Assembly: GCF_000260985.4 (NCBI RefSeq)
Contig: NC_017857.3
Location: 2,232,001 to 2,296,000, forward strand
Direction: 5' to 3'
DNA: 64,000 nucleotides
DNA from: Methylophaga nitratireducenticrescens
Lineage (GTDB): Bacteria; Pseudomonadota; Gammaproteobacteria; Nitrosococcales; Methylophagaceae
Under the pieces are notes generated by a model. The model was not told the DNA's origin and ran no database searches. It worked only from the letters and a program-made list of their open reading frames with translations. Within the stretch, counting starts at the first letter, position 1. Every line of letters begins with the position of its first letter. The position numbers and the translations under genes were made by a program. This document shows positions 1-64,000 of this stretch, in pieces.

Positions 1-360
1 AACCATGGCACACATGCTGAAGCAATTGAAATTATCTTTGATCCCGAACAGATTAGTTTCCGACAGTTACTCGAATCCTTCTTTCAAATCCACGACCCGA
101 CCACACCAAATCAACAAGGTAACGATCGAGGCATGAGTTATCGCTCTGCGATTTATTTCACCAACGATGAACAAGCCGAAATTGCCAAACAGACTATTGA
201 AGATATAAATCAATCAGGGTTATGGCCTGGCAAAGTTGTTACTGAAGTGGAACCCGTCGGTGATTTCTGGGAAGCCGAACCCGAACATCAGGATTATCTG
301 CAACACTATCCAACTGGCTATACCTGTCATTATGTTCGGCCGAATTGGAAGCTATCTTAA
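1..360 (+). CDS. msrA: Peptide methionine sulfoxide reductase MsrA, C-terminal part
   Basis: Open from the left window edge to the TAA at 358, giving about 119 residues. The motifs [20 protein letters not shown] and the C-terminal HYPTGYTCH belong to MsrA, which reduces methionine-S-sulfoxide in proteins and free methionine using thioredoxin. The N-terminal catalytic GCFW segment lies outside the window, so activity cannot be judged. The reading frame is open before the internal ATG at 133, so that ATG is not the start. The gene ends just before a strong hairpin at 412-444, beyond which the accessory island begins. Family assignment is firm. Confidence 0.93.
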
Positions 361-411
361 GAAAAGAATTGGTTTTATTGATTGAGCCTCTATTATAGAA
401 ATAATTTTTCT

Positions 412-444
412 GATCAGTTGTTGCACTTTCAGCAACAACTGATC
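412..444. terminator. Bidirectional terminator hairpin between msrA and the HEPN gene
   Basis: Perfect 13-bp inverted repeat (GATCAGTTGTTGC at 412-424, its complement at 432-444) with a 7-nt loop. Read on the minus strand it is followed by AGAAAAATTATTTC, a fair U-rich tail, so it best serves the HEPN gene that ends at 446. The plus-strand tail GTTATTTTG is weaker but may also stop msrA. Confidence 0.75.
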
Positions 445-445
445 G

Positions 446-871
446 TTATTTTGCAATTGGCCCCAACTCTTCAACCAACGTTAATAACTCTTTCGTTATA
501 GCAATCAATTCATCCAGTAGCTGTGGCGTAATTTCCAGGTGACCTTCATATTCAGCCAAATTGCGTTGCTTATGACATTTATCTAACACTCGCCACTTGC
601 TAGTTGTCATGCCTACTGTGTGTTCCAAACACTGAAACACCAGATAACGATTGTCTGAGCGGTATCCATGCCAACGCATCGACGCCAAAGACAAAGCATG
701 TGCGGCACCATAAGCTAATGAAAAACGGCTATCGTCGGATAAGCTTTCCACATTGGCATCCTGCAAACGGCGTTTGGCAGAAATCACCATGCCATCAAAT
801 TCTTTTTGATCTGCAGGTTCTATTTTTAAATTGTTAGTTTTTACTAGGTTATCCAGATGCGCTAATGTCAT
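446..871 (-). CDS. HEPN-domain protein, probable toxin of a HEPN/MNT pair
   Basis: A 141-residue, mostly helical protein with the arrangement R103-N104-x3-Y108-x2-H111 (RNLAEYEGH), a variant of the Arg-x4-6-His signature of HEPN ribonucleases. In characterised HEPN/MNT systems the HEPN partner is an RNase toxin that the nucleotidyltransferase silences by adding AMP to a tyrosine next to this motif; Tyr108 is placed for such a role, which is inference. The start ATG at 871 lies inside the end of the upstream MNT gene (23-bp overlap), implying translational coupling. Transcription stops at the 412-444 hairpin. Exact subfamily not recognised. Confidence 0.72.
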   Translation of the reverse strand: MTLAHLDNLVKTNNLKIEPADQKEFDGMVISAKRRLQDANVESLSDDSRFSLAYGAAHALSLASMRWHGYRSDNRYLVFQCLEHTVGMTTSKWRVLDKCHKQRNLAEYEGHLEITPQLLDELIAITKELLTLVEELGPIAK

Positions 872-1448
872 TTTCTGATCCCTTCAGCCAAATCTTCGGT
901 TGGTCCATTACCTTTGAAATAAATGCATTATCTTCCTGCCATTTCTGTTTGAACTGTTCTAATTCATAAACAGAAGGATTGATAGGTCGCGATAAAGTCT
1001 TTTCAGCGTCAACAAGACATTCCATCAAGTCCGCATAAGCCAACTTATCAGAAATAACCAGCAGATCAATATCACTTTTAGCCTTTGCCTCGCCCTTCGC
1101 GACGGAGCCATAGATAAAGGCACATAAAATCTTATCATTAACTGGCTTTAAAGCCTGACGAACTACATCAGCGACACCGAATGTCTTTGTTGCAATCGCC
1201 ACCAGTTCATCAAATATCGGATTATCTGAGTTTGCTTGATAGTACTGTTGATTACCTTCTTTCGTACTAATCAATATTCCAGAGCTAGTAAGTTTTTCCA
1301 GTTCTCGTGTAACGGTGCCCCGCCCCATTGCAGCCATGCGAACAATCTCGTTCGTATAAAACCTTTTATCAGGTTTGCCATATAACAAACCCAGAACACG
1401 TTGCTGTGTTTTTGTAAACAATGCTTCAGCGATGGATGTTACTGACAT
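849..1448 (-). CDS. Winged-helix / MNT nucleotidyltransferase antitoxin
   Basis: A 199-residue two-domain protein. Residues about 10-70 look like a winged helix-turn-helix (QQRVLGLLYG ... GRGTVTRELEKLTSSGIL ... GNQQYYQAN). Residues about 105-190 form a minimal nucleotidyltransferase with the full GSx10DxD signature (G114-S115 to D126-I127-D128), so the metal-binding aspartates are intact. It is the first gene of the pair, overlapping the HEPN gene by 23 bp. The DNA-binding domain and the large palindrome in its promoter suggest self-repression. MNT antitoxins are known to AMPylate their HEPN toxins; that this one does so is inference. The fusion of DNA-binding and transferase domains in one antitoxin is worth noting. 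Confidence 0.8.
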   Translation of the reverse strand: MSVTSIAEALFTKTQQRVLGLLYGKPDKRFYTNEIVRMAAMGRGTVTRELEKLTSSGILISTKEGNQQYYQANSDNPIFDELVAIATKTFGVADVVRQALKPVNDKILCAFIYGSVAKGEAKAKSDIDLLVISDKLAYADLMECLVDAEKTLSRPINPSVYELEQFKQKWQEDNAFISKVMDQPKIWLKGSENDISASG

Positions 1449-1463
1449 AAAACACCATTAATA

Positions 1464-1509
1464 AAATACCCAATATGGGTACTATAATCCCCATATTGGG
1501 TATTTACAA
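1464..1509 (-). promoter_or_regulatory. HEPN/MNT promoter with a 16-bp perfect palindromic operator
   Basis: Arms at 1464-1479 and 1490-1505 are perfect 16-bp inverted repeats (AAATACCCAATATGGG) separated by 10 bp; each arm is itself nearly palindromic (CCCAATATGGG). On the minus strand a -35 (TTGTAA, 1509-1504), a 17-bp spacer and a -10 (TATAGT, 1486-1481) interlock with it: one arm fills most of the promoter spacer and the other lies just downstream of the -10. A repressor bound here would block RNA polymerase, and the winged-helix MNT protein starting at 1448 is the natural candidate. Confidence 0.75.
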
Positions 1510-1823
1510 TATTAATGCAGCTTACTAGAAAAATCAGGGAACAGATCAACTCGGTTTCTTGGACTTGGTAAGGCGAAACCGACAGGTATTAAACGTACAG
1601 ACTAGTCGTTCTGACTTAAAATCCTTACAACTCCCTAATGGAGTCCTGTCCTATCAGTCTCGTTGTGCCGTCAACTCTTTCTACACGATATGACGTTGGT
1701 GTTTTTTTAGTGCATCTGACGCTATTTTCATAGCGGCCTGCTGTAAAGACAACATCATATATTTTGCCAATTTTTATTTATCGGTATTTATACGGCACGA
1801 GAAATTTAAAGAAGAGATTATCG
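1510..1823. other. Gene-free stretch between the HEPN/MNT promoter and the cassette array
   Basis: About 310 bases with no convincing reading frame on either strand, no tRNA-like fold and no clear hairpin terminator. It is the 3' flank of the integron cassettes (minus-strand reading). It may be relic DNA from an older insertion, but I see no recognisable remnant. Confidence 0.5.
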
Positions 1824-1895
1824 GCCAAACACCCGCAGCACAGGAAAAATTGGAACGCAGCAAAAATTTTGTCCTTGTGACTGCGTTTGTTAGGT
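1824..1895 (-). repeat. attC recombination site of cassette 2
   Basis: 72 bp. Minus-strand order: R'' ACCTAAC (1895-1889), inner arm CGCAGTCACAAGGA, a loop region, inner arm TCCTGTGCTGCG, R' GTTTGGC (1830-1824). The inner arms pair with single unpaired bases, as in attC sites folded as single strands. R' departs from GTTRRRY at one position, which suggests that the DNA beyond it is not another cassette. Confidence 0.78.
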
Positions 1896-1916
1896 GCGAT
1901 TGATACGAAGATAGTT

Positions 1917-2390
1917 TTATTTAAGTTGTGATTGCACATAAGCTTGAAAACTCTCTTCATTAATACCGCTGGATTTGCGAACATTCTCAGACATTTTCAT
2001 TGTGATCTGGTCAGCAGTGCGAAGCTGATGTTCCACCTCTTGCAACTCCTCAGTAAGTCTTTCGAACCCTTCTCTGCTTCTCATGTCGTTTGCTCGGGCA
2101 TAGAAAAACTCATGTGCAAGGAAATTCCTTTGATCTCTATAGCCGATGAGCATATCTTTGAATTCTAGTTCTAGCACACAATGCTTTTCTAGTTCTTTCA
2201 AGAGCGCACCGAGAGTTTTACGACTAAGCAATGCATCAAGGTCATCATACTCATCTAGGTCTGTATCTGGATCTCTAAGTCTCTTTAAGCCAAGCAGCAA
2301 AGTGACCAACTCAACTTCAAACAGTTGGGCTGCATACATTGCTGCGCCATACCAAGCAAACATTTCCTTTCGGAGTTCAATATCATCCAT
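1917..2390 (-). CDS. HEPN-like cassette protein
   Basis: 157 residues from the ATG at 2390. Residues 83-94 read GYRDQRNFLAHE, with R88-x4-H93 matching the HEPN ribonuclease signature. The protein is helical and highly charged. An upstream in-frame GTG (2399) exists, but the ATG has a good ribosome site, AGGTG six bases upstream, which is supplied by the R' box of the preceding attC. It is the sole gene of integron cassette 2. Cassettes often carry toxin-antitoxin or phage-defence genes, but no antitoxin partner is visible here. Function beyond the HEPN motif is unknown. Confidence 0.7.
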   Translation of the reverse strand: MDDIELRKEMFAWYGAAMYAAQLFEVELVTLLLGLKRLRDPDTDLDEYDDLDALLSRKTLGALLKELEKHCVLELEFKDMLIGYRDQRNFLAHEFFYARANDMRSREGFERLTEELQEVEHQLRTADQITMKMSENVRKSSGINEESFQAYVQSQLK

Positions 2391-2397
2391 ATTAGAC

Positions 2398-2469
2398 ACC
2401 TAACGCTTTGCTCACCGGAAAATTGGGAGCGTAGCGAGTAATTTTTCCGAGTGCAGCAACTTGTTAAGC
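2398..2469 (-). repeat. attC recombination site of cassette 1
   Basis: 72 bp with textbook structure on the minus strand: R'' GCTTAAC (2469-2463), L'' TTGCTGCAC, a pairing stretch TCGGAAAAATT / AATTTTCCGG, L' GTGAGCAA, R' GTTAGGT (2404-2398). L'' carries one extra G relative to L', the extrahelical base that integrases use to choose the strand. The stop codon of the DUF4238 gene falls inside R'', typical of cassette genes. Confidence 0.88.
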
Positions 2470-3378
2470 AGCGCCCGCACTGTGGCTCCTCTGATAGAAA
2501 GGCTCAATTTCATCTAATTGCCAATTTGGATATTCGAAGCCATCTGTGTTGCTCATAATTTTTCGAATACTTTCAAAAGCGTTTTCAGGGTCATTATCAT
2601 CTAGCACATGAAGAGAGAATGGTGGCTGTGGGTAAAGACCCAAAATATCACCATACATTTTCTCGGCAATGACTCCGTCATCTTTCGGAGAGATAATTAG
2701 AGTTTCTCCTGCCGATTTTGCCAAGTGAAAATTAAATAAGTGAGCACCGCCCTTAGCTAGCTGATAGCCACACGTTTCATTAGGCTTATTTGTGAATGCG
2801 TTCCAACCACTTGACATTGAGCATGCGACGAAACAGATTTTAGGAGTAAGTGGATAGAATAAGCAGGTATCCGGCAATTCAATGAAGCCCGTTTGCAATA
2901 TAGGATTATCACTTCTTTCAAAAAAGTCATCCTCATGAGCCAAAAGTAGGCACCAATCTCTATTAGCCACAAAATTTAGATCCAAACAATCCTTGCAGCC
3001 CACACGACAATGCTTTGGCTCTTCAGCTATACCAAAAAGTTCACGAGCTTTATTTTCATATTTCATATAGGTCGGCGTGCGAACCAATTGCGACAGCATG
3101 AACTGAGACCAGGTAAGACGCTCATCTTCGGATAGCTCATTGTAACTAATTATTTTCTGATAGATCGGACCAGCTAACGTCTCCAAATTTTGATCCAATG
3201 CATTTTCTACTGCCCAAGAGTATAAGCCGCGCTTTATACCCCATTGCTTCCAGCCTTTAGGGGATTTCTTAACTTCACCACTATATGAGCAACTGAAATA
3301 AGATATATAGCCGCCATTTTCGGCCCACGCTTTGTTGGCAAATTTTGGAGAATAATGTGATCTCGGTGGGTTTGCCAA
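2464..3378 (-). CDS. DUF4238-family protein in an integron cassette
   Basis: About 304 residues. The N-terminus (SHYSPKFANKAWAENGG) and the conserved order of the middle and C-terminal segments resemble DUF4238 proteins, a family without a known reaction that often lies in accessory DNA. I prefer a TTG start at 3378 because AAGGAG sits six bases upstream; a GTG at 3393 would add five residues but has no ribosome site. Cysteines cluster at GxPKHCRVGCKDCLD-like positions about 125-135 and could bind metal (inference). The stop lies in the attC R'' box. It is probably read from a promoter upstream of 3411, since cassette genes rarely carry their own. Confidence 0.65.
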   Translation of the reverse strand: MANPPRSHYSPKFANKAWAENGGYISYFSCSYSGEVKKSPKGWKQWGIKRGLYSWAVENALDQNLETLAGPIYQKIISYNELSEDERLTWSQFMLSQLVRTPTYMKYENKARELFGIAEEPKHCRVGCKDCLDLNFVANRDWCLLLAHEDDFFERSDNPILQTGFIELPDTCLFYPLTPKICFVACSMSSGWNAFTNKPNETCGYQLAKGGAHLFNFHLAKSAGETLIISPKDDGVIAEKMYGDILGLYPQPPFSLHVLDDNDPENAFESIRKIMSNTDGFEYPNWQLDEIEPFYQRSHSAGAA

Positions 3379-3418
3379 AATTGACTCCTTCACTTATTAC
3401 AGCTGCTTAACAGTATGT

Positions 3419-3441
3419 TTATGAGGTCTGCGACCTCATAA
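3419..3441. repeat. 10-bp perfect inverted repeat
   Basis: TTATGAGGTC (3419-3428), three-base loop, GACCTCATAA (3432-3441). It lies 8 bp upstream (minus-strand sense) of the cassette 1 boundary. It could be an operator, or part of a folded recombination site. Confidence 0.6.
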
Positions 3442-3541
3442 TAATTATTAACGTGAATGGATCATAAATATAACGAACCAAATCCACTCCAAATAAGATA
3501 TTGAAATATCAGCTCTTTTACGACTGTATTATATTGGATTC

Positions 3542-3568
3542 ATTAATCGTGAATGATTCACGATTAAT
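3542..3568. repeat. 12-bp perfect inverted repeat
   Basis: ATTAATCGTGAA (3542-3553), TGA, TTCACGATTAAT (3557-3568), followed on the plus strand by TTTT. The symmetry suits a dimeric regulator. The plus-strand T run also makes it a weak terminator candidate. No flanking gene explains it. Confidence 0.6.
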
Positions 3569-3776
3569 TTTTTCGATATAACCTGTTAGCTGCCGATATA
3601 TAAAAATTCAGGGATGAACTCATTTATATGTCATTGTTACCGTTTCGTACAGTTCTTCTCGGAACCCCAAGTAAATTTAGCTTATTAGCTAACCTGTAAA
3701 ATTTCCATATGCGTAGCGATTGTCGATTCTGTCATTGCCATTCTCCGATCTATATTGGAGAGGTATTCACTTCGCA

Positions 3777-5642
3777 TTAACTCGCTATTTTGAGAATTCG
3801 CTCTGTTAAAAGATTTTTTTGAGAAACGGTCATATGCAGGTGTTTCTGGGCACGGGTCATGCCCACATAAAGTAGGCGAGCTTCAGCATTAATATCATCT
3901 TGTTTCAGTTGGCTTATGCCAACGATTACTACAGCAGGAAATTCCAGCCCTTTACTACTATGAATACTCAAGACAGAGACACTATCTTTGGTCGGGTTAT
4001 ATGCATGTTTAGTTTCTTTTGAGCCTAACCAGGAATAGGGAATTCCATGTTGGTGTAACGAATCCGCAATGGCTTTGCCTTGATAATTTGCAGCGAATAA
4101 AATAGCCATGTCTCGCCACTCTCCTCCTCGCTGGTGCCATTTTTTTATACAAGTTATGGTATCGCTGATTTCGTCTTGCCATTGTTTGAGAAAATGCACA
4201 GTGGGTCTTTCACCGTGAATGCCAGCAGCTTCTGGCTGGATCAAAGGAATATCAACATCATCGTGGCTTGCTCCGAAATATTCTTTAGCAAAATCATAAG
4301 CAAAAGCAAGTATTTCCCGGGTATTTCTATAATTTAATTTTAAAATTGTACTTCGACCTTGGGCTTGAATCCCGGTACTAGCCAAACTAAAGCTCAGGCC
4401 TGATTTTTTCTTATAAATGGACTGGGCATCGTCACACAGTAAGAGTAATGAATTGGTTTCGGGATCAATCATCTGAACAACAAGTTTTAGCCAATCTGAC
4501 TCAAAATCATGGCCTTCATCAATCATCACTGCGCTATATTGTGCGCGAGGAATATCATCCTTACTAACGCCATTGATAACCGAAATGACTTGTCGTTCCC
4601 AATAGGGCTCATCGCCAGCTAAGACATCTACATGATAGGTTTTTAATTGCTGGCTGCACCAATCATGGAAATGATGAACATTCACTTTGTCGGAGATACC
4701 TTTGCTTACCATAAAGCTTCGCAATTTTGCTGCAAGCGTAATATTGAAACACAGTACAAGAATAGGTTTGTTGGTCAATTTAGCGAGTAATTCAGCACGA
4801 TAACCGAGTATCAACGTTTTACCCGAGCCAGCTACCCCATGGATAACCCGGTGTCCTTCTCCCAGGCTCCGAGCTAGTTGCTCTTGTTGAATATCCATTA
4901 TGCGGATGATGTCTGGAATCTGTTCACTCAGCGTCGACAGATCCTCAGGTGTATCAGGTTGATTGATGAGAGTGCCAAATAGATTTTCCTGGCTAGGTTG
5001 AGAAATGCGTACTTCAGGGAATAAATGCCATCGTATTCGATCAATTTGAGGCAAGGTGAGTTTGGTTTGAAACTGATAGGGAAACATATCCCAGAGTCTT
5101 TTTTGGAATTCTTCGGGATCAACAGACTCTGTCATCTCGTCTTTGTAAATCATTAAATGATCAGGAAGTAGCTTTTCTCTGTATTCAGCTGGAATAGCTG
5201 CTTCTATTTGATTGCGAGTGATATTGGTAAACACAACGCCGTGGGCATATGGCGTGACTAAATTGCCGTCATACTTTGAGCCTTTCTGCCTTAATTCTTT
5301 ATCCGCTTCTAATAGACGAATTCCTTGATAGGCATACTGGCGGACTTGCACAAAAGGATTGGGGACAGTTTTTAAGCCATTAATAGTTAACAACTCTACC
5401 GTTTCTTTGGTTATTTTTTTTATGCTTGAAGCTTTCCAGTCTTTTACTTCGAGAAATAATAAGCCTCGGCTGGGGTGCAAAATTATAAAATCAGGATAAC
5501 GTCGTCTTTTCCCTATAGGGATGTCATACCAGCATAGATAGTCATCTTCCAGGAAATTTCTCAGACGAGTAGCAAGCCGCTTTTCACCAGATGTCATTCT
5601 GGATAAAACTTCTCGACTTAGACTGGGGATAATCTCTGCCAA
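3777..5642 (-). CDS. NERD-domain UvrD-like DNA helicase
   Basis: 621 residues. Residues about 10-110 form a NERD (nuclease-related) domain with the core PDFIILHPSRGLLFLEVKDW (D51, E65, K67). Residues about 250-620 are a superfamily 1 helicase: Walker A GVAGSGKT (269-276), Walker B MIDEGHDF (373-380), LNYRN (436-440), SIHSSKGLEF (559-568) and LYVGMTRAQKHL (591-602). All motor motifs look intact. The start is a TTG at 5642 with AGAAGGA eight bases upstream. Such proteins are known as accessory, often island-borne, nuclease-helicases and some act in phage defence. Its place between ssrA and an integron array fits that, but the target is unknown. It is unlikely to be housekeeping UvrD. Confidence 0.82.
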   Translation of the reverse strand: MAEIIPSLSREVLSRMTSGEKRLATRLRNFLEDDYLCWYDIPIGKRRRYPDFIILHPSRGLLFLEVKDWKASSIKKITKETVELLTINGLKTVPNPFVQVRQYAYQGIRLLEADKELRQKGSKYDGNLVTPYAHGVVFTNITRNQIEAAIPAEYREKLLPDHLMIYKDEMTESVDPEEFQKRLWDMFPYQFQTKLTLPQIDRIRWHLFPEVRISQPSQENLFGTLINQPDTPEDLSTLSEQIPDIIRIMDIQQEQLARSLGEGHRVIHGVAGSGKTLILGYRAELLAKLTNKPILVLCFNITLAAKLRSFMVSKGISDKVNVHHFHDWCSQQLKTYHVDVLAGDEPYWERQVISVINGVSKDDIPRAQYSAVMIDEGHDFESDWLKLVVQMIDPETNSLLLLCDDAQSIYKKKSGLSFSLASTGIQAQGRSTILKLNYRNTREILAFAYDFAKEYFGASHDDVDIPLIQPEAAGIHGERPTVHFLKQWQDEISDTITCIKKWHQRGGEWRDMAILFAANYQGKAIADSLHQHGIPYSWLGSKETKHAYNPTKDSVSVLSIHSSKGLEFPAVVIVGISQLKQDDINAEARLLYVGMTRAQKHLHMTVSQKNLLTERILKIAS

Positions 5643-6000
5643 AGCAAAATCCTTCTATCCGGTTCATTCCGGGCCATTTTTAACTGTATTCATCTTAACA
5701 ATACAGTTTGGATTGACTATCAATTAACAAACCAAAATGAGGAAGAATCTTTTTATTCAATTATTAGTTAAATTAAATTTTAAAAAACATTCTTAACTTC
5801 ATCTTTTTACGGAGTATAAACCACTTTTTTTGAGAATCCATGGTTTGAGTTCGCAAAAATGGGTATTGAGTGGTGAAGATATGAGATATGTGGACTTACT
5901 AAATACCACTAGGTTGTTGTTACAAGTTTAACGATCATTATTTAATGAATTCTCGACTTTGGTATTGAAATCTGAATCGTTGATCGCCGATCTTCAGGCA
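5643..6000. other. AT-rich intergenic region upstream of the helicase, with a 9-bp inverted repeat
   Basis: About 360 bases without a gene. The clear structure is a perfect inverted repeat, AACTGTATT at 5682-5690 and AATACAGTT at 5700-5708 with a 9-bp spacer, lying 40-66 bp upstream of the helicase start and so a candidate operator. I searched this stretch and the rest of the island by eye for a copy of the ssrA 3' end (an attachment-site duplicate) and found none. Confidence 0.5.
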
Positions 6001-6024
6001 CAAAAAAACCACCCAAAGGTGGTT
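6001..6024 (-). terminator. Rho-independent terminator of ssrA
   Basis: On the minus strand a 7-bp stem AACCACC/GGTGGTT (6024-6018 with 6013-6007) with a 4-nt loop is followed by a run of T (6008-6002), starting 12 bases after the tmRNA 3' CCA. Confidence 0.9.
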
Positions 6025-6035
6025 TATTTTTGTTT

Positions 6036-6396
6036 TGGTGGAGGCGGCGGGAATCGAACCCGCGTCCGCAAATCCTCTGCCTTCAGCTCTACATGCTTAT
6101 TTCATCTATTAATTTAACTTCAAGCTACCCGATGAACAGGGAAAACATGAAGCGATCTTGTTAGGTTTTAGTCAATCAGTACCAAGCATACGTCAAGACG
6201 ATCTTGTGAGAGTCGACGCCCGATACCAGACGCACAAGCACGGATCTGGTCGGACGGCATTCACTGGTTATTAAGCAGCTAGTGCGTAGTTGTTATCGTT
6301 AGCAACTATATTTTTCCAATCTTTTTTACGAGAAGAACTGGAGTACTCGGCATGCACCTTAGGTTTCGTAACCCACGTCGAAGCCAGGTCGCCCCC
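6036..6396 (-). ncRNA. ssrA: tmRNA (transfer-messenger RNA)
   Basis: 361 nt. The 5' end GGGGGCGACCTGGCTTCGACG (6396 down) and the 3' end with the T-arm GGTTCGATTCCCGCC and encoded TCCACCA (to 6036) form the tRNA-like half. The open frame GCTAACGAT ... GCTGCTTAATAA encodes the tag ANDNNYALAA, one residue from the E. coli tag ANDENYALAA, ending in LAA for ClpXP recognition. With SmpB it releases ribosomes stalled on broken mRNAs. The gene's 3' end faces the accessory island, the usual geometry for integration next to ssrA. Confidence 0.97.
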
Positions 6397-6418
6397 AAAG
6401 GTTTGTTGTACGTTTGTC

Positions 6419-6447
6419 ATTATACGGATTTTAAAGTTCCGTGACGA
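6419..6447 (-). promoter_or_regulatory. ssrA promoter
   Basis: Minus strand: -35 TCGTCA (6447-6442), 17-bp spacer, perfect -10 TATAAT (6424-6419). Transcription would begin near 6411, leaving a short 5' leader for RNase P to remove from the mature end at 6396. It lies immediately after the smpB stop. Confidence 0.7.
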
Positions 6448-6452
6448 TCTCT

Positions 6453-6929
6453 TTAGATATTTTTAAACAGTCTTTCTTTATCACGCTGCCAATCGCGTTC
6501 TTTCATGGTGGCGCGCTTGTCGTGCATTTGCTTGCCTTTAGCCAGCGCAATTTCGACCTTGGCTTTGCCCCGCTTCCAATACATGGCAAGGGGGATCAAG
6601 GTGTAACCTTTGCGCTCAACTGCGCCAATCAGCTTATTTAGCTCGTTACGATTGAGCAGCAGTTTACGGTCGCGTTGTGGTTCTGGAACGACGTGGGTAG
6701 AAGCTGTTTTCAATGCGGTAACCAGTGCATTGGCTAACCAGGCTTCGCCATGACGAATCAGCACGTAGCTATCACTCAGCTGTGCTTTGCCTTCACGTAA
6801 GCTTTTGACTTCCCATCCCTCCAGCACCAAACCCGCCTCGAATTTTTCTTCTATAAAAAATTCATGACGCGCTTTCCGGTTACGGGCGATAGTGTTATCA
6901 GTGTTTTGTGGTTTTTTCTTGGTGGCCAT
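6453..6929 (-). CDS. smpB: SsrA-binding protein SmpB
   Basis: 158 residues from the ATG at 6929 ([17 protein letters not shown]). An upstream in-frame ATG would add 14 atypical residues, so I take the shorter form. The conserved core ([36 protein letters not shown]) forms the OB-fold that holds tmRNA, and the basic C-terminal tail ([20 protein letters not shown]) enters the ribosomal A site and mRNA channel. It lies directly upstream of ssrA on the same strand, so the two partners of trans-translation are neighbours. Confidence 0.96.
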
Positions 6930-7021
6930 CAAGGCATTATACATGTGCCTATTGCTGCTTGGCTTGAGCATTTTAGGAAATTCGCCGAGAATCGAGGCTA
7001 TTTATTTTTAATGAGTGTGAT

Positions 7022-8410
7022 ATGAGTAGACCGTTAAAATCGGTTCATGGTGAGTGGACATCACGCTGGGCCTTCATTCTTGCAGCCACGGGGGCGGCTG
7101 TTGGCCTCGGAAATATCTGGAAATTTCCCTATATTGCTGGTGAATATGGCGGTGGCGCATTTGTTCTGGTTTATCTTGCCTGTATCTTTGCCATCGGTGT
7201 TCCCATCATGATGGCGGAAATTCTGATTGGTCGACGCGGTCGGCAAAATCCTTTTAACAGTCTGGCCAGTCTGGCTGAAGAAGAAAAAGCCTCCTCCCTT
7301 TGGAAATATCTTGGTTTCGGTGGCGTTTTGGCCGGTTTTTTAATCCTTTCTTATTACAGCGTGATTGCGGGTCAAGCAATCGCTTATGTTCCCCGTTTAT
7401 TGTTTGGAGTATTTGAAGGCGTCACACCGGATGGTGCACGCAACCTGCATCTGGCATTAATTCAAGATCCTGAAAAGCTGCTGGCCTGGCATACCCTTTT
7501 TATGATGTTAACGATGTTGATTGTCAGTCGTGGTGTACAGCGCGGTTTGGAAAAGTCTGTTCGGTTTTTAATGCCAGCGTTATTTCTGATCCTGTTGATT
7601 TTGGTGGCTTATGCCTACCAAACTGGTGTTTATTTTAACCAGGCAGTAACTTTTTTATTCAAACCTGATTTTTCCAGACTTACAACTGAAGGTGTTTTAA
7701 CAGCAATGGGCCATGCTTTTTTCACGTTAAGTCTGGGAATGGGCGCCATTATGGTCTATGGCTCCTATTTACCAAAAAAGGCCTCAATTTTAAAAGTCTC
7801 TCTGGCGATTTCCTTTATGGATACAGCTGTGGCGATCCTGGCTGGTCTCGCAATTTTCCCATTAGTGTTTGCCAATGGAATGTCACCTGGTGCCGGACCA
7901 AGTTTGATTTTTGAAACGCTTCCTATTGCTTTTGGCCATATGGAGAATGGCGCATTTTTTGGTGCTATGTTCTTTTTGTTGTTGGTTTTTGCGGGATTAA
8001 GTTCAGCGATTGCATTGGTTGAGCCAGTCGTTACTTGGCTTGTCGAAAACTTTGAGATAAAACGGCTTAATGCCTGCATCTGGGTCGGTATACTGGTCTG
8101 GTTGCTGGGGCTGTTAAGCTTGTTCTCCTTTAATGTGTTGAAAGACTGGACTTGGCTCGATATGACGGCCTTTGAGTTGCTGGATTATCTGACTGCCAAT
8201 ATTATGTTGCCTTTGGGAGGCATGCTCATTGCAATATTTGCTGGATGGACCATGTCACAACGTAGTACTCAGGAAGAGCTGGGGATTAAATCCTACCTGA
8301 TCTATCATGAATGGCGTTTTTTGGTTCGATATGTCACGCCAATAGCGATTTTTGTCGTGTTTGTGAGTTTGACAGGCGTATTGGATTTCGTCTTTGATTA
8401 TTTTAATTAG
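7022..8410 (+). CDS. Sodium-dependent transporter, NSS (neurotransmitter:sodium symporter) family
   Basis: 462 residues with about 11 membrane segments. The N-terminal signature RWAFILAATGAAVGLGNIWK, then FPYIAGEYGGGAFVLVYL, is that of LeuT-like transporters, where the unwound first helix binds sodium and substrate. These inner-membrane symporters import amino acids or related compounds using the sodium gradient; the substrate cannot be read from the sequence. The gene starts 51 bp from the possible upstream limit of smpB and is divergent from it; ratA follows 19 bp downstream and may be cotranscribed. Confidence 0.9.
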   Translation: MSRPLKSVHGEWTSRWAFILAATGAAVGLGNIWKFPYIAGEYGGGAFVLVYLACIFAIGVPIMMAEILIGRRGRQNPFNSLASLAEEEKASSLWKYLGFGGVLAGFLILSYYSVIAGQAIAYVPRLLFGVFEGVTPDGARNLHLALIQDPEKLLAWHTLFMMLTMLIVSRGVQRGLEKSVRFLMPALFLILLILVAYAYQTGVYFNQAVTFLFKPDFSRLTTEGVLTAMGHAFFTLSLGMGAIMVYGSYLPKKASILKVSLAISFMDTAVAILAGLAIFPLVFANGMSPGAGPSLIFETLPIAFGHMENGAFFGAMFFLLLVFAGLSSAIALVEPVVTWLVENFEIKRLNACIWVGILVWLLGLLSLFSFNVLKDWTWLDMTAFELLDYLTANIMLPLGGMLIAIFAGWTMSQRSTQEELGIKSYLIYHEWRFLVRYVTPIAIFVVFVSLTGVLDFVFDYFN

Positions 8411-8429
8411 AGGTCAACAGAAACACTAA

Positions 8430-8870
8430 ATGACAACTATTACGCGCAGTTCACTGGTGATGTATACCCCTGATCAGATGTTTGATTTGGTTAATGATGT
8501 TGAAGCTTATCCAAGTTTTCTCCCTTGGTGTCGTGGCAGTAAAATTATCAATAAAAGCGATAAGGTGATTTGTGCCACACTGGATATTGCCAAAGGAGGT
8601 ATCCATCATGAATTCTCTACCCGCAATACCTTGCAGCATGGTGAATCAATTCGTATCGAACTGATTGATGGTCCATTCCGTCATTTAGAAGGTTTCTGGC
8701 AGTTCAGCCCGATTGGGGATAATGAAGGTTGCCGGGTACAGCTGGATATGGATTTTGAATTTTCCACCCGTCTGCTGGATTTGGCATTGGGTCCGGTATT
8801 CACTCAGATATCCGGTTCATTAGTTGAAGCTTTTTGTGTACGCGCCAGAGAAATTTATGGAACACGTTAA
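8430..8870 (+). CDS. ratA: RatA / COQ10-like START-domain protein
   Basis: 146 residues of the polyketide cyclase/START fold. Conserved pieces are PDQMFDLVNDVEAYPSFLPWC, FSTRNTL, GPFRHLEGFWQF and the C-terminal FCVRAREIYG. E. coli RatA was described as inhibiting 70S ribosome assembly, while eukaryotic COQ10 carries ubiquinone to its enzymes; the family role in most bacteria is more likely ubiquinone-related. Residue length matches the family. It overlaps rnfH by 14 bp, the usual ratA-ratB order, conventionally placed beside smpB as here. Confidence 0.9.
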   Translation: MTTITRSSLVMYTPDQMFDLVNDVEAYPSFLPWCRGSKIINKSDKVICATLDIAKGGIHHEFSTRNTLQHGESIRIELIDGPFRHLEGFWQFSPIGDNEGCRVQLDMDFEFSTRLLDLALGPVFTQISGSLVEAFCVRAREIYGTR

Positions 8871-9183
8871 CTCTGAATTAATAACCGTAGAAGTGGCGTA
8901 TGCCCTGCCGGATGAGCAGGTGATTTTGTCATTGGAAGTACCTGATAAAACGTCGGTGGAACAAGCGATCAAACGCTCCGGTATTCTGGAACGTTATCCG
9001 CAAATCAATCTTGAAACAGATAAAGTCGGGATTTTTGGCAAAATCTGTAAGCTAAATGCTACGCTCAGCCCTAAGGATCGCATCGAGATTTATCGTCCAT
9101 TGATTGCAGATCCCAAAGAATCACGACGGCAAAAAGCTGAAATGGAAAAGAAAAACAAAACAGCTGAAGCCGCTAGCGATTGA
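8857..9183 (+). CDS. rnfH: RnfH/RatB family ubiquitin-like protein
   Basis: 108 residues from the ATG at 8857, which overlaps the ratA stop; a start at 8824 would add 11 residues from inside ratA and is less likely. The core ITVEVAYALPDEQVILSLEV ... VGIFGKICKLNATLSPKDRI EIYRPL is the RnfH (UPF0125) beta-grasp fold, with a lysine-rich tail. Its biochemical role is not settled; the pairing with ratA is conserved in proteobacteria. Its 3' end overlaps the convergent DUF455 gene by 11 bp. Confidence 0.9.
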   Translation: MEHVNSELITVEVAYALPDEQVILSLEVPDKTSVEQAIKRSGILERYPQINLETDKVGIFGKICKLNATLSPKDRIEIYRPLIADPKESRRQKAEMEKKNKTAEAASD

Positions 9184-9979
9184 GTTCTAACCAATCCAAT
9201 TCTGCATCAGTAAAGCCCGCCTGTTTACGGGCTGCAATATGAAATGGCCCACGTATCTCACCATTAAAGTAAGTTTTTAATAAGGTGGTAAATGTCGATG
9301 TCGGCTCAAGATCGCGTTGCTCACAAAGATAATTAAACCAACGTGTGCCGATTGATACGTGACCTATTTCTTCGCGCAAAATCACTTCAAGAATTTCTAC
9401 CGCAGCCAGATCCCCACTGCCACGCAGTTTATTCATCATGCCAGGCGTCACATCCAATCCCCTCGCCTCTAATACCCTTGGTACCAGTGCCATGCGGGTT
9501 AATGGATCGTGATGGGTTTTCTGTGCCATTTCCCATAAACCATCATGTGCCGGAAAATCTCCATAGGCATACCCTGCCAGCTGTAAATGTGCAGAGAGCA
9601 TTGAAAAATGTTTGGCTTCCTCATCGGCAACCTGCAACCAGTCACGATAAAAATCATCTGGCATATTGGCAAAACGAGCGATGGCATCCAACGCTAAATT
9701 AATGGCATTAAACTCGATATGGCAAATGGCGTGAATCAACGTGGTATGACCGGTCTGCTGATTATTACGTCGCCGGGGTAAGTCACGTGGCGAGACCAGG
9801 TCGGGCTTATCCGGTCTGCCTGGGATCGCTGGAACATCCACTGGCTGATGCTGAATGACATAACCTTGTTCGCGGCATTCAACAGCCAGTTGCCGTGTCT
9901 GCAGCGCTTTATCAGCGGCATCATTAATCAAAAGACATTGTAAAGCGCGGATGCGTATATCAATATTTGAATCAGCCAT
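9173..9979 (-). CDS. DUF455 ferritin-like protein
   Basis: 268 residues from the ATG at 9979, which overlaps the stop of the upstream permease (ATGGCTGA, 8 bp), so the two are translationally coupled. Carboxylate and histidine ligands expected of a ferritin-like di-iron fold are present: HIEFNAINLALDA, DEEAKHFSML, EARGLDVTP and ILREEIGHVSIG. DUF455 (COG2833) has no proven reaction. It is distinct from the tRNA hydroxylase MiaE. Coupling to a peptide-type ABC permease is unexpected and gives no clear role. Confidence 0.82.
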   Translation of the reverse strand: MADSNIDIRIRALQCLLINDAADKALQTRQLAVECREQGYVIQHQPVDVPAIPGRPDKPDLVSPRDLPRRRNNQQTGHTTLIHAICHIEFNAINLALDAIARFANMPDDFYRDWLQVADEEAKHFSMLSAHLQLAGYAYGDFPAHDGLWEMAQKTHHDPLTRMALVPRVLEARGLDVTPGMMNKLRGSGDLAAVEILEVILREEIGHVSIGTRWFNYLCEQRDLEPTSTFTTLLKTYFNGEIRGPFHIAARKQAGFTDAELDWLELNR

Positions 9980-10952
9980 CCATTCGTACCCGTGGATCAA
10001 CAAAAGTGTAGGAAATATCGGTCAGTAACAGACCTACGATATATAAGACTGAGCCAAGAAAAACCATGGCTCGCACAATGGCAAAATCCTGGGCATGAAT
10101 AGCGTCAATGGTATAGCTACCCAAGCCTGGAATACCAAAGAATGACTCCAGAATCAGACTGCCCATAAACAGGGTTGGTATTACCACTACCGCGCCAGTC
10201 AGAATTGGAATCATCGCGTTTTTCAAAACATGTTTAAACAAAACCTGCACTTCCGATAAGCCTTTTGCTCGGGCTGTGCGAACGTAATCCTTGGAAATTT
10301 CTTCCAGAAATAAAGTGCGGTACCAGCGCGATCCCGAGCCAATACCTGAAACAATGCCAATCGCTACCGGTAAAATCAGGAATTTTATCGTACTGACCCC
10401 CTCACCGAAGCCCGAGATAGGCACCAGCTGCATGACTTTGCCGATGACAAACTGCCCGGCGATAATATAAAACAGACTGGATATCGACATTAATACGACA
10501 CACAGCACTACCCCACCGAGATCAACATAGGTTGCCCGAAAAAACACCATCATCAACGCAAAGGTAATATTGACCAGCAAGCCAACAATAAATACCGGAA
10601 TGGCAATCGCCAGACTGGGCCACATGCGGGTTTTGATATCTTCACCAATGTCTCGTCCATCATCGGCCTGACCAAATTCAAAGCTGAATAGCGCCAGCGA
10701 TTTATCAAAAAAAATGGTATCGGTGAGTTTTTCGAAACCGTCAGCCGATTCATTCCACAGCAAATCCTGGTCGTAACCGCGTTCCTGTTTCCAGGTCGTA
10801 ATCGCCTGTTCGGTAATGTAACGTTCGCCCAATTGCATCCGCGCCATATCATCTGGCGTATTGACCATAAAAAACAATGCAAATGTCAGTGCATTGACAC
10901 CCAACAGTATGGGAAAGGCATACAGGATACGGCGAATAATATAGGCCAGCAT
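9972..10952 (-). CDS. ABC transporter permease, dipeptide/oligopeptide (DppB/OppB) type
   Basis: About 326 residues from the ATG at 10952 (MLAYIIRRILYAFPILLGVN); an ATG at 10967 would add five residues. It has a first membrane helix, a periplasmic loop of about 90 residues, then five helices, and the EAA cytoplasmic loop that contacts the ATPase (EISKDYVRTARAKGLSEVQV). It would form half of an inner-membrane channel for peptides or similar solutes. No second permease or ATPase gene is adjacent; these would lie elsewhere. The binding protein at 34234 is of the same transporter class and could be its partner, which is only a guess. Confidence 0.88.
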   Translation of the reverse strand: MLAYIIRRILYAFPILLGVNALTFALFFMVNTPDDMARMQLGERYITEQAITTWKQERGYDQDLLWNESADGFEKLTDTIFFDKSLALFSFEFGQADDGRDIGEDIKTRMWPSLAIAIPVFIVGLLVNITFALMMVFFRATYVDLGGVVLCVVLMSISSLFYIIAGQFVIGKVMQLVPISGFGEGVSTIKFLILPVAIGIVSGIGSGSRWYRTLFLEEISKDYVRTARAKGLSEVQVLFKHVLKNAMIPILTGAVVVIPTLFMGSLILESFFGIPGLGSYTIDAIHAQDFAIVRAMVFLGSVLYIVGLLLTDISYTFVDPRVRMDG

Positions 10953-11156
10953 AATTGTCTCAGGCACTGATATAACATTCTGGATTAGGTCATAAAAGCA
11001 TTATGGCTTTGGCAGATGTTGGTTCAGCTAAGTTACAAAATTAAAGAAAAAACATTGTAACAGCGCAACCCTCAATTGGGTTATCAAGCAATTGGTTTCT
11101 TTGACAACTATTAATGATTACTATGGTCACAGATTTAAATCATTCAGGAGTATCGC

Positions 11157-11516
11157 ATGGCAAAAACAGCATCGGATCTGGTACAGGCAGCAAAGGCATC
11201 CATACAGCAAATCAGTGTTTCTCAGTCACAGCAAATGCTGGATGATGACAGCATTGCTCTGGATGTACGTGAGCCTGAAGAGTTCGCTAAGGGTCATATC
11301 GCTGATGCCAGACATATTCCACGCGGCATGCTTGAGTTTTCAGTAGAAACACATCCGGATTTTCAGGATAAAACGCGTCCTATCGTGGTGTATTGCAAAT
11401 CCGGTGGTAGAAGTGCATTGGCGACGGCAACGTTGCAGCAGCTTGGTTTTACCAATGTCTATTCAATGATTGGGGGCTATGATGCATGGTCTGCGGCATC
11501 GAATGATGCTGATTGA
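11157..11516 (+). CDS. Single-domain rhodanese-like sulfurtransferase
   Basis: 119 residues with one rhodanese domain: LDVREPEEFAKGHIADARHI then the active-site loop C80-KSGGRS and the closing MIGGYDAW. The catalytic cysteine is present, so it could carry a persulfide. No signal peptide. The gene has an upstream ribosome site (CAGGAG) and precedes a secreted protein by 31 bp, suggesting one transcript. Substrates are unknown; sulfur handling near a DUF692/DUF2063 pair may be relevant. Confidence 0.88.
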   Translation: MAKTASDLVQAAKASIQQISVSQSQQMLDDDSIALDVREPEEFAKGHIADARHIPRGMLEFSVETHPDFQDKTRPIVVYCKSGGRSALATATLQQLGFTNVYSMIGGYDAWSAASNDAD

Positions 11517-11547
11517 TTAAATAACACAGGTCTGGAGGGGGAAAGAT

Positions 11548-12297
11548 ATGTACACACGCTTTTGGGTAATTATTGCGCTAATGATGGTCAGCCTGTCAGC
11601 TATCGCTGCTGAAACAGAGATCATGGTGAGAGCGAAAGCGGTTGATTCGAAATTTATTGGCACCAGTGTCGGCGGTATCCGCGCTATCGTTGAAGATGCT
11701 GAAACAGGTGAAATTCTCGATGAAGGATGGATTAACGGTGGCACTGGCGATACCGCTGTGCTTATCGAAAATCCGTTAAAACGTGGCGAACGACAGACTG
11801 ATGATAAAACTGCCGGTTTTTTAGCGAAAGTGGATATTGATGCGCCAAGATTACTGCGCTTCAAATTAATCGGCCCTTATGGTTATCAGCAGGCCTATCA
11901 GGAAGCCAGCGTGACCAGTTGGGTGGTGCCTGGAAAGGATATTCTGGGTGATGGCATTATCATTACCTTGACCGGCTTTATTGTGGATGCCTGGACCCGG
12001 GTTCTGGAGAATGGTCAGGTAGATATTTATACCAAAGCTTCATTGCTGTGCGGTTGCCCTATCACCAAAGACGGCCATTGGCAGGCAGATAATTATGAAG
12101 CCAAAGCTATTCTGATGCGTGACGAGAAAACCATTGATGAAGTCGCTCTGGATTTTACCGGCCCGACTGGAATGTTCAGCGGTAAAACTACTATCACTGA
12201 GCCTGGCCACTATAAAGCTGTAGTCTATTTATACGATGCTAAAACCGGAAATGTTGGTGTTGATCGTGCGATGTTTGAGATTCCTGAGGCGCCCTAA
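11548..12297 (+). CDS. Secreted protein with a Cys-Gly-Cys motif, unknown function
   Basis: 249 residues with a clear Sec signal peptide (MYTRFWVIIALMMVSLSAIA, cleavage near residue 21) and a strong ribosome site (GGAGGGGG). The mature part is beta-rich with two similar-looking halves. Its only cysteines are C168 and C170 (LLCGCPITKDGHW), beside a histidine, which could bind a metal such as copper or be modified after translation. I do not recognise the family. It lies between rhodanese and the DUF692/DUF2063 pair; its possible role as their substrate is speculative because known substrates are much shorter. Confidence 0.75.
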   Translation: MYTRFWVIIALMMVSLSAIAAETEIMVRAKAVDSKFIGTSVGGIRAIVEDAETGEILDEGWINGGTGDTAVLIENPLKRGERQTDDKTAGFLAKVDIDAPRLLRFKLIGPYGYQQAYQEASVTSWVVPGKDILGDGIIITLTGFIVDAWTRVLENGQVDIYTKASLLCGCPITKDGHWQADNYEAKAILMRDEKTIDEVALDFTGPTGMFSGKTTITEPGHYKAVVYLYDAKTGNVGVDRAMFEIPEAP

Positions 12298-12377
12298 AAG
12301 AGCAGTTGGGAATTTATTTGTAACAATCAGCCCATAGATGCATCTTTTTAATTACTGCAATTAATAAGAGTTTCAGC

Positions 12378-13226
12378 ATGAGAAAACAAGGTTATGCAGT
12401 TAATGGAGCTGGTCTGGGTTTAAGACGCAGTTTCATTGATGAAATCATGCAGCTGGATCACCCGCCTATCGACTTTATTGAGGTCGCACCGGAAAACTGG
12501 ATGGAAATGGGTGGTCGGCTGGGCAAAAAACTGCAGGCATTCAGCGAACACTTTCCGATGCTGTGTCATGGTCTTTCGTTATCACTTGGCAGCCCTGCTC
12601 CGCTGGATGAAGCGTTTGTTAAACGTATTAAACACTTTCTGGATCAGCATCAGGTTCGACTCTATAGTGAGCATCTGAGCTATTGCAGTGATGAGGGTCA
12701 CCTTTACGATTTGATGCCCATACCGTTCACTGACGAAGCTGTCGAGCATGTCGCAGAACGCATTCTTCGGGTTCAGGATATTCTGCAACGCCGACTGATT
12801 ATCGAGAATGTCTCATACTACGCGGCACCGGGTCGGCAGATAGACGAAATTGAATTTATCAATGCGATATTGGAAAAAGCCGATTGTGAGTTGTTACTTG
12901 ATGTGAATAACGTCTACGTAAACAGTATTAATCACGGTTATGACGCTAAAGCTTATATTGACGCGATTAACAGTAAACGTATCGCTTACATGCATATTGC
13001 CGGTCACTATAATGAAGCCGAAGATCTCATTATCGATACCCATGGCGCAGATGTAATTGATCCAGTTTGGCGGTTGCTGGAACACACTTACCAGCAACAT
13101 GGGGTGATTCCGACATTGCTGGAACGAGATTTTAATATCCCCGATCTCAGTACATTGTTTGATGAAGTCGGCCACATTCGATATATCCAATCACAATATC
13201 GATCTGAACATGCAGCAAGCGCCTGA
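12378..13226 (+). CDS. DUF692 (MbnB/TglH/BufB-like) multinuclear iron enzyme
   Basis: 282 residues, full length for DUF692/UPF0276. Metal-ligand segments of the TIM-barrel are visible: IEVAPENWM, LCHGLSLSLGS, YSEHLSYC, IENVSYYA, LLDVNNVYVNSINHGYDA, MHIAGH, DTHGADV and LLERDFN. Characterised members use two or three iron ions to oxidise cysteines in ribosomal peptides (methanobactin, 3-thiaglutamate, bufferins) together with a partner protein. Here that partner is the overlapping DUF2063 gene. No DUF2282-type bufferin precursor is adjacent, so the substrate is open. Confidence 0.9.
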   Translation: MRKQGYAVNGAGLGLRRSFIDEIMQLDHPPIDFIEVAPENWMEMGGRLGKKLQAFSEHFPMLCHGLSLSLGSPAPLDEAFVKRIKHFLDQHQVRLYSEHLSYCSDEGHLYDLMPIPFTDEAVEHVAERILRVQDILQRRLIIENVSYYAAPGRQIDEIEFINAILEKADCELLLDVNNVYVNSINHGYDAKAYIDAINSKRIAYMHIAGHYNEAEDLIIDTHGADVIDPVWRLLEHTYQQHGVIPTLLERDFNIPDLSTLFDEVGHIRYIQSQYRSEHAASA

Positions 13227-13953
13227 TTTTAAAACTACCCAACAGCAATTCACCGCCCATCTGCGTGATCCGAGTTCTGTTCCCGAGCCTGCCGATGTTG
13301 AATCGCGGCGCATGGCGATTTATCAGCGACTGATTTATAACAATATTGAAAGCTTCTTAAGTACGGCCTGTCCGGTATTGAAGCAAATTCTGGGGGAAAC
13401 GGCCTGGCATCAACTGGCACGTGATTTTATTCGTGAGCATCGGTGCAGTTCGCCCTTATTTAATGATATTGCCCGCGAGTTTGTTCACTATCTCGAAGAA
13501 CATCCGCAGCAGTATCAAACCATGCCTTTTATTGCTGAGCTCGCCCATTACGAATGGGCTGAGTTGGCGCTCGGAATTGCCAATGCGGATTTTGTGAAGC
13601 GTGAAGTGAGTGAACAGCAAGATATCTTGCAACTCTCTCTGCAACGCTCTCCCCTAAGCTGGACCTTTGCCTATGATTACCCCGTGCATCAAATCGCGCC
13701 GGATAATCTGCCTGATAAAGCTGCCGAAACGCCGTTTTTTCTGTTGTTATATCGAAATGCTGATGATCAGGTGAAGTTTATTGAGCTTAATCCCGTTAGT
13801 GCACGGTTACTTGATCTATTAGATGAAGGTCAGACTGGCCAGCAAGCCGCTGAAGCGATTGCTGAGGTGTTGCAGCATCCTAACCCCGAAGTGGTGTCAC
13901 TGGGGGCAAAACAGTTGATAGAGGACTGGCTGGAACGCGGCATTGTGATTTAA
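13210..13953 (+). CDS. DUF2063 partner protein (MbnC/BufC-like)
   Basis: 247 residues from the ATG at 13210, overlapping the DUF692 stop by 17 bp; longer starts read into DUF692 and are unlikely. The N-terminal half matches DUF2063 (QQQFTAHLRDP, RRMAIYQRLIYNNIESFLST, ACPVLKQILGETAWHQLARD, FIAELAHYEWAELAL). In known systems this protein presents the peptide substrate to the DUF692 enzyme. The C-terminal part (LLLYRNADDQVKFIELNPVS ... LLDLLDEGQTGQQAAEAI) resembles a small winged-helix peptide-recognition element. Ends just before a bidirectional terminator. Confidence 0.88.
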   Translation: MQQAPDFKTTQQQFTAHLRDPSSVPEPADVESRRMAIYQRLIYNNIESFLSTACPVLKQILGETAWHQLARDFIREHRCSSPLFNDIAREFVHYLEEHPQQYQTMPFIAELAHYEWAELALGIANADFVKREVSEQQDILQLSLQRSPLSWTFAYDYPVHQIAPDNLPDKAAETPFFLLLYRNADDQVKFIELNPVSARLLDLLDEGQTGQQAAEAIAEVLQHPNPEVVSLGAKQLIEDWLERGIVI

Positions 13954-13962
13954 GAACATAAA

Positions 13963-13992
13963 AAAACCGGGCGGATAAACCAGCCCGGTTTT
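13963..13992. terminator. Bidirectional terminator between DUF2063 and eda
   Basis: Perfect 10-bp inverted repeat AAAACCGGGC (13963-13972) / GCCCGGTTTT (13983-13992) with a 10-nt loop, with A and T runs on both sides. It lies between two convergent genes. Confidence 0.9.
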
Positions 13993-14015
13993 AATCTAAC
14001 TAAATCCAGTTGCTT

Positions 14016-14648
14016 TTAGTTAGTAGCAAGCTCAATGGCTTCAGCCGCTAAACGGGTAATTTCATCCCAGTTTTCCGCTTCTACCAGATTCGCTGCGCAC
14101 ATCCATGAACCACCTACGCAACCTACGTTAGGTAAGCTGTAGTAGTTTTTCACATTTTTCTGACTAACACCGCCGGTTGGGCAGAACAGAATTTGTGGAA
14201 TTGGTGCACCAATTGATTTCAGCATGGGTACGCCACCAGCCGCTTCAGCCGGGAAGAATTTCATTGCGGTAATACCACGCTCTAACAAGCGCATGGCTTC
14301 ACTAGGGTTGGCTACGCCCGGTAATAAAGGCACACCGGTTTTTAATGCCGCTTCAATCAAGGTGTCTGTGGTACCAGGACTGACAATAAATTCTGCACCC
14401 GCATCAATCGCTGCATTTAACGTTTCAATGTTGATAATGGTCCCTGCACCGACAATCGCATCTGGCACTTCAGCTTTGATACGACGGATGGATTCCAGCG
14501 CTGCATCAGTACGCAGCGTGATTTCCAATACTTTCAGACCGCCTTTGACCAACGCATTGGCCAATGGCACCGCATGTTCAACATTATTAATAACCATCAC
14601 CGGGACAATCGGTGAGACTTGCATAATTTCGTGAATCGTTTTGCTCAT
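14016..14648 (-). CDS. eda: KDPG aldolase (2-dehydro-3-deoxy-phosphogluconate aldolase)
   Basis: 210 residues, normal length. It splits KDPG to pyruvate and glyceraldehyde 3-phosphate in the Entner-Doudoroff pathway. Visible signatures: LKVLEITLRTDAALESI, AGTIINIETLNAAIDAGAEF, LLPGVANPSEAM and TAMKFFPAEAAGG, whose lysine forms the Schiff base. It follows edd by 31 bp on the same strand, so dehydratase and aldolase are made together. Ends at the shared terminator 13963-13992. Confidence 0.96.
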   Translation of the reverse strand: MSKTIHEIMQVSPIVPVMVINNVEHAVPLANALVKGGLKVLEITLRTDAALESIRRIKAEVPDAIVGAGTIINIETLNAAIDAGAEFIVSPGTTDTLIEAALKTGVPLLPGVANPSEAMRLLERGITAMKFFPAEAAGGVPMLKSIGAPIPQILFCPTGGVSQKNVKNYYSLPNVGCVGGSWMCAANLVEAENWDEITRLAAEAIELATN

Positions 14649-14679
14649 AAAAAATAGATATCCCTAATTCTGGTGAAGA

Positions 14680-16503
14680 TTATTCAACGTTGAACATATT
14701 GATAGCGCCTTCTTCAGCTGAAGAAACGCCTGCCCGGAAACTGTCAAACAATTCACGACCGCTGCCGTAATGATGTTCAGTATTGGCCATCATGCAAGAC
14801 AGGCGGGCGTTAAACTCTTCATCATCTACCAGCACGTTCATAATGCCTCTTTCGGTATCGAGATGAATAATATCGCCATCTTTGATTCGGGTCAGCGGAC
14901 CACCTTCTGCAGATTCAGGACACATTTGAATGGCAGATGGCACTTTACCCGACGCACCAGACATACGGCCGTCAGTGACCAACGCCACTTTAAATCCACG
15001 ATCCTGTAATACGCCCAGCGGTGAACTGAGTTTATGCAGTTCCGGCATACCATTGGATTTTGGTCCCTGGAAGCGTAACACCACGATAACGTCTCTTTCC
15101 AGTTCGCCATTTTTGAAGGCAGCAACCGCATCGTCCTGATCGTCAAAAACCAAAGCAGGCGCCTCTACAACACGATGTTCAACATCTACCGCAGAAACTT
15201 TCGATACACCACGTCCCAGATTACCTTTAATCAGATGTACACCACCTGATTTGGCAAATGGTTGTTCAACCGTGCCAATAACGTCTTTATCCAGAGATTC
15301 TTTAGGACCTTCCTGCCAAATCAGTTTGCCATCAATGATTTTTGGCTCCTGACTGTATTGTTTCAAGCCTTTTTCATTACCGACCGTAATGATGTCTTCG
15401 TGTAACAAGCCCTGAGATAATAATTCCTGAATTAACACGCCCATGCCACCAGCGGCCTGGAAGTGATTCACATCGGCACTGCCGTTTGGATAGACACGGC
15501 TTAATAAAGGAATGATTTGCGACAGACGATCAAAATCGTCCCAGTTAATTAAGATACCGGCTGCCCGGGCCACAGCAACAATATGCATGGTGTGGTTAGT
15601 TGAACCACCCGTTGCCAACAGACCAATAATGGCATTTAAAATCGCCTTTTCATCAATCATATGACCAATCGGACGGTAATCATTACCCAGCGCAGTAAAT
15701 TTCAATACCTGGCGCGCTGCTTCTTTTGTTAATTCATCACGTAACGGGGTATTAGGATTGATAAACGTTCCACCCGGCAAATGCAGCCCCATGATTTCAA
15801 CCATCATCTGGTTGCTGTTGGCCGTACCATAGAAAGTGCAAGTACCGGGACTATGGTAGGACTCTGACTCTGCTTTAAGCAGTTCTTCGCGACCTACTTT
15901 GCCTTCAGCAAACAATTGGCGGATACGAACTTTTTCTTTATTCGGCAGACCACTTGGCATCGGGCCAGCAGGCACAAAAATAGTCGGTAAATGACCAAAA
16001 CTCAACGCACCAATTAACAAGCCAGGTACGATCTTGTCACAGACACCCAGCATCATTGCCGCATCAAACATGTTGTGACTGAGGCCCACTGCTGTGGCCA
16101 TGGCAATTACGTCGCGGCTGAACAATGATAAGTCCATACCGGGATAGCCCTGCGTAATACCATCACACATGGCTGGGACGCCGCCGGCAAACTGAGCTAC
16201 CCCGCCCGCTTCCTTAGCGGCTTCTTTAATTAAAGGTGGAAAATCCTTGTATGGTTGGTGTGCTGACAGCATGTCATTGTAGGCTGAAATAATGCCAATA
16301 TTGGCTTTTTTGTCACCAGCCAGATCGCTTTTTTCAGTTGCTGCACAAGCAGCAAAACCGTGAGCCAGATTACCACAGCCAAGCGTCAGACGATGAGGAC
16401 CCTGCCCTGCAGCTTCGTCAACACGAGCAAGATAAGCCGTACGGGTTTTTTTACTTCTTTCGATCACTTCGTTGGTGAGCGAGTCTAAAACTGGATGAAC
16501 CAT
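14680..16503 (-). CDS. edd: Phosphogluconate dehydratase
   Basis: 607 residues of the IlvD/Edd family. Converts 6-phosphogluconate to KDPG using a [4Fe-4S] cluster. Visible cluster and active-site segments are [71 protein letters not shown] and [20 protein letters not shown]. First gene of the edd-eda pair; in ribulose-monophosphate-cycle methylotrophs this route cleaves hexose phosphates, which would suit the proposed lifestyle. The start ATG at 16503 is followed upstream by a 425-bp gap with the promoter. Confidence 0.96.
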
Positions 16504-16928
16504 AAAGTTAAGTCTCTTTTTCGTTTACTTGTACTATCGAAGTAGCGGGATTTGAGGCCGCTTGATTGCAGCAGCGATAATCCATCAGAACTAATATACA
16601 GACGATGCATTATAGTCCTTATCACTCTTTTACGCACTGTTTCTGGGCATATCTCATATCCCTACCTGGATAAATATTTTTATTTTTTCAGTCATCATAC
16701 CGCAACAGTCGCAGAAAAATGCAGGATTGGCTCTTCAATAATTTTCTGATTTTGTGACAACTTTCCAGTCATAACTTCTGCAAAATGGTGGTATTCAAAT
16801 CATTATTTTTTGCAAACTTCGACAGCAAAAGACGCTGTCATGAGGATTTTCCAATAGCGCTTGGGTATGATGTGACGCTATTTTCATCGACAGATCGATG
16901 TGTTGTTACTCAATTAAAGGTGAGTTAA
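16504..16928. other. Intergenic region between divergent edd and trmB
   Basis: About 425 bases that must carry the promoters of edd (minus) and trmB (plus). I looked for a HexR-type operator upstream of edd; TGTACTATCGAAGTAG near 16530 has only partial symmetry and is not convincing. No RNA gene or small protein is evident. Confidence 0.5.
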
Positions 16929-17615
16929 ATGACTGAAGGTAAACGCCTCCGTCAGGTAAAAAGCTTTGTTAAACGCGAGGGACGATTAACGCCCGGTCAA
17001 CAAAAATCGCTGGATTTTTTATGGCCAAAATTTGGTATTGAAGCAGATGGTCAACCCATCGATATGCAAACGCTATTTGGACGCCATGCTCCAGTGGTCT
17101 TTGAAATCGGATTTGGTAATGGCGCGTCTTTGATCAAAATGGCCATTCAGCAACCTGAGTACAACTTTATTGGTGTGGAAGTGCACCGTCCTGGTGTGGG
17201 CCAATTATTAAAAGCTATCGAAGAGAATAACCTGACGAACCTCCGTGTAGCTTGCACTGATGCTGTGGAGTTGCTCAAAAACCAGATTGCCGATAATGTT
17301 CTGCAACGTGTTCAACTTTACTTCCCTGATCCCTGGCATAAAAAACGTCACCATAAACGCCGAATTATTCAGCCAGCTTTTGTTGACGTTCTGGCACAAA
17401 AAATTCGGTCGGGTGGTTTTCTGCATATGGCAACAGACTGGCAGGATTATGCAGAACAAATGTTGCAGGATCTGTCTTCAAGTAAGAATTTTATTAATAC
17501 CAGTGATGCTGGTGATTATATTGCCCGGCCTGACTACCGGCCATTAACCAAGTTTGAACAACGCGGCCATCGCTTGGGACATGGGGTTTGGGATTTACTT
17601 TTTCAGCGTCGTTAA
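16929..17615 (+). CDS. trmB: tRNA (guanine-N7-)-methyltransferase
   Basis: 228 residues. Methylates G46 in the variable loop of tRNAs using S-adenosylmethionine. The AdoMet-binding motif FEIGFGNGASLIKMA, the motif VEVHRPGVGQLL and the catalytic-site segment YFPDPWHKKRHHKRRIIQ are all present, and the end DYRPLTKFEQRGHRLGHGVW is typical. A ribosome site AGGTGAG lies just upstream of the ATG. It stands alone, followed 79 bp later by a FadL porin. Confidence 0.96.
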   Translation: MTEGKRLRQVKSFVKREGRLTPGQQKSLDFLWPKFGIEADGQPIDMQTLFGRHAPVVFEIGFGNGASLIKMAIQQPEYNFIGVEVHRPGVGQLLKAIEENNLTNLRVACTDAVELLKNQIADNVLQRVQLYFPDPWHKKRHHKRRIIQPAFVDVLAQKIRSGGFLHMATDWQDYAEQMLQDLSSSKNFINTSDAGDYIARPDYRPLTKFEQRGHRLGHGVWDLLFQRR

Positions 17616-17694
17616 TTATTACAAACTTGCTTCATTTGCATGCTTGAGCTAGTTTTGCTCCTTAATTCAAAAACTCTTACCAGGTAACGCTGCT

Positions 17695-18996
17695 ATGACC
17701 ATGTCCCGAACAACCCAATTTGGTTTTTATCTTTTATTTGGGGCAGCCAGTAATTCTGCAGCCGCAGCGGGTTATGCCCTGATAGAACAAAGCATTACGG
17801 GGTTGGGACGAGCCTTTTCAGGCAGTGCTGCAGTGGCGGATGATGCCAGCACTATTTTTTTTAATCCGGCTGGCATGACAAATTTATCCCGTAAAGAAAT
17901 GAATATGGGGCTCAATCTGATCGCACCCCGAGCAGAATTCTCTGATCGCGGTTCTAATGTCAATGGCACACCATTAACGGGGGGTGATGGCAGTAATGCC
18001 GGTGAACTGGCAGCAGTTCCAAATTTTTATTATGCCCATCCGTTAAATGACAAGACTGTCGTAGGTATTGGTGTTGGCGCGCCCTTCGGGCTGGTGACTG
18101 ACTATGGCGATAGTTGGCAGGGGCGTTATCATGCGATTCGTTCGGATCTGCTTACGCTTAATATTAATCCCAGCATTGCTTTTAAAGTGACTGAAAAACT
18201 ATCATTGGGCTTTGGCGTAAATCTGCAATATATCGATCTGGAACTCTCCCAGGCAGCTAACTTTGGTTCTTTTCTAGGTAACTCCCAAGGCAACGATGGA
18301 CGGGTAAAAGTCACTGCCGATGACTGGAGCTGGGGTTATAACCTGGGTATGACCTATCAGTTTACTGAAGCAACACGCATGGGCTTAAGTTATCGTTCAA
18401 AAATAACGCATGATTTAACCGGTGAAGGTGAATTTCGCATACCGGAAAATGTGAATACTCAAGCAACAGCCGCTGGCTTTCAGGATGGAAATGTTGGCGG
18501 CCGGGTAACCTTGCCTGAATCGGCATCAATCGCTCTGGTTCACCAATTAAATTCACAATGGTCGGTTATGGCCGATGCCAGTTGGACTCGATGGAGCCGT
18601 TTTGAAGAGTTGCAAATTAATTCTGACGTTTCCAGGCTAAATACGCTTAAAGAAGAAGACTGGGAAAACTCTATGCGTTACGGGCTGGGCGTGGAATATA
18701 AAGCTAATGACCGATGGTCCTGGCGGGCGGGCGTCGCCTATGATGAAACACCGATTCCCAATGCGCAACGTCGAACTCCTCGAATTCCGGACAGTGATCG
18801 TACCTGGTTAGCATTGGGGGCAAGTTATCACTATAGCGATAATATAATTTTGGATGCCGCCTATACTCATATATTTATGAAAGACAGCAGCATTGAGGAT
18901 ACATTCACAAGTGGCACTCAAACATATGAATTATCCGGTAAATATAAAAGTTCTGTCGATATCGTCGGCGTTCAACTACGGTGGCTCTTTGATTAA
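17695..18996 (+). CDS. FadL/OmpP1-family outer-membrane transporter
   Basis: 433 residues with a signal peptide (cleavage near AAAAAGYA), then the FadL N-terminal hatch segment (GLGRAFSGSAAVADDASTIF, FNPAGMTNL) and a C-terminal half of alternating beta strands ending in RWLFD for barrel insertion. FadL proteins pass long-chain fatty acids or other hydrophobic compounds across the outer membrane. It is followed after two bases by an acyl-CoA ligase, so uptake and activation are coupled in one transcript. An ATG two codons in (17701) is an equal start candidate. Confidence 0.92.
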   Translation: MTMSRTTQFGFYLLFGAASNSAAAAGYALIEQSITGLGRAFSGSAAVADDASTIFFNPAGMTNLSRKEMNMGLNLIAPRAEFSDRGSNVNGTPLTGGDGSNAGELAAVPNFYYAHPLNDKTVVGIGVGAPFGLVTDYGDSWQGRYHAIRSDLLTLNINPSIAFKVTEKLSLGFGVNLQYIDLELSQAANFGSFLGNSQGNDGRVKVTADDWSWGYNLGMTYQFTEATRMGLSYRSKITHDLTGEGEFRIPENVNTQATAAGFQDGNVGGRVTLPESASIALVHQLNSQWSVMADASWTRWSRFEELQINSDVSRLNTLKEEDWENSMRYGLGVEYKANDRWSWRAGVAYDETPIPNAQRRTPRIPDSDRTWLALGASYHYSDNIILDAAYTHIFMKDSSIEDTFTSGTQTYELSGKYKSSVDIVGVQLRWLFD

Positions 18997-18998
18997 TC

Positions 18999-20813
18999 AT
19001 GTCTGCTGCTCATGATTACATTTCTCCGGATCAGGCCCAAACGCTGTATGGCTTAGCTTGTGAACGGATAAAAAGAAGTCCTGATAAAGACGCCTATGGC
19101 TTTTTTGATAATGATAAGAAAAGCTGGGAAAGCTTAACTTGGCAACAGGTTGCTGATGAAATAACCCATTGGCAACAAGCGCTGCAGCAGGAAAATCTGC
19201 GTAAAGGTGATCGGGTTGCAATCAATTTACGTAATAGCAAAGAGTGGATATTTTTCGATCTGGCAGCCTTAAGTCTGGGGCTGATAGTGGTGCCACTTTA
19301 CCCCGATGACCGACCGGATAACGTTGCATATATATTACAGGATGCTGATGTACGTTTACTGCTGGTGAACAGTCTCAGACAATGGTCAGCCATTAAAGCC
19401 GTATTACCCGAAGAACACGCTGTTAAACGGATAGTCCTGTTCCATGATGAATCGATAACAGATAACGAATCATCCATGACATCGCTGCAGAACTGGCTTG
19501 ATACAGCCTCTGCTGCTGAGTTGAATCTACCCCACTGTGCACCTGAACAATTGGCATCGATTATCTATACTTCTGGCACCACTGGCCGTTCTAAAGGGGT
19601 TATGCTCAGCCATCATAATATGTTGTCGGTTGCCTATGGTTCGTTGCAGTTTTTTGAAATCCTGCCTGATGATGTTTTCTTGTCCTTTTTACCGCTGTCG
19701 CACACTTTGGAGCGAACTGGCGGCTATTATTTGCCGATGATGGCTGGTTCAAAAGTAGTCTTCTCTCGTAGCATTCCCCTGCTTGCTGACGACATGCGAC
19801 AAGTTCAACCCACCATCATGATTGCTGTGCCCAGGATTTTTGAACGGATTTATGATCGAGTTCATAAACAACTTGCTGAAGGCAGCTGGCTTAAACGTCG
19901 GATCTTCAAACTGGCGGTGGAGGTCGGCTGGAAACGCTTTCAGTACCAACAGGGTCGGAAATATTGGTCGCCTTCTCTGCTGTTATGGCCATTGCTGTAT
20001 AAACTGGTTGTGACCAAATTTCATCAGCGTCTGGGCGGCAAACTGCGTTTAGCTGTCAGTGGTGGCGCTGCTTTACCCGTCCACGCCGCTAAAATGTTTA
20101 TTGGACTGGATTTAGTGTTGCTACAAGGTTATGGCCTGACTGAGACCAGCCCAGTGATTAGTGTTAATGAACCTTCCAGCAATGATCCGGCCAGCGTAGG
20201 TCGCGCTATTCAGGGTGTAGAAGTTCGTATCGGCAAGGATGAAGAGCTTGAGGTAAAAGGTCCGGGCAATATGCTGGGCTATTGGAATAATCACAAAGCC
20301 ACGGCACAGACTATTGATGCTGATGGCTGGCTGCATACCGGTGATAAAGCCCACATCAGCGAAAGCGGACATATTTATATTGTTGGCCGAATCAAAGATA
20401 TTCTGGTGCTCAATAATGGCGAAAAAGTCCCGCCTGCTGATATTGAGGCCGCCATAGTCAGCAATGGCCTGATTGATCAGGCTTTAGTGGTCGGTGAAGG
20501 GCAGCCTTATTTGGCCGCTTTACTGGTCATTAATGGCGAAAGTTGGCCGCAGATTGCACAACAACTTGGTTTGGATCCCTTGCAGAATGAAAGTCTTGGC
20601 TCAAAAGTTTTACAGCAGCATTTTGTGCGCTTACTCAGACAGTGGTTATTTGAATTTCCGGCCTATGCCAGGATTCGGCGAGTACATCTGACTTTGCAAC
20701 CCTGGACGATTGAAAATGGTTTGCTGACGCCTACTTTAAAAGTTAAACGTGCGCTGGTTGAGCAACGGTATGATAAGGAAATTAAGGCCCTGTATCACGA
20801 CACCTCAAGCTGA
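18999..20813 (+). CDS. Long-chain acyl-CoA synthetase (AMP-binding)
   Basis: 604 residues of the adenylate-forming family. Activates fatty acids to acyl-CoA through an acyl-AMP intermediate. The P-loop YTSGTTGRSKGVMLSH, the motif LLQGYGLTETSPVISVNEP, the hinge DGWLHTGDKA and the VGRIKDILVLNNGEKVPP segment are all intact. It belongs to the longer FAA1-type ligases. It starts two bases after the FadL gene and its 3' end overlaps convergent folC by 9 bp. The substrate chain length is not predictable. Confidence 0.92.
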   Translation: MSAAHDYISPDQAQTLYGLACERIKRSPDKDAYGFFDNDKKSWESLTWQQVADEITHWQQALQQENLRKGDRVAINLRNSKEWIFFDLAALSLGLIVVPLYPDDRPDNVAYILQDADVRLLLVNSLRQWSAIKAVLPEEHAVKRIVLFHDESITDNESSMTSLQNWLDTASAAELNLPHCAPEQLASIIYTSGTTGRSKGVMLSHHNMLSVAYGSLQFFEILPDDVFLSFLPLSHTLERTGGYYLPMMAGSKVVFSRSIPLLADDMRQVQPTIMIAVPRIFERIYDRVHKQLAEGSWLKRRIFKLAVEVGWKRFQYQQGRKYWSPSLLLWPLLYKLVVTKFHQRLGGKLRLAVSGGAALPVHAAKMFIGLDLVLLQGYGLTETSPVISVNEPSSNDPASVGRAIQGVEVRIGKDEELEVKGPGNMLGYWNNHKATAQTIDADGWLHTGDKAHISESGHIYIVGRIKDILVLNNGEKVPPADIEAAIVSNGLIDQALVVGEGQPYLAALLVINGESWPQIAQQLGLDPLQNESLGSKVLQQHFVRLLRQWLFEFPAYARIRRVHLTLQPWTIENGLLTPTLKVKRALVEQRYDKEIKALYHDTSS

Positions 20814-22109
20814 GGCAGATAACGGTTCATTAATGAAATCTGGTATATGCCGCATGATGGCTTCTACTGTGTGGAATGAGCCAAAAATTAAGATACGGTC
20901 CCCTTCAATAGCATTAGCTAAAGCCAGATCATAGGCCTGTTCCACTACTTCACTGGTATGAATGCGATCATTGGAAATTTTACCTTGCAGGCCAGTTGCC
21001 AAATCTTCTGCAGACTGCCCCCGGCTTCCATTTAAGCCACCAAGAAACCAATTATTTATCACTGGAATCAAGACATCAAAAACCGCTTGACTGTCTTTGT
21101 CACGCAACATGGCAATCACCGCATGGGTTTTGCCATGACAGGGAATTTCCGTTAATAGTTTGGCCAGATTTTCAGCACCCTGTTGATTATGTGTTACATC
21201 AAAAATATGGGTAATGGGTCCATCAATCATCTGAAAACGACCAGCCAGTCGGACGTGAGCCAATCCATCACGGATAGCTGTTTCATTGATTTTTTCCATT
21301 CCGGAATCTTTCAGCAGGCTGATGACTTGTAGCACAGCCGCGCTGTTCTGAATTTGATAGCAACCCAATAAAGCCGGCAATGGTAATCCCGTGAACTGAT
21401 ACTCGGCATTTTGCCAGTGCCAGACATTTTTATCGGATTGTGCATTGAAGTCTTTGCCAGCAATATACGCTGGCGAGCCTAATTTCTGAGCAATCTCAAT
21501 AACGGTGACTGGTGGGGAATGTTCACTGCAGACGACAGGGTTCTTTTCTCGCATTATCCCGGCTTTTTCAATACCAATCTTTTCCCGGGTATCGCCAAGC
21601 CAAACTGTATGATCCAGACCTATCGGCGTAATCAACGCAATATCGGCATCAAACAGATTCACCGCATCAAGCCGTCCGCCCATACCCACTTCCAAAATCG
21701 CGATATCAATATTCTGTCTACAGAAAATATCTGCTGCAGCGAGCGTGGCAAATTCGAAATAACTCAGAGAAATGTCACCACGTGCGGTATCAACCCGCTC
21801 GAAAGCTTCACATATCTGTTGATCCGTTGCTGTTTGACCATCCACTACGATGCGTTCGTTATAACGCAATAGATGCGGCGAGGTGTAACAGGCTGTTCGA
21901 TAGCCGGCAGCTGAGAGTATAGAGGCCAATAACGCAACAGAAGAGCCTTTACCGTTGGTGCCGGCAACCGTCACCACCCGAAAAGGCAGTTTGTTGTCGT
22001 CATACATCTGCTGCCAGACAGCACGAACCCGATCCAGGCCGGGATCTATCTCAGTAAAATGAAGCTTTTCCTGCCATGCCAGCCACTGTGGCAAGCTATT
22101 AAATCGCAT
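20805..22109 (-). CDS. folC: Bifunctional dihydrofolate/folylpolyglutamate synthase
   Basis: 434 residues. Adds glutamate to dihydropteroate and to folates. The ATP loop VVTVAGTNGKGSSVALLASI, YTSPHLLRYNERI, GMGGRLDAVNLFDADIAL ITPIGLDHTVWLG and the C-terminal domain with VTHNQQGAENL are all present. It is the last gene of the long minus-strand block, 10 bp after accD; the accD-folC order is conserved in gammaproteobacteria. Confidence 0.96.
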   Translation of the reverse strand: MRFNSLPQWLAWQEKLHFTEIDPGLDRVRAVWQQMYDDNKLPFRVVTVAGTNGKGSSVALLASILSAAGYRTACYTSPHLLRYNERIVVDGQTATDQQICEAFERVDTARGDISLSYFEFATLAAADIFCRQNIDIAILEVGMGGRLDAVNLFDADIALITPIGLDHTVWLGDTREKIGIEKAGIMREKNPVVCSEHSPPVTVIEIAQKLGSPAYIAGKDFNAQSDKNVWHWQNAEYQFTGLPLPALLGCYQIQNSAAVLQVISLLKDSGMEKINETAIRDGLAHVRLAGRFQMIDGPITHIFDVTHNQQGAENLAKLLTEIPCHGKTHAVIAMLRDKDSQAVFDVLIPVINNWFLGGLNGSRGQSAEDLATGLQGKISNDRIHTSEVVEQAYDLALANAIEGDRILIFGSFHTVEAIMRHIPDFINEPLSASA

Positions 22110-22119
22110 AAACTATGGT

Positions 22120-22977
22120 TTAAACAGCAATACGATTTTGCATCATGGTTAACAGATTATTCAGACGATCGCGCATTTCACGGCGGTCAATAATCATGTC
22201 GATGGCACCATGTTCCAGCAAAAACTCACTGCGTTGGAAACCTTCAGGTAATTTTTCACGAACGGTCTGTTCGATAACGCGTGGACCCGCGAAACCAATT
22301 AAGGCTTTAGGTTCAGCCACATTGACATCACCCAGCATTGCCAGACTGGCTGAAACACCACCCATAGTAGGATCGGTCATCACCGAAATAAACGGGACTC
22401 CAGCCTCTTCAAGTTGTGATAAAACGGCACTGGTTTTTGCCATTTGCATTAGTGAAAACAGGCCTTCCTGCATGCGTGCTCCACCACTGGCGGCAAAACA
22501 TATCAACGGCAGTTTTTTCGCTAAAGCAACCTTTGCAGCACGGACAAATTTTTCACCGACCACGGAGCCCATTGAGCCCCCCATAAAACCAAAATCAAAC
22601 GCAACAACCACAACAGGCAGGTCTTTAAGCGTGCCTTGCATGGCTAACAATGCATCATTCTCACCGGTATTTTTTTGCGCCTGGGTAATACGATCACGAT
22701 AGCGTTTACTGTCTTTGAATTTAAGGGTGTCGACAGGCTTAACTTCGGTCCCAATTTCCTGGCGATTCTCTTCATCAAGAAAACTTTTCAGTCGATCACG
22801 GGCATTTATCCGTTGATGATGATCACATTTGGGACACACCATCTGATTACGCTCAAGCTCAGCCCGATAAAGCACATTGTCACATGCCGGACATTTGCAC
22901 CAGACACCTTCAGGTACCGAGCGGCTGCGGCCACTGGTGCGGATTTTCGACGGTAGTAATCTTTCAAACCAACTCAT
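22120..22977 (-). CDS. accD: Acetyl-CoA carboxylase carboxyltransferase subunit beta
   Basis: 285 residues. With AccA it transfers the carboxyl group from biotin to acetyl-CoA, giving malonyl-CoA for fatty-acid synthesis. The N-terminal zinc ribbon has four cysteines (C29, C32, C48, C51 in CPAC ... CPKC), and the crotonase-like core shows the oxyanion-hole segments [20 protein letters not shown] and SGGARMQEG. Preceded by trpA (19-bp gap) and followed by folC. Confidence 0.97.
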
Positions 22978-22996
22978 TTTGTCACCTTATCGCTTA

Positions 22997-23824
22997 TTAG
23001 GCCGAGACGCTGGCTAAATCACGCGCATTAATTGCATGACGCATTTCAGCTAACAGACTTGCTACTGCTGCGGGTAATTCCTGTGGGCGATTGGAATGTT
23101 CTTCTATGCAACGTACCAAAGTACTGCCCACCACTACAGCATCAGCCACTTCCGCGACAGCTGCGGCTGAGCGGCCATCTCTGATACCAAACCCCACACC
23201 AACCGGTAACGAAGTGTATTTACGAATTTCTTCAAGTTTGGCGGTTACTTCATTAATTTCCAATGCGGCAGCACCCGTCACACCTTTGATCGAAACATAA
23301 TAAATAAAGCCTTTGGCATATTGGGCAATTTTCTGCATACGCTGTGCCGATGTTGTTGGCGCAACCAGGAAAATCGTATCAATATCATGTACGTCCATCA
23401 GGCGCAGGAATTCATCAGACTCTTCCGGAGGCATATCAACAGTCAACACCCCATCCACCCCGACAGCCTGTGCTTTTTTGGCGAACTTTTCATAACCCAT
23501 TGCTTCAAGGGGATTGGCATATCCCATCAGCACGATTGGCGTATGCTTATTTTTCTCTCTGAACTGTTTCACCATATCCAGAATTGAATCCAGCGTGACA
23601 TCATTTTTCAATGCCCGTTCACAGGCTTTTTGGATCACAGGGCCATCCGACATGGGGTCAGAGAAAGGCACACCCAGTTCGATAATATCGGCACCGGCAT
23701 CCACCAAAGCATGTAACAGTGGTACGGTTACCCATGGTTCAGGATCACCTGCCGTCACATAAGGGATTAAAGCAGTTTGCCCATCTGCCTGAAGATTTTT
23801 AAAACATTCTTTAATACGACTCAT
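22997..23824 (-). CDS. trpA: Tryptophan synthase alpha chain
   Basis: 275 residues. Cleaves indole-3-glycerol phosphate to indole and glyceraldehyde 3-phosphate in the last step of tryptophan synthesis. The catalytic glutamate and aspartate segments IELGVPFSDPMSDGPVIQ and VDGVLTVDMPPEE are present, with the phosphate-binding GVGFGIRDG and VVGSTLV. It follows trpB by 10 bp on the minus strand. Confidence 0.97.
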   Translation of the reverse strand: MSRIKECFKNLQADGQTALIPYVTAGDPEPWVTVPLLHALVDAGADIIELGVPFSDPMSDGPVIQKACERALKNDVTLDSILDMVKQFREKNKHTPIVLMGYANPLEAMGYEKFAKKAQAVGVDGVLTVDMPPEESDEFLRLMDVHDIDTIFLVAPTTSAQRMQKIAQYAKGFIYYVSIKGVTGAAALEINEVTAKLEEIRKYTSLPVGVGFGIRDGRSAAAVAEVADAVVVGSTLVRCIEEHSNRPQELPAAVASLLAEMRHAINARDLASVSA

Positions 23825-23834
23825 TTTATATTCC

Positions 23835-25055
23835 TCAGAAATTCAGACCAGCCATGGCTGCAACCGTGTGCATGTCTTTATCACCACGCCCTGAAACATT
23901 AATAAGAATACTTTGATCCGCTGACATCGTTGGGGCTAATTTTGAAACATACGCCAATGCATGGCTGGTTTCCAGAGCCGGAATAATGCCTTCAGTGCGT
24001 GTCAGTTCATGGAAAGCATCAAGCGCCTCGGTATCCGTGACTGTAACGTATTGTGCACGGCCGATATCTTTCAACCATGCATGCTCAGGACCGACGCCAG
24101 GATAGTCCAGCCCGGCTGAAATGGAGTGGGTTTCGGTAATTTGTCCCGCAGCGTCCTGGATCAGGTAAGTGCGATTGCCGTGCAATACGCCGGGAGTTCC
24201 GGCAGACAGCGGAGCTGAGTGCTGCCCTGTCTGCAGACCATGACCAGCACCTTCAACGCCAATCATTGCAACAGATTCATCTTCAATAAATGGGTAGAAC
24301 AGGCCAATTGCATTCGACCCACCACCGATACAGGCAACCAGTGTATCGGGCAGTTTCCCAGTGGTATTGATCATTTGCTGACGGGCTTCACGACCAATAA
24401 CTGATTGAAAGTCCCGTACCATTGCTGGATAAGGATGTGGGCCAGCAACCGTACCGATAATATAAAAGGTGTCATCCACATTGGTGACCCAGTCACGCAA
24501 GGCTTCATTCAGTGCATCTTTGAGTGTTTTTGAACCGGACTGAACTGGTACCACGTCTGCACCTAAAAGCTTCATCCGGTAAACGTTCATCGCCTGGCGC
24601 TCAACATCTTCAGCGCCCATATAAACCACACATTCCATACCTAACCGAGCTGCAACCGTAGCGGTTGCGACACCATGCTGTCCCGCACCTGTTTCAGCAA
24701 TAATACGGGTTTTACCCATCCGCTTTGCCAGCAGAGCCTGACCAATCGTGTTGTTAACCTTGTGGGCACCAGTATGGTTGAGATCTTCACGCTTGAGATA
24801 GATCTGTGCACCGCCCAGTTTTTTTGTCCAGTTTTCAGCATGATATATAGGTGATGGACGGCCTACAAAATCGGCCAGATCTTTATCCATTTCAGCTTGG
24901 AAGTTTGGATCATTTTTATACTGTTTGTAAGCTTCTTCCAGCTCATAAATAGCACCCATCAGGGTTTCGCCAACAAAGCGACCACCATAAGGTCCAAAAT
25001 GACCTAATTCATCCGGGTAGTTTTTAAAATAGTCATCAATCTGTATATCAGGCAT
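23835..25055 (-). CDS. trpB: Tryptophan synthase beta chain
   Basis: 406 residues. Joins indole and serine using pyridoxal phosphate. The PLP lysine lies in [19 protein letters not shown], the serine-binding site in [17 protein letters not shown] and the phosphate cup in [13 protein letters not shown]. It overlaps the end of trpF by 8 bp (ATGCCTGA), which couples their translation. Confidence 0.97.
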
Positions 25056-25662
25056 TTGCCACCTCTCGCATGAATGCGCTTATTTTATTATTACTTTTAA
25101 GTCCTTTCGACTCTTCTACACCGCCACTCACATCAACTGCATAAGGCGAGACCTGCCGAATAGCTTCTGCAACATTTTCAGTTGTCAGACCACCCGCTAA
25201 TATCAACGGCTTGCTAACTGCAGTAATCATGGACCAGTCAAAGGTCTGTCCGGTTCCCCCCGGCACACCTTGTTGATAGCTATCCAGCAATAAAGCCGAT
25301 GCCCCGGAAAAATGATTGGCAGCCTGTATTAAATCCGTTGCAGTCTGCATACGCACGGCTTTGATATAAGGCATATTGAATTGAGCACAATACTCTGCAG
25401 ATTCATTGCCATGAAACTGCAACAAACTTAATGGAACCTGTTCAAGCGTTTGTAGCACTTTTTCTGGAGTCGCATCAACAAACAAACCGACAACTGAAAC
25501 AAAAGGTGGTAGCTGCGCAGTAATTGCGGCAGCCTGTGCCATTGTCACAGCGCGAGGACTTGGTTCATAAAAAACCAGTCCGATAGCATCTACCCCGCTT
25601 TTAACAGCAAAATCAGCATCTTGTCGACGCGTAATGCCACATATTTTAACGCGGGTTCTCAT
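25048..25662 (-). CDS. trpF: Phosphoribosylanthranilate isomerase
   Basis: 204 residues. Isomerises phosphoribosylanthranilate in tryptophan synthesis. The catalytic cysteine is in [12 protein letters not shown] and the aspartate in [24 protein letters not shown] binds phosphate. The stand-alone trpF, not fused to trpC, heads the trpF-trpB-trpA run and follows truA by 37 bp. trpE, G, D and C are elsewhere. Confidence 0.96.
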
Positions 25663-25699
25663 TTGGGGTTGTCAGCTTTCCAGAAGTTAGCTTAGTACT

Positions 25700-26479
25700 T
25701 TACCAGAGCACCGGAAAACCTGACACAGTTGGCAAGGAAAATTCATCTGGATAAATCACATCTGTCAGATAAAGACCCTGTGGCGGTGCGGTAACGCCAG
25801 CCATATTGCGATTCTGGCTTTGCAGAACTTGCCATGCCCAATCAACAGGTCTTTTTCCTTCGCCAATTGGAACCAGCACTCCCATCAGGTTACGCACCAT
25901 GTGGTGTAAAAAAGAACGGGCTTCAACATCAACAGCAATACAATCATCTCGGCGTGTGACAATCAATTTATCAAGCGTTTTTATCGGACTTTTGGCCTGA
26001 CATTCCTGTGCTCGAAAAGCAGAAAAATCATGCTGACCCAAAAGACTATTGGCAGCCTGCTGCATTTTATGTTCATCAAGTGGTTTGTATACCCACCACA
26101 TGCGTTGATGATGAACACTGGAGCGACTGTCACGATTGAGGATTAAATAACGATAGCGGCGTTTTATTGCGCTGAAACGGGCATTGAAATCTTCAGAAAC
26201 GGGGTTGACCCATTTAACACAGACATCATGTGGTAGGTTGGAATTTAAGCCTAACAGCCAGTTACGTTCCTCTCGAACTGCCTCAGTATCAAAATGTACT
26301 ACCTGATTTAACGCATGTACCCCGGTATCTGTACGCCCGGCAGCAAATACTTCGGTTTGTGCATTAGCGACTAATGATACGGCTTTCTGTAATTCACCTT
26401 GCACAGTCCGTTGTTTGGGCTGAAACTGCCAACCATGGAACTGACTGCCGTCATATTCGACACCTAATGCTAACCTCAC
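25700..26479 (-). CDS. truA: tRNA pseudouridine synthase A
   Basis: 259 residues. Makes pseudouridine at positions 38-40 of tRNA anticodon arms. The catalytic aspartate is in FAAGRTDTGVHALNQVVHFD; LNSNLPHDVCVKWV and RSFLHHMVRNLMGVLVPIGE are also characteristic. The start is a GTG at 26479, 11 bp after fimV. The fimV-truA-trpF order is shared with Pseudomonas and relatives. Confidence 0.96.
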   Translation of the reverse strand: MRLALGVEYDGSQFHGWQFQPKQRTVQGELQKAVSLVANAQTEVFAAGRTDTGVHALNQVVHFDTEAVREERNWLLGLNSNLPHDVCVKWVNPVSEDFNARFSAIKRRYRYLILNRDSRSSVHHQRMWWVYKPLDEHKMQQAANSLLGQHDFSAFRAQECQAKSPIKTLDKLIVTRRDDCIAVDVEARSFLHHMVRNLMGVLVPIGEGKRPVDWAWQVLQSQNRNMAGVTAPPQGLYLTDVIYPDEFSLPTVSGFPVLW

Positions 26480-26490
26480 AACAATACTCG

Positions 26491-29430
26491 TTAAGACAAA
26501 GCATCGAGCAGCTCTTGTGCCCGTTTTTTCTGTTCATCTGTACCCTGTTCAAGTACTTCTTCCAGAATACCTCTGGCACCTTCAGGATCACCCATATCTG
26601 AATACGCTGCTGCCAGATCCAGTTTAGTTTCAGCTTCATCGATTGAATCAAAGTCGCTAAGATCAAAGTCCAGCTCTTCATCATCAATACTACTATCTAA
26701 ATTTAGATAATCTTCAATAACATCATCCGTTTCTGTGGCAGTCTGATCTTCAGTTTCAAACGCCGATAAATCCAATTCATTAGAATCCAGAGAATCAAGC
26801 GATACAATTTCTTCAGGCTCTTCTGTTGCGGTATTTGCTTCTTCTGTTTCTTCAATACTCAGCTCGAGAATTTCCGGTGCAGAAGAGTCTGGTTGAAGTA
26901 CATTATCCTCATCCAGATTAACTCTCAGATCATCGTCTTCGGCAAACACAGGGGAGTCCGGTTCAATCTCTGCCTCTTTTTCTGCAGAATCATAAATGCT
27001 GTCAAACTGCAACATGTCTTCGTCATCACGCTGATAAATTTCATCAGCCTGCGAGACATATGCGGTTTCCGTTTTATAATCATCCAAATTAAACTCTATA
27101 TGATCGGATTTCTCAATCTCAGGATCAGTTGAAGAATCCATCGCAACTTCTGAAGTGGTATCTTCTTCAGCGCTGAACTCAGTTTCCGTTTGTTCTGCAA
27201 TTTCCTCAGTAATATCGTCTTGTTCTTCGGTGATCTCTACTGGCTCCGCAAATAGTGGATTATGGGGCAGTAACTGGTTCCCCCAGCTTCTGATTTCAGG
27301 CCACTGCGGGTGGGTTTCATCAATTCCAGAAGTATTCAGTATTGCAATGAAATCTGCAGATTTTTGTTGTTTGTAGTAAATAAACATCAATTTTGCTGCA
27401 ACTTCTTTATCGTAAGGTGCCTGTTGATGTGCTTGTTCAAGGGCAGTTCCTGCTTGAACATAATCTGCATACCCCACAAACATATCGGCTTGTGCGACTA
27501 ACTCATCAACCGACTGGGCTTTGCTTTCAGTGGCAGGAGGGATTTCCACGCTATTCATTACAGGGGTAACAATGTTCATACTACCGGTTTCAGCAGCCGG
27601 AGTAACCGGTTTGTTTTTCTTGATTTTACTGACGGCATCATCCCAACTGACTTCGCGCTGCCCGCGGCGGATAACCATCCAGATAATCAATAGCAATAAT
27701 AAAATTGCCAATAATGATTCAACTTTATGTGCTATTACAAAGGCTTGAACTCGCTGATAGAGTGAGTCCATTTGCTGTTGGTCCAGATCCAGAATCTGAG
27801 CAGCTTCATCGATTGCAGCATCTAGCTCAGCTGAAGCTGATTCGAGTTCTGCTACATCATCATTACTTTCCTCGGGATTGGTATTCGTTTGCTCACCATC
27901 CGCTGTATCGATAAATGCTTCCGAAGCTGTTTTATCTTGGGGTATAACTTCGTCAGTTGCAGACGTATCTTCCTGATCCGTTAATTCTGAGATCGCTAAA
28001 TCAAGCGTACTTTCATCAGCGTCAGTTGTTTCAGTTAAGACAACCCCTCTGGATAATTCCTCATTAGTCTCTAGCGTCGCCTTTTTCTGAGAAGCCAATT
28101 CTGAAACTGTCTCGTCATTATCAATAATAGTCGGTTGCCATTCACTATCGACATCCGTTTGATTGGCAGTATTGATTGCGTTATTTTCAACCTCGCTGCC
28201 TTCCAGAATCGCATTCGCTTCGTCAACCAGTGTAGCCAGGTCCATCTGAGCATCATCTTGTTCCAGCAGACTTTGTAATCTTGCCATATCCGCATCTTTG
28301 AGCGAAATAAGACGTCGCATGGTATCCAGCTGACGCTCCAACGCATCCATACGATTTTTAAAATCAATATTTTCCTGATTTTGTGCTTCGATGGTTTCCT
28401 GTGCCAGCGTTAATTGCTCACTAATCCGTTGTAAATCCGGATCGCCATTTATCTCAGGGTCTGTTTCCAGCAAGTCGTTTTCGCTAGCTGTAATCAACTT
28501 TAGCCGTGCATTTTCAGTATCAGCGCTTTTTTCACCAGCACCCACTGTGGATTGACCAGCATCATCAGCAGTTATCGCTTCTGTTTCACTATCTGAAGCA
28601 GCTATACTATTTGCCAGTGGCGGTGTTGCTTTATTAGCCGACAACGTCGGAGCAGGTGTGAAAGCACGATTTCGATTTTGCCAGGCAAGATTTTGTTGAT
28701 CGATGATTGTCTTTGCTTCATTGGGAGAAATTTGGATAATTTCATCCGTTATCGGGATTCTAAGCGTGCTGTCTGCATACAGGCTGTTCACATTGTTTTG
28801 TTGAAATGCCCGCGGATTTGCTTTAAGTAATCCCAACATCATCTGTTGCATCGTAATATCTGCTGAGGGTTTGGTTCTTTCAGCGATGCTCCATAAGGTA
28901 TCTTGTGAGCGAACTTTGTAATCCGTAATACTGGGCTGGACTGACAAGGTCGACCGTGGCACAGACGGAACAGTTTGCAGAGTGGCTGACGAGGGTGTTG
29001 AAACACTACTCTCTCGACCTCGGTAAAGCTCTTTAGGTGGATCCAGCAGTACCGTATATTCCCGAAGTAATTTCCCTTGTCCGGTAGTGGCCGCCAATAA
29101 AAATCCCAAAAAAGGCTCTTTGATTGGAATATCTGAGGTGACCAGGATTCGAGTGGAATCACTCTCTTCAACCACTTCAAAATTCAGTTGCGTCAATAAA
29201 AAGCTACGATCCAAGCCTGCACGCTCGAAATCCTCTACAGAGGCCAGCCTGACTTCGAGATTACCTCGTTCATCATCCCGAAGGGCATTAACGGTTATTT
29301 CTGCCTTGAACGGTTCATTCATGGCAGATTGCAGTGTTATCTGTCCCAGTCCAAAAGCGAAACCCGGCAAGGGAGTTAAGAAACCAAGTGCCGCAACTAC
29401 TGACAAACTGGTCAACGTTTTCTGTTTCAT
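26491..29430 (-). CDS. fimV: FimV-type peptidoglycan-binding hub protein
   Basis: 979 residues. Order: signal peptide (residues 1-25), FimV N-terminal domain (about 26-150), LysM-like domain (about 168-225, KVRSQDTLWSIAERTK), a coiled coil (about 330-385), a long acidic linker, one membrane helix (VESLLAILLLLLIIWMVIRR, about 572-592), another acidic low-complexity stretch, and a C-terminal TPR-like FimV domain (LDLAAAYSDMGDPEGARGIL). FimV anchors polar machinery, controls type IV pilus assembly and twitching. It sits in the classical asd-fimV-truA position. Acidic repeats make the exact length variable among relatives. Confidence 0.95.
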   Translation of the reverse strand: MKQKTLTSLSVVAALGFLTPLPGFAFGLGQITLQSAMNEPFKAEITVNALRDDERGNLEVRLASVEDFERAGLDRSFLLTQLNFEVVEESDSTRILVTSDIPIKEPFLGFLLAATTGQGKLLREYTVLLDPPKELYRGRESSVSTPSSATLQTVPSVPRSTLSVQPSITDYKVRSQDTLWSIAERTKPSADITMQQMMLGLLKANPRAFQQNNVNSLYADSTLRIPITDEIIQISPNEAKTIIDQQNLAWQNRNRAFTPAPTLSANKATPPLANSIAASDSETEAITADDAGQSTVGAGEKSADTENARLKLITASENDLLETDPEINGDPDLQRISEQLTLAQETIEAQNQENIDFKNRMDALERQLDTMRRLISLKDADMARLQSLLEQDDAQMDLATLVDEANAILEGSEVENNAINTANQTDVDSEWQPTIIDNDETVSELASQKKATLETNEELSRGVVLTETTDADESTLDLAISELTDQEDTSATDEVIPQDKTASEAFIDTADGEQTNTNPEESNDDVAELESASAELDAAIDEAAQILDLDQQQMDSLYQRVQAFVIAHKVESLLAILLLLLIIWMVIRRGQREVSWDDAVSKIKKNKPVTPAAETGSMNIVTPVMNSVEIPPATESKAQSVDELVAQADMFVGYADYVQAGTALEQAHQQAPYDKEVAAKLMFIYYKQQKSADFIAILNTSGIDETHPQWPEIRSWGNQLLPHNPLFAEPVEITEEQDDITEEIAEQTETEFSAEEDTTSEVAMDSSTDPEIEKSDHIEFNLDDYKTETAYVSQADEIYQRDDEDMLQFDSIYDSAEKEAEIEPDSPVFAEDDDLRVNLDEDNVLQPDSSAPEILELSIEETEEANTATEEPEEIVSLDSLDSNELDLSAFETEDQTATETDDVIEDYLNLDSSIDDEELDFDLSDFDSIDEAETKLDLAAAYSDMGDPEGARGILEEVLEQGTDEQKKRAQELLDALS

Positions 29431-29462
29431 TTAACTCCCCTTCCTTGACGCTCTCAGCTATG

Positions 29463-30485
29463 TTAGAGGTATTTTTCTACCAGTAGCTCGGCAATTTGCA
29501 CACTGTTCAGAGCGGCACCTTTGCGGACATTGTCTGAGACGACCCATAAATTCAAACCGTTTGGATGTGAAATATCCTCACGGATGCGTCCTACATATAC
29601 AGGATCCTGGCCAGAAGAATCTGTGACAGCAGTTGGATAACCACCATCTTTATGTTCATCAATGACCACTATACCGTCAAAGGCTGATAGCAATTCCTTG
29701 GCTTTTTCAGCAGAAATCTTGTCACGAGTTTCAATATGGATGGCTTCTGAATGTCCATAAAAAACCGGCACCCGAACAGCAGTCGGATTGACCTGAATAG
29801 TATTGTCTCCCATGATTTTACGAGTTTCCCAAACCATTTTCATTTCTTCTTTGGTGTAACCGTTATCCATGAAAACATCAATTTGCGGAATAACATTAAA
29901 AGCAATTTGTTTAGGATAGACTTCAGCCTCTGCGGGACGACCATTTAATAAAGCAGCAGTTTGCTTAGCCAATTCGTCCATTGCAGGTTTGCCACTTCCA
30001 GATACTGCCTGGTAGGTACAAACATTAATACGAGTAATCCCCACCGCATCGTAAATTGGTTTTAATGCCACCAGCATTTGAATGGTAGAGCAATTTGGAT
30101 TGGCGATAATGCCACGTTTTTTATAACCGACCACCGCATCTGGATTCACCTCGGGCACGATCAGTGGAACATCATCGTCATAACGAAATTGTGAAGTGTT
30201 ATCGATAACAATACAGCCTGCAGCCGCCGCTTTTGGTGCATAGATTTCAGAAACACTGGCACCGGGTGAAAATAAGCCAATCTGTACTTTGGAAAAATCA
30301 AACTCGGCCAGATCTTCAACTATTATCGATTTATTACCGAACTGCACAGTTGAGCCAGCTGAACGCTCACTGGCCAATGCATACACTTTACCTACCGGAA
30401 AATTCCGCTTATGCAGGATATCCAGCATGGTTTCACCAACAGCACCAGTAGCACCTACAACAGCAACATCAATTTGTTTAGCCAC
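29463..30485 (-). CDS. asd: Aspartate-semialdehyde dehydrogenase
   Basis: 340 residues from a GTG at 30485 (VAKQIDVAVVGATGAVGETM). The GTG has AGGTGG at a proper distance, while an upstream ATG at 30503, three bases after leuB, has no ribosome site and would add six residues. Reduces aspartyl phosphate to the semialdehyde for lysine, threonine, methionine and cell-wall diaminopimelate. The active cysteine lies in IANPNCSTIQM and the catalytic histidine region in VFYGHSEAIHIET. It links the leu genes to the fimV-trp block. Confidence 0.95.
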   Translation of the reverse strand: MAKQIDVAVVGATGAVGETMLDILHKRNFPVGKVYALASERSAGSTVQFGNKSIIVEDLAEFDFSKVQIGLFSPGASVSEIYAPKAAAAGCIVIDNTSQFRYDDDVPLIVPEVNPDAVVGYKKRGIIANPNCSTIQMLVALKPIYDAVGITRINVCTYQAVSGSGKPAMDELAKQTAALLNGRPAEAEVYPKQIAFNVIPQIDVFMDNGYTKEEMKMVWETRKIMGDNTIQVNPTAVRVPVFYGHSEAIHIETRDKISAEKAKELLSAFDGIVVIDEHKDGGYPTAVTDSSGQDPVYVGRIREDISHPNGLNLWVVSDNVRKGAALNSVQIAELLVEKYL

Positions 30486-30506
30486 ATTTCCACCTAAATT
30501 CATTTG

Positions 30507-31577
30507 TTACAGCGCTGCCACAACGGCATCGCCCATTTCAGCAGTGGTCACGCGAGTCATGCCCGCGGAGAAAATATCTGCTGTCCTTAAACCTTGATCC
30601 AGAACTTTACTTACGGCTTTTTCAATACGATCTGCAAAAGCTGGCTGGTCAAGGGTATAACGTAACATCATAGCAGCTGACAAAATCGTTGCCAGTGGAT
30701 TGGCAATGTTCTGACCAGCAATATCAGGGGCTGAACCGTGAATAGGTTCATACATTCCCTTGCCGTTTTCATCAAGCGACGCAGAGGGCAACATACCAAT
30801 CGAACCGGTCAGCATTGACGCACAATCTGACAAAATATCGCCAAACATATTGGTGGTCACCATAACGTCAAACTGCTTTGGCGCTCGCACTAGCTGCATT
30901 GCTGCATTATCAACATACATATGACTAAGCTCGACATCGGCATAGTCTTTGGACAATGTTGTCATCGTCTCACGCCATAATTCCGTGCATTCCAATACAT
31001 TGGCTTTGTCCACCGAACAAACACGGCTTTGCCTTTTACGGGCAATATCAAACGCCACGCGTCCAATGCGATTAATTTCACTTTCGCGATACACCAGTGT
31101 GTTGTAGCCTTCTTTCTCGCCATTTTCCAGAGTACGGATCCCTCTGGGCTGACCAAAGTAAATCCCGCCAGTTAATTCACGGACAATCATTAAATCCAGA
31201 CCAGCCACAACTTCTGGTTTCAGGGTGGATGCATCTGCTAATTGTGGATATAACAAAGCCGGACGTAAATTAGCAAAAAGGTTTAATTGTGAACGAATAC
31301 CCAATAAACCTTTTTCAGGACGCACACTGATATCCAGTGCTTCCCATTTATAGCCCCCCACTGCACCTAACAAAATGGCATCTGCATGTTTAGCCATCTG
31401 CAAGGTTTCATCAGGAAGTGGACTACCAGTTTCATCATAGGCAGCACCACCAATCAAACCGTATTCAAGTTCAATCGCCAAACCATCCTGTTTAAAAGCA
31501 TTTAAAACCTTTACCGCTTCGGCAACAATTTCCGGACCGATTCCATCACCGGCCAATACTGCAATTTTCTTTGTCAT
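30507..31577 (-). CDS. leuB: 3-isopropylmalate dehydrogenase
   Basis: 356 residues. Oxidises and decarboxylates 3-isopropylmalate in leucine synthesis with NAD. Substrate-binding [13 protein letters not shown], the catalytic [10 protein letters not shown] tyrosine/lysine region and metal-ligand aspartates in NMFGDILSD are all present; the N-terminus [14 protein letters not shown] is typical. It lies 30 bp after leuD. Confidence 0.97.
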
Positions 31578-31607
31578 GAATGTTATTACTTATAAATGGA
31601 AAAAATA

Positions 31608-32246
31608 TTAGGAAAACAGCCACGGCGTTTGTTCGCGACGACGGGCCTCGTAAGCTTTGATTTCATCAGTATGCTGCAGGGTCAGACCAATATCATCCAG
31701 ACCTTCTATCAGACAATGCTTTTTAAAGCTGTCTATTTCGAAATGCAGGACTTCACCATCAGGCAACAAAATGCTCTGTTCTGGCAAATCAACGGTCAGC
31801 TTATAACCTGGAGTAGCCTCAACCTGATGAAATAGTTTTTCGACCAGCTGTTCATCGAGTTGTATTGTGAGAATGCCATTTTTACTGCTGTTGCTAAAAA
31901 AGATATCAGCAAAACTGGGCGCAATAATCACCCGAATACCATAATCTTCAAGCGCCCAAACTGCATGCTCACGGCTCGATCCACAACCAAAGTTTTCACG
32001 TGCCAGTAATATCGTCCCATCTTTATATCGTGGTTGATTCAATTCAAAATCGGGATTAAGCGGACGATCTTTACAATCCTGTCCCGGCTCACCATGATCC
32101 AGGTAACGCCATTCATCAAATAGATTTGGACCAAAACCACTGCGTTTTATTGATTTCAAAAACTGTTTTGGGATGATGGCATCCGTATCGACATTTGGTC
32201 GATCCAATGGGATCACGATTCCTGTTTCTACGGAAATTTTTTGCAT
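31608..32246 (-). CDS. leuD: 3-isopropylmalate dehydratase small subunit
   Basis: 212 residues. With LeuC it isomerises 2- to 3-isopropylmalate. Signatures are [20 protein letters not shown] and the swivelling-domain loop [18 protein letters not shown]. It is the first gene of the block, preceded by a 205-bp gap with an AT-rich region that should hold the promoter. leuC, normally the immediate upstream neighbour, is not in the window. Confidence 0.97.
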
Positions 32247-32451
32247 GTTTACCCCTTACTTTTTTTGCAGCACTTTTTAACAACCGATTTTATTATTCTT
32301 GTATGGTCGCCTTTTTCAAATATAAAGCTTTTTGCCGTTTGTTTTTTTATTTATTGCTCATCTGAATCTTGTCAAAACAAATATCAAAAACCTGCAAAAT
32401 AATACCATTGTTTGCAGTGCTATATATGTTCATGTGTCATTCTTTGAAAGT

Positions 32452-33348
32452 CTAGCGGACTTGTTGGATTTCACTTTCTATTGCATCGTGCTGCTGGATC
32501 AAATCATCAATTGACTTGGTCAGCTCGCTGTCCAGCGACCCTTTTAGAACCACAATTTCAACACGACGATTTATTGCCCGATTCTCAATAGAATCATTTG
32601 GGGCCAATGGCCGGGTATCGGCATAGCCTTCGAGCACAAAACGCTCTGGTGGAATGGTGTTGTATTTGAGCAGCTCATGGACGACTGAAGTGGCCCTGGA
32701 AGTTGATAACTCCCAGTTGGACCGATATCGGGAAGTATTTATGGGAATATTATCAGTATGGCCTGCCACCGCAATGAGGCCGTCAGTCTGTGTCAACACT
32801 TCATTAATTTTTTTCAAAATGGGGACAAAATCCTGATTCAATGTGGCATCGCCAGAAGGAAAGGAACCGCGCTCACGAATTCGGATAACAATACGGTTGA
32901 GCTGATTTTCTACAACGATCAAACCACGCTGTATTTCTGATTCAAGTGCTTCTTTAAACTCTTCAACCTCCTCGGCCACCTGCTTTGCCTGAGCTTCGGC
33001 AACAGCTTCGGCATCCATGGTGATTTTTAACACATCTTTCGTATCATCAGTGGTTTCCTGTCTGACAATATTCAGCGGTGTAGGTTTAGGCTCGCCCGGG
33101 CTGAATTCCTGTGCAATGATGCTGGTGCCTTTAGGAATAGCTTCAGCTACTACCTCCCGCTGCACACCAAACGCTTTTTCCAAAGACAGAACCACCATTT
33201 TATATTTGATGGCATCGATTTCGGCGAAAGATAACAACAGCACAAAGAAACACATTAATAACGACATTAAATCGGCAAATGTCGCCATATAGGCAGGCAA
33301 CCCCTTCTTTTGCTGCTTTTTGAAACTTTGCGTTTCAGACTCACTCAT
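32452..33348 (-). CDS. pomB: Flagellar motor stator protein PomB/MotB
   Basis: 298 residues. One membrane helix near the N-terminus (ATFADLMSLLMCFFVLLLSF) with the ion-carrying aspartate D26, followed by a periplasmic OmpA-like domain (VAGHTDNIPINTSRYRSNWE, LEGYADTRPLAPNDSIENRA) that grips peptidoglycan. The N-terminal sequence is closer to the sodium-driven PomB of Vibrio than to E. coli MotB; the ion is therefore inferred to be sodium. It follows pomA by 23 bp. No other flagellar genes are nearby. Confidence 0.92.
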   Translation of the reverse strand: MSESETQSFKKQQKKGLPAYMATFADLMSLLMCFFVLLLSFAEIDAIKYKMVVLSLEKAFGVQREVVAEAIPKGTSIIAQEFSPGEPKPTPLNIVRQETTDDTKDVLKITMDAEAVAEAQAKQVAEEVEEFKEALESEIQRGLIVVENQLNRIVIRIRERGSFPSGDATLNQDFVPILKKINEVLTQTDGLIAVAGHTDNIPINTSRYRSNWELSTSRATSVVHELLKYNTIPPERFVLEGYADTRPLAPNDSIENRAINRRVEIVVLKGSLDSELTKSIDDLIQQHDAIESEIQQVR

Positions 33349-33371
33349 AGAATTCTGCCGTCGTCAGCTGA

Positions 33372-34145
33372 TTAAGCTTCGGCTGGAGCTGGTGCTTCAG
33401 CATCCCGTTTTGAAGCCGGAAGATAATTTTTCAGTAACTCTTCCAATACTTTCGGGTTCTGACCTTCCTGAATTCCCATCACACTCTCAATGATAATACT
33501 TTTGTTCATCAGCTCTTCATTACTGCGAAGTGCAAGCTTATCGGCTACAGGCAAAGCAAACATATTGGCAATCATTGCACCGTATAAGGTTGTCAATAAT
33601 GCAATCGCCATCGCTGGACCAATTGATTTCGGATCGGACATATTCGATAACATTTGAACCAGACCAACCAAAGTACCGATCATTCCCATCGCCGGAGCGG
33701 CATCACCAATTTGCTGGAAAATCTGTTGACCGATGCTATGTCGATTGACCGTTTCATTCATTTCCGTGTTCAGGGCTTTTCTGACCACAGCCGGCTCATG
33801 ACCATCGACCAGCATTCGAATACCCAGTGCCAGTGCAGGATTTTTAACTTCTTGCCGCTCTAATGCCAGCAGACCTTCTTTACGGGCAATACCGGCTAAC
33901 TCAACGACACTGGTGATAATTTCAGAAGGATCTTCAGATTTATGCAAGAAGGCTTTGGTCGCCGTTTTCATTGAACCGATGAACTGTTTTAGGGTAAAGC
34001 GCATCATGACGACAGCAAAGGTGCCGCCAACAACTATCATGAAAGAAGGTGTGTTAACAAAAGTACTCGCCGCTGCCCCAAGAGCAATGGTGGCGATAAT
34101 CAGACTCCAGGCTATTAAAAAACCCAGTAAAGTAGCCAAATCCAC
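33372..34145 (-). CDS. pomA: Flagellar motor stator protein PomA/MotA
   Basis: 257 residues with four membrane helices: DLATLLGFLIAWSLIIATIA, SFMIVVGGTFAVVMM, and the pair spanning IGDAAPAMGMIGTLVGLVQM and AMAIALLTTLYGAMIANMFA. The cytoplasmic loop between helices 2 and 3 carries charged residues that contact the rotor. The length and the PAMGMIGTLVGL motif fit the shorter PomA type. Forms an ion channel with PomB, its downstream neighbour. Confidence 0.93.
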   Translation of the reverse strand: MDLATLLGFLIAWSLIIATIALGAAASTFVNTPSFMIVVGGTFAVVMMRFTLKQFIGSMKTATKAFLHKSEDPSEIITSVVELAGIARKEGLLALERQEVKNPALALGIRMLVDGHEPAVVRKALNTEMNETVNRHSIGQQIFQQIGDAAPAMGMIGTLVGLVQMLSNMSDPKSIGPAMAIALLTTLYGAMIANMFALPVADKLALRSNEELMNKSIIIESVMGIQEGQNPKVLEELLKNYLPASKRDAEAPAPAEA

Positions 34146-34233
34146 GTGCTTTTCTCCCTGATTAAGTCATACCTGAAGTCATAGAACAATTTTCGCGTTT
34201 AATTGTACCGGATGATACGCAAAATCAACAGTA

Positions 34234-36396
34234 TCAACTATTGACAGCCTGTTGGTGTTTTTTTCGACGATACATCAAAACAGCTGGCAACATTGCCAGG
34301 CTAAAAATAAACAACAGCAAAATCAGCGGCCAGATGGTCGGTTGATTCCATTTCGACCGCAACTGGTCCCGTAATAGCGGATCAATTCGATGATACTTTA
34401 ATGTATTGTTTGCCATCAGATTGGGTTTGATATTTTTATTCCACGCGTGGAACAACGTTAACTGTTTGGGATGAAATCCCCATACCCACGGCACATCATG
34501 GCGAACAATATCCACCATTTTATCGATAATTTGCTGACGCTCATCACCATCAGGCATCACCCGCATCTGCTCAAATAATTTATCGAATTCCGGGTTTTGG
34601 TAATTTGCACTGTTTTCACCATTATGAATGGCTTTGGCATTTGGTCCATATAAAAGAAACAGAAAATTTTCCGGATCCGGATAATCAGCGCTCCAGCCAA
34701 CCTTGAATATCTGCGTTTGCCCGCGACGCATCTTATCCTGAAAACGGTTGTAATCAGTTGATCGAATCACCAGCTGGATATTGAGTTTTTGAAATTGTTT
34801 ACGCATCCAGTCCAATTGGGCCTTGGCATCCGGTCCAACAGCAGAAACATCAAAATACAAAACTAACGGTTGCCCTGTTTCAGCATCTCGACCATTGGGA
34901 TATCCGGCATCCGCGAGTAATTCTTTGGCAAAGGAAATGGGCCTGGTGCGCACCGCATCATTCCGCCATTCATAAACGTAAGGATCCAATCCCTCCCGGC
35001 CTTCACGATAACCAAAAATGCCCGGAGGAATAGGTCCCTGTGCAGGAATTCCACGTCCGTTAAAGAAAATGGAAACGAATTCCTCCTGATCTATCGCAAT
35101 TGCAATTGCCTGACGCAGTTTGCGTGCTCGTTCACTGTCTCCCCCCACTACCGAATCCAGCATATTAAACCCAATATAATGGGTAGTGGTGCCAACAGCA
35201 GCCTGTAAATCAATACCTTTTTCCATCATGTCTTCGCTTAGCCCAAACGACCCACCTGAAGAAACCTGGATGGCCTGTTCAAAACTGTCGGAGGTTAAGC
35301 CACTGATATCGTAGTAACCCTGAATGAATTTCCCCCAGTAAGAAGTACTTTCTTTTTCCAGGGTGTAAATAATTTTATCGATAAATGGCATCGGCAAACC
35401 GGCATCATCCAGTAAACCAGCTGCAGCATCGCCAGGATTACCCTCACTGGGATAAATTTCACCGTGATAATTGGGGTTTTTAATCATCACCATGCGCCGG
35501 TTAGGGTCGTTTTCTACCATCTGATAGGCTCCCGTTCCAATCGGGTACCAGTCTAACGTGATATTTTTATCTTTTAAGACAGTCTGCTGGTAAAACACAT
35601 CGGCTTCCCAGGGAATAGGCGCAAAAAATGGCATTGCCAGCCAGTACTTCAGTTGGGGATATTGACCATAAACAGTAATTTGGTATTGATAATCATCAAT
35701 AACTTCCACCCCATCGATATGTAATTCCCGCAAATCCAGCGGCTTACCTTGTTGCTGCAGTTTATTGAGAGTGGCGGCAAAATCTCCCAAACCGACAATG
35801 TGTTCACTCATTAAGCCTAAAATGGGTGAATGCACTTCTGGATGCGCCAGCCGTTTAATTTGATATACATAATCAGCCGCTTTTAATTCCCGGGTGGCTT
35901 GCTCGGGAAAAGCCATAATCGTGTTCAGATGATTGGAGTTCTGTTCATCCAGATCGTGATATAGCCATTGTCCAGACGCATCCTGAGCGAATGCCGGATG
36001 TGGTTGATAGGCTATTCCGGGTCTCAGGGTAATCGTATAACGTGAAAAAGCGATATTTTCTGCTGTCTGTTGTGATCCCGCTAATACTTGTTGATTTTTA
36101 TCTAAAAATTCCACTTCCGGCATTTTGGCTGCGGTCAATGGTTCCATTTGATACGGACGTTTAAGGTAATGATATTGAAAGGGCGGCTCATATATCTGCG
36201 CTGTAATCAGACTTTCATTTGCTGAATAGGAACGGGCGGGATCAAGATGTTTTGGACGCAACATAAAGGAGCTGTAACTGACCGTTTTTTCACTCTCAGC
36301 TGCAGGGTATGGAGAGTTGATAGCCGATATATCACAACCGGTCAGCAATGCAATAACTATCCAGAAGAGCACAACAGAAAATCGGGGCATAACCAT
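34234..36396 (-). CDS. Membrane-tethered oligopeptide-type ABC substrate-binding lipoprotein
   Basis: About 720 residues from the ATG at 36396; the open frame extends to a TTG at 36468, but that adds an unlikely leader. The N-terminus (PRFSVVLFWIVIALLTGC) is a lipoprotein signal with lipobox LTGC. The body is a family 5 binding protein (LRQAIAIAIDQEEFVSIFFN, VGWSADYPDPENFLFLL). Unusually, the C-terminus has a second membrane helix (WPLILLLFIFSLAMLPAVLM) with a basic tail, so both ends are membrane-held. It stands alone; no permease or ATPase adjoins it. Confidence 0.85.
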   Translation of the reverse strand: MVMPRFSVVLFWIVIALLTGCDISAINSPYPAAESEKTVSYSSFMLRPKHLDPARSYSANESLITAQIYEPPFQYHYLKRPYQMEPLTAAKMPEVEFLDKNQQVLAGSQQTAENIAFSRYTITLRPGIAYQPHPAFAQDASGQWLYHDLDEQNSNHLNTIMAFPEQATRELKAADYVYQIKRLAHPEVHSPILGLMSEHIVGLGDFAATLNKLQQQGKPLDLRELHIDGVEVIDDYQYQITVYGQYPQLKYWLAMPFFAPIPWEADVFYQQTVLKDKNITLDWYPIGTGAYQMVENDPNRRMVMIKNPNYHGEIYPSEGNPGDAAAGLLDDAGLPMPFIDKIIYTLEKESTSYWGKFIQGYYDISGLTSDSFEQAIQVSSGGSFGLSEDMMEKGIDLQAAVGTTTHYIGFNMLDSVVGGDSERARKLRQAIAIAIDQEEFVSIFFNGRGIPAQGPIPPGIFGYREGREGLDPYVYEWRNDAVRTRPISFAKELLADAGYPNGRDAETGQPLVLYFDVSAVGPDAKAQLDWMRKQFQKLNIQLVIRSTDYNRFQDKMRRGQTQIFKVGWSADYPDPENFLFLLYGPNAKAIHNGENSANYQNPEFDKLFEQMRVMPDGDERQQIIDKMVDIVRHDVPWVWGFHPKQLTLFHAWNKNIKPNLMANNTLKYHRIDPLLRDQLRSKWNQPTIWPLILLLFIFSLAMLPAVLMYRRKKHQQAVNS

Positions 36397-36510
36397 CCAA
36401 CGTTGAAACCAGGCAAATAGGGAGTATAACGGGAATGTAAGCTGCTCGCCTCTTCCAGTACCTGCCAAAATCAGGTAAGTTTATCGGTTTTAAAATTTCT
36501 GGAGTACTTC

Positions 36511-37299
36511 ATGGGTTTTCTACAAGGCAAACGGGTATTGATTGTTGGCGTTGCCAGCTCGCGTTCTATCGCTGCCGGTATTGCGCATGCCATGGCACGT
36601 GAAGGTGCTGAATTAGCTTTTACTTACCAAAATGACAAACTCAAATCCCGCGTCGAAAAAATCGCTGAAGAATGTGGCTCCAATCCAGCATTAATTTTTC
36701 CTTGCGATGTTAGTAGTGATGAGCAAATCAAAACTGTTTTCGATGACCTGGCCAAACAATGGGATGGGCTGGACAGTATTGTTCATTCGGTCGCATTTGC
36801 TCCCCGTGAACAACTGCAAGGCAGTTTTGTTGACAGTGTGACACGTGAAGGTTTTGCCGCTGCACATGATATCAGTGCCTACAGCTTTGCTGCATTGGCG
36901 AAAGCGGGTAAAGAGTTAATGGCTGGCCGTAATGCTTCATTATTGACACTGAGCTATCTGGGTGCCGAACGTGCTATCGATAATTACAACGTTATGGGGG
37001 TCGCAAAAGCCGCTCTGGAAGCCACTGTCAGATATATGGCTTATTCATTAGGACCGGAAGGCATTCGTGTCAATGCTGTTTCTGCAGGCCCTATAAAAAC
37101 ACTTGCTGCTGCCGGTATTGGCGATTTTGGCAAGATGCTGGCCTATGGCGAACGTAATGCACCATTGCGTCGTAATGTCACGATTGATGAAGTTGGCAAT
37201 GTAGGTGCTTTCCTGTGCTCCGATCTGGCATCCGGGGTAACCGGCGAAATTACCTATGTTGACGGTGGTTACAATATTGTCGGTATTGGCGATAAGTAA
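36511..37299 (+). CDS. fabI: Enoyl-[acyl-carrier-protein] reductase [NADH]
   Basis: 262 residues, short-chain dehydrogenase fold. Reduces the double bond in each round of fatty-acid elongation. The cofactor motif [20 protein letters not shown] and the catalytic Tyr-x6-Lys in [20 protein letters not shown] are present, with [14 protein letters not shown] near the substrate loop. A ribosome site CTGGAG precedes the ATG. The gene ends at a strong terminator. Confidence 0.97.
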
Positions 37300-37325
37300 T
37301 TTTTTACCGATGTTCATTCAGTTAA

Positions 37326-37354
37326 CAAAAACAGGGCTTTCAGCCCTGTTTTTG
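37326..37354 (+). terminator. Rho-independent terminator of fabI
   Basis: Perfect 13-bp arms CAAAAACAGGGCT (37326-37338) and AGCCCTGTTTTTG (37342-37354) around a three-base loop, followed by TTTTAG. The A and T runs on both sides could make it work in either direction. Confidence 0.92.
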
Positions 37355-37387
37355 TTTTAGCCCTTATACATTTGAGGATAGCAGCCA

Positions 37388-38605
37388 ATGCCACACTCAC
37401 ATGCCATCATATTATTGATTTTGATTATCCTGAGTGCCATCAGCGGTGTCTTGTTTGGCTGGTTTTTCGGTGACCTGTCATTACAAATCGGTTGGCTGGG
37501 TGACTTATTTCTCAATGCGTTGAAAATGGTGATTATCCCGCTGATTGTAGCGTCTGTTATCAGCGGTATTGGTGCGCTTGGCGATATCCGTAAACTGGGA
37601 CGCTTAGGTGGCTCCACCCTTCTCTATTATGCTTTAACAACTGCTACGGCAGTATTCATCGGCTTGGTAGTCGTAAACATCATCCAGCCCGGTGCAGGTA
37701 TTGAACTAGGTGATGCCACGGTTCCAGAGCGTATTTTGGAAAAACAGGGAACCGGCGCATCTGATATTGTGATGTCGTTGATCTCACCAAATCTATTCGC
37801 CTCTGCCACTGAGATGCAGTTATTACCGCTTATAGTTTTTGCCATATTATTTGCGATGGCGTTAACAACGATTGGCGAACGTTCCAAACCCGTCTTTGCC
37901 GTTTTTGATGGAATTAATGAAGCCATGATGAAACTGGTGATATGGATAATGTATTTTGCGCCGATCGGTATTTTCGCTTTGATTGCTGCTCGACTGGGAC
38001 TGGCCGGTGGAGGCGATGCACTGTTCCGGGAAATTCAGGCAGTGGGTTGGCATGTAGTCACCGTGTTGACAGGGCTTCTCATCCACTTTTGTTTTCTTCT
38101 TTTACTCTTGCAACTGATTGCTGGAAAAGGCTTTAGCTACTTACTGGGTATGAGTCGAGCCCTGGTGACCGGCTTTGGTACAGCCAGTTCAACAGCCACA
38201 CTTCCACTTACGATGGAAAATGCACGTGAAAATAAAGTAAGTGATAAAGCCATCAAATTTGTTTTGCCACTGGGCAGTACGGTCAATATGGATGGCACAG
38301 CACTCTATGAAGCTGCTGCAGTGTTATTTATAGCTCAGGCCTATGGCATTGATTTGACGATGACCCAACAAATTATTGTGTTTATTACGGCAACGCTTGC
38401 GGCCATCGGCGCTGCAGGAATCCCTGAAGCAGGGCTGGTCACCATGGTCATCGTGCTTAGTGCGGTAGGTTTGCCATTGGATGGTATTGCACTGTTACTG
38501 GCAGTGGACTGGTTTCTGGATCGATTCCGTACTGTAGTCAATATCTGGGGTGACAGTGTTGGAGCCAAAGTCATTGATACGTTAGTTATAAAAAAGGCGC
38601 GTTAA
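37388..38605 (+). CDS. Dicarboxylate/amino acid:cation symporter (DAACS family)
   Basis: 405 residues with about eight membrane helices and two re-entrant loops. The family motifs are the serine-rich loop GFGTASSTATLPLTMENA and NMDGTALYEAAAVLFIAQAY followed by GIPEAGLVTMVIVLSAVGLP. Imports glutamate, aspartate or C4-dicarboxylates with sodium or protons; which one is not clear. The last codons (AAA AAG GCG CGT TAA) form the left half of a terminator now split by the hipBA insertion. Confidence 0.9.
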   Translation: MPHSHAIILLILIILSAISGVLFGWFFGDLSLQIGWLGDLFLNALKMVIIPLIVASVISGIGALGDIRKLGRLGGSTLLYYALTTATAVFIGLVVVNIIQPGAGIELGDATVPERILEKQGTGASDIVMSLISPNLFASATEMQLLPLIVFAILFAMALTTIGERSKPVFAVFDGINEAMMKLVIWIMYFAPIGIFALIAARLGLAGGGDALFREIQAVGWHVVTVLTGLLIHFCFLLLLLQLIAGKGFSYLLGMSRALVTGFGTASSTATLPLTMENARENKVSDKAIKFVLPLGSTVNMDGTALYEAAAVLFIAQAYGIDLTMTQQIIVFITATLAAIGAAGIPEAGLVTMVIVLSAVGLPLDGIALLLAVDWFLDRFRTVVNIWGDSVGAKVIDTLVIKKAR

Positions 38606-38651
38606 AGCCTAGGCGTTAAATTTAAAGCGTGGCTAGACCCAAGAGTTTTAC

Positions 38652-38670
38652 GCGTCACCAATGGTGGCGC
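38652..38670 (+). terminator. Terminator inside the left end of the hipBA element
   Basis: GCG-t-CACC / GGTG-g-CGC hairpin with a three-base loop and tail ATTTTTAT. It would insulate hipBA from readthrough out of the symporter gene, whose own terminator is disrupted. Confidence 0.6.
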
Positions 38671-38725
38671 ATTTTTATATCAAATAGACAGAATATCCGA
38701 GATAAATGAGCCTCTTTGGTTAGAC

Positions 38726-38777
38726 TTGCATCATTGATAATGTTTGATATGCTATGCATTTATATACATCTATGCAT
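38726..38777 (+). promoter_or_regulatory. hipBA promoter with repeated CTATGCAT boxes
   Basis: -35 TTGCAT (38726-38731), 16-bp spacer, -10 TATGCT (38748-38753). Two identical palindromic-core boxes, CTATGCAT at 38752-38759 and 38770-38777, are spaced 18 bp, so they lie on nearly the same face of the helix. One overlaps the -10. They are good candidates for HipB binding and autorepression. Confidence 0.55.
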
Positions 38778-38789
38778 GGTAAATTAATC

Positions 38790-39113
38790 ATGAGCAAGAA
38801 AAACGAAAGAGGAAAATCCCCCGTTCTCCTACCTGCGCGGGAGCGGATCCTGCAGCAGATGGGGGAAAACATCATGCTGGCCAGAAAGCGCCGTAATCTC
38901 ACCATGGAAATGGTCGCTGAGCGTGCTGATACAACGCGCCTGACCGTTTCTAATATTGAGAAGGGGAGTCCGTCTGTCGCCATTGGTCATTACCTGAATG
39001 TGCTTGCCGTACTTCATCAAGAGCAGGATTTTCTGAAGCTGGCGGCGGATGACGAGCTAGGGCGGAAGCTTGCTGATATTAAGCTCAAAAACACAAGGAT
39101 CGCGACTAAATGA
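38790..39113 (+). CDS. hipB: HipB-like antitoxin / XRE repressor
   Basis: 107 residues from the ATG at 38790 (MSKKNERGKSPV); an upstream ATG at 38754 would read through the operator boxes and is unlikely. Residues about 22-80 are a helix-turn-helix of the Cro/CI type (RILQQMGENIMLARKRRNLT, MEMVAERADTTRLTVSNIEK). HipB proteins bind and neutralise the HipA kinase and repress the operon. The stop overlaps the hipA start (ATGA), the usual coupling. Confidence 0.88.
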   Translation: MSKKNERGKSPVLLPARERILQQMGENIMLARKRRNLTMEMVAERADTTRLTVSNIEKGSPSVAIGHYLNVLAVLHQEQDFLKLAADDELGRKLADIKLKNTRIATK

Positions 39114-40495
39114 AAAGAATAAAAGTTTATGCTGACTGGCTAGGACTGCCTGGCACCATTTTCGTCGGAGAGCTGACGGTTGACGTTGTGAGGGGGAAAG
39201 AAGCCTATCGGTTCAACTATGCCGAAGAATGGCTTGCGTCTCCTCATTCCCTGGAAATCGATCCGGAGCTTTCGCTTTATAAGGGGGATCTGTTCCCCCG
39301 TTCAGGCAATGACAATTTCCGCGCCTTTCTTGATTCTGCCCCTGACCGGTGGGGAAAGTTGCTGATGAAACGTCACGAGGCTATTGATGCAAGACTTGAT
39401 AGCAGGAAAGAGCAGACCTTGTATGAGTCAGATTTCCTGCTGGGCGTGCATGACAGTTACAGGATGGGTGGGTTTCGTTACAAGTTGGATAATGAAGGGC
39501 CTTTCTTGAGTGACAATGACTCATTGGCTGCGCCCCATGTCGCCAGCCTGGGAGAGCTGGAGCATGCAGCAAAGATTGTAGAGGAGAATAAATCCATTCC
39601 TTCTGATGAAGAACTGGCTGAGTATCGCCGCTGGCTGAACATGCTGATCGCACCCGGCTCTTCACTGGGTGGCGCGAGGCCCAAAGCCTGCGTTCTTGAT
39701 GAGGATGGGTATTGGATTGCCAAGTTTCCCAGCAAGATGGATGAGTACGATGTTGGCGCCTGGGAATATGTGACCGGTCAGATAGCTACCGAAGCTGGCC
39801 TTGATATGAGCCTGGGTGATGTAAAAAAGTTTACGAGTCAGTATTCAACGTATCTTTCAAAGCGGTTTGACCGCACGTTACGTGAGGGTTCACTGGTTCG
39901 TGTTCACTTCGCTTCGGCGATAACCCAGCTTGGCTATTACGATGACAAAGCCGATCAGGGCGGCGGTTATTTTCAATCACCTGATCCTGAACATCACCAT
40001 CCAGCAAGCTATCTGGAACTTGCTGCCTTTATCAGCCGTTATGGGGTGAACATTGAGCCCGATCTGGCTGAGTTGTTCCGACGTATAGTCTTCAACGTGG
40101 CTGTAAAAAATACGGATGATCACTTAAGAAATCATGGGTTTTTACATGACGGATCCGGCTGGAAGCTGTCTCCGGCCTATGACATTAACCCAAATCCGGA
40201 AGGAACAGGGCTTAGTCTCAATATCAGTGAGACAAATAATGAACTCAACCTAGGGCTTGTAATCGACCAGGCAAAACATTTTAGGCTGTCTGAAGGTGAT
40301 GCCATCGAGATCGTTCATCAGGTGGTTGCTACCACAGCTCGATACGAAGAGTTTGCCAGGCATGCCGGCCTTGATAGCCAGGAAATAAGGTTAATGCAGC
40401 GGGCTTTCATGATGCCGGATGAGGCTGATGAGCAGTTAGCTAATTATGGCTACTCGCGCAGCCCATCCAGATCTGCACCAACAAGCCCGAACTGA
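39110..40495 (+). CDS. hipA: HipA-like serine/threonine kinase toxin
   Basis: 461 residues. N-terminal HipA domain (about 1-100), then the kinase core. The P-loop-like SSLGGARPKA (about 184-193), catalytic loop NTDDHLRNHGFL and metal-binding SPAYDINPNP are all intact, so it should be active. E. coli HipA phosphorylates glutamyl-tRNA synthetase, causing growth arrest and persistence; the target here is unknown and could differ. The gene ends before a hairpin at 40514. It looks functional, not decayed. Confidence 0.92.
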   Translation: MKRIKVYADWLGLPGTIFVGELTVDVVRGKEAYRFNYAEEWLASPHSLEIDPELSLYKGDLFPRSGNDNFRAFLDSAPDRWGKLLMKRHEAIDARLDSRKEQTLYESDFLLGVHDSYRMGGFRYKLDNEGPFLSDNDSLAAPHVASLGELEHAAKIVEENKSIPSDEELAEYRRWLNMLIAPGSSLGGARPKACVLDEDGYWIAKFPSKMDEYDVGAWEYVTGQIATEAGLDMSLGDVKKFTSQYSTYLSKRFDRTLREGSLVRVHFASAITQLGYYDDKADQGGGYFQSPDPEHHHPASYLELAAFISRYGVNIEPDLAELFRRIVFNVAVKNTDDHLRNHGFLHDGSGWKLSPAYDINPNPEGTGLSLNISETNNELNLGLVIDQAKHFRLSEGDAIEIVHQVVATTARYEEFARHAGLDSQEIRLMQRAFMMPDEADEQLANYGYSRSPSRSAPTSPN

Positions 40496-40513
40496 CCTTT
40501 GATACATCAAAGC

Positions 40514-40547
40514 AAAAGGCACCTTCAATTATTTGAAGATGCCTTTT
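40514..40547 (+). terminator. Terminator after hipA
   Basis: Long imperfect hairpin AAAAGGCACCTTCAA (40514-40528) pairing with TTTGAAGATGCCTTTT (40532-40547), one mismatch in the stem, followed by CTTTT. Confidence 0.8.
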
Positions 40548-40649
40548 CTTTTAAGAGCCCTTTATAGACTGGACGTTAAGCGTTTATAGCAACACTTTAG
40601 TTTAACGTCTAGCGTTAAAGCGCCTTTTTCAGTAAGTAATATTAGCGAA

Positions 40650-42542
40650 CTACTCTTCTTCGCTTGATGTGACCCGTGATTCATAAATCTCGATGTCGGC
40701 TTCACTCCGTAATGTGTTGAGGAATGCTGCCACTTCGACGCTACCGTTCAGTCTGGTCAGATTGGATACCAATCCATCACGCATTTCAGGCTCTACATCT
40801 TCAACTGAACCCTGTTTCACATCACTTACTGCTATCACAACATAATTACCGTTCTCGGTAGTGAAACCGGCATATTGGGTTGATTCAGCATTAGGTAATC
40901 TAAAGGCTTTGTCGAGGATTTGTGCACTGATGTCCTGACTATCACGTCCATAATATGCGGCTGGCTGCCAGGTATCAGGAAAAACTTCTGTAGCTGATGC
41001 ACCAGATTCTAACTCCTGCAGTCTGGCTTCCCCCTGAATATAGGCTAGATCGCTGGCGCGCTGATAACGAAGCTGCTCGGTAATCGCTGGAGCAACGGAG
41101 TCAAATGGCAGAACAGTCGCTTCAACGTAGCTGTTCTTACGGATGACAACTAATCGAGTATCAGATAACTCTATAACTGGACTGTTAAGCTCCTGATTCA
41201 ATACATCATCTGAAAATGCTGCTTTCACAACTGCAGGGTTTTCAGCAATTCCACTACCTCCACTACGAGTAAATAAACTTGAGGTTTGAATATCCAACGT
41301 TAAACTCTCCGCGGCGATATCCAATGTTTCAGGGTTCTCATAAGTAAGGTTTGCCAGCTCTTCAGCTTTATCATAAAACTGGCGTTCAGCCTGCTGACGT
41401 TTGTATTGCAGCTCAACTTCATCTTTAACATCAGCAAACTCTATATTGCTGGATTGATCAATATCCGTTAACTGAATGATGTGGTAGCCAAACTCCGTTT
41501 TAACCGGTTCAGAGATATCGCCAACATTCTGTAAAGCAAACACTGCCTCTTCAAAAGCCGGTTCCATAACATCACGTTGAATAGCACCTAAATCTCCACC
41601 TGAAGATGCTGAACCAACATCGATTGAATATGTTTTTGCCAGCTCTTCAAAGCTTTGACCTTCTTCAAGTTTGGATTGGATTTCAGCGAGGATCTGTTCT
41701 GCTTCTTCATTATCTTCGATTAAGATATGGCTGGCACGGCGCTGTTCAGGACCAACAAACTGTGACTTATTGTCAACATAATATTGTTGCAGCTGTTCAT
41801 CACTTGCTTTTACTTGTGATGAAATTTCATCAAGTGACAGCTCCAGATAATCGAGTGAAATTTGTTCCGGTGAAGTAAAACTTGATTGGTTTGCATCAAA
41901 GAAACCACGAACATCAGCTTCATCAACTTCTGTTTCATCAAGAAAAGCTTCAAGCTTAACCACACCAAAGGCAATTTTGCGCTGTTGATTTTCCAGTTTT
42001 AATAGCCTTTCTACCTCAACCTGAGAGACCAGCGTGCTGCCTTCAATATTTTGTACCAGCTGCTGCCCCAAAAGATCATCACGCAGACTTGCTTCATAAG
42101 ATGTCGGAGTAAAACCTGCTCTGGCCAGGACCATTTGATATTGTTCACTATCAAATGTGCCATCACGCTGAAATGCGGGAGTTTGTTGGATGAATTGGGC
42201 AATTTGACGGTCACTTATTCGAAGGCCAAGATCATCAACAGCAGAACGAATTAGCTGTTGCTCGATAAGGTCATCCAGAACGACATAACGGATTTCAGCA
42301 TTATCAAACATTTCGGGATTGAATTCTTCGCCCATCATTTCACGCATTTGGTCCCGATAACGCTGGACGGCTTGTAATAATTCCGGCTGAGTGATTTCTT
42401 CACCATTAATTTCAGCCACGATGGTGTCACTTGGTCCGGAGACATAAGAGTTCACCCCCCAGAGTGCAAACGGAATGCTGATTAAGCCAACAATAAACCA
42501 AGCAATCCAACCTTGGGCGCGATCACGTATGAAATGCAACAT
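40650..42542 (-). CDS. ppiD: Periplasmic folding chaperone PpiD
   Basis: 630 residues. One N-terminal membrane helix (GWIAWFIVGLISIPFALWGV) anchors it to the inner membrane; a SurA-like chaperone domain follows, then a parvulin-type domain (about 265-360: RRASHILIEDNEEAEQIL, SASSGGDLGAIQRDVMEPAF, VKTEFGYHIIQLTDI). PpiD helps newly exported outer-membrane proteins leave the Sec channel. It follows hupB and two tRNA genes, the common gammaproteobacterial order. Confidence 0.94.
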   Translation of the reverse strand: MLHFIRDRAQGWIAWFIVGLISIPFALWGVNSYVSGPSDTIVAEINGEEITQPELLQAVQRYRDQMREMMGEEFNPEMFDNAEIRYVVLDDLIEQQLIRSAVDDLGLRISDRQIAQFIQQTPAFQRDGTFDSEQYQMVLARAGFTPTSYEASLRDDLLGQQLVQNIEGSTLVSQVEVERLLKLENQQRKIAFGVVKLEAFLDETEVDEADVRGFFDANQSSFTSPEQISLDYLELSLDEISSQVKASDEQLQQYYVDNKSQFVGPEQRRASHILIEDNEEAEQILAEIQSKLEEGQSFEELAKTYSIDVGSASSGGDLGAIQRDVMEPAFEEAVFALQNVGDISEPVKTEFGYHIIQLTDIDQSSNIEFADVKDEVELQYKRQQAERQFYDKAEELANLTYENPETLDIAAESLTLDIQTSSLFTRSGGSGIAENPAVVKAAFSDDVLNQELNSPVIELSDTRLVVIRKNSYVEATVLPFDSVAPAITEQLRYQRASDLAYIQGEARLQELESGASATEVFPDTWQPAAYYGRDSQDISAQILDKAFRLPNAESTQYAGFTTENGNYVVIAVSDVKQGSVEDVEPEMRDGLVSNLTRLNGSVEVAAFLNTLRSEADIEIYESRVTSSEEE

Positions 42543-42581
42543 AGGAGTGAACCTTCTTCACGAATGTGGGTTAATTTAAGC

Positions 42582-42607
42582 AAAAAAAAAGGCGCATAGA
42601 ATGCGCC
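42582..42607 (-). terminator. Terminator of the hupB/tRNA transcript
   Basis: On the minus strand GGCGCAT, TCT loop, ATGCGCC (42607-42591) is followed by nine T (42590-42582). It lies 12 bases after tRNA-Asp and before ppiD. Confidence 0.93.
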
Positions 42608-42619
42608 CTTCTTTTGTAT

Positions 42620-42696
42620 TGGCGGAGCGGACGGGACTCGAACCCGCGACCTCCGGCGTGACAGGCCAGCATTCTAACCAGCTGAACTACCGCTCC
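42620..42696 (-). tRNA. tRNA-Asp (GUC)
   Basis: 77 nt with encoded CCA. Starts GGAGCGGTAGTTCAGC, anticodon loop CCTGTCACG (anticodon GTC), T-arm GGGTTCGAGTCCC, acceptor CCGCTCC-G-CCA. All arms pair. Confidence 0.97.
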
Positions 42697-42705
42697 TGAT
42701 ATTCC

Positions 42706-42781
42706 TGGTGGGTGCTGAGGGGTTCGAACCCCCGACCCTCGCCTTGTAAGGGCGATGCTCTCCCAGCTGAGCTAAGCACCC
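42706..42781 (-). tRNA. tRNA-Val (UAC)
   Basis: 76 nt with encoded CCA. Starts GGGTGCTTAGCTCAGC, anticodon loop CCTTACAAG (anticodon TAC), T-arm GGGTTCGAACCCC, acceptor GCACCC-A-CCA. It lies 13 bases after the hupB stop and 9 bases before tRNA-Asp, so the three may be one transcript. Confidence 0.97.
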
Positions 42782-42794
42782 CAGAAAAAAGAAA

Positions 42795-43067
42795 CTAGTT
42801 TACAGCATCCTTCAGGGCTTTACCAGCTTTAAATGCAGGAATTTTAGCAGCTGCAATTTTGATTTCTTCGCCGGTGCGTGGGTTACGGCCGGTACGAGCA
42901 GCACGCTCACGAACAGAAAAAGTACCGAAGCCAACCAGAGTAACTTGATCGCCTTTACTTAACGCCTTGGTGACTGCAGAAGTCACGCCGTCAACAGCCA
43001 GAGCTGCTTTCGCTTTTGAAATGTCTGCGGCCGCAGCAACTGCATCGATTAATTCAGATTTATTCAC
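42795..43067 (-). CDS. hupB: DNA-binding protein HU-beta
   Basis: 90 residues, the full HU length. The N-terminus [20 protein letters not shown] and the DNA-bending arm [20 protein letters not shown] are typical. HU is an abundant dimer that bends and compacts DNA. It lies upstream of tRNA-Val/tRNA-Asp and ppiD; lon, a frequent upstream neighbour, is not present here. Confidence 0.97.
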
Positions 43068-43153
43068 AGCTTAATTCCTCGTGTCGTTTATATTATGTAT
43101 TGAAATCCCAAAAGACACACTATATATCCTGGCGCACCTTATTGGTTGTGTGT

Positions 43154-43182
43154 ATCTAACTACAGCAAAAACAGTGTGTCAA
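43154..43182 (-). promoter_or_regulatory. Probable hupB promoter
   Basis: Minus strand: -35 TTGACA (43182-43177), 17-bp spacer, -10 TTAGAT (43159-43154). The -35 is perfect, the -10 poor. It lies about 87 bp upstream of the hupB start. Confidence 0.5.
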
Positions 43183-43288
43183 GACAGTAAAACATTAGTG
43201 TCAATCACCATCATGTTTTTTTGCGAACAGCCTCTAAACTCTTGCTAAATCGGCACTTAAGCATTTACTTATATAGGCTATACTTATT

Positions 43289-44083
43289 TTAAGCACTTAT
43301 AGATTGAGCCAAAGCAACATATTGTTCAACTGATATGGTTTCTGGACGAAGTTTTGGATCGATTCCTTGATCCTCCAACGCTGCCAGGGAAACACTATTT
43401 TTCAAAGTGTTAGCGATGGTTTTTCGACGCTGACTAAATGCCTGGGTCACTAAATTACCTAATGTTTTTATACAAACATCGCCACCTAAAAACTGTTTTC
43501 TTGGTTGGATATAAATGATGGCTGACTCCACTTTAGGCGGAGGATCAAAGGCTGTAGGCGGCACAATAAATAATTGTTCTACCATACACTGGTATTGAAT
43601 CATTATACTTAACCGACCGTAACTTTTATTACCTGGCGCGGCACAAATGCGCTCTACAACCTCACGCTGAAGCATAAAGCACATATCTTCGATCAGTGGA
43701 GCCTGTTCCAGCAAATGAAATAATAAGGGCGTAGTAATGTTGTAGGGCAGATTGCCAATCACCCTTAATTTTTCATCATTCCAGGGTAATACGCTGAAAT
43801 CAAATTCCAAAGCGTCGGCCTGATGAATATGCAGATTAGCGGCGTCTTTAAACTGGTTTTGCAATATTGGCACTAAATCACGATCCAGTTCAATCACATC
43901 CAGTAATCCAGCACCTTCCAGTAATGATGCCGTTAATGCCCCGCGCCCCGGCCCTATTTCGACCAGATGCTGATCTTTTTGAGGGGCTACTGCAGCAATG
44001 ATATCCGCTATAACGGCTTCATCCTGCAAGAAGTTCTGCCCAAATCGTTTGCGTGCTTTCGGATAATGTCGCTGATCAGTCAT
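43289..44083 (-). CDS. rsmA: 16S rRNA (adenine1518/1519-N6) dimethyltransferase
   Basis: 264 residues (also called KsgA). Dimethylates two adjacent adenines near the 3' end of 16S rRNA late in small-subunit assembly. AdoMet motif LVEIGPGRGALTASLLEGAG and catalytic NLPYNITTPLLF are present. Overlaps pdxA by 4 bp; the lptD-surA-pdxA-rsmA order is that of E. coli. Confidence 0.97.
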   Translation of the reverse strand: MTDQRHYPKARKRFGQNFLQDEAVIADIIAAVAPQKDQHLVEIGPGRGALTASLLEGAGLLDVIELDRDLVPILQNQFKDAANLHIHQADALEFDFSVLPWNDEKLRVIGNLPYNITTPLLFHLLEQAPLIEDMCFMLQREVVERICAAPGNKSYGRLSIMIQYQCMVEQLFIVPPTAFDPPPKVESAIIYIQPRKQFLGGDVCIKTLGNLVTQAFSQRRKTIANTLKNSVSLAALEDQGIDPKLRPETISVEQYVALAQSISA

Positions 44084-45075
44084 GCAGTTCTTCTGGATAA
44101 TGACATTGTTTCCGCCATATTGATTGCAGCCTGGAGGCTCGTTGCACTTGCATTGCCTGAAGCGGCAAGATCAAGAGCGGTACCGTGGTCAACCGAAGTT
44201 CGGATAAATGGGAGACCCAGAGTAATATTCACAGCATCACCAAAACCTTGATGCTTAAGCACCGGCAGCCCCTGATCGTGATACATCGCTAATACAGCGT
44301 CATACTCTGCAAGGCGAGACTTCACGAAAATAGTGTCTGCTGGCCATGGACCGTTAAACTCATAGCCTTGCTCACGTATGAGCTTAATTGCAGGTTCGAT
44401 TACGGTTTGTTCTTCTGCCCCCAGATGTCCGCCCTCACCAGCATGCGGATTTAAACCACATACTGCTATTCGTGGGTGTTTTAATCCAAAGCTAAAATGC
44501 AGACCATTGGCCAGAATGCGCATGATTTGCAGCAGACTCTGTTGAGTAACAGCATCGCTCACTTCACGTAGTGGTAAATGTGTTGTTGCCAACGCCACAC
44601 GAAGTTCAGGTGTTGCCAGCATCATCACAACTTTATTGACACCAGCACCATCAGCGAAAAACTCGGTATGGCCGCTAAATGGAATCTGAGCATCATTAAT
44701 GACACCTTTATGCACCGGTGCGGTAACAACAGCATCGAAAGTCCCATCAAGACAGCCATTCAGCGCGAGTTGCAATGTATCAATTACATAGGCTGAATTA
44801 GCAGGATTCAATTTCCCAGGCACCACTTTTTCTGCGAGTTTACTCGCCAGATAGACAATACGACCAGCTTCACCTGGTTTAGGGTCCGAATTCGGATCAA
44901 ACTCAACCAGCTTTAATGGTAACGATAATTCATCTGCACGTTGCTGAAGCAGCTCTGGATCCGCAATAACGACTATTTCATGGCGTTGGCCCTGTTGTGC
45001 CAGCTGAATACATAGGTCGGGGCCAATTCCAGCGGGCTCACCTGAAGTCAGTGCTATGCGGCAAATATCACTCAA
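44080..45075 (-). CDS. pdxA: 4-hydroxythreonine-4-phosphate dehydrogenase
   Basis: 331 residues. NAD-dependent step of pyridoxal 5'-phosphate synthesis. Signatures are ALTSGEPAGIGPDLC, VTAPVHKGVINDAQIPFSGH and the metal-binding region AMYHDQGLPVLKHQGFGDAV. Overlaps both surA and rsmA by 4 bp, so three genes are coupled in translation. Confidence 0.97.
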   Translation of the reverse strand: MSDICRIALTSGEPAGIGPDLCIQLAQQGQRHEIVVIADPELLQQRADELSLPLKLVEFDPNSDPKPGEAGRIVYLASKLAEKVVPGKLNPANSAYVIDTLQLALNGCLDGTFDAVVTAPVHKGVINDAQIPFSGHTEFFADGAGVNKVVMMLATPELRVALATTHLPLREVSDAVTQQSLLQIMRILANGLHFSFGLKHPRIAVCGLNPHAGEGGHLGAEEQTVIEPAIKLIREQGYEFNGPWPADTIFVKSRLAEYDAVLAMYHDQGLPVLKHQGFGDAVNITLGLPFIRTSVDHGTALDLAASGNASATSLQAAINMAETMSLSRRTA

Positions 45076-46337
45076 AGCTCACGATACTCTATGTAGGCTT
45101 CATCACGCATTGCTCTTAACCAGCTTTCAAGCTCTTCTTCAACTTTACGTTGTTTTAACTGCTCACGTGCCTTATTGCGCTTAAATTCATCTGCCATATT
45201 TTGTTCTCGGCGCTCTTCGACCTGAATTAAATGCCAACCAAAACGGCTTTGGAAAACATCGCTCACTTCACCTTCCGCCAAACTATTCATAACTTCTTCA
45301 AACTCGGGCACCATAACACCGGGGCTGGTCCAGCCAAGACTTCCACCCTCAATCGCAGAGCCAGTATCCTCAGAGTGTGCTTTTGCCAGCTCGGCAAAGT
45401 CTTCACCATTGAGAATTCGTTCACGTAATTGCTGAAGTCGCTTTTCGGCAGCTTCATCAGTCACCAGCTCGTTGGTTTTGATTAAAATGTGGCGAGCTTT
45501 TGTTTGTTTAACCAGGTGCGTTTCCTCACTGCGTTTTTCGGCCAGTTTGATGAGATGAAAACCACTGCCGCTTCGAATAACATCGCTCACTTCACCTACG
45601 GACAGATTAGGAACCACACCGGCAAATAAGGTTGGCAGTTCAGCCTGTTTACGCCAGCCTAGGTCACCACCTTCCAACGCATTTTGCCCATCGGAGTACC
45701 CTGCAGCAATTTCTGAAAATTCACCGCCCTCTGCCAGTAAATCTTGAATAACGGTTAGTTTTTTTTCCGCTTCCTGTACTTGTTCGGGTGTTGGTGCATC
45801 AGGCACACCCACTAAAATATGTAATAACCTGAATGCCTGTTCAGAATCACCTTGCAGGTTTTGGGTCGCCAAAAAGTTATCAACTTCTCGCTCAGAAACA
45901 ACGATAGAATCTTCAACCTCGCTTTTACGCAACCGACTGATAATCATTTCTTCACGAATCGTTTCCCTGAATTCAGTAAAATCATAGCCGTCACTTTCAA
46001 GCGCATCACGAAACTGCCGTATGGTAAGGTTATTATTTTCAGCAATTTGTCGAACAGCGGCATTTAATGCGTCATCTGCCACCCGAATACCCGACATTTC
46101 TGCACGTTGCAATTGCAGTTTTTGCATGATGAGTCGTTCAAGGACCTGTCGGCGTAGAATATCAGAGGAAGGTATTGCGGCATTACGCTGGCGAAGCTGC
46201 TGACGTACTGTCTGCTCCATGTCGACCAGCTCACTATCCAGAATAATTTCATTATTAACAACCGCAACAATACGATCAAGCGGCGCTGCCCATACACTGT
46301 TCGCAAGCAATAAGCCGACAAGCAAATATTTAATCAT
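45072..46337 (-). CDS. surA: Periplasmic chaperone / peptidyl-prolyl isomerase SurA
   Basis: 421 residues with a signal peptide (MIKYLLVGLLLANSVWA), a SurA N-terminal chaperone domain and two parvulin domains (about 170-270 and 285-385, each with a GGSLGW/GGDLGW loop). SurA guides outer-membrane barrel proteins, including LptD, to the BAM complex. lptD lies 134 bp upstream on the same strand, consistent with a shared envelope-assembly operon. Confidence 0.96.
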   Translation of the reverse strand: MIKYLLVGLLLANSVWAAPLDRIVAVVNNEIILDSELVDMEQTVRQQLRQRNAAIPSSDILRRQVLERLIMQKLQLQRAEMSGIRVADDALNAAVRQIAENNNLTIRQFRDALESDGYDFTEFRETIREEMIISRLRKSEVEDSIVVSEREVDNFLATQNLQGDSEQAFRLLHILVGVPDAPTPEQVQEAEKKLTVIQDLLAEGGEFSEIAAGYSDGQNALEGGDLGWRKQAELPTLFAGVVPNLSVGEVSDVIRSGSGFHLIKLAEKRSEETHLVKQTKARHILIKTNELVTDEAAEKRLQQLRERILNGEDFAELAKAHSEDTGSAIEGGSLGWTSPGVMVPEFEEVMNSLAEGEVSDVFQSRFGWHLIQVEERREQNMADEFKRNKAREQLKQRKVEEELESWLRAMRDEAYIEYREL

Positions 46338-46471
46338 GAACTATACAAACTCCGTAAATTGATGGCCGGTATTATAGCGTTTCAAAGCGACTAAGACCTA
46401 AATATCATTAAAAGTAGCTACCGAGTTAATGATTAAATGAGTGATTGAAATTTGAGCCTGTTGTCCGGAAT

Positions 46472-48718
46472 TTATTCATAGCCACGAATACTTTCCTCAA
46501 GCAGGCCACCGGATTTCTTACCAAATCGCCCCAGGCCTTTCAGCTCAATTTCAAAATAGATGGCTTTATTGCGACTGTCGGCATCAATATCATTAATATA
46601 ATCTCGAAAAACTACTCGGGTAGCCCAGCAACAACTATGATATTCAACACCTGCCAAAGCTTCTAACGTCGTATTATCCATTAAAGAACGATAATAACGG
46701 CCAATAATGCTCCATTGATCATTAATCGGCAGACTTCCTGATACGTCAGCCTGCTCTATCGGGAAACGGTTCAAGCCATCATCCCGCCGATAGCGATGAG
46801 CAATGTTGAATACACCACCATTTTCTCCGCGATAGCGTAATTGCAGCGAAGACATATTAGAGGTGGTGCTGTCAGGATCCCATTGAATCTGTCCAGCCAG
46901 CGCCCATTCTTCTGTAATACTTGCCACAGCTTCAGCAATAAAGTCAGAATCTGAGCGGGTTTCTTTGACATCCTGTCTTAAATTAACTTTGCGATCCGAA
47001 AAGTACTGAATTTGTCCCAATGTCATTCGTAATTTTTCACGACCCGTTTCTTCATTAATAAAGCGACTGGTCAAGCCCACTGTTACCTGATTGGCATCAC
47101 CAACTCTATCAGGCCCGGTAAAACGATCATGACTGAACATGCTGCCCATACCAAAGGTACGCAGATTGGTATCAAAAAGTGGAATATTGTCCTGATTACG
47201 ATAGGGAATATAAAGATAGAATGCTCGTGGTTCTAAAGTCTGAATCCAGCTATCACCAGCAAATTTAAGGGGCCGTTCAAAAACCAATCCACTATCGAGA
47301 CTGACAACAGGTAAAGTCCGATTAATAGTGCTGTCTTCAAAACGGGTTTGACCACTCAGGTTGTCCAGCGAGTAGTAACTCTGCTTTAACGCGACCCGAG
47401 GTGTCATAAAAAAGCCAGCTGTACCCATCGGCATACTGATACCTGGTTCCAGGTTGAACCGCTGCCCTGAAACCCTGTTATCATGATCAAAAGCGGTAAA
47501 TTCGGATTTGAATTCATAGCTAAGTCCATACGCCTGATCAGGAAGTAAACCATTCAATGTTAATTGCGGCAATCGTTGATAAGGATCTTCAACATCTTCC
47601 AGCAGATTTTGATATCCCTGCACTCTTGCTCCGAAATTCCAGATATCACCGTAATAATTTACATTTAATAATCGGTTTAAATGCGTGGTACTGCTCAAGC
47701 TTAAATTACTACTGAAATCTTCCAGATAATCCCGATCCGATACATAATTATAATCAACCAGGGTTCGCCAGCGGTTGCTACTGCCATAATGCCCATTTTG
47801 CTGAAATGAAAAATGTTTCCGGTCTTCATTGTAGTTGGGATTTATTTCATCACCATTCTGACGCAGACTGTCACTGCCCAAAAAAGCTGCATCAATCAAG
47901 CCTTCAGATTGCGACGTGAGATAACGAAACTCACCATTCAACATCAAGCCACGATCTGACATATAACGTGGTGTCAGAGTCGCATCCATTTGCGGTGCAA
48001 TGTTCCAGTAATAAGGTGTGCTGACATCAAAACCGGTTTCGTTGGAACTACCAATTGAAGGGATCAAGAAACCTGATTTACGTTCATCACTTAACGGAAA
48101 ACTGATATATGGCGTATAAAAAACCGGAACGTCCTTTATACGCAAAACAACATCATAAGCCCGGCCGACACCCTCTTCGTGATCCAGATCGACATCTCCG
48201 GCTTTCAGTTTCCAGAATTCATCGTCTTCCATACAGGTTGTATAGGTTGCGTTTTTTAATTGGGTTGACTGCACACCCTGACGAGTCACATGACTCGCTT
48301 CCCCGCGCGCATTCATCTGTTTGGTTTGATATTCGGCATCAATCAACGTGCCGCGATCTTCATCGAGATTCCACTCCGCCTGATCACCAAATATCGACAT
48401 CTGACTATCGCGCAAACGTACATCACCCTGAGCAGTCACTTTACCAGTGGTTTGATTGTAAGTGGCACGATTGGCATTTAACTGCTGCCCTCCACGACGC
48501 ACATCAACCTTGCCGGTAAAAACCGAAGTACCCAAATCAACCAACTGAGCGGTATCCGCTTGAACATCAACATCACTTTGTTCAGTGAGTGCGTCTTCAG
48601 CAAGAAAATAATCGGCGTCTGGTCGGGGGCAGTGACTGGGCACATGGTATGGCTCTGCGGAAACAGGAGGAGCAAAACAGGAAACAAAACCTGCAGATAG
48701 AATTATCAGTTTGCGCAT
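46472..48718 (-). CDS. lptD: LPS-assembly protein LptD
   Basis: 748 residues from the ATG at 48718 (MRKLIILSAGFVSCFAPP), which starts a good signal peptide and has GGGGA upstream; the open frame extends 17 codons further but those lack a signal character. The periplasmic OstA-like domain (about 55-190: ADTAQLVDLGTSVFTGKVDV) is followed by a large barrel. Four cysteines, SHCPRP near the N-terminus, TTCMED, and the pair YHSCCWATRV near the C-terminus, match those that form LptD's essential disulfides. It inserts lipopolysaccharide into the outer leaflet. Confidence 0.95.
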   Translation of the reverse strand: MRKLIILSAGFVSCFAPPVSAEPYHVPSHCPRPDADYFLAEDALTEQSDVDVQADTAQLVDLGTSVFTGKVDVRRGGQQLNANRATYNQTTGKVTAQGDVRLRDSQMSIFGDQAEWNLDEDRGTLIDAEYQTKQMNARGEASHVTRQGVQSTQLKNATYTTCMEDDEFWKLKAGDVDLDHEEGVGRAYDVVLRIKDVPVFYTPYISFPLSDERKSGFLIPSIGSSNETGFDVSTPYYWNIAPQMDATLTPRYMSDRGLMLNGEFRYLTSQSEGLIDAAFLGSDSLRQNGDEINPNYNEDRKHFSFQQNGHYGSSNRWRTLVDYNYVSDRDYLEDFSSNLSLSSTTHLNRLLNVNYYGDIWNFGARVQGYQNLLEDVEDPYQRLPQLTLNGLLPDQAYGLSYEFKSEFTAFDHDNRVSGQRFNLEPGISMPMGTAGFFMTPRVALKQSYYSLDNLSGQTRFEDSTINRTLPVVSLDSGLVFERPLKFAGDSWIQTLEPRAFYLYIPYRNQDNIPLFDTNLRTFGMGSMFSHDRFTGPDRVGDANQVTVGLTSRFINEETGREKLRMTLGQIQYFSDRKVNLRQDVKETRSDSDFIAEAVASITEEWALAGQIQWDPDSTTSNMSSLQLRYRGENGGVFNIAHRYRRDDGLNRFPIEQADVSGSLPINDQWSIIGRYYRSLMDNTTLEALAGVEYHSCCWATRVVFRDYINDIDADSRNKAIYFEIELKGLGRFGKKSGGLLEESIRGYE

Positions 48719-48959
48719 CAATATCCCCGGTGAGCCTTGATGACCGAAAAAACGGCCTTCTCTATTCAATAAATAACTTTCAATTTATCGCACAGAAATA
48801 TGCTTTCATCAAATTCCCTAACTGATCATAACGGTCATAAATCATATAATTACCTTTCATCAACAACTTAGCTTTATTAACGCACCCAAGCTAGCATCTC
48901 ATGCACCACATTCTCCGTGAGAATCCCAGGAGGCCATGTAAATTATTTGAAATATTCTG

Positions 48960-48988
48960 TTGACAGAAAAAAACTCAATCCCTATAGT
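48960..48988 (+). promoter_or_regulatory. tRNA-Ala/tRNA-Glu promoter
   Basis: Perfect -35 TTGACA (48960-48965), 17-bp spacer, -10 TATAGT (48983-48988). tRNA-Ala begins 16 bases later. The strong match suits a stable-RNA promoter. Confidence 0.9.
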
Positions 48989-49003
48989 ATGCGCTTCCTT
49001 TCG

Positions 49004-49079
<76 letters not shown>

Positions 49080-49103
49080 AGAAACGAAAGAAAACAGTTT
49101 TAG

Positions 49104-49179
49104 GTCCCCATCGTCTAGAGGCCTAGGACACTGCCCTTTCACGGCGGTAACAGGGGTTCGAATCCCCTTGGGGACGCCA
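49104..49179 (+). tRNA. tRNA-Glu (UUC)
   Basis: 76 nt with encoded CCA. Starts GTCCCCATCGTCTAGAGG, anticodon loop CCTTTCACG (anticodon TTC), T-arm GGGGTTCGAATCCCC, acceptor GGGGAC-G-CCA. 24 bases after tRNA-Ala, same promoter. Confidence 0.97.
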
Positions 49180-49216
49180 TATAAGGCAGTCAGTAAAGTC
49201 ATTGCTAATTGCTGCT

Positions 49217-49250
49217 AAAAGGCGGTGAGATTTTTCTCATCGCCTTTTTT
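49217..49250 (+). terminator. Terminator of the tRNA-Ala/Glu operon
   Basis: AAAAGGCGGTGAGA (49217-49230) pairs with TCTCATCGCCTTTT (49235-49248, one mismatch), continuing into TTTTTT. It overlaps the leader of the next gene. Confidence 0.9.
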
Positions 49251-49332
49251 GTTTCACAGGATTTTGTATTTTCTTTACTTCGCCAGTTTGCTCACTGATA
49301 ATCAGCCAACATTTTTGAATAGAGTGAGCAAT

Positions 49333-49911
49333 ATGACAGTCCATTTTTTCTCCAGCACGATTCCCCCCTTGCCTATATTATCCAAACAATCAGCTATCCC
49401 ACTGGTATGGCTGTGTTTGTTGTGTTTGTTTATGTCTATATCCTCAGTAGAGGCAAATGACGAAAACACACAAGCCTTTACAGCTGAGTTTGCGGTGTTG
49501 GATAAAAATAATTTACCGCAGTATGTGAGCAGGATGAGTCAGCGTTATTACGCTCAGGTGGATTTGCTCAATAATTATTTTCAACTATTCCAACAAAAAA
49601 AAGACCCTCGGGGATTTAATGTATGGCATCTGAGGGGATTTTTACCAAATTTCAGTCTGTTGGATGCAGAAAATCAGCATGTTGCAGAAAGCAACGAAAA
49701 ATTTTTAGCAGAGCGTCCTGAAAAAGAACTTACACTGATTTTTACCGAACTCAAGGAAGTGTCTGTCAATCTGATGGTGTCTTTTCGTGAGAATGATCCA
49801 GAGGCTTACAAAGCAGCAAGTACTCAAGTGAAGTCACATATAAAACAGCTTACTGAAATCCTAAAAACACACCACCTGGATGATGAAATTCGTGAAAGCT
49901 CACTTAACTAA
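49333..49911 (+). CDS. Small secreted or membrane-anchored protein, unknown
   Basis: 192 residues from the ATG at 49333 (MTVHFFSSTIPPLPILSKQS), with GAGTGAG nearby as ribosome site. A hydrophobic segment at about 23-41 (IPLVWLCLLCLFMSISSVEA) is a signal peptide or anchor. The rest is mostly helical and polar, without cysteines or a motif I recognise. The gene begins after the tRNA terminator and its 3' end overlaps convergent lptG by 4 bp. An open frame upstream to 49225 runs through the terminator and is not used. Confidence 0.65.
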   Translation: MTVHFFSSTIPPLPILSKQSAIPLVWLCLLCLFMSISSVEANDENTQAFTAEFAVLDKNNLPQYVSRMSQRYYAQVDLLNNYFQLFQQKKDPRGFNVWHLRGFLPNFSLLDAENQHVAESNEKFLAERPEKELTLIFTELKEVSVNLMVSFRENDPEAYKAASTQVKSHIKQLTEILKTHHLDDEIRESSLN

Positions 49912-50969
49912 CGGGCTCTTCGCAGCATCACCATGCCGATGCCGGCAAAGATGATTGTTGGCAGGGAGGCCGCCAACCATGGTAAAACACCAAAAACCAG
50001 ACCCATATGCTGGAAGCTCTGGTTAAATAAATGAAAGCCAATCCCAACTAGAGCACCAACCAGAATACGTCCACCAATCGGAGCTGAACGTAATGGACCG
50101 AAGATAAACGGCACGGCCAGAAACACCATCACAGCCGAGCTCAATGGCATCATAATTTTGCTCCAGAATGCCAATTGATATTGACTTACCGCCTGATGAT
50201 TGGACTTCAGATATGAAACATATTCCATCAGATTCCATACCGGCAAAAATTCGGGTGGGACCACAACAATATTCAACATGCCAGGATTAAGTTTTGAGCG
50301 CCATTTGGCCCGTTCTATCGCCCTCACCTCCACGCCATTTTCATCAATCGTACTTTGTACTACATCAAACATCAGCCATTCATTGTTATCGTAACGAGCT
50401 TCCCTGGCTTTAGTCACAATCCTCAATTGATGTTTATCATCAAATTCATAGACCTTAATACCTTCAAAGCGGCCATCGCGATGAATTCGTTCGATATGGT
50501 TAAAGTGATTGCCATCACGAGTCCAAAAACCAAATTCAGAATGACTTCCCTCGGTTCCTGTTTGTGAGGCAGTTTGGATCTGCAAGGCTTTTTGTTCCGT
50601 AATAGGTCTGACCAGCTCACCAAGAACGACAGCAATAACCATTAAAATACCGGCAACCATCAAAACGGCTTTATTAATATCTTTCACTGAGATGCCGGCC
50701 GCCCGCATTGCCACCAATTCACTTTGCGACGCCAATGTTCCCAAACCAATCACACTTCCCAGCAAAGCAGCAACTGGCAGGAGTTCATAAATTCTTTTAG
50801 GCATCGACAATGCAAGATAGGCCAATACATCCAACAATTGATAATCACCTTTTCCCAGATCATCCAGCTCGGTAATAAAATCCATAAAGGTATATAGCGA
50901 CATCAATACCACCAATACTAGAGCCGTACTAGCTAAGATGGTTTTACTAATATAACGTTGCAAAATCAT
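49908..50969 (-). CDS. lptG: LPS export ABC transporter permease LptG
   Basis: 353 residues with six membrane helices, three at each end, and a central periplasmic beta-jellyroll-like domain (about 100-260). The opening MILQRYISKTILASTALVLV and LASQSELVAMRAAGISVKDI coupling helix fit LptG. With LptF and LptB it pulls lipopolysaccharide from the inner membrane. Overlaps lptF by 4 bp. Confidence 0.95.
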   Translation of the reverse strand: MILQRYISKTILASTALVLVVLMSLYTFMDFITELDDLGKGDYQLLDVLAYLALSMPKRIYELLPVAALLGSVIGLGTLASQSELVAMRAAGISVKDINKAVLMVAGILMVIAVVLGELVRPITEQKALQIQTASQTGTEGSHSEFGFWTRDGNHFNHIERIHRDGRFEGIKVYEFDDKHQLRIVTKAREARYDNNEWLMFDVVQSTIDENGVEVRAIERAKWRSKLNPGMLNIVVVPPEFLPVWNLMEYVSYLKSNHQAVSQYQLAFWSKIMMPLSSAVMVFLAVPFIFGPLRSAPIGGRILVGALVGIGFHLFNQSFQHMGLVFGVLPWLAASLPTIIFAGIGMVMLRRAR

Positions 50970-52096
50970 GCTGTTTTCAGTCGCTTACGTTGTTGCCAGA
51001 ATCGTTTAAATTTCAGGCGATTTTGTAACATCAACATAATGCTAATCATTAAAAGATGTACCCAAATCGCTCCTATCCACGGAGCTAAATCACCTTTTTC
51101 CACCCACGCCCGGGTCACACCTAATAAATTGCTATAAATCACATAGACCAATACCGCTGGGAAAAATCCGGCATAACGTCCTTGCCTTGGTCCAGTGTGT
51201 GCCAGGGTGATGGCTATCACACTCAAAATGACCGTCATAACAGCGCTGGAAACCCGCCACTGAATTTCAGCCAAATCCTGAGGTTCTCCGCGCTCCCATA
51301 ACACCGCAGTGGGTAGGGATTTATGTTTTTCACGAACCTGGACCGACTCGCCACGTTCAATCAGCATACTATGTGTTGCGTATTCCGCGATACGGAAATC
51401 CAAATCACCAGCATTACCTTCGTAGCGATAGCCATCTTCTAAAACCAGATATTTATCGCCACTCTCGGCTTCAATATCAAAACGTCCCCGCTTGGCTCTA
51501 AATATAAGAGGCTTTTCATCTCGATGAATTTCAATGAAGATATTTTCCATATGGGTTTTATCTTCGCTGAGCTGTTGTGAATAGAAGGTCCAATCACCAT
51601 TCTGGCTTTCTTTAAAACTGCCCGCAATCAGTCCCGTTGTGTTAGCAGCCACTTTGGCTTTCTGTTCGATTTCATAGCGCCCTGATAAGACATCTGGAAC
51701 AATCAGCAATGCCAAAGAGCCGGTAATAATCGCCATTGCACCGCTGAAAACAACAACATTGCGTAATATACGATTACCATCAATACCGCAGGCTGCGATC
51801 ACCGTCAGTTCGTTATCTGAACTCATTCGTGACAAACTGAGCAATACTGCTAAAAAAGTACCAATCGGCAGTAATACGGATAACGCGCCAAAGGAATTCA
51901 GCCATAGCAGATTGAAAATGACTTCTGCCGGTAAATTGCCCACAGCCGCCTGAGCCAGATAGCGGGCAAAACGTGTCGCTACGTAAATCAGCCATAGCAC
52001 ACCGATGACGGCTGTCAGAGAAATTAAAAACTCTCGCAGCATATATCGGTCAATCAGGCTAAAACGTTCAACAAATATTTGTCTTAGGACGGGCAT
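50966..52096 (-). CDS. lptF: LPS export ABC transporter permease LptF
   Basis: 376 residues, same layout as LptG: N-terminal helices (IDRYMLREFLISLTAVIGVL), coupling segment SRMSSDNELTVIAACGIDGN, periplasmic domain and C-terminal helices (AVMTVILSVIAITLAHTGPR). It forms the LptFG channel. It is divergent from pepA, 86 bp apart, a conserved arrangement in gammaproteobacteria. Confidence 0.95.
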   Translation of the reverse strand: MPVLRQIFVERFSLIDRYMLREFLISLTAVIGVLWLIYVATRFARYLAQAAVGNLPAEVIFNLLWLNSFGALSVLLPIGTFLAVLLSLSRMSSDNELTVIAACGIDGNRILRNVVVFSGAMAIITGSLALLIVPDVLSGRYEIEQKAKVAANTTGLIAGSFKESQNGDWTFYSQQLSEDKTHMENIFIEIHRDEKPLIFRAKRGRFDIEAESGDKYLVLEDGYRYEGNAGDLDFRIAEYATHSMLIERGESVQVREKHKSLPTAVLWERGEPQDLAEIQWRVSSAVMTVILSVIAITLAHTGPRQGRYAGFFPAVLVYVIYSNLLGVTRAWVEKGDLAPWIGAIWVHLLMISIMLMLQNRLKFKRFWQQRKRLKTA

Positions 52097-52182
52097 TATT
52101 CAATGGTCTTCGTTAGAATAGGCAGTCAGTTCACTGCAATAAAAAACGCAGTCTAAACCATCTACATCAACAGGAGAAATCC

Positions 52183-53670
52183 ATGCAGTATTTTGTGACC
52201 AAAGATGTTCTACCAACACAATCAATTGACTGTATTGCTGTTGCCATATTTGAAGGCGGCCAACTCAGTCCTGCAGCGGCAACATTAAACACCGCAAGTA
52301 AAGGATTAATTCAGCGTGTTATCGAACGTGGTGACATTAATGGCAAACCAGGTCAAACGATGCTGTTACAGGATATCCAAGGTATTTCCAGCCCAAGAGT
52401 ATTACTGATTGGTTGTGGCAAATTCGAAAAAATCAGTGAAAATGATTTTAATACAGCCTGTATTGCAATGGCCAAATGGTTAAATGAAAGTGCTGCCGCA
52501 CAAGCTGTAAGCTGTTTAGCAGAAGCACCTGTTAAGGAGCGCAGTACTGCCTGGAAAATTCGTCAAACAGTTATCAATACAGAAACCGCTCTATATTGCT
52601 ACAGCCAGACTAAAAGCCAGTTCAAACCGGTTGAAAAACCGCTTACCCATCTCGGATTTATGGCGAGTGAAGCAGATATTGATGCTCTGGGAAAAGCTTG
52701 TGAAATAGGGGCCGCTATTGGTAAAGGTATGAATCTGGCTCGTGAGCTGGGTAATTTACCAGGCAATATTTGCACTCCATCGTATCTTGCAGAACAAGCC
52801 ATCAAAATGGGACAGGATTATGACAATCTGGCGGTTGATGTGCTGGAAGAAAGCGATATGGCCGAATTGGGCATGGGATCATTACTTTCAGTTTCCCGTG
52901 GCAGCCGCCAACCCGCCAAACTGATCACGCTGAATTATGGTGGTGGCGGTGACAGTAAGCCCATAGTACTGGTTGGAAAAGGTTTAACCTTTGATGCAGG
53001 CGGTATCTCGCTCAAACCTTCTCAGGGAATGGATGAGATGAAATACGATATGTGCGGTTCGGCCAGTGTGTTAGGTACCGTACAAGCGGTTGCTGAATTA
53101 CAGTTACCGATCAATATTATCGGTGTCATTCCAAGCTCTGAAAACCTGCCAGATGGAGAAGCCAATAAACCTGGCGATGTCGTGACCAGTATGTCGGGGC
53201 AAACCATTGAAATATTAAATACCGATGCTGAAGGACGTTTGATTTTGTGCGATGCTCTGACTTACAGCGAACGCTTTGATCCCGAAACAGTTATTGACAT
53301 TGCTACCTTGACTGGCGCCATTATTGTTGCGTTAGGAAATAATGCTTCGGGTTTGATGACCAACAATCAGGATCTGGCTGATGACTTGCTCAAAGCAGGT
53401 AATGATAGTTTTGATAGAGCTTGGCAATTGCCATTGTGGGATGACTATCAAAAACAAATCGATAGTAATTTTGCCGATATCGCCAATATCGGCGGTAAGG
53501 AAGCAGGCAGTGTCACAGCGGCGTGTTTCTTGTCCCGTTTCACTGCGAAATTTAAATGGGCACATCTGGATATCGCCGGTACCGCCTGGAATGGCGGCAA
53601 GGAAAAAGGCGCAACCGGTCGTCCAGTGCCCTTATTGATGCAATATATCCTGAACCGCCTGGAAGACTGA
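52183..53670 (+). CDS. pepA: Leucyl aminopeptidase PepA
   Basis: 495 residues. Two-metal M17 aminopeptidase; the signature NTDAEGRLILCDALTY and the metal site VGKGLTFDAGGISLKPSQGM are intact. In E. coli PepA also binds DNA in Xer recombination and carAB control. A ribosome site AGGAG precedes the ATG. First gene of pepA-holC-valS. Confidence 0.97.
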   Translation: MQYFVTKDVLPTQSIDCIAVAIFEGGQLSPAAATLNTASKGLIQRVIERGDINGKPGQTMLLQDIQGISSPRVLLIGCGKFEKISENDFNTACIAMAKWLNESAAAQAVSCLAEAPVKERSTAWKIRQTVINTETALYCYSQTKSQFKPVEKPLTHLGFMASEADIDALGKACEIGAAIGKGMNLARELGNLPGNICTPSYLAEQAIKMGQDYDNLAVDVLEESDMAELGMGSLLSVSRGSRQPAKLITLNYGGGGDSKPIVLVGKGLTFDAGGISLKPSQGMDEMKYDMCGSASVLGTVQAVAELQLPINIIGVIPSSENLPDGEANKPGDVVTSMSGQTIEILNTDAEGRLILCDALTYSERFDPETVIDIATLTGAIIVALGNNASGLMTNNQDLADDLLKAGNDSFDRAWQLPLWDDYQKQIDSNFADIANIGGKEAGSVTAACFLSRFTAKFKWAHLDIAGTAWNGGKEKGATGRPVPLLMQYILNRLED

Positions 53671-53680
53671 TAATTCGTTC

Positions 53681-54115
53681 ATGACTAAAGTCAGTTTTTA
53701 TATTTTAGGTTCAACCGATCCGCTTGACCGGCAGCAATTTGCCTGCCGGCTGGCGGAAAAAGCTTATCTACAGGGTCATCAGGTGTTTATTCATACTGAG
53801 GATCAGGACCAGAGTGAAGCGATGGATAAGGCTTTATGGGCTTTTCGGCCAGACAGTTTTGTCCCGCATCAGGTCTTAGCGACAGATAATAAAATCGAAG
53901 CGCCAGTTTTGATTAGCCATGAAAATATAGCGCCACCAAAACTGATGGACGTATTAATCAATTTAAACCCGGTTCAACCATTATTTTTCAGTCAGTTTGA
54001 ACGGCTGGCCGAAATTATTAATGGCGATGAAGCAATCAAAAAACAGGGACGCGTTCGCTATCAGTTTTACAAGGATCGTGGCTATCATCTCGATACGCAT
54101 CAAATAAACAATTAA
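53681..54115 (+). CDS. holC: DNA polymerase III chi subunit
   Basis: 144 residues. The chi subunit links the clamp loader to single-stranded-DNA-binding protein. Conserved pieces are FYILGSTDPLDRQQFACRLA, DKALWAFRPDSFVPHQ and YQFYKDRGYHLDTH. It begins 11 bp after pepA and precedes valS, its usual place. Confidence 0.93.
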   Translation: MTKVSFYILGSTDPLDRQQFACRLAEKAYLQGHQVFIHTEDQDQSEAMDKALWAFRPDSFVPHQVLATDNKIEAPVLISHENIAPPKLMDVLINLNPVQPLFFSQFERLAEIINGDEAIKKQGRVRYQFYKDRGYHLDTHQINN

Positions 54116-54133
54116 CACATTCCGGCTCACTCA

Positions 54134-54171
54134 TGACCGGGCACACATTAAGCGGGTATAATGCCCGCTTT
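54134..54171 (+). promoter_or_regulatory. Hairpin holding a -10 box between holC and valS
   Basis: AAGCGGG (54151-54157) and CCCGCTT (54165-54171) flank TATAATG and are followed by a T-rich run, so the structure looks like a terminator for holC. The loop is also a perfect -10 box (TATAAT, 54158-54163) with a weak -35 (ATGACC, 54134-54139, 18 bp away), so it may double as the valS promoter. Confidence 0.55.
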
Positions 54172-54202
54172 TCTTTTTCCGAACAGATAAACGCAGAGAC
54201 GC

Positions 54203-56956
54203 ATGGACAAAACCTATAATCCCGATGCAATAGAACAACGCTGGTATCAACAGTGGGAACAAAACGGCGAATTCAAACCTTCTGGCGAAGGCACGCCCTA
54301 CGCCATTATGTTGCCGCCGCCAAATGTCACCGGCAGTTTGCATATGGGTCATGGGTTTAATAACACCATCATGGATTTGCTGACTCGTTATCACCGCATG
54401 AAAGGCGATAACACGCTGTGGCAACCGGGTACTGACCATGCCGGTATCGCCACCCAGATGGTAGTGGAACGTCAGTTAAATGCCGAAGGTAAAACCCGCC
54501 ATGATTTAGGCCGTGACGCCTTTATTGAACGGGTCTGGGACTGGAAAGGCGAATCCGGTGGCAATATTACCCGTCAGCTACGTCGTCTTGGTTCCTCTCT
54601 GGACTGGTCTCGAGATCGTTTCACCATGGATGACAATCTGTCCGAAGCGGTCAAACATGTGTTTATCAAATTGCATGAAGAAGGTTTGATTTACCGCGGT
54701 AAACGTCTGGTGAACTGGGATCCGGTTTTACATACCGCCGTATCTGATTTGGAAGTATTATCAGAAGAAGAAGCTGGTCATTTATGGCATTTCCGTTATC
54801 CGTTAACCGATGGCAGTGGTCATCTGGTAGTTGCCACTACCCGTCCGGAAACTATGCTCGGTGACACGGCTGTAGCAGTACATCCGGAAGACGAACGTTA
54901 TAAACAGCTGATTGGCAAAACCATCACCTTGCCTTTAGTCGGCCGTGAAATTCCGATCATTGGCGATGACTACGTTGATCCGGAATTTGGTAGTGGCTGC
55001 GTCAAAATTACTCCAGCCCATGATTTCAACGATGCTGAAGTTGGCAATCGTCACAATCTTGAACAAATCAATATTCTGACCATTGATGCTGCCATTAATG
55101 ACAATGCACCGGAAAAATATCGCGGTCTGGATCGCTATGCAGCCCGCAAACAAATCGTTGCCGATTTTGAAGAATTAGGCTTACTGGAAACCATTCAGGA
55201 CCATAAACTGATGGTGCCACGAGGTGATCGGTCTAATGCTGTTATCGAACCATTATTGACTGATCAGTGGTATGTCAAAGCTGATGTACTGGCGGCTCCG
55301 GCAGTTGAAGCGGTACAGTCAGGTAAAATTAAATTTGTCCCAGCCAACTGGGATAAAACCTTTTATAACTGGATGGATGGCATTCAGGACTGGTGTATTT
55401 CACGACAAATCTGGTGGGGACACCGCATCCCTGCCTGGTATGACGAACAGGGCAATATCTATGTTGGTCATGATGAAGCCGATGTCCGCCAAAAACACCA
55501 ATTGGATGATGCAATCAGCCTGAAACAGGATGAAGATGTTTTAGATACCTGGTTCTCTTCAGCGTTATGGCCCTTCTCCACTTTGGGTTGGCCGGCTGAT
55601 GATGCGGCTTTGAAAACCTGGTATCCGACCAGTGTTTTGGTGACCGGTTTTGACATTATCTTTTTCTGGGTTGCCCGGATGATGATGATGGGCATCAAAT
55701 TTATGGATGATGTGCCATTCAAAGAAGTCTATATCCATGGTCTGGTGCGCGACTCACATGGCCAGAAAATGTCCAAATCCAAAGGTAATGTTCTGGATCC
55801 CATCGATATTATCGACGGTATTGATCTGGAATCTTTGGTTGCCAAACGTACCAGTGGCATGATGCAGCCACAACTGGCCGCCAAGATTGAAAAAGCTACT
55901 CGCAAGGAATTTCCGGAAGGTATCGCACCGCACGGAACCGATGCGCTGCGCTTTACCTTTGCCTCTCTAGCCACTACCGGACGTGATATCAATTTTGATA
56001 TGAATCGCATTGCCGGTTATCGAAACTTTTGTAACAAACTGTGGAATGCAGCGCGTTACGTATTAATGAATACCGAAGATCAGGATACCGGCATTGATAA
56101 CGCTGAAGTCGAACTCAGTCTGGCGGATCGCTGGATCATTTCGTTATTACAACAAACTGAACTGGATGTTACCCGCGCTATCGACAGCTATCGCTTTGAT
56201 TTGGCGGCACAGGCGATTTACGAGTTTATCTGGAATAACTATTGTGACTGGTATTTGGAGCTGTCTAAACCAGTTTTAAATAATAATGCAGCCAGTGATG
56301 TCGCCAAACGTGGCACCCGCCGTACCCTGGTTCGGGTATTGGAAGCCACGCTGCGTTTAGCACATCCGTTTATGCCGTTTATTACCGAAGAAATCTGGCA
56401 GACCATCGCGCCACTGGCTGGTAAATCCGGCAACACCATTATTAACCAGCCGTATCCTGTTGCTGATAGCAGCAAAATTGATTTGGTTGCCGAAGAAGAA
56501 ATGAAATGGTTGATGAAATTTACAAATGGTATTCGCTCCATTCGTTCACAAATGAACATTGCTCCAAAGAAAAGTCTAAAAGTAATTCTTAAGAATGCTG
56601 ATAATATAGATAAAACCCTTGTAGATATTCGAGGGAATTTTTTGAAAAAATTAGCTAATTTAGATGCAATTGAATACTTAAATGGCGAAGCGCCTGCTGC
56701 TGCTACTGCACTGGTTGGTAAAATGGAAATTCTGATTCCTCTAGAAGGCTTGATTGATAAGGATGCTGAAATTGCCCGTCTGGACAAAGAAATCAGCAAA
56801 CTGGATAAAATCATCAAACAATCAGCGGGCAAACTGAGTAATGAAAATTATGTTGCCAAGGCGCCCGCAGATGTTGTTGCCAAAGAACGTGAAAAACTGG
56901 CCGAGCTGGAACAGTCGTTAAGTCAGTTACAGCAGCAACGTAAAGCCTTGGGCTAA
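54203..56956 (+). CDS. valS: Valyl-tRNA synthetase
   Basis: 917 residues, class I synthetase. ATP motif [15 protein letters not shown] (HMGH), editing domain (about 190-340, [15 protein letters not shown]), second motif [11 protein letters not shown] and a C-terminal coiled coil (about 845-917) that holds the tRNA. It charges tRNA-Val and hydrolyses mischarged threonine. The end of the gene (56560-56690) is noticeably more AT-rich than the rest, though no frame is broken. Confidence 0.97.
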
Positions 56957-57017
56957 AACCCTAAGTCCTTTTCTAGGAACTTTCCGACTCTATTAGTCAG
57001 TCAATAACAATACGAAA

Positions 57018-57037
57018 AGCCGGTGTTTTCGCCGGCT
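57018..57037. terminator. Hairpin between valS and selO
   Basis: AGCCGG (57018-57023) and CCGGCT (57032-57037) with an 8-nt loop. There is no T run on the plus strand (GCTATC), so this is a weak terminator or attenuator candidate for valS. Confidence 0.35.
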
Positions 57038-57058
57038 GCTATCTGTTGTAATAGGCCT

Positions 57059-58687
57059 ATGACTACTGAAGAATTTAATCCCAACGACGCCACTACCACG
57101 CCAATGACACGGCTGCAATTCGATAACCGGTTTGTACGGGAGCTCCCCGCCGATCCGGATACCGAAAATGTTCGCCGTCAGGTGCTTGGTGCCTGTTATA
57201 CCTTTGTGAACCCTACGCCTGTCGCCGATCCTAAACTGGTCGCTTATTCCATGGATTTAGCTACCGACTTAGGCATCAGACCGGTAGATTGTGAAAGCCG
57301 ACAGTTTGCTAATGTATTTGCCGGTAATGAAATGCTAGAAGGCATGCAACCCCATGCCATGTGCTATGGCGGACATCAATTTGGCAACTGGGCCGGACAA
57401 CTGGGCGATGGCCGTGCCATCAATCTCGGTGAAGTTCAGGATATTCACGGCCAGTTGCAAATGCTGCAGCTTAAAGGTTCAGGTGAAACCCCCTATTCCC
57501 GTTCGGCTGATGGTTTAGCGGTATTACGATCATCCGTTCGTGAATTTCTCTGCAGTGAAGCCATGTTTCATCTTGGTGTACCCACAACCCGTGCCTTGAG
57601 TCTGATCACAACCGGAGAAGGCGTAGTTCGCGATATGTTTTACGATGGCCGGCCGCAAACTGAACCGGGTGCGATTGTCTGTCGAGTCGCGCCTTCTTTC
57701 CTGCGCATTGGTAATTACGAATTGTTTAACTCGCGAGGCGATATCGACAATCTTCGTTTATTGATCGATTACACCATTCGCCATCATTTTCCGCATCTGG
57801 GAGAACCTTCCAAAGAAACTTATCTGGCCTGGTTTAAAGAAGTCTGTGAACGCACAGCAGATTTAGTAGTGCACTGGATGCGTGTCGGTTTTGTGCATGG
57901 CGTATTAAACACTGATAACACTTCGATTTTAGGACTGACTATTGATTACGGCCCTTATGGCTGGATTGATAATTACGATCCCGACTGGACGCCTAACACC
58001 ACCGATGCCACTGGTAAACGCTACCGTTTTGGGCATCAGCCGCAGATTGCCCAGTGGAATCTGCTGCAACTCGGCAACGCGATATATCCATTGATTAATG
58101 AAGTTGAGCCGTTACAACAGATTCTTACCGATTATGTCGAGCTCTACACCAATAAATGGCAACAGATGCGTGCCGACAAGCTGGGACTGAACGAGTATCA
58201 GGGTGATGATGATCATGAATTGAATCAGCAGTTACAGAAAATTCTGTTATTGGCTGAAACCGATATGACGATTTTCTATCGCCGATTAGCCGATGTGAGC
58301 TGTGAACAGAAGGACCTCAGCGATGAAGCACTATTGGAACCGTTGATGGAAGCTTATTACGCCCCAGATGCCTTATCGAAAGAAGATAAAAAAGATATCT
58401 GTGACTGGTTGCGTCAGTATCAGCAACGTGTGCAACAGGATGGCACCAGTGACCAGGATAGAAAAGCCAGAATGAATCTGGTTAATCCGAAATATGTATT
58501 ACGCAACTACTTGTCACAACAGGCGATTGATAAAGCCCATGAGGGTGATTACAGCATGATTGATGAACTTCTGGAGGTCATGCACCGTCCTTATGATGAA
58601 CAACCACAGTATGATCATTACGCAGCCAAACGCCCAGACTGGGCCAGAGATAAACCTGGCTGCTCGATGCTGTCCTGTAGTTCTTAA
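57059..58687 (+). CDS. selO: Protein adenylyltransferase SelO (YdiU)
   Basis: 542 residues from the ATG at 57059; a further ATG at 57104 begins nearer the usual family start (MTRLQFDNRFVRELP). SelO is a pseudokinase that binds ATP inverted and transfers AMP to proteins under oxidative stress. Signatures are GQLGDGRAINLGE, LKGSGETPYSRSADGLAVLR and VHGVLNTDNTSILGLTIDYG. The extreme C-terminus GCSMLSCSS has two cysteines; in eukaryotes the corresponding place carries selenocysteine, here replaced by cysteine. Confidence 0.94.
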   Translation: MTTEEFNPNDATTTPMTRLQFDNRFVRELPADPDTENVRRQVLGACYTFVNPTPVADPKLVAYSMDLATDLGIRPVDCESRQFANVFAGNEMLEGMQPHAMCYGGHQFGNWAGQLGDGRAINLGEVQDIHGQLQMLQLKGSGETPYSRSADGLAVLRSSVREFLCSEAMFHLGVPTTRALSLITTGEGVVRDMFYDGRPQTEPGAIVCRVAPSFLRIGNYELFNSRGDIDNLRLLIDYTIRHHFPHLGEPSKETYLAWFKEVCERTADLVVHWMRVGFVHGVLNTDNTSILGLTIDYGPYGWIDNYDPDWTPNTTDATGKRYRFGHQPQIAQWNLLQLGNAIYPLINEVEPLQQILTDYVELYTNKWQQMRADKLGLNEYQGDDDHELNQQLQKILLLAETDMTIFYRRLADVSCEQKDLSDEALLEPLMEAYYAPDALSKEDKKDICDWLRQYQQRVQQDGTSDQDRKARMNLVNPKYVLRNYLSQQAIDKAHEGDYSMIDELLEVMHRPYDEQPQYDHYAAKRPDWARDKPGCSMLSCSS

Positions 58688-58703
58688 ATTAAGGAGTAGT
58701 TAG

Positions 58704-59810
58704 ATGAAGTTGATCAGTAAGCTGTTTGTTTTATTGATTTTAACCTCTGCAATTACTGCCCATGCGGGTAGCGTCAATGATAAAAAGCTGCAAATTGACA
58801 AGGTTGCAGATGGATTGGGTATCCCATGGGGAATGGCAATCTTGCCGGATGGCACAATGCTGGTTACTCAACGTGAAGGTAAATTAATTCTGCTTGATCT
58901 GGATTCAGGAAATAAGACCAACATAAGTGGCGTCCCCAAGGTCAAAGCTGTTGGACAGGGCGGTTTTCTGGATGTTGCTCTATCCCCCGATTATACAGAA
59001 AGCGGCTGGATTTATTTCACATATAGCAAAGATGTAGACGGCCAGGGTGCCACCACCCTCGCCCGTGCCAAGTTGGATGGAAACACCCTAAGTGATTGGA
59101 ACGATTTGCTGGTCACTCAATCTCGTACCAGTAAAGGTCAGCATTACGGCAGCCGAATTGTATTTGACCAACAGGGTCATCTGTTTTTCTCGATTGGAGA
59201 TCGTGGGGAACGTGATAGAGCTCAGGATCTAAGCAATCACAATGGCACCATTCTGCGACTCAAACTTGATGGCAGTGTCCCGCAGGACAATCCTTTTGTG
59301 GGAGATACTAATGCCTTGCCGGAAATTTGGAGTTATGGTCATCGTAATCCGCAAGGGTTATTTTATAACGCCGAGACTCAGCAACTATGGGACATTGAAC
59401 ATGGTCCACGCGGTGGCGATGAAATCAATCTGATTGAAGCCGGTAAAAACTACGGTTGGCCGGAAGCTTCTCATGGCAAGGAATACTACGCTCCAGTTTC
59501 CGTTGGCAAAAAAGAAGTAGAAGGTATGGAAAATCCGGTAAAAGTTTATATTCCCTCAATTGCCCCCAGTGGTCTGGTGCAATATCAAGGTGATGCTTTC
59601 CCGGATTGGCAAGGCGATTTAATTTCCGGTGCGCTGGCGTTACAGCATCTGAACCGGGTTAAAATTCAGGATAATCAGGCAGTCGATGAAGTACGCTATC
59701 TGCGAACAATGAAAAAACGTATTCGCGATGTTATTGAAAGCCCTGAAGGCTGGTTATATGTGTCAACTGATGATGGCGAAATTTATCGCATCCAGCCTGC
59801 AGCCAATTAA
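58704..59810 (+). CDS. PQQ-dependent aldose sugar dehydrogenase (YliI type)
   Basis: 368 residues with a signal peptide (KLISKLFVLLILTSAITAHA), then a six-bladed propeller. The segment IPWGMAILPDGTMLVTQREG, GQHYGSRIVFDQQGHLFFSI, GHRNPQGLFYN and DIEHGPRGGDEINLIEAG match soluble PQQ glucose/aldose dehydrogenases. It oxidises sugars in the periplasm when PQQ is available; the true substrate is unknown. A ribosome site AAGGAG precedes the ATG, 16 bp after selO. Confidence 0.92.
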   Translation: MKLISKLFVLLILTSAITAHAGSVNDKKLQIDKVADGLGIPWGMAILPDGTMLVTQREGKLILLDLDSGNKTNISGVPKVKAVGQGGFLDVALSPDYTESGWIYFTYSKDVDGQGATTLARAKLDGNTLSDWNDLLVTQSRTSKGQHYGSRIVFDQQGHLFFSIGDRGERDRAQDLSNHNGTILRLKLDGSVPQDNPFVGDTNALPEIWSYGHRNPQGLFYNAETQQLWDIEHGPRGGDEINLIEAGKNYGWPEASHGKEYYAPVSVGKKEVEGMENPVKVYIPSIAPSGLVQYQGDAFPDWQGDLISGALALQHLNRVKIQDNQAVDEVRYLRTMKKRIRDVIESPEGWLYVSTDDGEIYRIQPAAN

Positions 59811-60274
59811 TAGTTAATGTCCAGAATCAGATAACGATGACCACCATCCTGAACCTGAATACTCACCTCATCATCAATCTGCTTTTTTAATAACGCCCGC
59901 GCCAAAGGTGAATCGACACTGATATTGCCTTTGGCGTGGTCAATCTCATCCGGACCGACAATACGGTATTGAACCTCTTCCGTATCATCCTTCAACAGCG
60001 TCACGTACGCAGCAAAAAACACCGCATCCTGATCATCCGGAATACGATCAATCACCATCAAATCGGGAATACGTTTTTGAAGATAGCGAATACGCCGGTC
60101 TATTTCTCTGAGTTCTTTCTTGCGATAAATATATTCTGCATTCTCAGATCGATCCCCTTCTGCCGCTGCAGCCGCCAGCGCCTGAACCACATGTCTGCGT
60201 CGCTGCCAGCGTTCACTCAGTTCCTGGTTCATCCGGAACATGCCATCAGCAGTAATGTAAGGTGATGAATCCAT
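59807..60274 (-). CDS. greB: Transcription elongation factor GreB
   Basis: 155 residues. N-terminal coiled coil with the catalytic acidic tip AEGDRSENAEYIYRKKELRE, then an FKBP-like C-terminal domain. It rescues backtracked RNA polymerase by stimulating transcript cleavage. The IYRKKELREIDRRIRYLQKR basic patch marks GreB rather than GreA. Convergent with the sugar dehydrogenase (4-bp overlap) and one base of overlap with the upstream Mqo-like gene. Confidence 0.94.
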   Translation of the reverse strand: MDSSPYITADGMFRMNQELSERWQRRRHVVQALAAAAAEGDRSENAEYIYRKKELREIDRRIRYLQKRIPDLMVIDRIPDDQDAVFFAAYVTLLKDDTEEVQYRIVGPDEIDHAKGNISVDSPLARALLKKQIDDEVSIQVQDGGHRYLILDINY

Positions 60275-61620
60275 TAATTTATTGTTGCTGCTTTATGAAG
60301 TGTTTGCTTCAGCTGTGATTCATTAATTGTTGCACCCAAACGGCTGGCAATCAGCCGCATATCGGTTTCAGCATTTTCCAGACAGCTGGTGCCGCCAGGC
60401 GATGGTGTCATGTTAAAAACAATGCCTGTACCAGGGTTAATCTTCGCTTCCCCCATCAACAATTTGGCATTCTTTTTATCAATCAACTGAGGTCTGACAC
60501 CCCCAAAACCTTTGGCAAATTCAATATCTTTCAATTGCAGGCCAGGCACAATTTTGCGGGCATCTTTCAAAAACAGCCAGCGACGTAATAACGGCACTTC
60601 AAACAGAAAGTTTTTAAAGATGTAATTGCGAATATCCTTAATCCGGAATAAATCCCAGAACACTCTCATTACCCGGCTGTCGAGACGCAGAACACGCAGA
60701 AAATCGAAAAAAGTTTTGTTGTTATAACGCTCTAACAGTGGCAGTAATAATGCTGTAGGTCCAAACCGGGTTTTACCTTCGACCAGTACATCCGGATCCC
60801 CATGTACCGCTGCAAAAGGCAACGCATCATTCTGCACGGTATATACCTTGCCACGGAGAACCTGCGGAGTGAAATAAAAGCTTCCAGCTACTGGCAGACA
60901 GGAGAACTCCAACCCGTACCCCATTTTCTGTGCCAGTAATAAGCTGTGTCCGCCCGCAGAAACCACTACACTGCGAGCCTTGATGATTTTGTCGCCGGTG
61001 ACCAGCGAAAACACGCCATCTTTTTCGACAATATCATCGACTTCACTGTTAAACGCTAACTGGATTTGTTTATCAGTTTTTGCTTTGGCTTTATCAACAA
61101 AGGCTTCAGATAAACGCAGATAATCCACTGCACTGTAATCATCCAAAACGGCAAGCGCAACACAGGGTTCTGCCCGCATTTCGCCATTAACCATAACCAC
61201 TGAAGGTTCATAAGTTGCAATATCGGATTTCTCCAATAGCTTCATCTTGGGGAATACTTCACGGAAAGTCTGGTAACGTTGGCGAAGCTGACGACATTCC
61301 TGCTCGCCTACACCTAAAACCATTTTCGGATATTTGAAAATCACCTGATCAACATTGGCTAAATCGGCAGCAAAATTCACCAGCATCTCAGCGGCGGCCT
61401 TTACTTTAGTGGCTTTCTCCAATGTGTAGTTGGTTTCAATATCACCGCAATGGATAGTCTGACTGTTGTTACGGCCATTGGAGTTGACCTTGGCCACTCC
61501 GGCATACTTTTCCAACAGGACAATATCATTGAGATCAGTATATTCAGCCAGCATATACAGTAGCGCGGTGCCACAGACACCGCCACCGATAATGGCTACC
61601 TGATGAATTTGGTCTGACAT
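60274..61620 (-). CDS. FAD-dependent oxidoreductase, malate:quinone oxidoreductase-like
   Basis: 448 residues. FAD-binding N-terminus VAIIGGGVCGTALLYMLAEY, a second nucleotide-proximal segment KVNSNGRNNSQTIHCGDIET and the C-terminal FGGVRPQLIDKKNAKLLMGE. These place it with the Mqo/LhgO branch that oxidises 2-hydroxy acids to keto acids and passes electrons to quinone. Residues RNNSQTIH in particular resemble Mqo. Malate is the likely but unproven substrate. Cotranscribed with greB. Confidence 0.78.
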   Translation of the reverse strand: MSDQIHQVAIIGGGVCGTALLYMLAEYTDLNDIVLLEKYAGVAKVNSNGRNNSQTIHCGDIETNYTLEKATKVKAAAEMLVNFAADLANVDQVIFKYPKMVLGVGEQECRQLRQRYQTFREVFPKMKLLEKSDIATYEPSVVMVNGEMRAEPCVALAVLDDYSAVDYLRLSEAFVDKAKAKTDKQIQLAFNSEVDDIVEKDGVFSLVTGDKIIKARSVVVSAGGHSLLLAQKMGYGLEFSCLPVAGSFYFTPQVLRGKVYTVQNDALPFAAVHGDPDVLVEGKTRFGPTALLLPLLERYNNKTFFDFLRVLRLDSRVMRVFWDLFRIKDIRNYIFKNFLFEVPLLRRWLFLKDARKIVPGLQLKDIEFAKGFGGVRPQLIDKKNAKLLMGEAKINPGTGIVFNMTPSPGGTSCLENAETDMRLIASRLGATINESQLKQTLHKAATIN

Positions 61621-61724
61621 AATTTTTCCCGTGCTTAAACGACGGAAATTTTAGCAAAACGTTAATCAGACCGTTTAAAAATATCACTATTTGATCAAAA
61701 TCTGAGCCTAAGAAAATGCTCTGA

Positions 61725-64000
61725 TTATTTATATTTTGTTTTATTACTGCCAGAAAAGGACGGTATTGTTGAGAGAATCGCCTGCAACTCACTGCGTTTC
61801 TTTTTACTTTTCACCGGTTTTTTAACGGCCGTTAATTTATCAACATCGGTCAACAGGTTCTCCAATTGCGCAGGATCCGGAAGTGGTGTCTCCTGGGTTG
61901 GAGGAATCAGTGATGCATTATTATCTGATTGCGTCGCCTGCAACTTTTCAACATCTTTAAGTAATGATTCGAGACGTTCCGGTTCAGGTAACTCGGGCTG
62001 TTCTGGAATATCAAAACCGGCTATTTCTGACTGGGTCTGCTTACGGTCCTGTTCAGCCTGGGCTTGTTCTTCGGCCAGTGCGGCTGCAAAATCCAACTCT
62101 GCCTTTGTTGGTTCTTTTGAGACTTCGGCTTCGGCTTCGGCTTCGGCTTCGGCTTCGGCTTCGGCTTCGGCTTCGGCTTCGGCTTCGGCTTCGGCTTCGG
62201 CTTCGGCTTCGGCTTCGGCTTCGGCTTCGGCTTCGGCTTCGGCTTCGGCTTCGGCTTCGGCTTCGGCTTCGGCTTCGGCTTCGGCTTCGGCTTCGGCTTC
62301 GGCTTCGGCTTCGGCTTCGGCTTCGGCTTCGGCTTCGGCTTCGGCTTCGGCTTCGGCTTCGGCTTCGGCTTCGGCTTCGGCTTCGGCTTCGGCTTCGGCT
62401 TCGGCTTCGGCTTCGGCTTCGGCTTCGGCTTCGGCTTCGGCTTCGGCTTCGGCAGAGATTGTTTCAGTTCGATCTATTTCTGGCTCAATAATTTGTTCAC
62501 TTGCCTGCATTATTTCGCTTGCTGAATCATCTTCGGTCAAAGATTCTGGCGGCAAATCATTAGTTGAATCGGCCAGCTGCTCTTCATTTAAAAGCTCTGC
62601 TACCCATTCGTCAGCTTCTGATGAGGGTGTTTTATTTGGTGGAATAGTAGCTTCTACATCATCATCGGGTTGATTCGACTCGTTATCTACACTTTGATCC
62701 TGATCTAAAATTTCCAATTCATTTACATGTGAAGCTAGTTCGGCCTCCTCATCAAAAACATTATCCATCTCATCGACAGGTGCTTCTAATTCTTCTGAGG
62801 ATTGGAATTGAAAGCTTTCCTCTTCTGCTTCATTCTCTTCCATCGGCTCGATTGATGATAATTCAGCTTCAGCAGGAGTTTGGCTTTCATATGAGTCTGT
62901 CTGTTCAGCATCATCTTCAGGCATTTGTGCAGCTAATAGCTTTTGTTGTAAGTCTTCCTCTTCAGTTAACTGAAAAGGCTCATCTTGGGTAACAGACTCT
63001 TCTGATGCATTCTCAGTATCGACCTTTTCGGCTAATGGATCAGTTTGAAGCGCAGCAATATCTGTTGCGTCGTTTGGAGATGATTGCTGAAAACGTTCAT
63101 TGGGAGTGGCTGAATCTTCTAATGTTGTTTCAGTAAATGGATTCTCCGCCTGCGTTTCATCAAGCCGTTGCTGTCTTGCTGCTTTTAATCTTTCAGTCCG
63201 CTCACGAAGTTTGGCGCGCAGCTTATCAATCTCATTAAATGGCTCTTCTGCCTTTTCCTCAAGATTATTAGTTTTGTTACCACTGTTTGCATCTTCATGG
63301 TTTGGCTGTGAGGCCATTATTCCGGCTAAGCTTTCTGTCTCATTATCTTGTGTCGCTTCGGCTTGGATTTCGGTAACAGAGTCCTCTGTTTGGCCTTCTT
63401 CAATCGAGTCGCTTTGATTGTTTAGCTCTGATTCAGTGGTATGCTGATCAGCTGAGAACGTATCATTCAATTCCATATCGGCTGGTGGAGCTTCAGCGGA
63501 GGGTTGAGCTTCTTCAGCGGGATCCTGAGAATTTTGATTAATCAATTCATCAAGCTCAACGAAATCAAGACTTTCTGGATTTGAATCATTTACTGATAAG
63601 GTTTCTTCAGCATTTTCAGTTTCTGCAGAAACTAACTCTTCAGGCTGTTCAACTGAATTTTCTGCCAGCATATCCTCTGCTGAAAATTGCTCAGCTGATT
63701 CAACCCCATCATTAATATTATCCAATGAATTCTGGCTAATCGGTTCTTCTGACTCAGTGGACTCACTGCTTTCAAGGTTTGAATCAGGTATGTCTGAAGC
63801 TTCTTCGATAGCGTTGATTTCTGCTGAATCTATATCTTCGGTAGTTTCAGCTGATTCTTCTGGTAATGTTTCAGTAGATGCAAATTGTTCTAACGTTTCA
63901 GCTGCTTCAGAATGAATATCCGAGTTCTGACTAATTGATTCTTCCTGTTCATCAGACTCTCTATTTGGCGAACCCAAATCATCTACTGATAAGGTTTCTT
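61725..64000 (-). CDS. Very acidic repeat protein, partial (5' end beyond window)
   Basis: At least 758 residues; the frame stays open to the window edge, and the apparent start at 63977 is a TTG that I do not accept. Order from the visible N-terminal side: three imperfect repeats of about 65 residues (each opening ISQNS/INQNS, at about 15, 80 and 146 of the part below 63977), long Glu/Ser/Gln-rich sequence, a short charged coiled coil ([20 protein letters not shown]), 55 perfect Ala-Glu pairs, then a basic C-terminus ([20 protein letters not shown]). No recognisable enzyme domain. No signal or membrane helix is visible, but the N-terminus is missing. Function unknown. Confidence 0.8.
62124..62453 (-). 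repeat. 55 perfect tandem copies of a 6-bp unit (GCCGAA, Ala-Glu)
   Basis: The plus strand reads TTCGGC 55 times without a single mismatch over 330 bp; the coding strand is GCCGAA, giving (Ala-Glu)55. The unit is a multiple of three, so gains or losses of copies keep the frame. Perfect identity implies recent expansion by slippage, or possible miscounting in assembly. Confidence 0.97.
63530..64000 (-). repeat. Imperfect repeats of about 65-66 residues in the acidic protein
   Basis: ISQNS/INQNS motifs recur at 65- and 66-residue spacing. The DNA ACTGATAAGGTTTCTT at the right window edge recurs near 63592, encoding ETLSV in both. The array probably continues outside the window. Confidence 0.65.

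Follow-up and report, generated by a model that had tools for sequence, protein, structure and literature searches.

The hipBA genes in the window (the whole 64,000-nucleotide stretch of Methylophaga nitratireducenticrescens DNA analyzed here) are carried by a 2,004-bp mobile element without a transposase gene (38609–40612, plus strand), which is inserted within the loop of a terminator. With a probability of roughly 0.75, judged from sequence comparisons, we interpret hipBA as a mobile insertion cassette that is moved in trans by a family of transposases that targets terminator loops and whose commonest cargo is restriction-modification genes. Mobile insertion cassettes (MICs) are transposase-less derivatives of insertion sequences, with passenger genes within transposon ends. 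As in the MICs, the passenger genes of the window element lie within inverted ends with no transposase gene, its target is duplicated, with the uninterrupted site seen in relatives, and autonomous elements with matching ends exist (in genomes G005 and G417, outside its own genome). It differs from the MICs in its terminator-loop target, in its toxin–antitoxin passenger, and in that its parent transposase belongs to none of the families that the searched libraries name.

The element separates the two arms of a bidirectional terminator, AAAAAGGCGC on the left (38591–38600) and GCGCCTTTTT on the right (40620–40629), both unstranded, between two convergent genes, one for a sodium:dicarboxylate symporter family transporter (37388–38605, plus strand) and the other for a PpiD-like peptidylprolyl isomerase (40650–42542, minus strand). 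The direct repeat common to both flanks is the 10-bp GCGTTAAAGC (38599–38608 and 40612–40621), and the alignment of the inverted ends makes the 9-bp CGTTAAAGC the likely target duplication (left copy, 38600–38608, which includes the transporter stop codon at 38603–38605; right copy, 40613–40621; neither assigned a strand). An earlier note on this DNA had placed hipBA in a terminator loop and held that excision would restore the hairpin. Both claims stood: the arms, the duplication, and the intact hairpin in relatives are all present, and the in silico removal of the insert together with one repeat gives AAAAAGGCGC(GTTAAA)GCGCCTTTTT. The 9-bp repeat given there, GCGTTAAAG, is real but is positioned one base off from CGTTAAAGC.

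The uninterrupted site, which the note had proposed seeking in related strains, was present: the terminator is intact at 19 of the 21 relatives' loci. In the closest relatives, the element is missing and the same site reads AAAAAGGCGCT(ATAA)AGCGCCTTTTT (locus L053 of G021; L055 of G017). The hairpin loops, GTTAAA in the window and TATAAA in G021, are two bases apart, so that we can only infer the exact ancestral loop. The insertion can be called recent, as had been suggested, insofar as G021, in which the neighboring transporter is 98% identical, yielded no hipA match at E ≤ 0.001.

The two inverted ends, CTAGGCGTTAAATTTAAAGCGTGGCTA (38609–38635, plus strand) and CTAGACGTTAAACTAAAGTGTTGCTA (40587–40612, in the minus-strand reading), align with one gap and share 22 of 26 aligned positions, close to the 21 of 26 counted earlier; in 2,000 shuffles of the pair, their score was never reached. 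When the 3.135-Mb genome was searched for the end motif CTAGRCGTTAAAY with one mismatch allowed, the motif occurred without mismatch only at the two ends of the element. It had also been anticipated that the 26-bp ends would recur elsewhere with a transposase; similar ends do lie beside a transposase-like gene in relatives, but not in the element's own genome. Related ends enclose transposons of 5.8–5.9 kb, with restriction-modification genes and a gene for a ~600-aa zinc-ribbon protein, no homologue of which was found in the organism's own genome (G000) at E ≤ 1e-6. In both G005 and G417, pairs of inverted ends surround transposase-like and restriction-modification genes. The right end of the window element and the cargo-side end in G005 align over 99 bp with a score of 121, the best of 2,000 shuffles scoring 44; with the outer 30 bp removed, the score was 75 against a shuffle maximum of 27. 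Between G031 and G417, likeness inside the outer 30 bp was at chance level (1 of 2,000 shuffles reached the score, the shuffle maximum being above the observed value), so these two are clearly common only at the ends.

A second hipBA element was found in G031, which belongs to another genus of the same family; it splits the terminator beside secF and is flanked by a 9-bp duplication of its own, AGTTACACT. Among 29 other secF loci, 20 have this terminator intact. Of a third hipBA element, one end can be seen in G417, where hipA itself was not found. Any 2-kb stretch holds many short repeats, and unrelated ones might have come to lie in a hairpin-like layout around an ancestral hipBA locus. Such a coincidence is refuted by the relatives' intact sites, and the second element of the same anatomy and the uniqueness of the end motif in the genome also speak against it; its probability is close to nil. 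Could a full transposon with hipBA among its cargo have landed here, its transposase gene being deleted afterward at this site? The likeness of the right-hand 99 bp to a full transposon's cargo-side end would fit such a history. We nevertheless consider it improbable, because two transposase-less hipBA elements occupy different sites with their own duplications, with one end of the third in G417, and a separate loss in each, though possible, is less simple.

The cargo consists of a hipB-like antitoxin gene (38754–39113, plus strand; HTH_3, 29.7 bits, cut-off 23), for which a later ATG near 38790 is an equally likely start, followed by a hipA-like toxin gene of 461 aa (39110–40495, plus strand; HipA_C, 148.4 bits, cut-off 30.5, E 3.1e-43). 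A hipBA toxin–antitoxin pair is defined by an antitoxin with an HTH domain and, after it, a kinase with a HipA_C domain; these two genes have that arrangement, and their designation as a persistence module is a prediction by homology. Three HipA-type motifs are present in the sequence of the putative toxin. A search of genome contigs for relatives of this hipA gave one distant locus only, and viral contigs gave none. In a comparison of 38 other hipA loci, no inverted ends scored near the window's 46; the inverted matches beside L012 and L092 scored 37 and 30. Near the hipBA genes of L004 and L005, a stretch of 15 nt matched the left end; it falls within a different open frame, and we attribute the match to chance.

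A hairpin also lies inward of each end of the element. Just inside the left end, a terminator-like hairpin, GCGTCACCAATGGTGGCGC followed by ATTTTT (38652–38670, plus strand), would stop transcripts from the transporter gene; the terminator scan that included it gave 4 sites overall against 1.9 expected in shuffles, and the folding of 38586–38700 was unexceptional (z −1.44). Inside the right end, a strong hairpin after hipA (40509–40552, unstranded) is terminator-like on the minus strand (40547–40514), where it faces transcripts of the ppiD-like gene, with folding z scores of −4.85 (40490–40560, plus) and −7.27 (40495–40640, minus). These inner hairpins are predicted to terminate transcription; they would replace the broken stop signal, and the convergent neighbors would stay insulated.

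The ~600-aa protein is presumably the transposase of the family. It had no Pfam match above the cut-off. Against the IS1/IS1595-type N-terminal domain model (cut-off 28), the zinc ribbon scored 33.2 in L168 and 25.4 in L167, and seven of nine homologues matched this domain at E ≤ 0.01. The IS1 transposase model gave 33.5 bits for L168 and 30.7 for L167, below its cut-off of 100, with weak matches in eight of the nine homologues (best E 1.9e-10). D235, E497, and D529 are invariant among nine sequences, and D401, a putative second acid, is E in one; we would guess that these four are catalytic residues. Members of the IS1 family duplicate 8–9 bp of their target. The likeness to IS1 lies in the zinc ribbon followed by the weak transposase model match (residues 131–225) and in the duplications of 9 or 10 bp, in line with the IS1 size, whereas the length (~600 aa against a model of ~200 positions), the end sequence, and the large cargo differ.

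The transposon family of these elements is little-noticed, and the protein stands in the records as 'hypothetical protein' or 'insertion element protein'. Homologues 24% identical were found in the records of two staphylococcal phages; neither the transposase alignment nor L181 brought up relatives in viral scans, and nothing close to the L181 element turned up in an E. coli collection. We examined 6 of 131 plasmid records and 13 loci from a listing of 22 rows. The G386 element has a hydrolase-like cargo with a Hydrolase_4 match below the cut-off, and the cargo of the G775 element is a 259-aa protein.

Landing in terminators appears to be a habit of the wider family, which comes into view only beyond the window. 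At the duplication, perfect stems of 9 bp or longer were present in 10 of 15 reconstructed insertion sites, compared with 77 of 53,674 control positions, and at 8 of the 10 stem-bearing sites, the axis of the duplication lay within 0.5 bp of the hairpin axis (p 6e-6, if all offsets up to 5 bp are equally likely). Without Polaromonas, stems were present at 9 of 14 sites and centering at 7 of 9 (p 3e-5). The duplications were 9 or 10 bp long and exact at 13 of the 15 sites (imperfect at G006 and Polaromonas). No terminator was found at three sites (Marinobacter, Rhizobium, and G775), the Rhizobium site having an exact 10-bp repeat, GCTGATCCCC, and at two others (G006 and contig C20 of G443), the terminator was decayed or weak; the bias to terminators thus appears strong but not universal. 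Loci without paired ends and a duplication, or with one side only, were left out of this count: L182 of Acidovorax (both flanks resemble terminator halves, no duplication); L187 and L188 of G032 (no clear ends); L174, L177, and L178; L170/L189 on G417 contig C40 (one side only); L204–L206 (fragments); L212 of Enterococcus, L217, and L218 (different inverted repeat, no duplication seen); and L195–L201 and L203 (no ends found).

Insertion might instead be of low specificity, with only the copies at harmless places lasting, for example those in terminators that separate convergent genes. The five sites assessed in the window organism's family all lie between convergent genes, where harm would be least, and the three non-terminator sites would also fit. 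We regard this as unlikely, though the most serious of the alternatives, since selection for harmlessness leaves the centering on the hairpin axis unexplained. Site-specific recombination of an integron-cassette-like or tyrosine-recombinase-like kind, with the 9-bp repeat as the crossover core, was also considered: GCGTTAAAG resembles a stretch, GCGTTAAAT, within the element's own ends, and each end has some self-complementarity. It is very improbable, because inverted ends flank the element on both sides, the repeat changes from one insertion to another with no constant core among the 15 sites, and the linked gene encodes a transposase-type zinc ribbon. An integron gene cassette proper (constant core, attC at one end only) was rejected on the two-sided ends and the site-dependent repeat.

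Two described systems bear comparison. The staphylococcal IS1272 and TnSha1 of the IS1182 family insert into hairpins with no primary sequence consensus, deleting part of the stem and making no duplication; several of these hairpins are confirmed terminators of transcription (PMC4923244). Hairpins and terminators are targets in both cases, but the window family keeps both arms, duplicates 9–10 bp, and inserts at the loop, and the window element itself shows neither the partial hairpin deletion nor the missing duplication. MITEAba12 is like the window element in being transposase-less, in making 9-bp duplications, and in the assignment of its parent, ISAba12, by common ends; it differs in being gene-free (about 113 bp), in its targets, which are AT-rich but show no recognizable sequence trend, and in its other ends (GGCTTTGTTGC...) (PMC6382973).

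Under the cassette reading, full members of the family would encode the ~600-aa zinc-ribbon transposase, which would make staggered cuts 9 bp apart in its target (10-bp repeats are also seen) and favor the center of an intrinsic terminator hairpin; the element would thus come to lie in the loop, between the two terminator arms. The transposase probably acts in trans, and a related transposase absent from this genome is most likely to have moved the window copy. The transposase may recognize the symmetry of the terminator or cruciform DNA.

In the titles and abstract openings of part of the literature matches, we found no paper on duplicating insertion into terminator loops by such a family or on a hipBA cassette, and an earlier description in work on mobile restriction-modification systems is possible. 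More broadly, we lean toward the view that an undescribed transposase family reads the two-fold symmetry of intrinsic terminators, in the form of a cruciform or a palindrome, and directs insertion to the dyad, so that stop signals serve as safe sites. Its elements would import replacement terminators and often restriction-modification or toxin–antitoxin genes, which would hinder the loss of the element, and the terminators of convergent genes would thus become reservoirs. If true, target choice in transposition would gain a new rule, namely insertion into the terminator loop with duplication instead of loss of target sequence, and a protein now recorded under uninformative names would acquire a meaning. 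The family would also represent a directly testable system for insertion at safe sites and would help explain how restriction-modification and toxin–antitoxin genes spread without disturbing their neighbors.

The hipB/hipA pair sits between a sodium:dicarboxylate symporter family gene on the left (37388–38605, plus strand) and a PpiD-like gene on the right (40650–42542, minus strand), in the window taken from positions 2,232,001–2,296,000 of the 3.135-Mb, single-contig genome. Imperfect inverted ends, 27 and 26 nt long, bound the element that carries the pair (38609–40612); they match at 22 of 26 aligned positions with one gap, and 2,000 shuffled pairs gave no score as high. A direct repeat of 9 bp, CGTTAAAGC, borders the element on both sides, and the terminator arms AAAAAGGCGC and GCGCCTTTTT stand outside these repeats. 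The end motif CTAGRCGTTAAAY has two mismatch-free occurrences in the genome, which are the two element ends. Because the stop codon of the transporter (38603–38605) lies within both the terminator loop and the duplicated 9 bp, the insertion copied it and left the gene whole.

The earlier note had claimed that removal of hipBA would rebuild a perfect hairpin, and the relatives bear this out. The transporter is present in 22 of 24 same-genus genomes (own genome counted), and a perfect 9 to 18 bp hairpin was found within 150 bp at 19 of the 21 other transporter loci; locus L065 showed no hairpin by this test, and L073 was the one locus that could not be assessed. In G021 (98% protein identity) and G017, the site reads AAAAAGGCGCT(ATAA)AGCGCCTTTTT, and at E ≤ 0.001 neither genome gives a match to hipA. 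These intact hairpins, together with the lack of hipA matches in G021 and G017, indicate that the window insertion is real and later than the split from G021. Three same-genus hipBA relatives (L004–L006) are 52% identical and have different surroundings; L006 has a second HipA-like frame directly upstream. Another hipA locus (L012) lies between 21-nt inverted repeats with one mismatch, AAAAGACGCCCGACCCCTTTT, positioned near 498 and ~130 bp past the end of the hipA open frame.

A second hipA, in G031 (another genus of the same family), is 82% identical to the window hipA over residues 1–221 and 63% over 217–458, and is spread over two contigs, interrupted between them. One contig reads AAAAAAAGCCC-AGTTACACT-CAAGGCATTACCCTAAAGTGTGG, and the other, on the secF side, reads CCACACCTTAAGGTAATGCCTTG-AGTTACACT-GGGCTTTTTTT; from the shared repeat AGTTACACT and the matching arms, we infer that both flank a single insertion. 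A perfect secF-adjacent stem of at least 8 bp was found within 150 bp at 20 of 29 other loci and was absent by this measure at seven, with two more not assessable. The G031 ends and repeat, and the intact secF-side stems elsewhere, thus point to a related element with other end letters, inserted in a different terminator from that of the window element. A further insertion (L106 6150–6227, L105 4300–4362) splits the hipA of the G031 element, and the contig ends at the break look like insertion-sequence ends, presumably IS21-like. In both hipBA elements, the right end (window 40569–40612; L105 3402–3470) contains the end motif a second time, inverted and further in, and could therefore fold on itself.

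Could such ends accompany a transposase elsewhere? A pattern made from both end kinds (up to 3 mismatches), searched in 57 family genomes, gave mostly scattered single matches, with inverted pairs at G417:C19, G005:C4, and G006:C84. The suggestion that same-type ends would lie beside a transposase gene held, with a transposase-like gene, for the relatives G005 and G417 and failed for the own genome, in which no transposase homologue was found. Within its 5,938 bp, the G005 element has genes for a zinc-ribbon protein of 601 aa, a methylase of the Eco57I type, a BsuBI/PstI-type restriction enzyme, and a 220-aa product that matched nothing. The G417 element (5,758 bp) encodes a zinc-ribbon protein 54% identical to that of G005, together with a specificity protein and an N6 methylase whose best matches are type IIG enzymes. 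The G006 element (1,081 bp, imperfect repeats) encodes a haemolysin-III-related protein. The window right end aligned with the G005 cargo-side end over 99 bp (score 121 vs. ≤44 in 2,000 shuffles), and without the outer 30 bp, the score was 75 (≤27 in shuffles). The G031 right end matched the G417 cargo-side end (54 vs. ≤25), at chance level past the outer 30 bp (33 vs. a shuffle maximum of 35). One hipBA-type element end at a G417 contig edge has the end letters of the G417 transposon, its inner likeness being judged by eye; hipA was not found in the G417 assembly.

The G005 zinc-ribbon protein, a presumed transposase, had no Pfam match at E ≤ 0.1, and that of G417 had an InsA zinc ribbon match below the cut-off. 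The IS1 transposase model scored 33.5 and 30.7 bits (G005 and G417, respectively) against a cut-off of 100, with weak IS1 matches in eight of nine aligned homologues; for the IS1/IS1595 and IS256-type zinc-binding domain models, G005 was above the cut-offs and G417 below. Homologues occur in 4 of 57 family genomes (including G005 and G417; one of the other two is short), 4 of 369 class genomes, and, with the alignment as query, 17 of 398 phylum genomes. Each of two queries found 131 plasmid records, 90 of them from Enterococcus. The records listed name the homologues "hypothetical protein" or "insertion element protein" or leave them unannotated; two call theirs "lactate dehydrogenase". In one other family (f185), eight loci (L195–L201, L203) encode a ~490–525-aa homologue of the N-terminal two thirds of the presumed transposase, each adjoining the same upstream gene, which we take to be deoD; no element ends were found there, and this homologue looks like a domesticated copy kept vertically. 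A distant homologue (24–26% identical) occurs on Gram-positive plasmids and in two staphylococcal phages (OP328421, OP328422); on the Enterococcus plasmid L212 (4812–6764), it adjoins a trimethoprim-resistance gene, and paired ends were not found there.

Restriction-modification genes are the cargo of 6 of 15 elements: G005, G417, G443 C1 (D12 methylase, NotI-like enzyme), G670 (IIG-like and specificity proteins), G524 (N6/N4 methylase, plus a second cargo gene of no assigned type), and G443 C20 (Eco57I-type, BsuBI/PstI-type). In two others, the cargo is hipBA. In the 10.1-kb Polaromonas element lie genes for an AAA/Toprim protein and an HNH protein, as well as a HepT/nucleotidyltransferase pair; the cargo in G006, G386, and G775 is in each case some other single gene, and the copies from P. 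aeruginosa, Marinobacter, and Rhizobium (1.9–2.0 kb) have hardly any space beyond the transposase.

Fifteen insertion sites with paired ends were reconstructed, and 13 have an exact duplication of 9 or 10 bp. Ten (window, G031, G417, G005, P. aeruginosa plasmid, Polaromonas plasmid, G386, G443 C1, G670, and G524) have a terminator-like stem, scored as perfect pairing over 9 bp or more that includes at least 3 G-C pairs and has its axis within 5 bp of the duplication axis, compared with 77 of 53,674 control positions from the window and element loci. The stem is centred within 0.5 bp of the duplication at eight of these ten (p = 6 × 10⁻⁶ if offsets up to 5 bp are equally likely), a half-base offset arising among them only at sites that combine a duplication of odd length with an even loop; P. 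aeruginosa is off by 3.5 bp and G386 by 2.5 bp. Leaving out Polaromonas, whose duplication is imperfect, gives 9 of 14 sites, with 7 of 9 centred (p = 3 × 10⁻⁵). The G006 and G443 C20 sites are decayed or weak terminators, and the Marinobacter, Rhizobium, and G775 sites are not terminators. The window's family supplied five assessed sites, all of them between convergent genes.

The likeliest mechanism would be transposition that targets the dyad of a terminator hairpin with a 9-bp stagger; the two-fold symmetry of such a target would suit a complex that is itself two-fold symmetric. IS1272/TnSha1 is described as entering terminator hairpins, where it partly deletes the stem and leaves no duplication (PMC4923244), whereas the present elements duplicate 9–10 bp. 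MITEAba12 has been linked to its parent through shared ends and 9-bp duplications (PMC6382973). The present combination was not found in a literature search of limited journal coverage, and an earlier description may exist.

Inside the left end of the window element lies a terminator-like hairpin (38652–38670, plus strand), and inside the right end, after hipA, lies a strong one whose minus-strand sequence (40547–40514) is terminator-like, both oriented against the incoming transcript of a neighbour gene. Folding is not unusual in the left region (z = −1.44) and unusually strong in the right (z = −7.27); a terminator scan found four sites vs. 1.9 expected in shuffles. Comparable hairpins are present in the G005 ends, as judged by eye and in alignment. 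The inner hairpins are candidate substitutes that may restore termination at the broken site.
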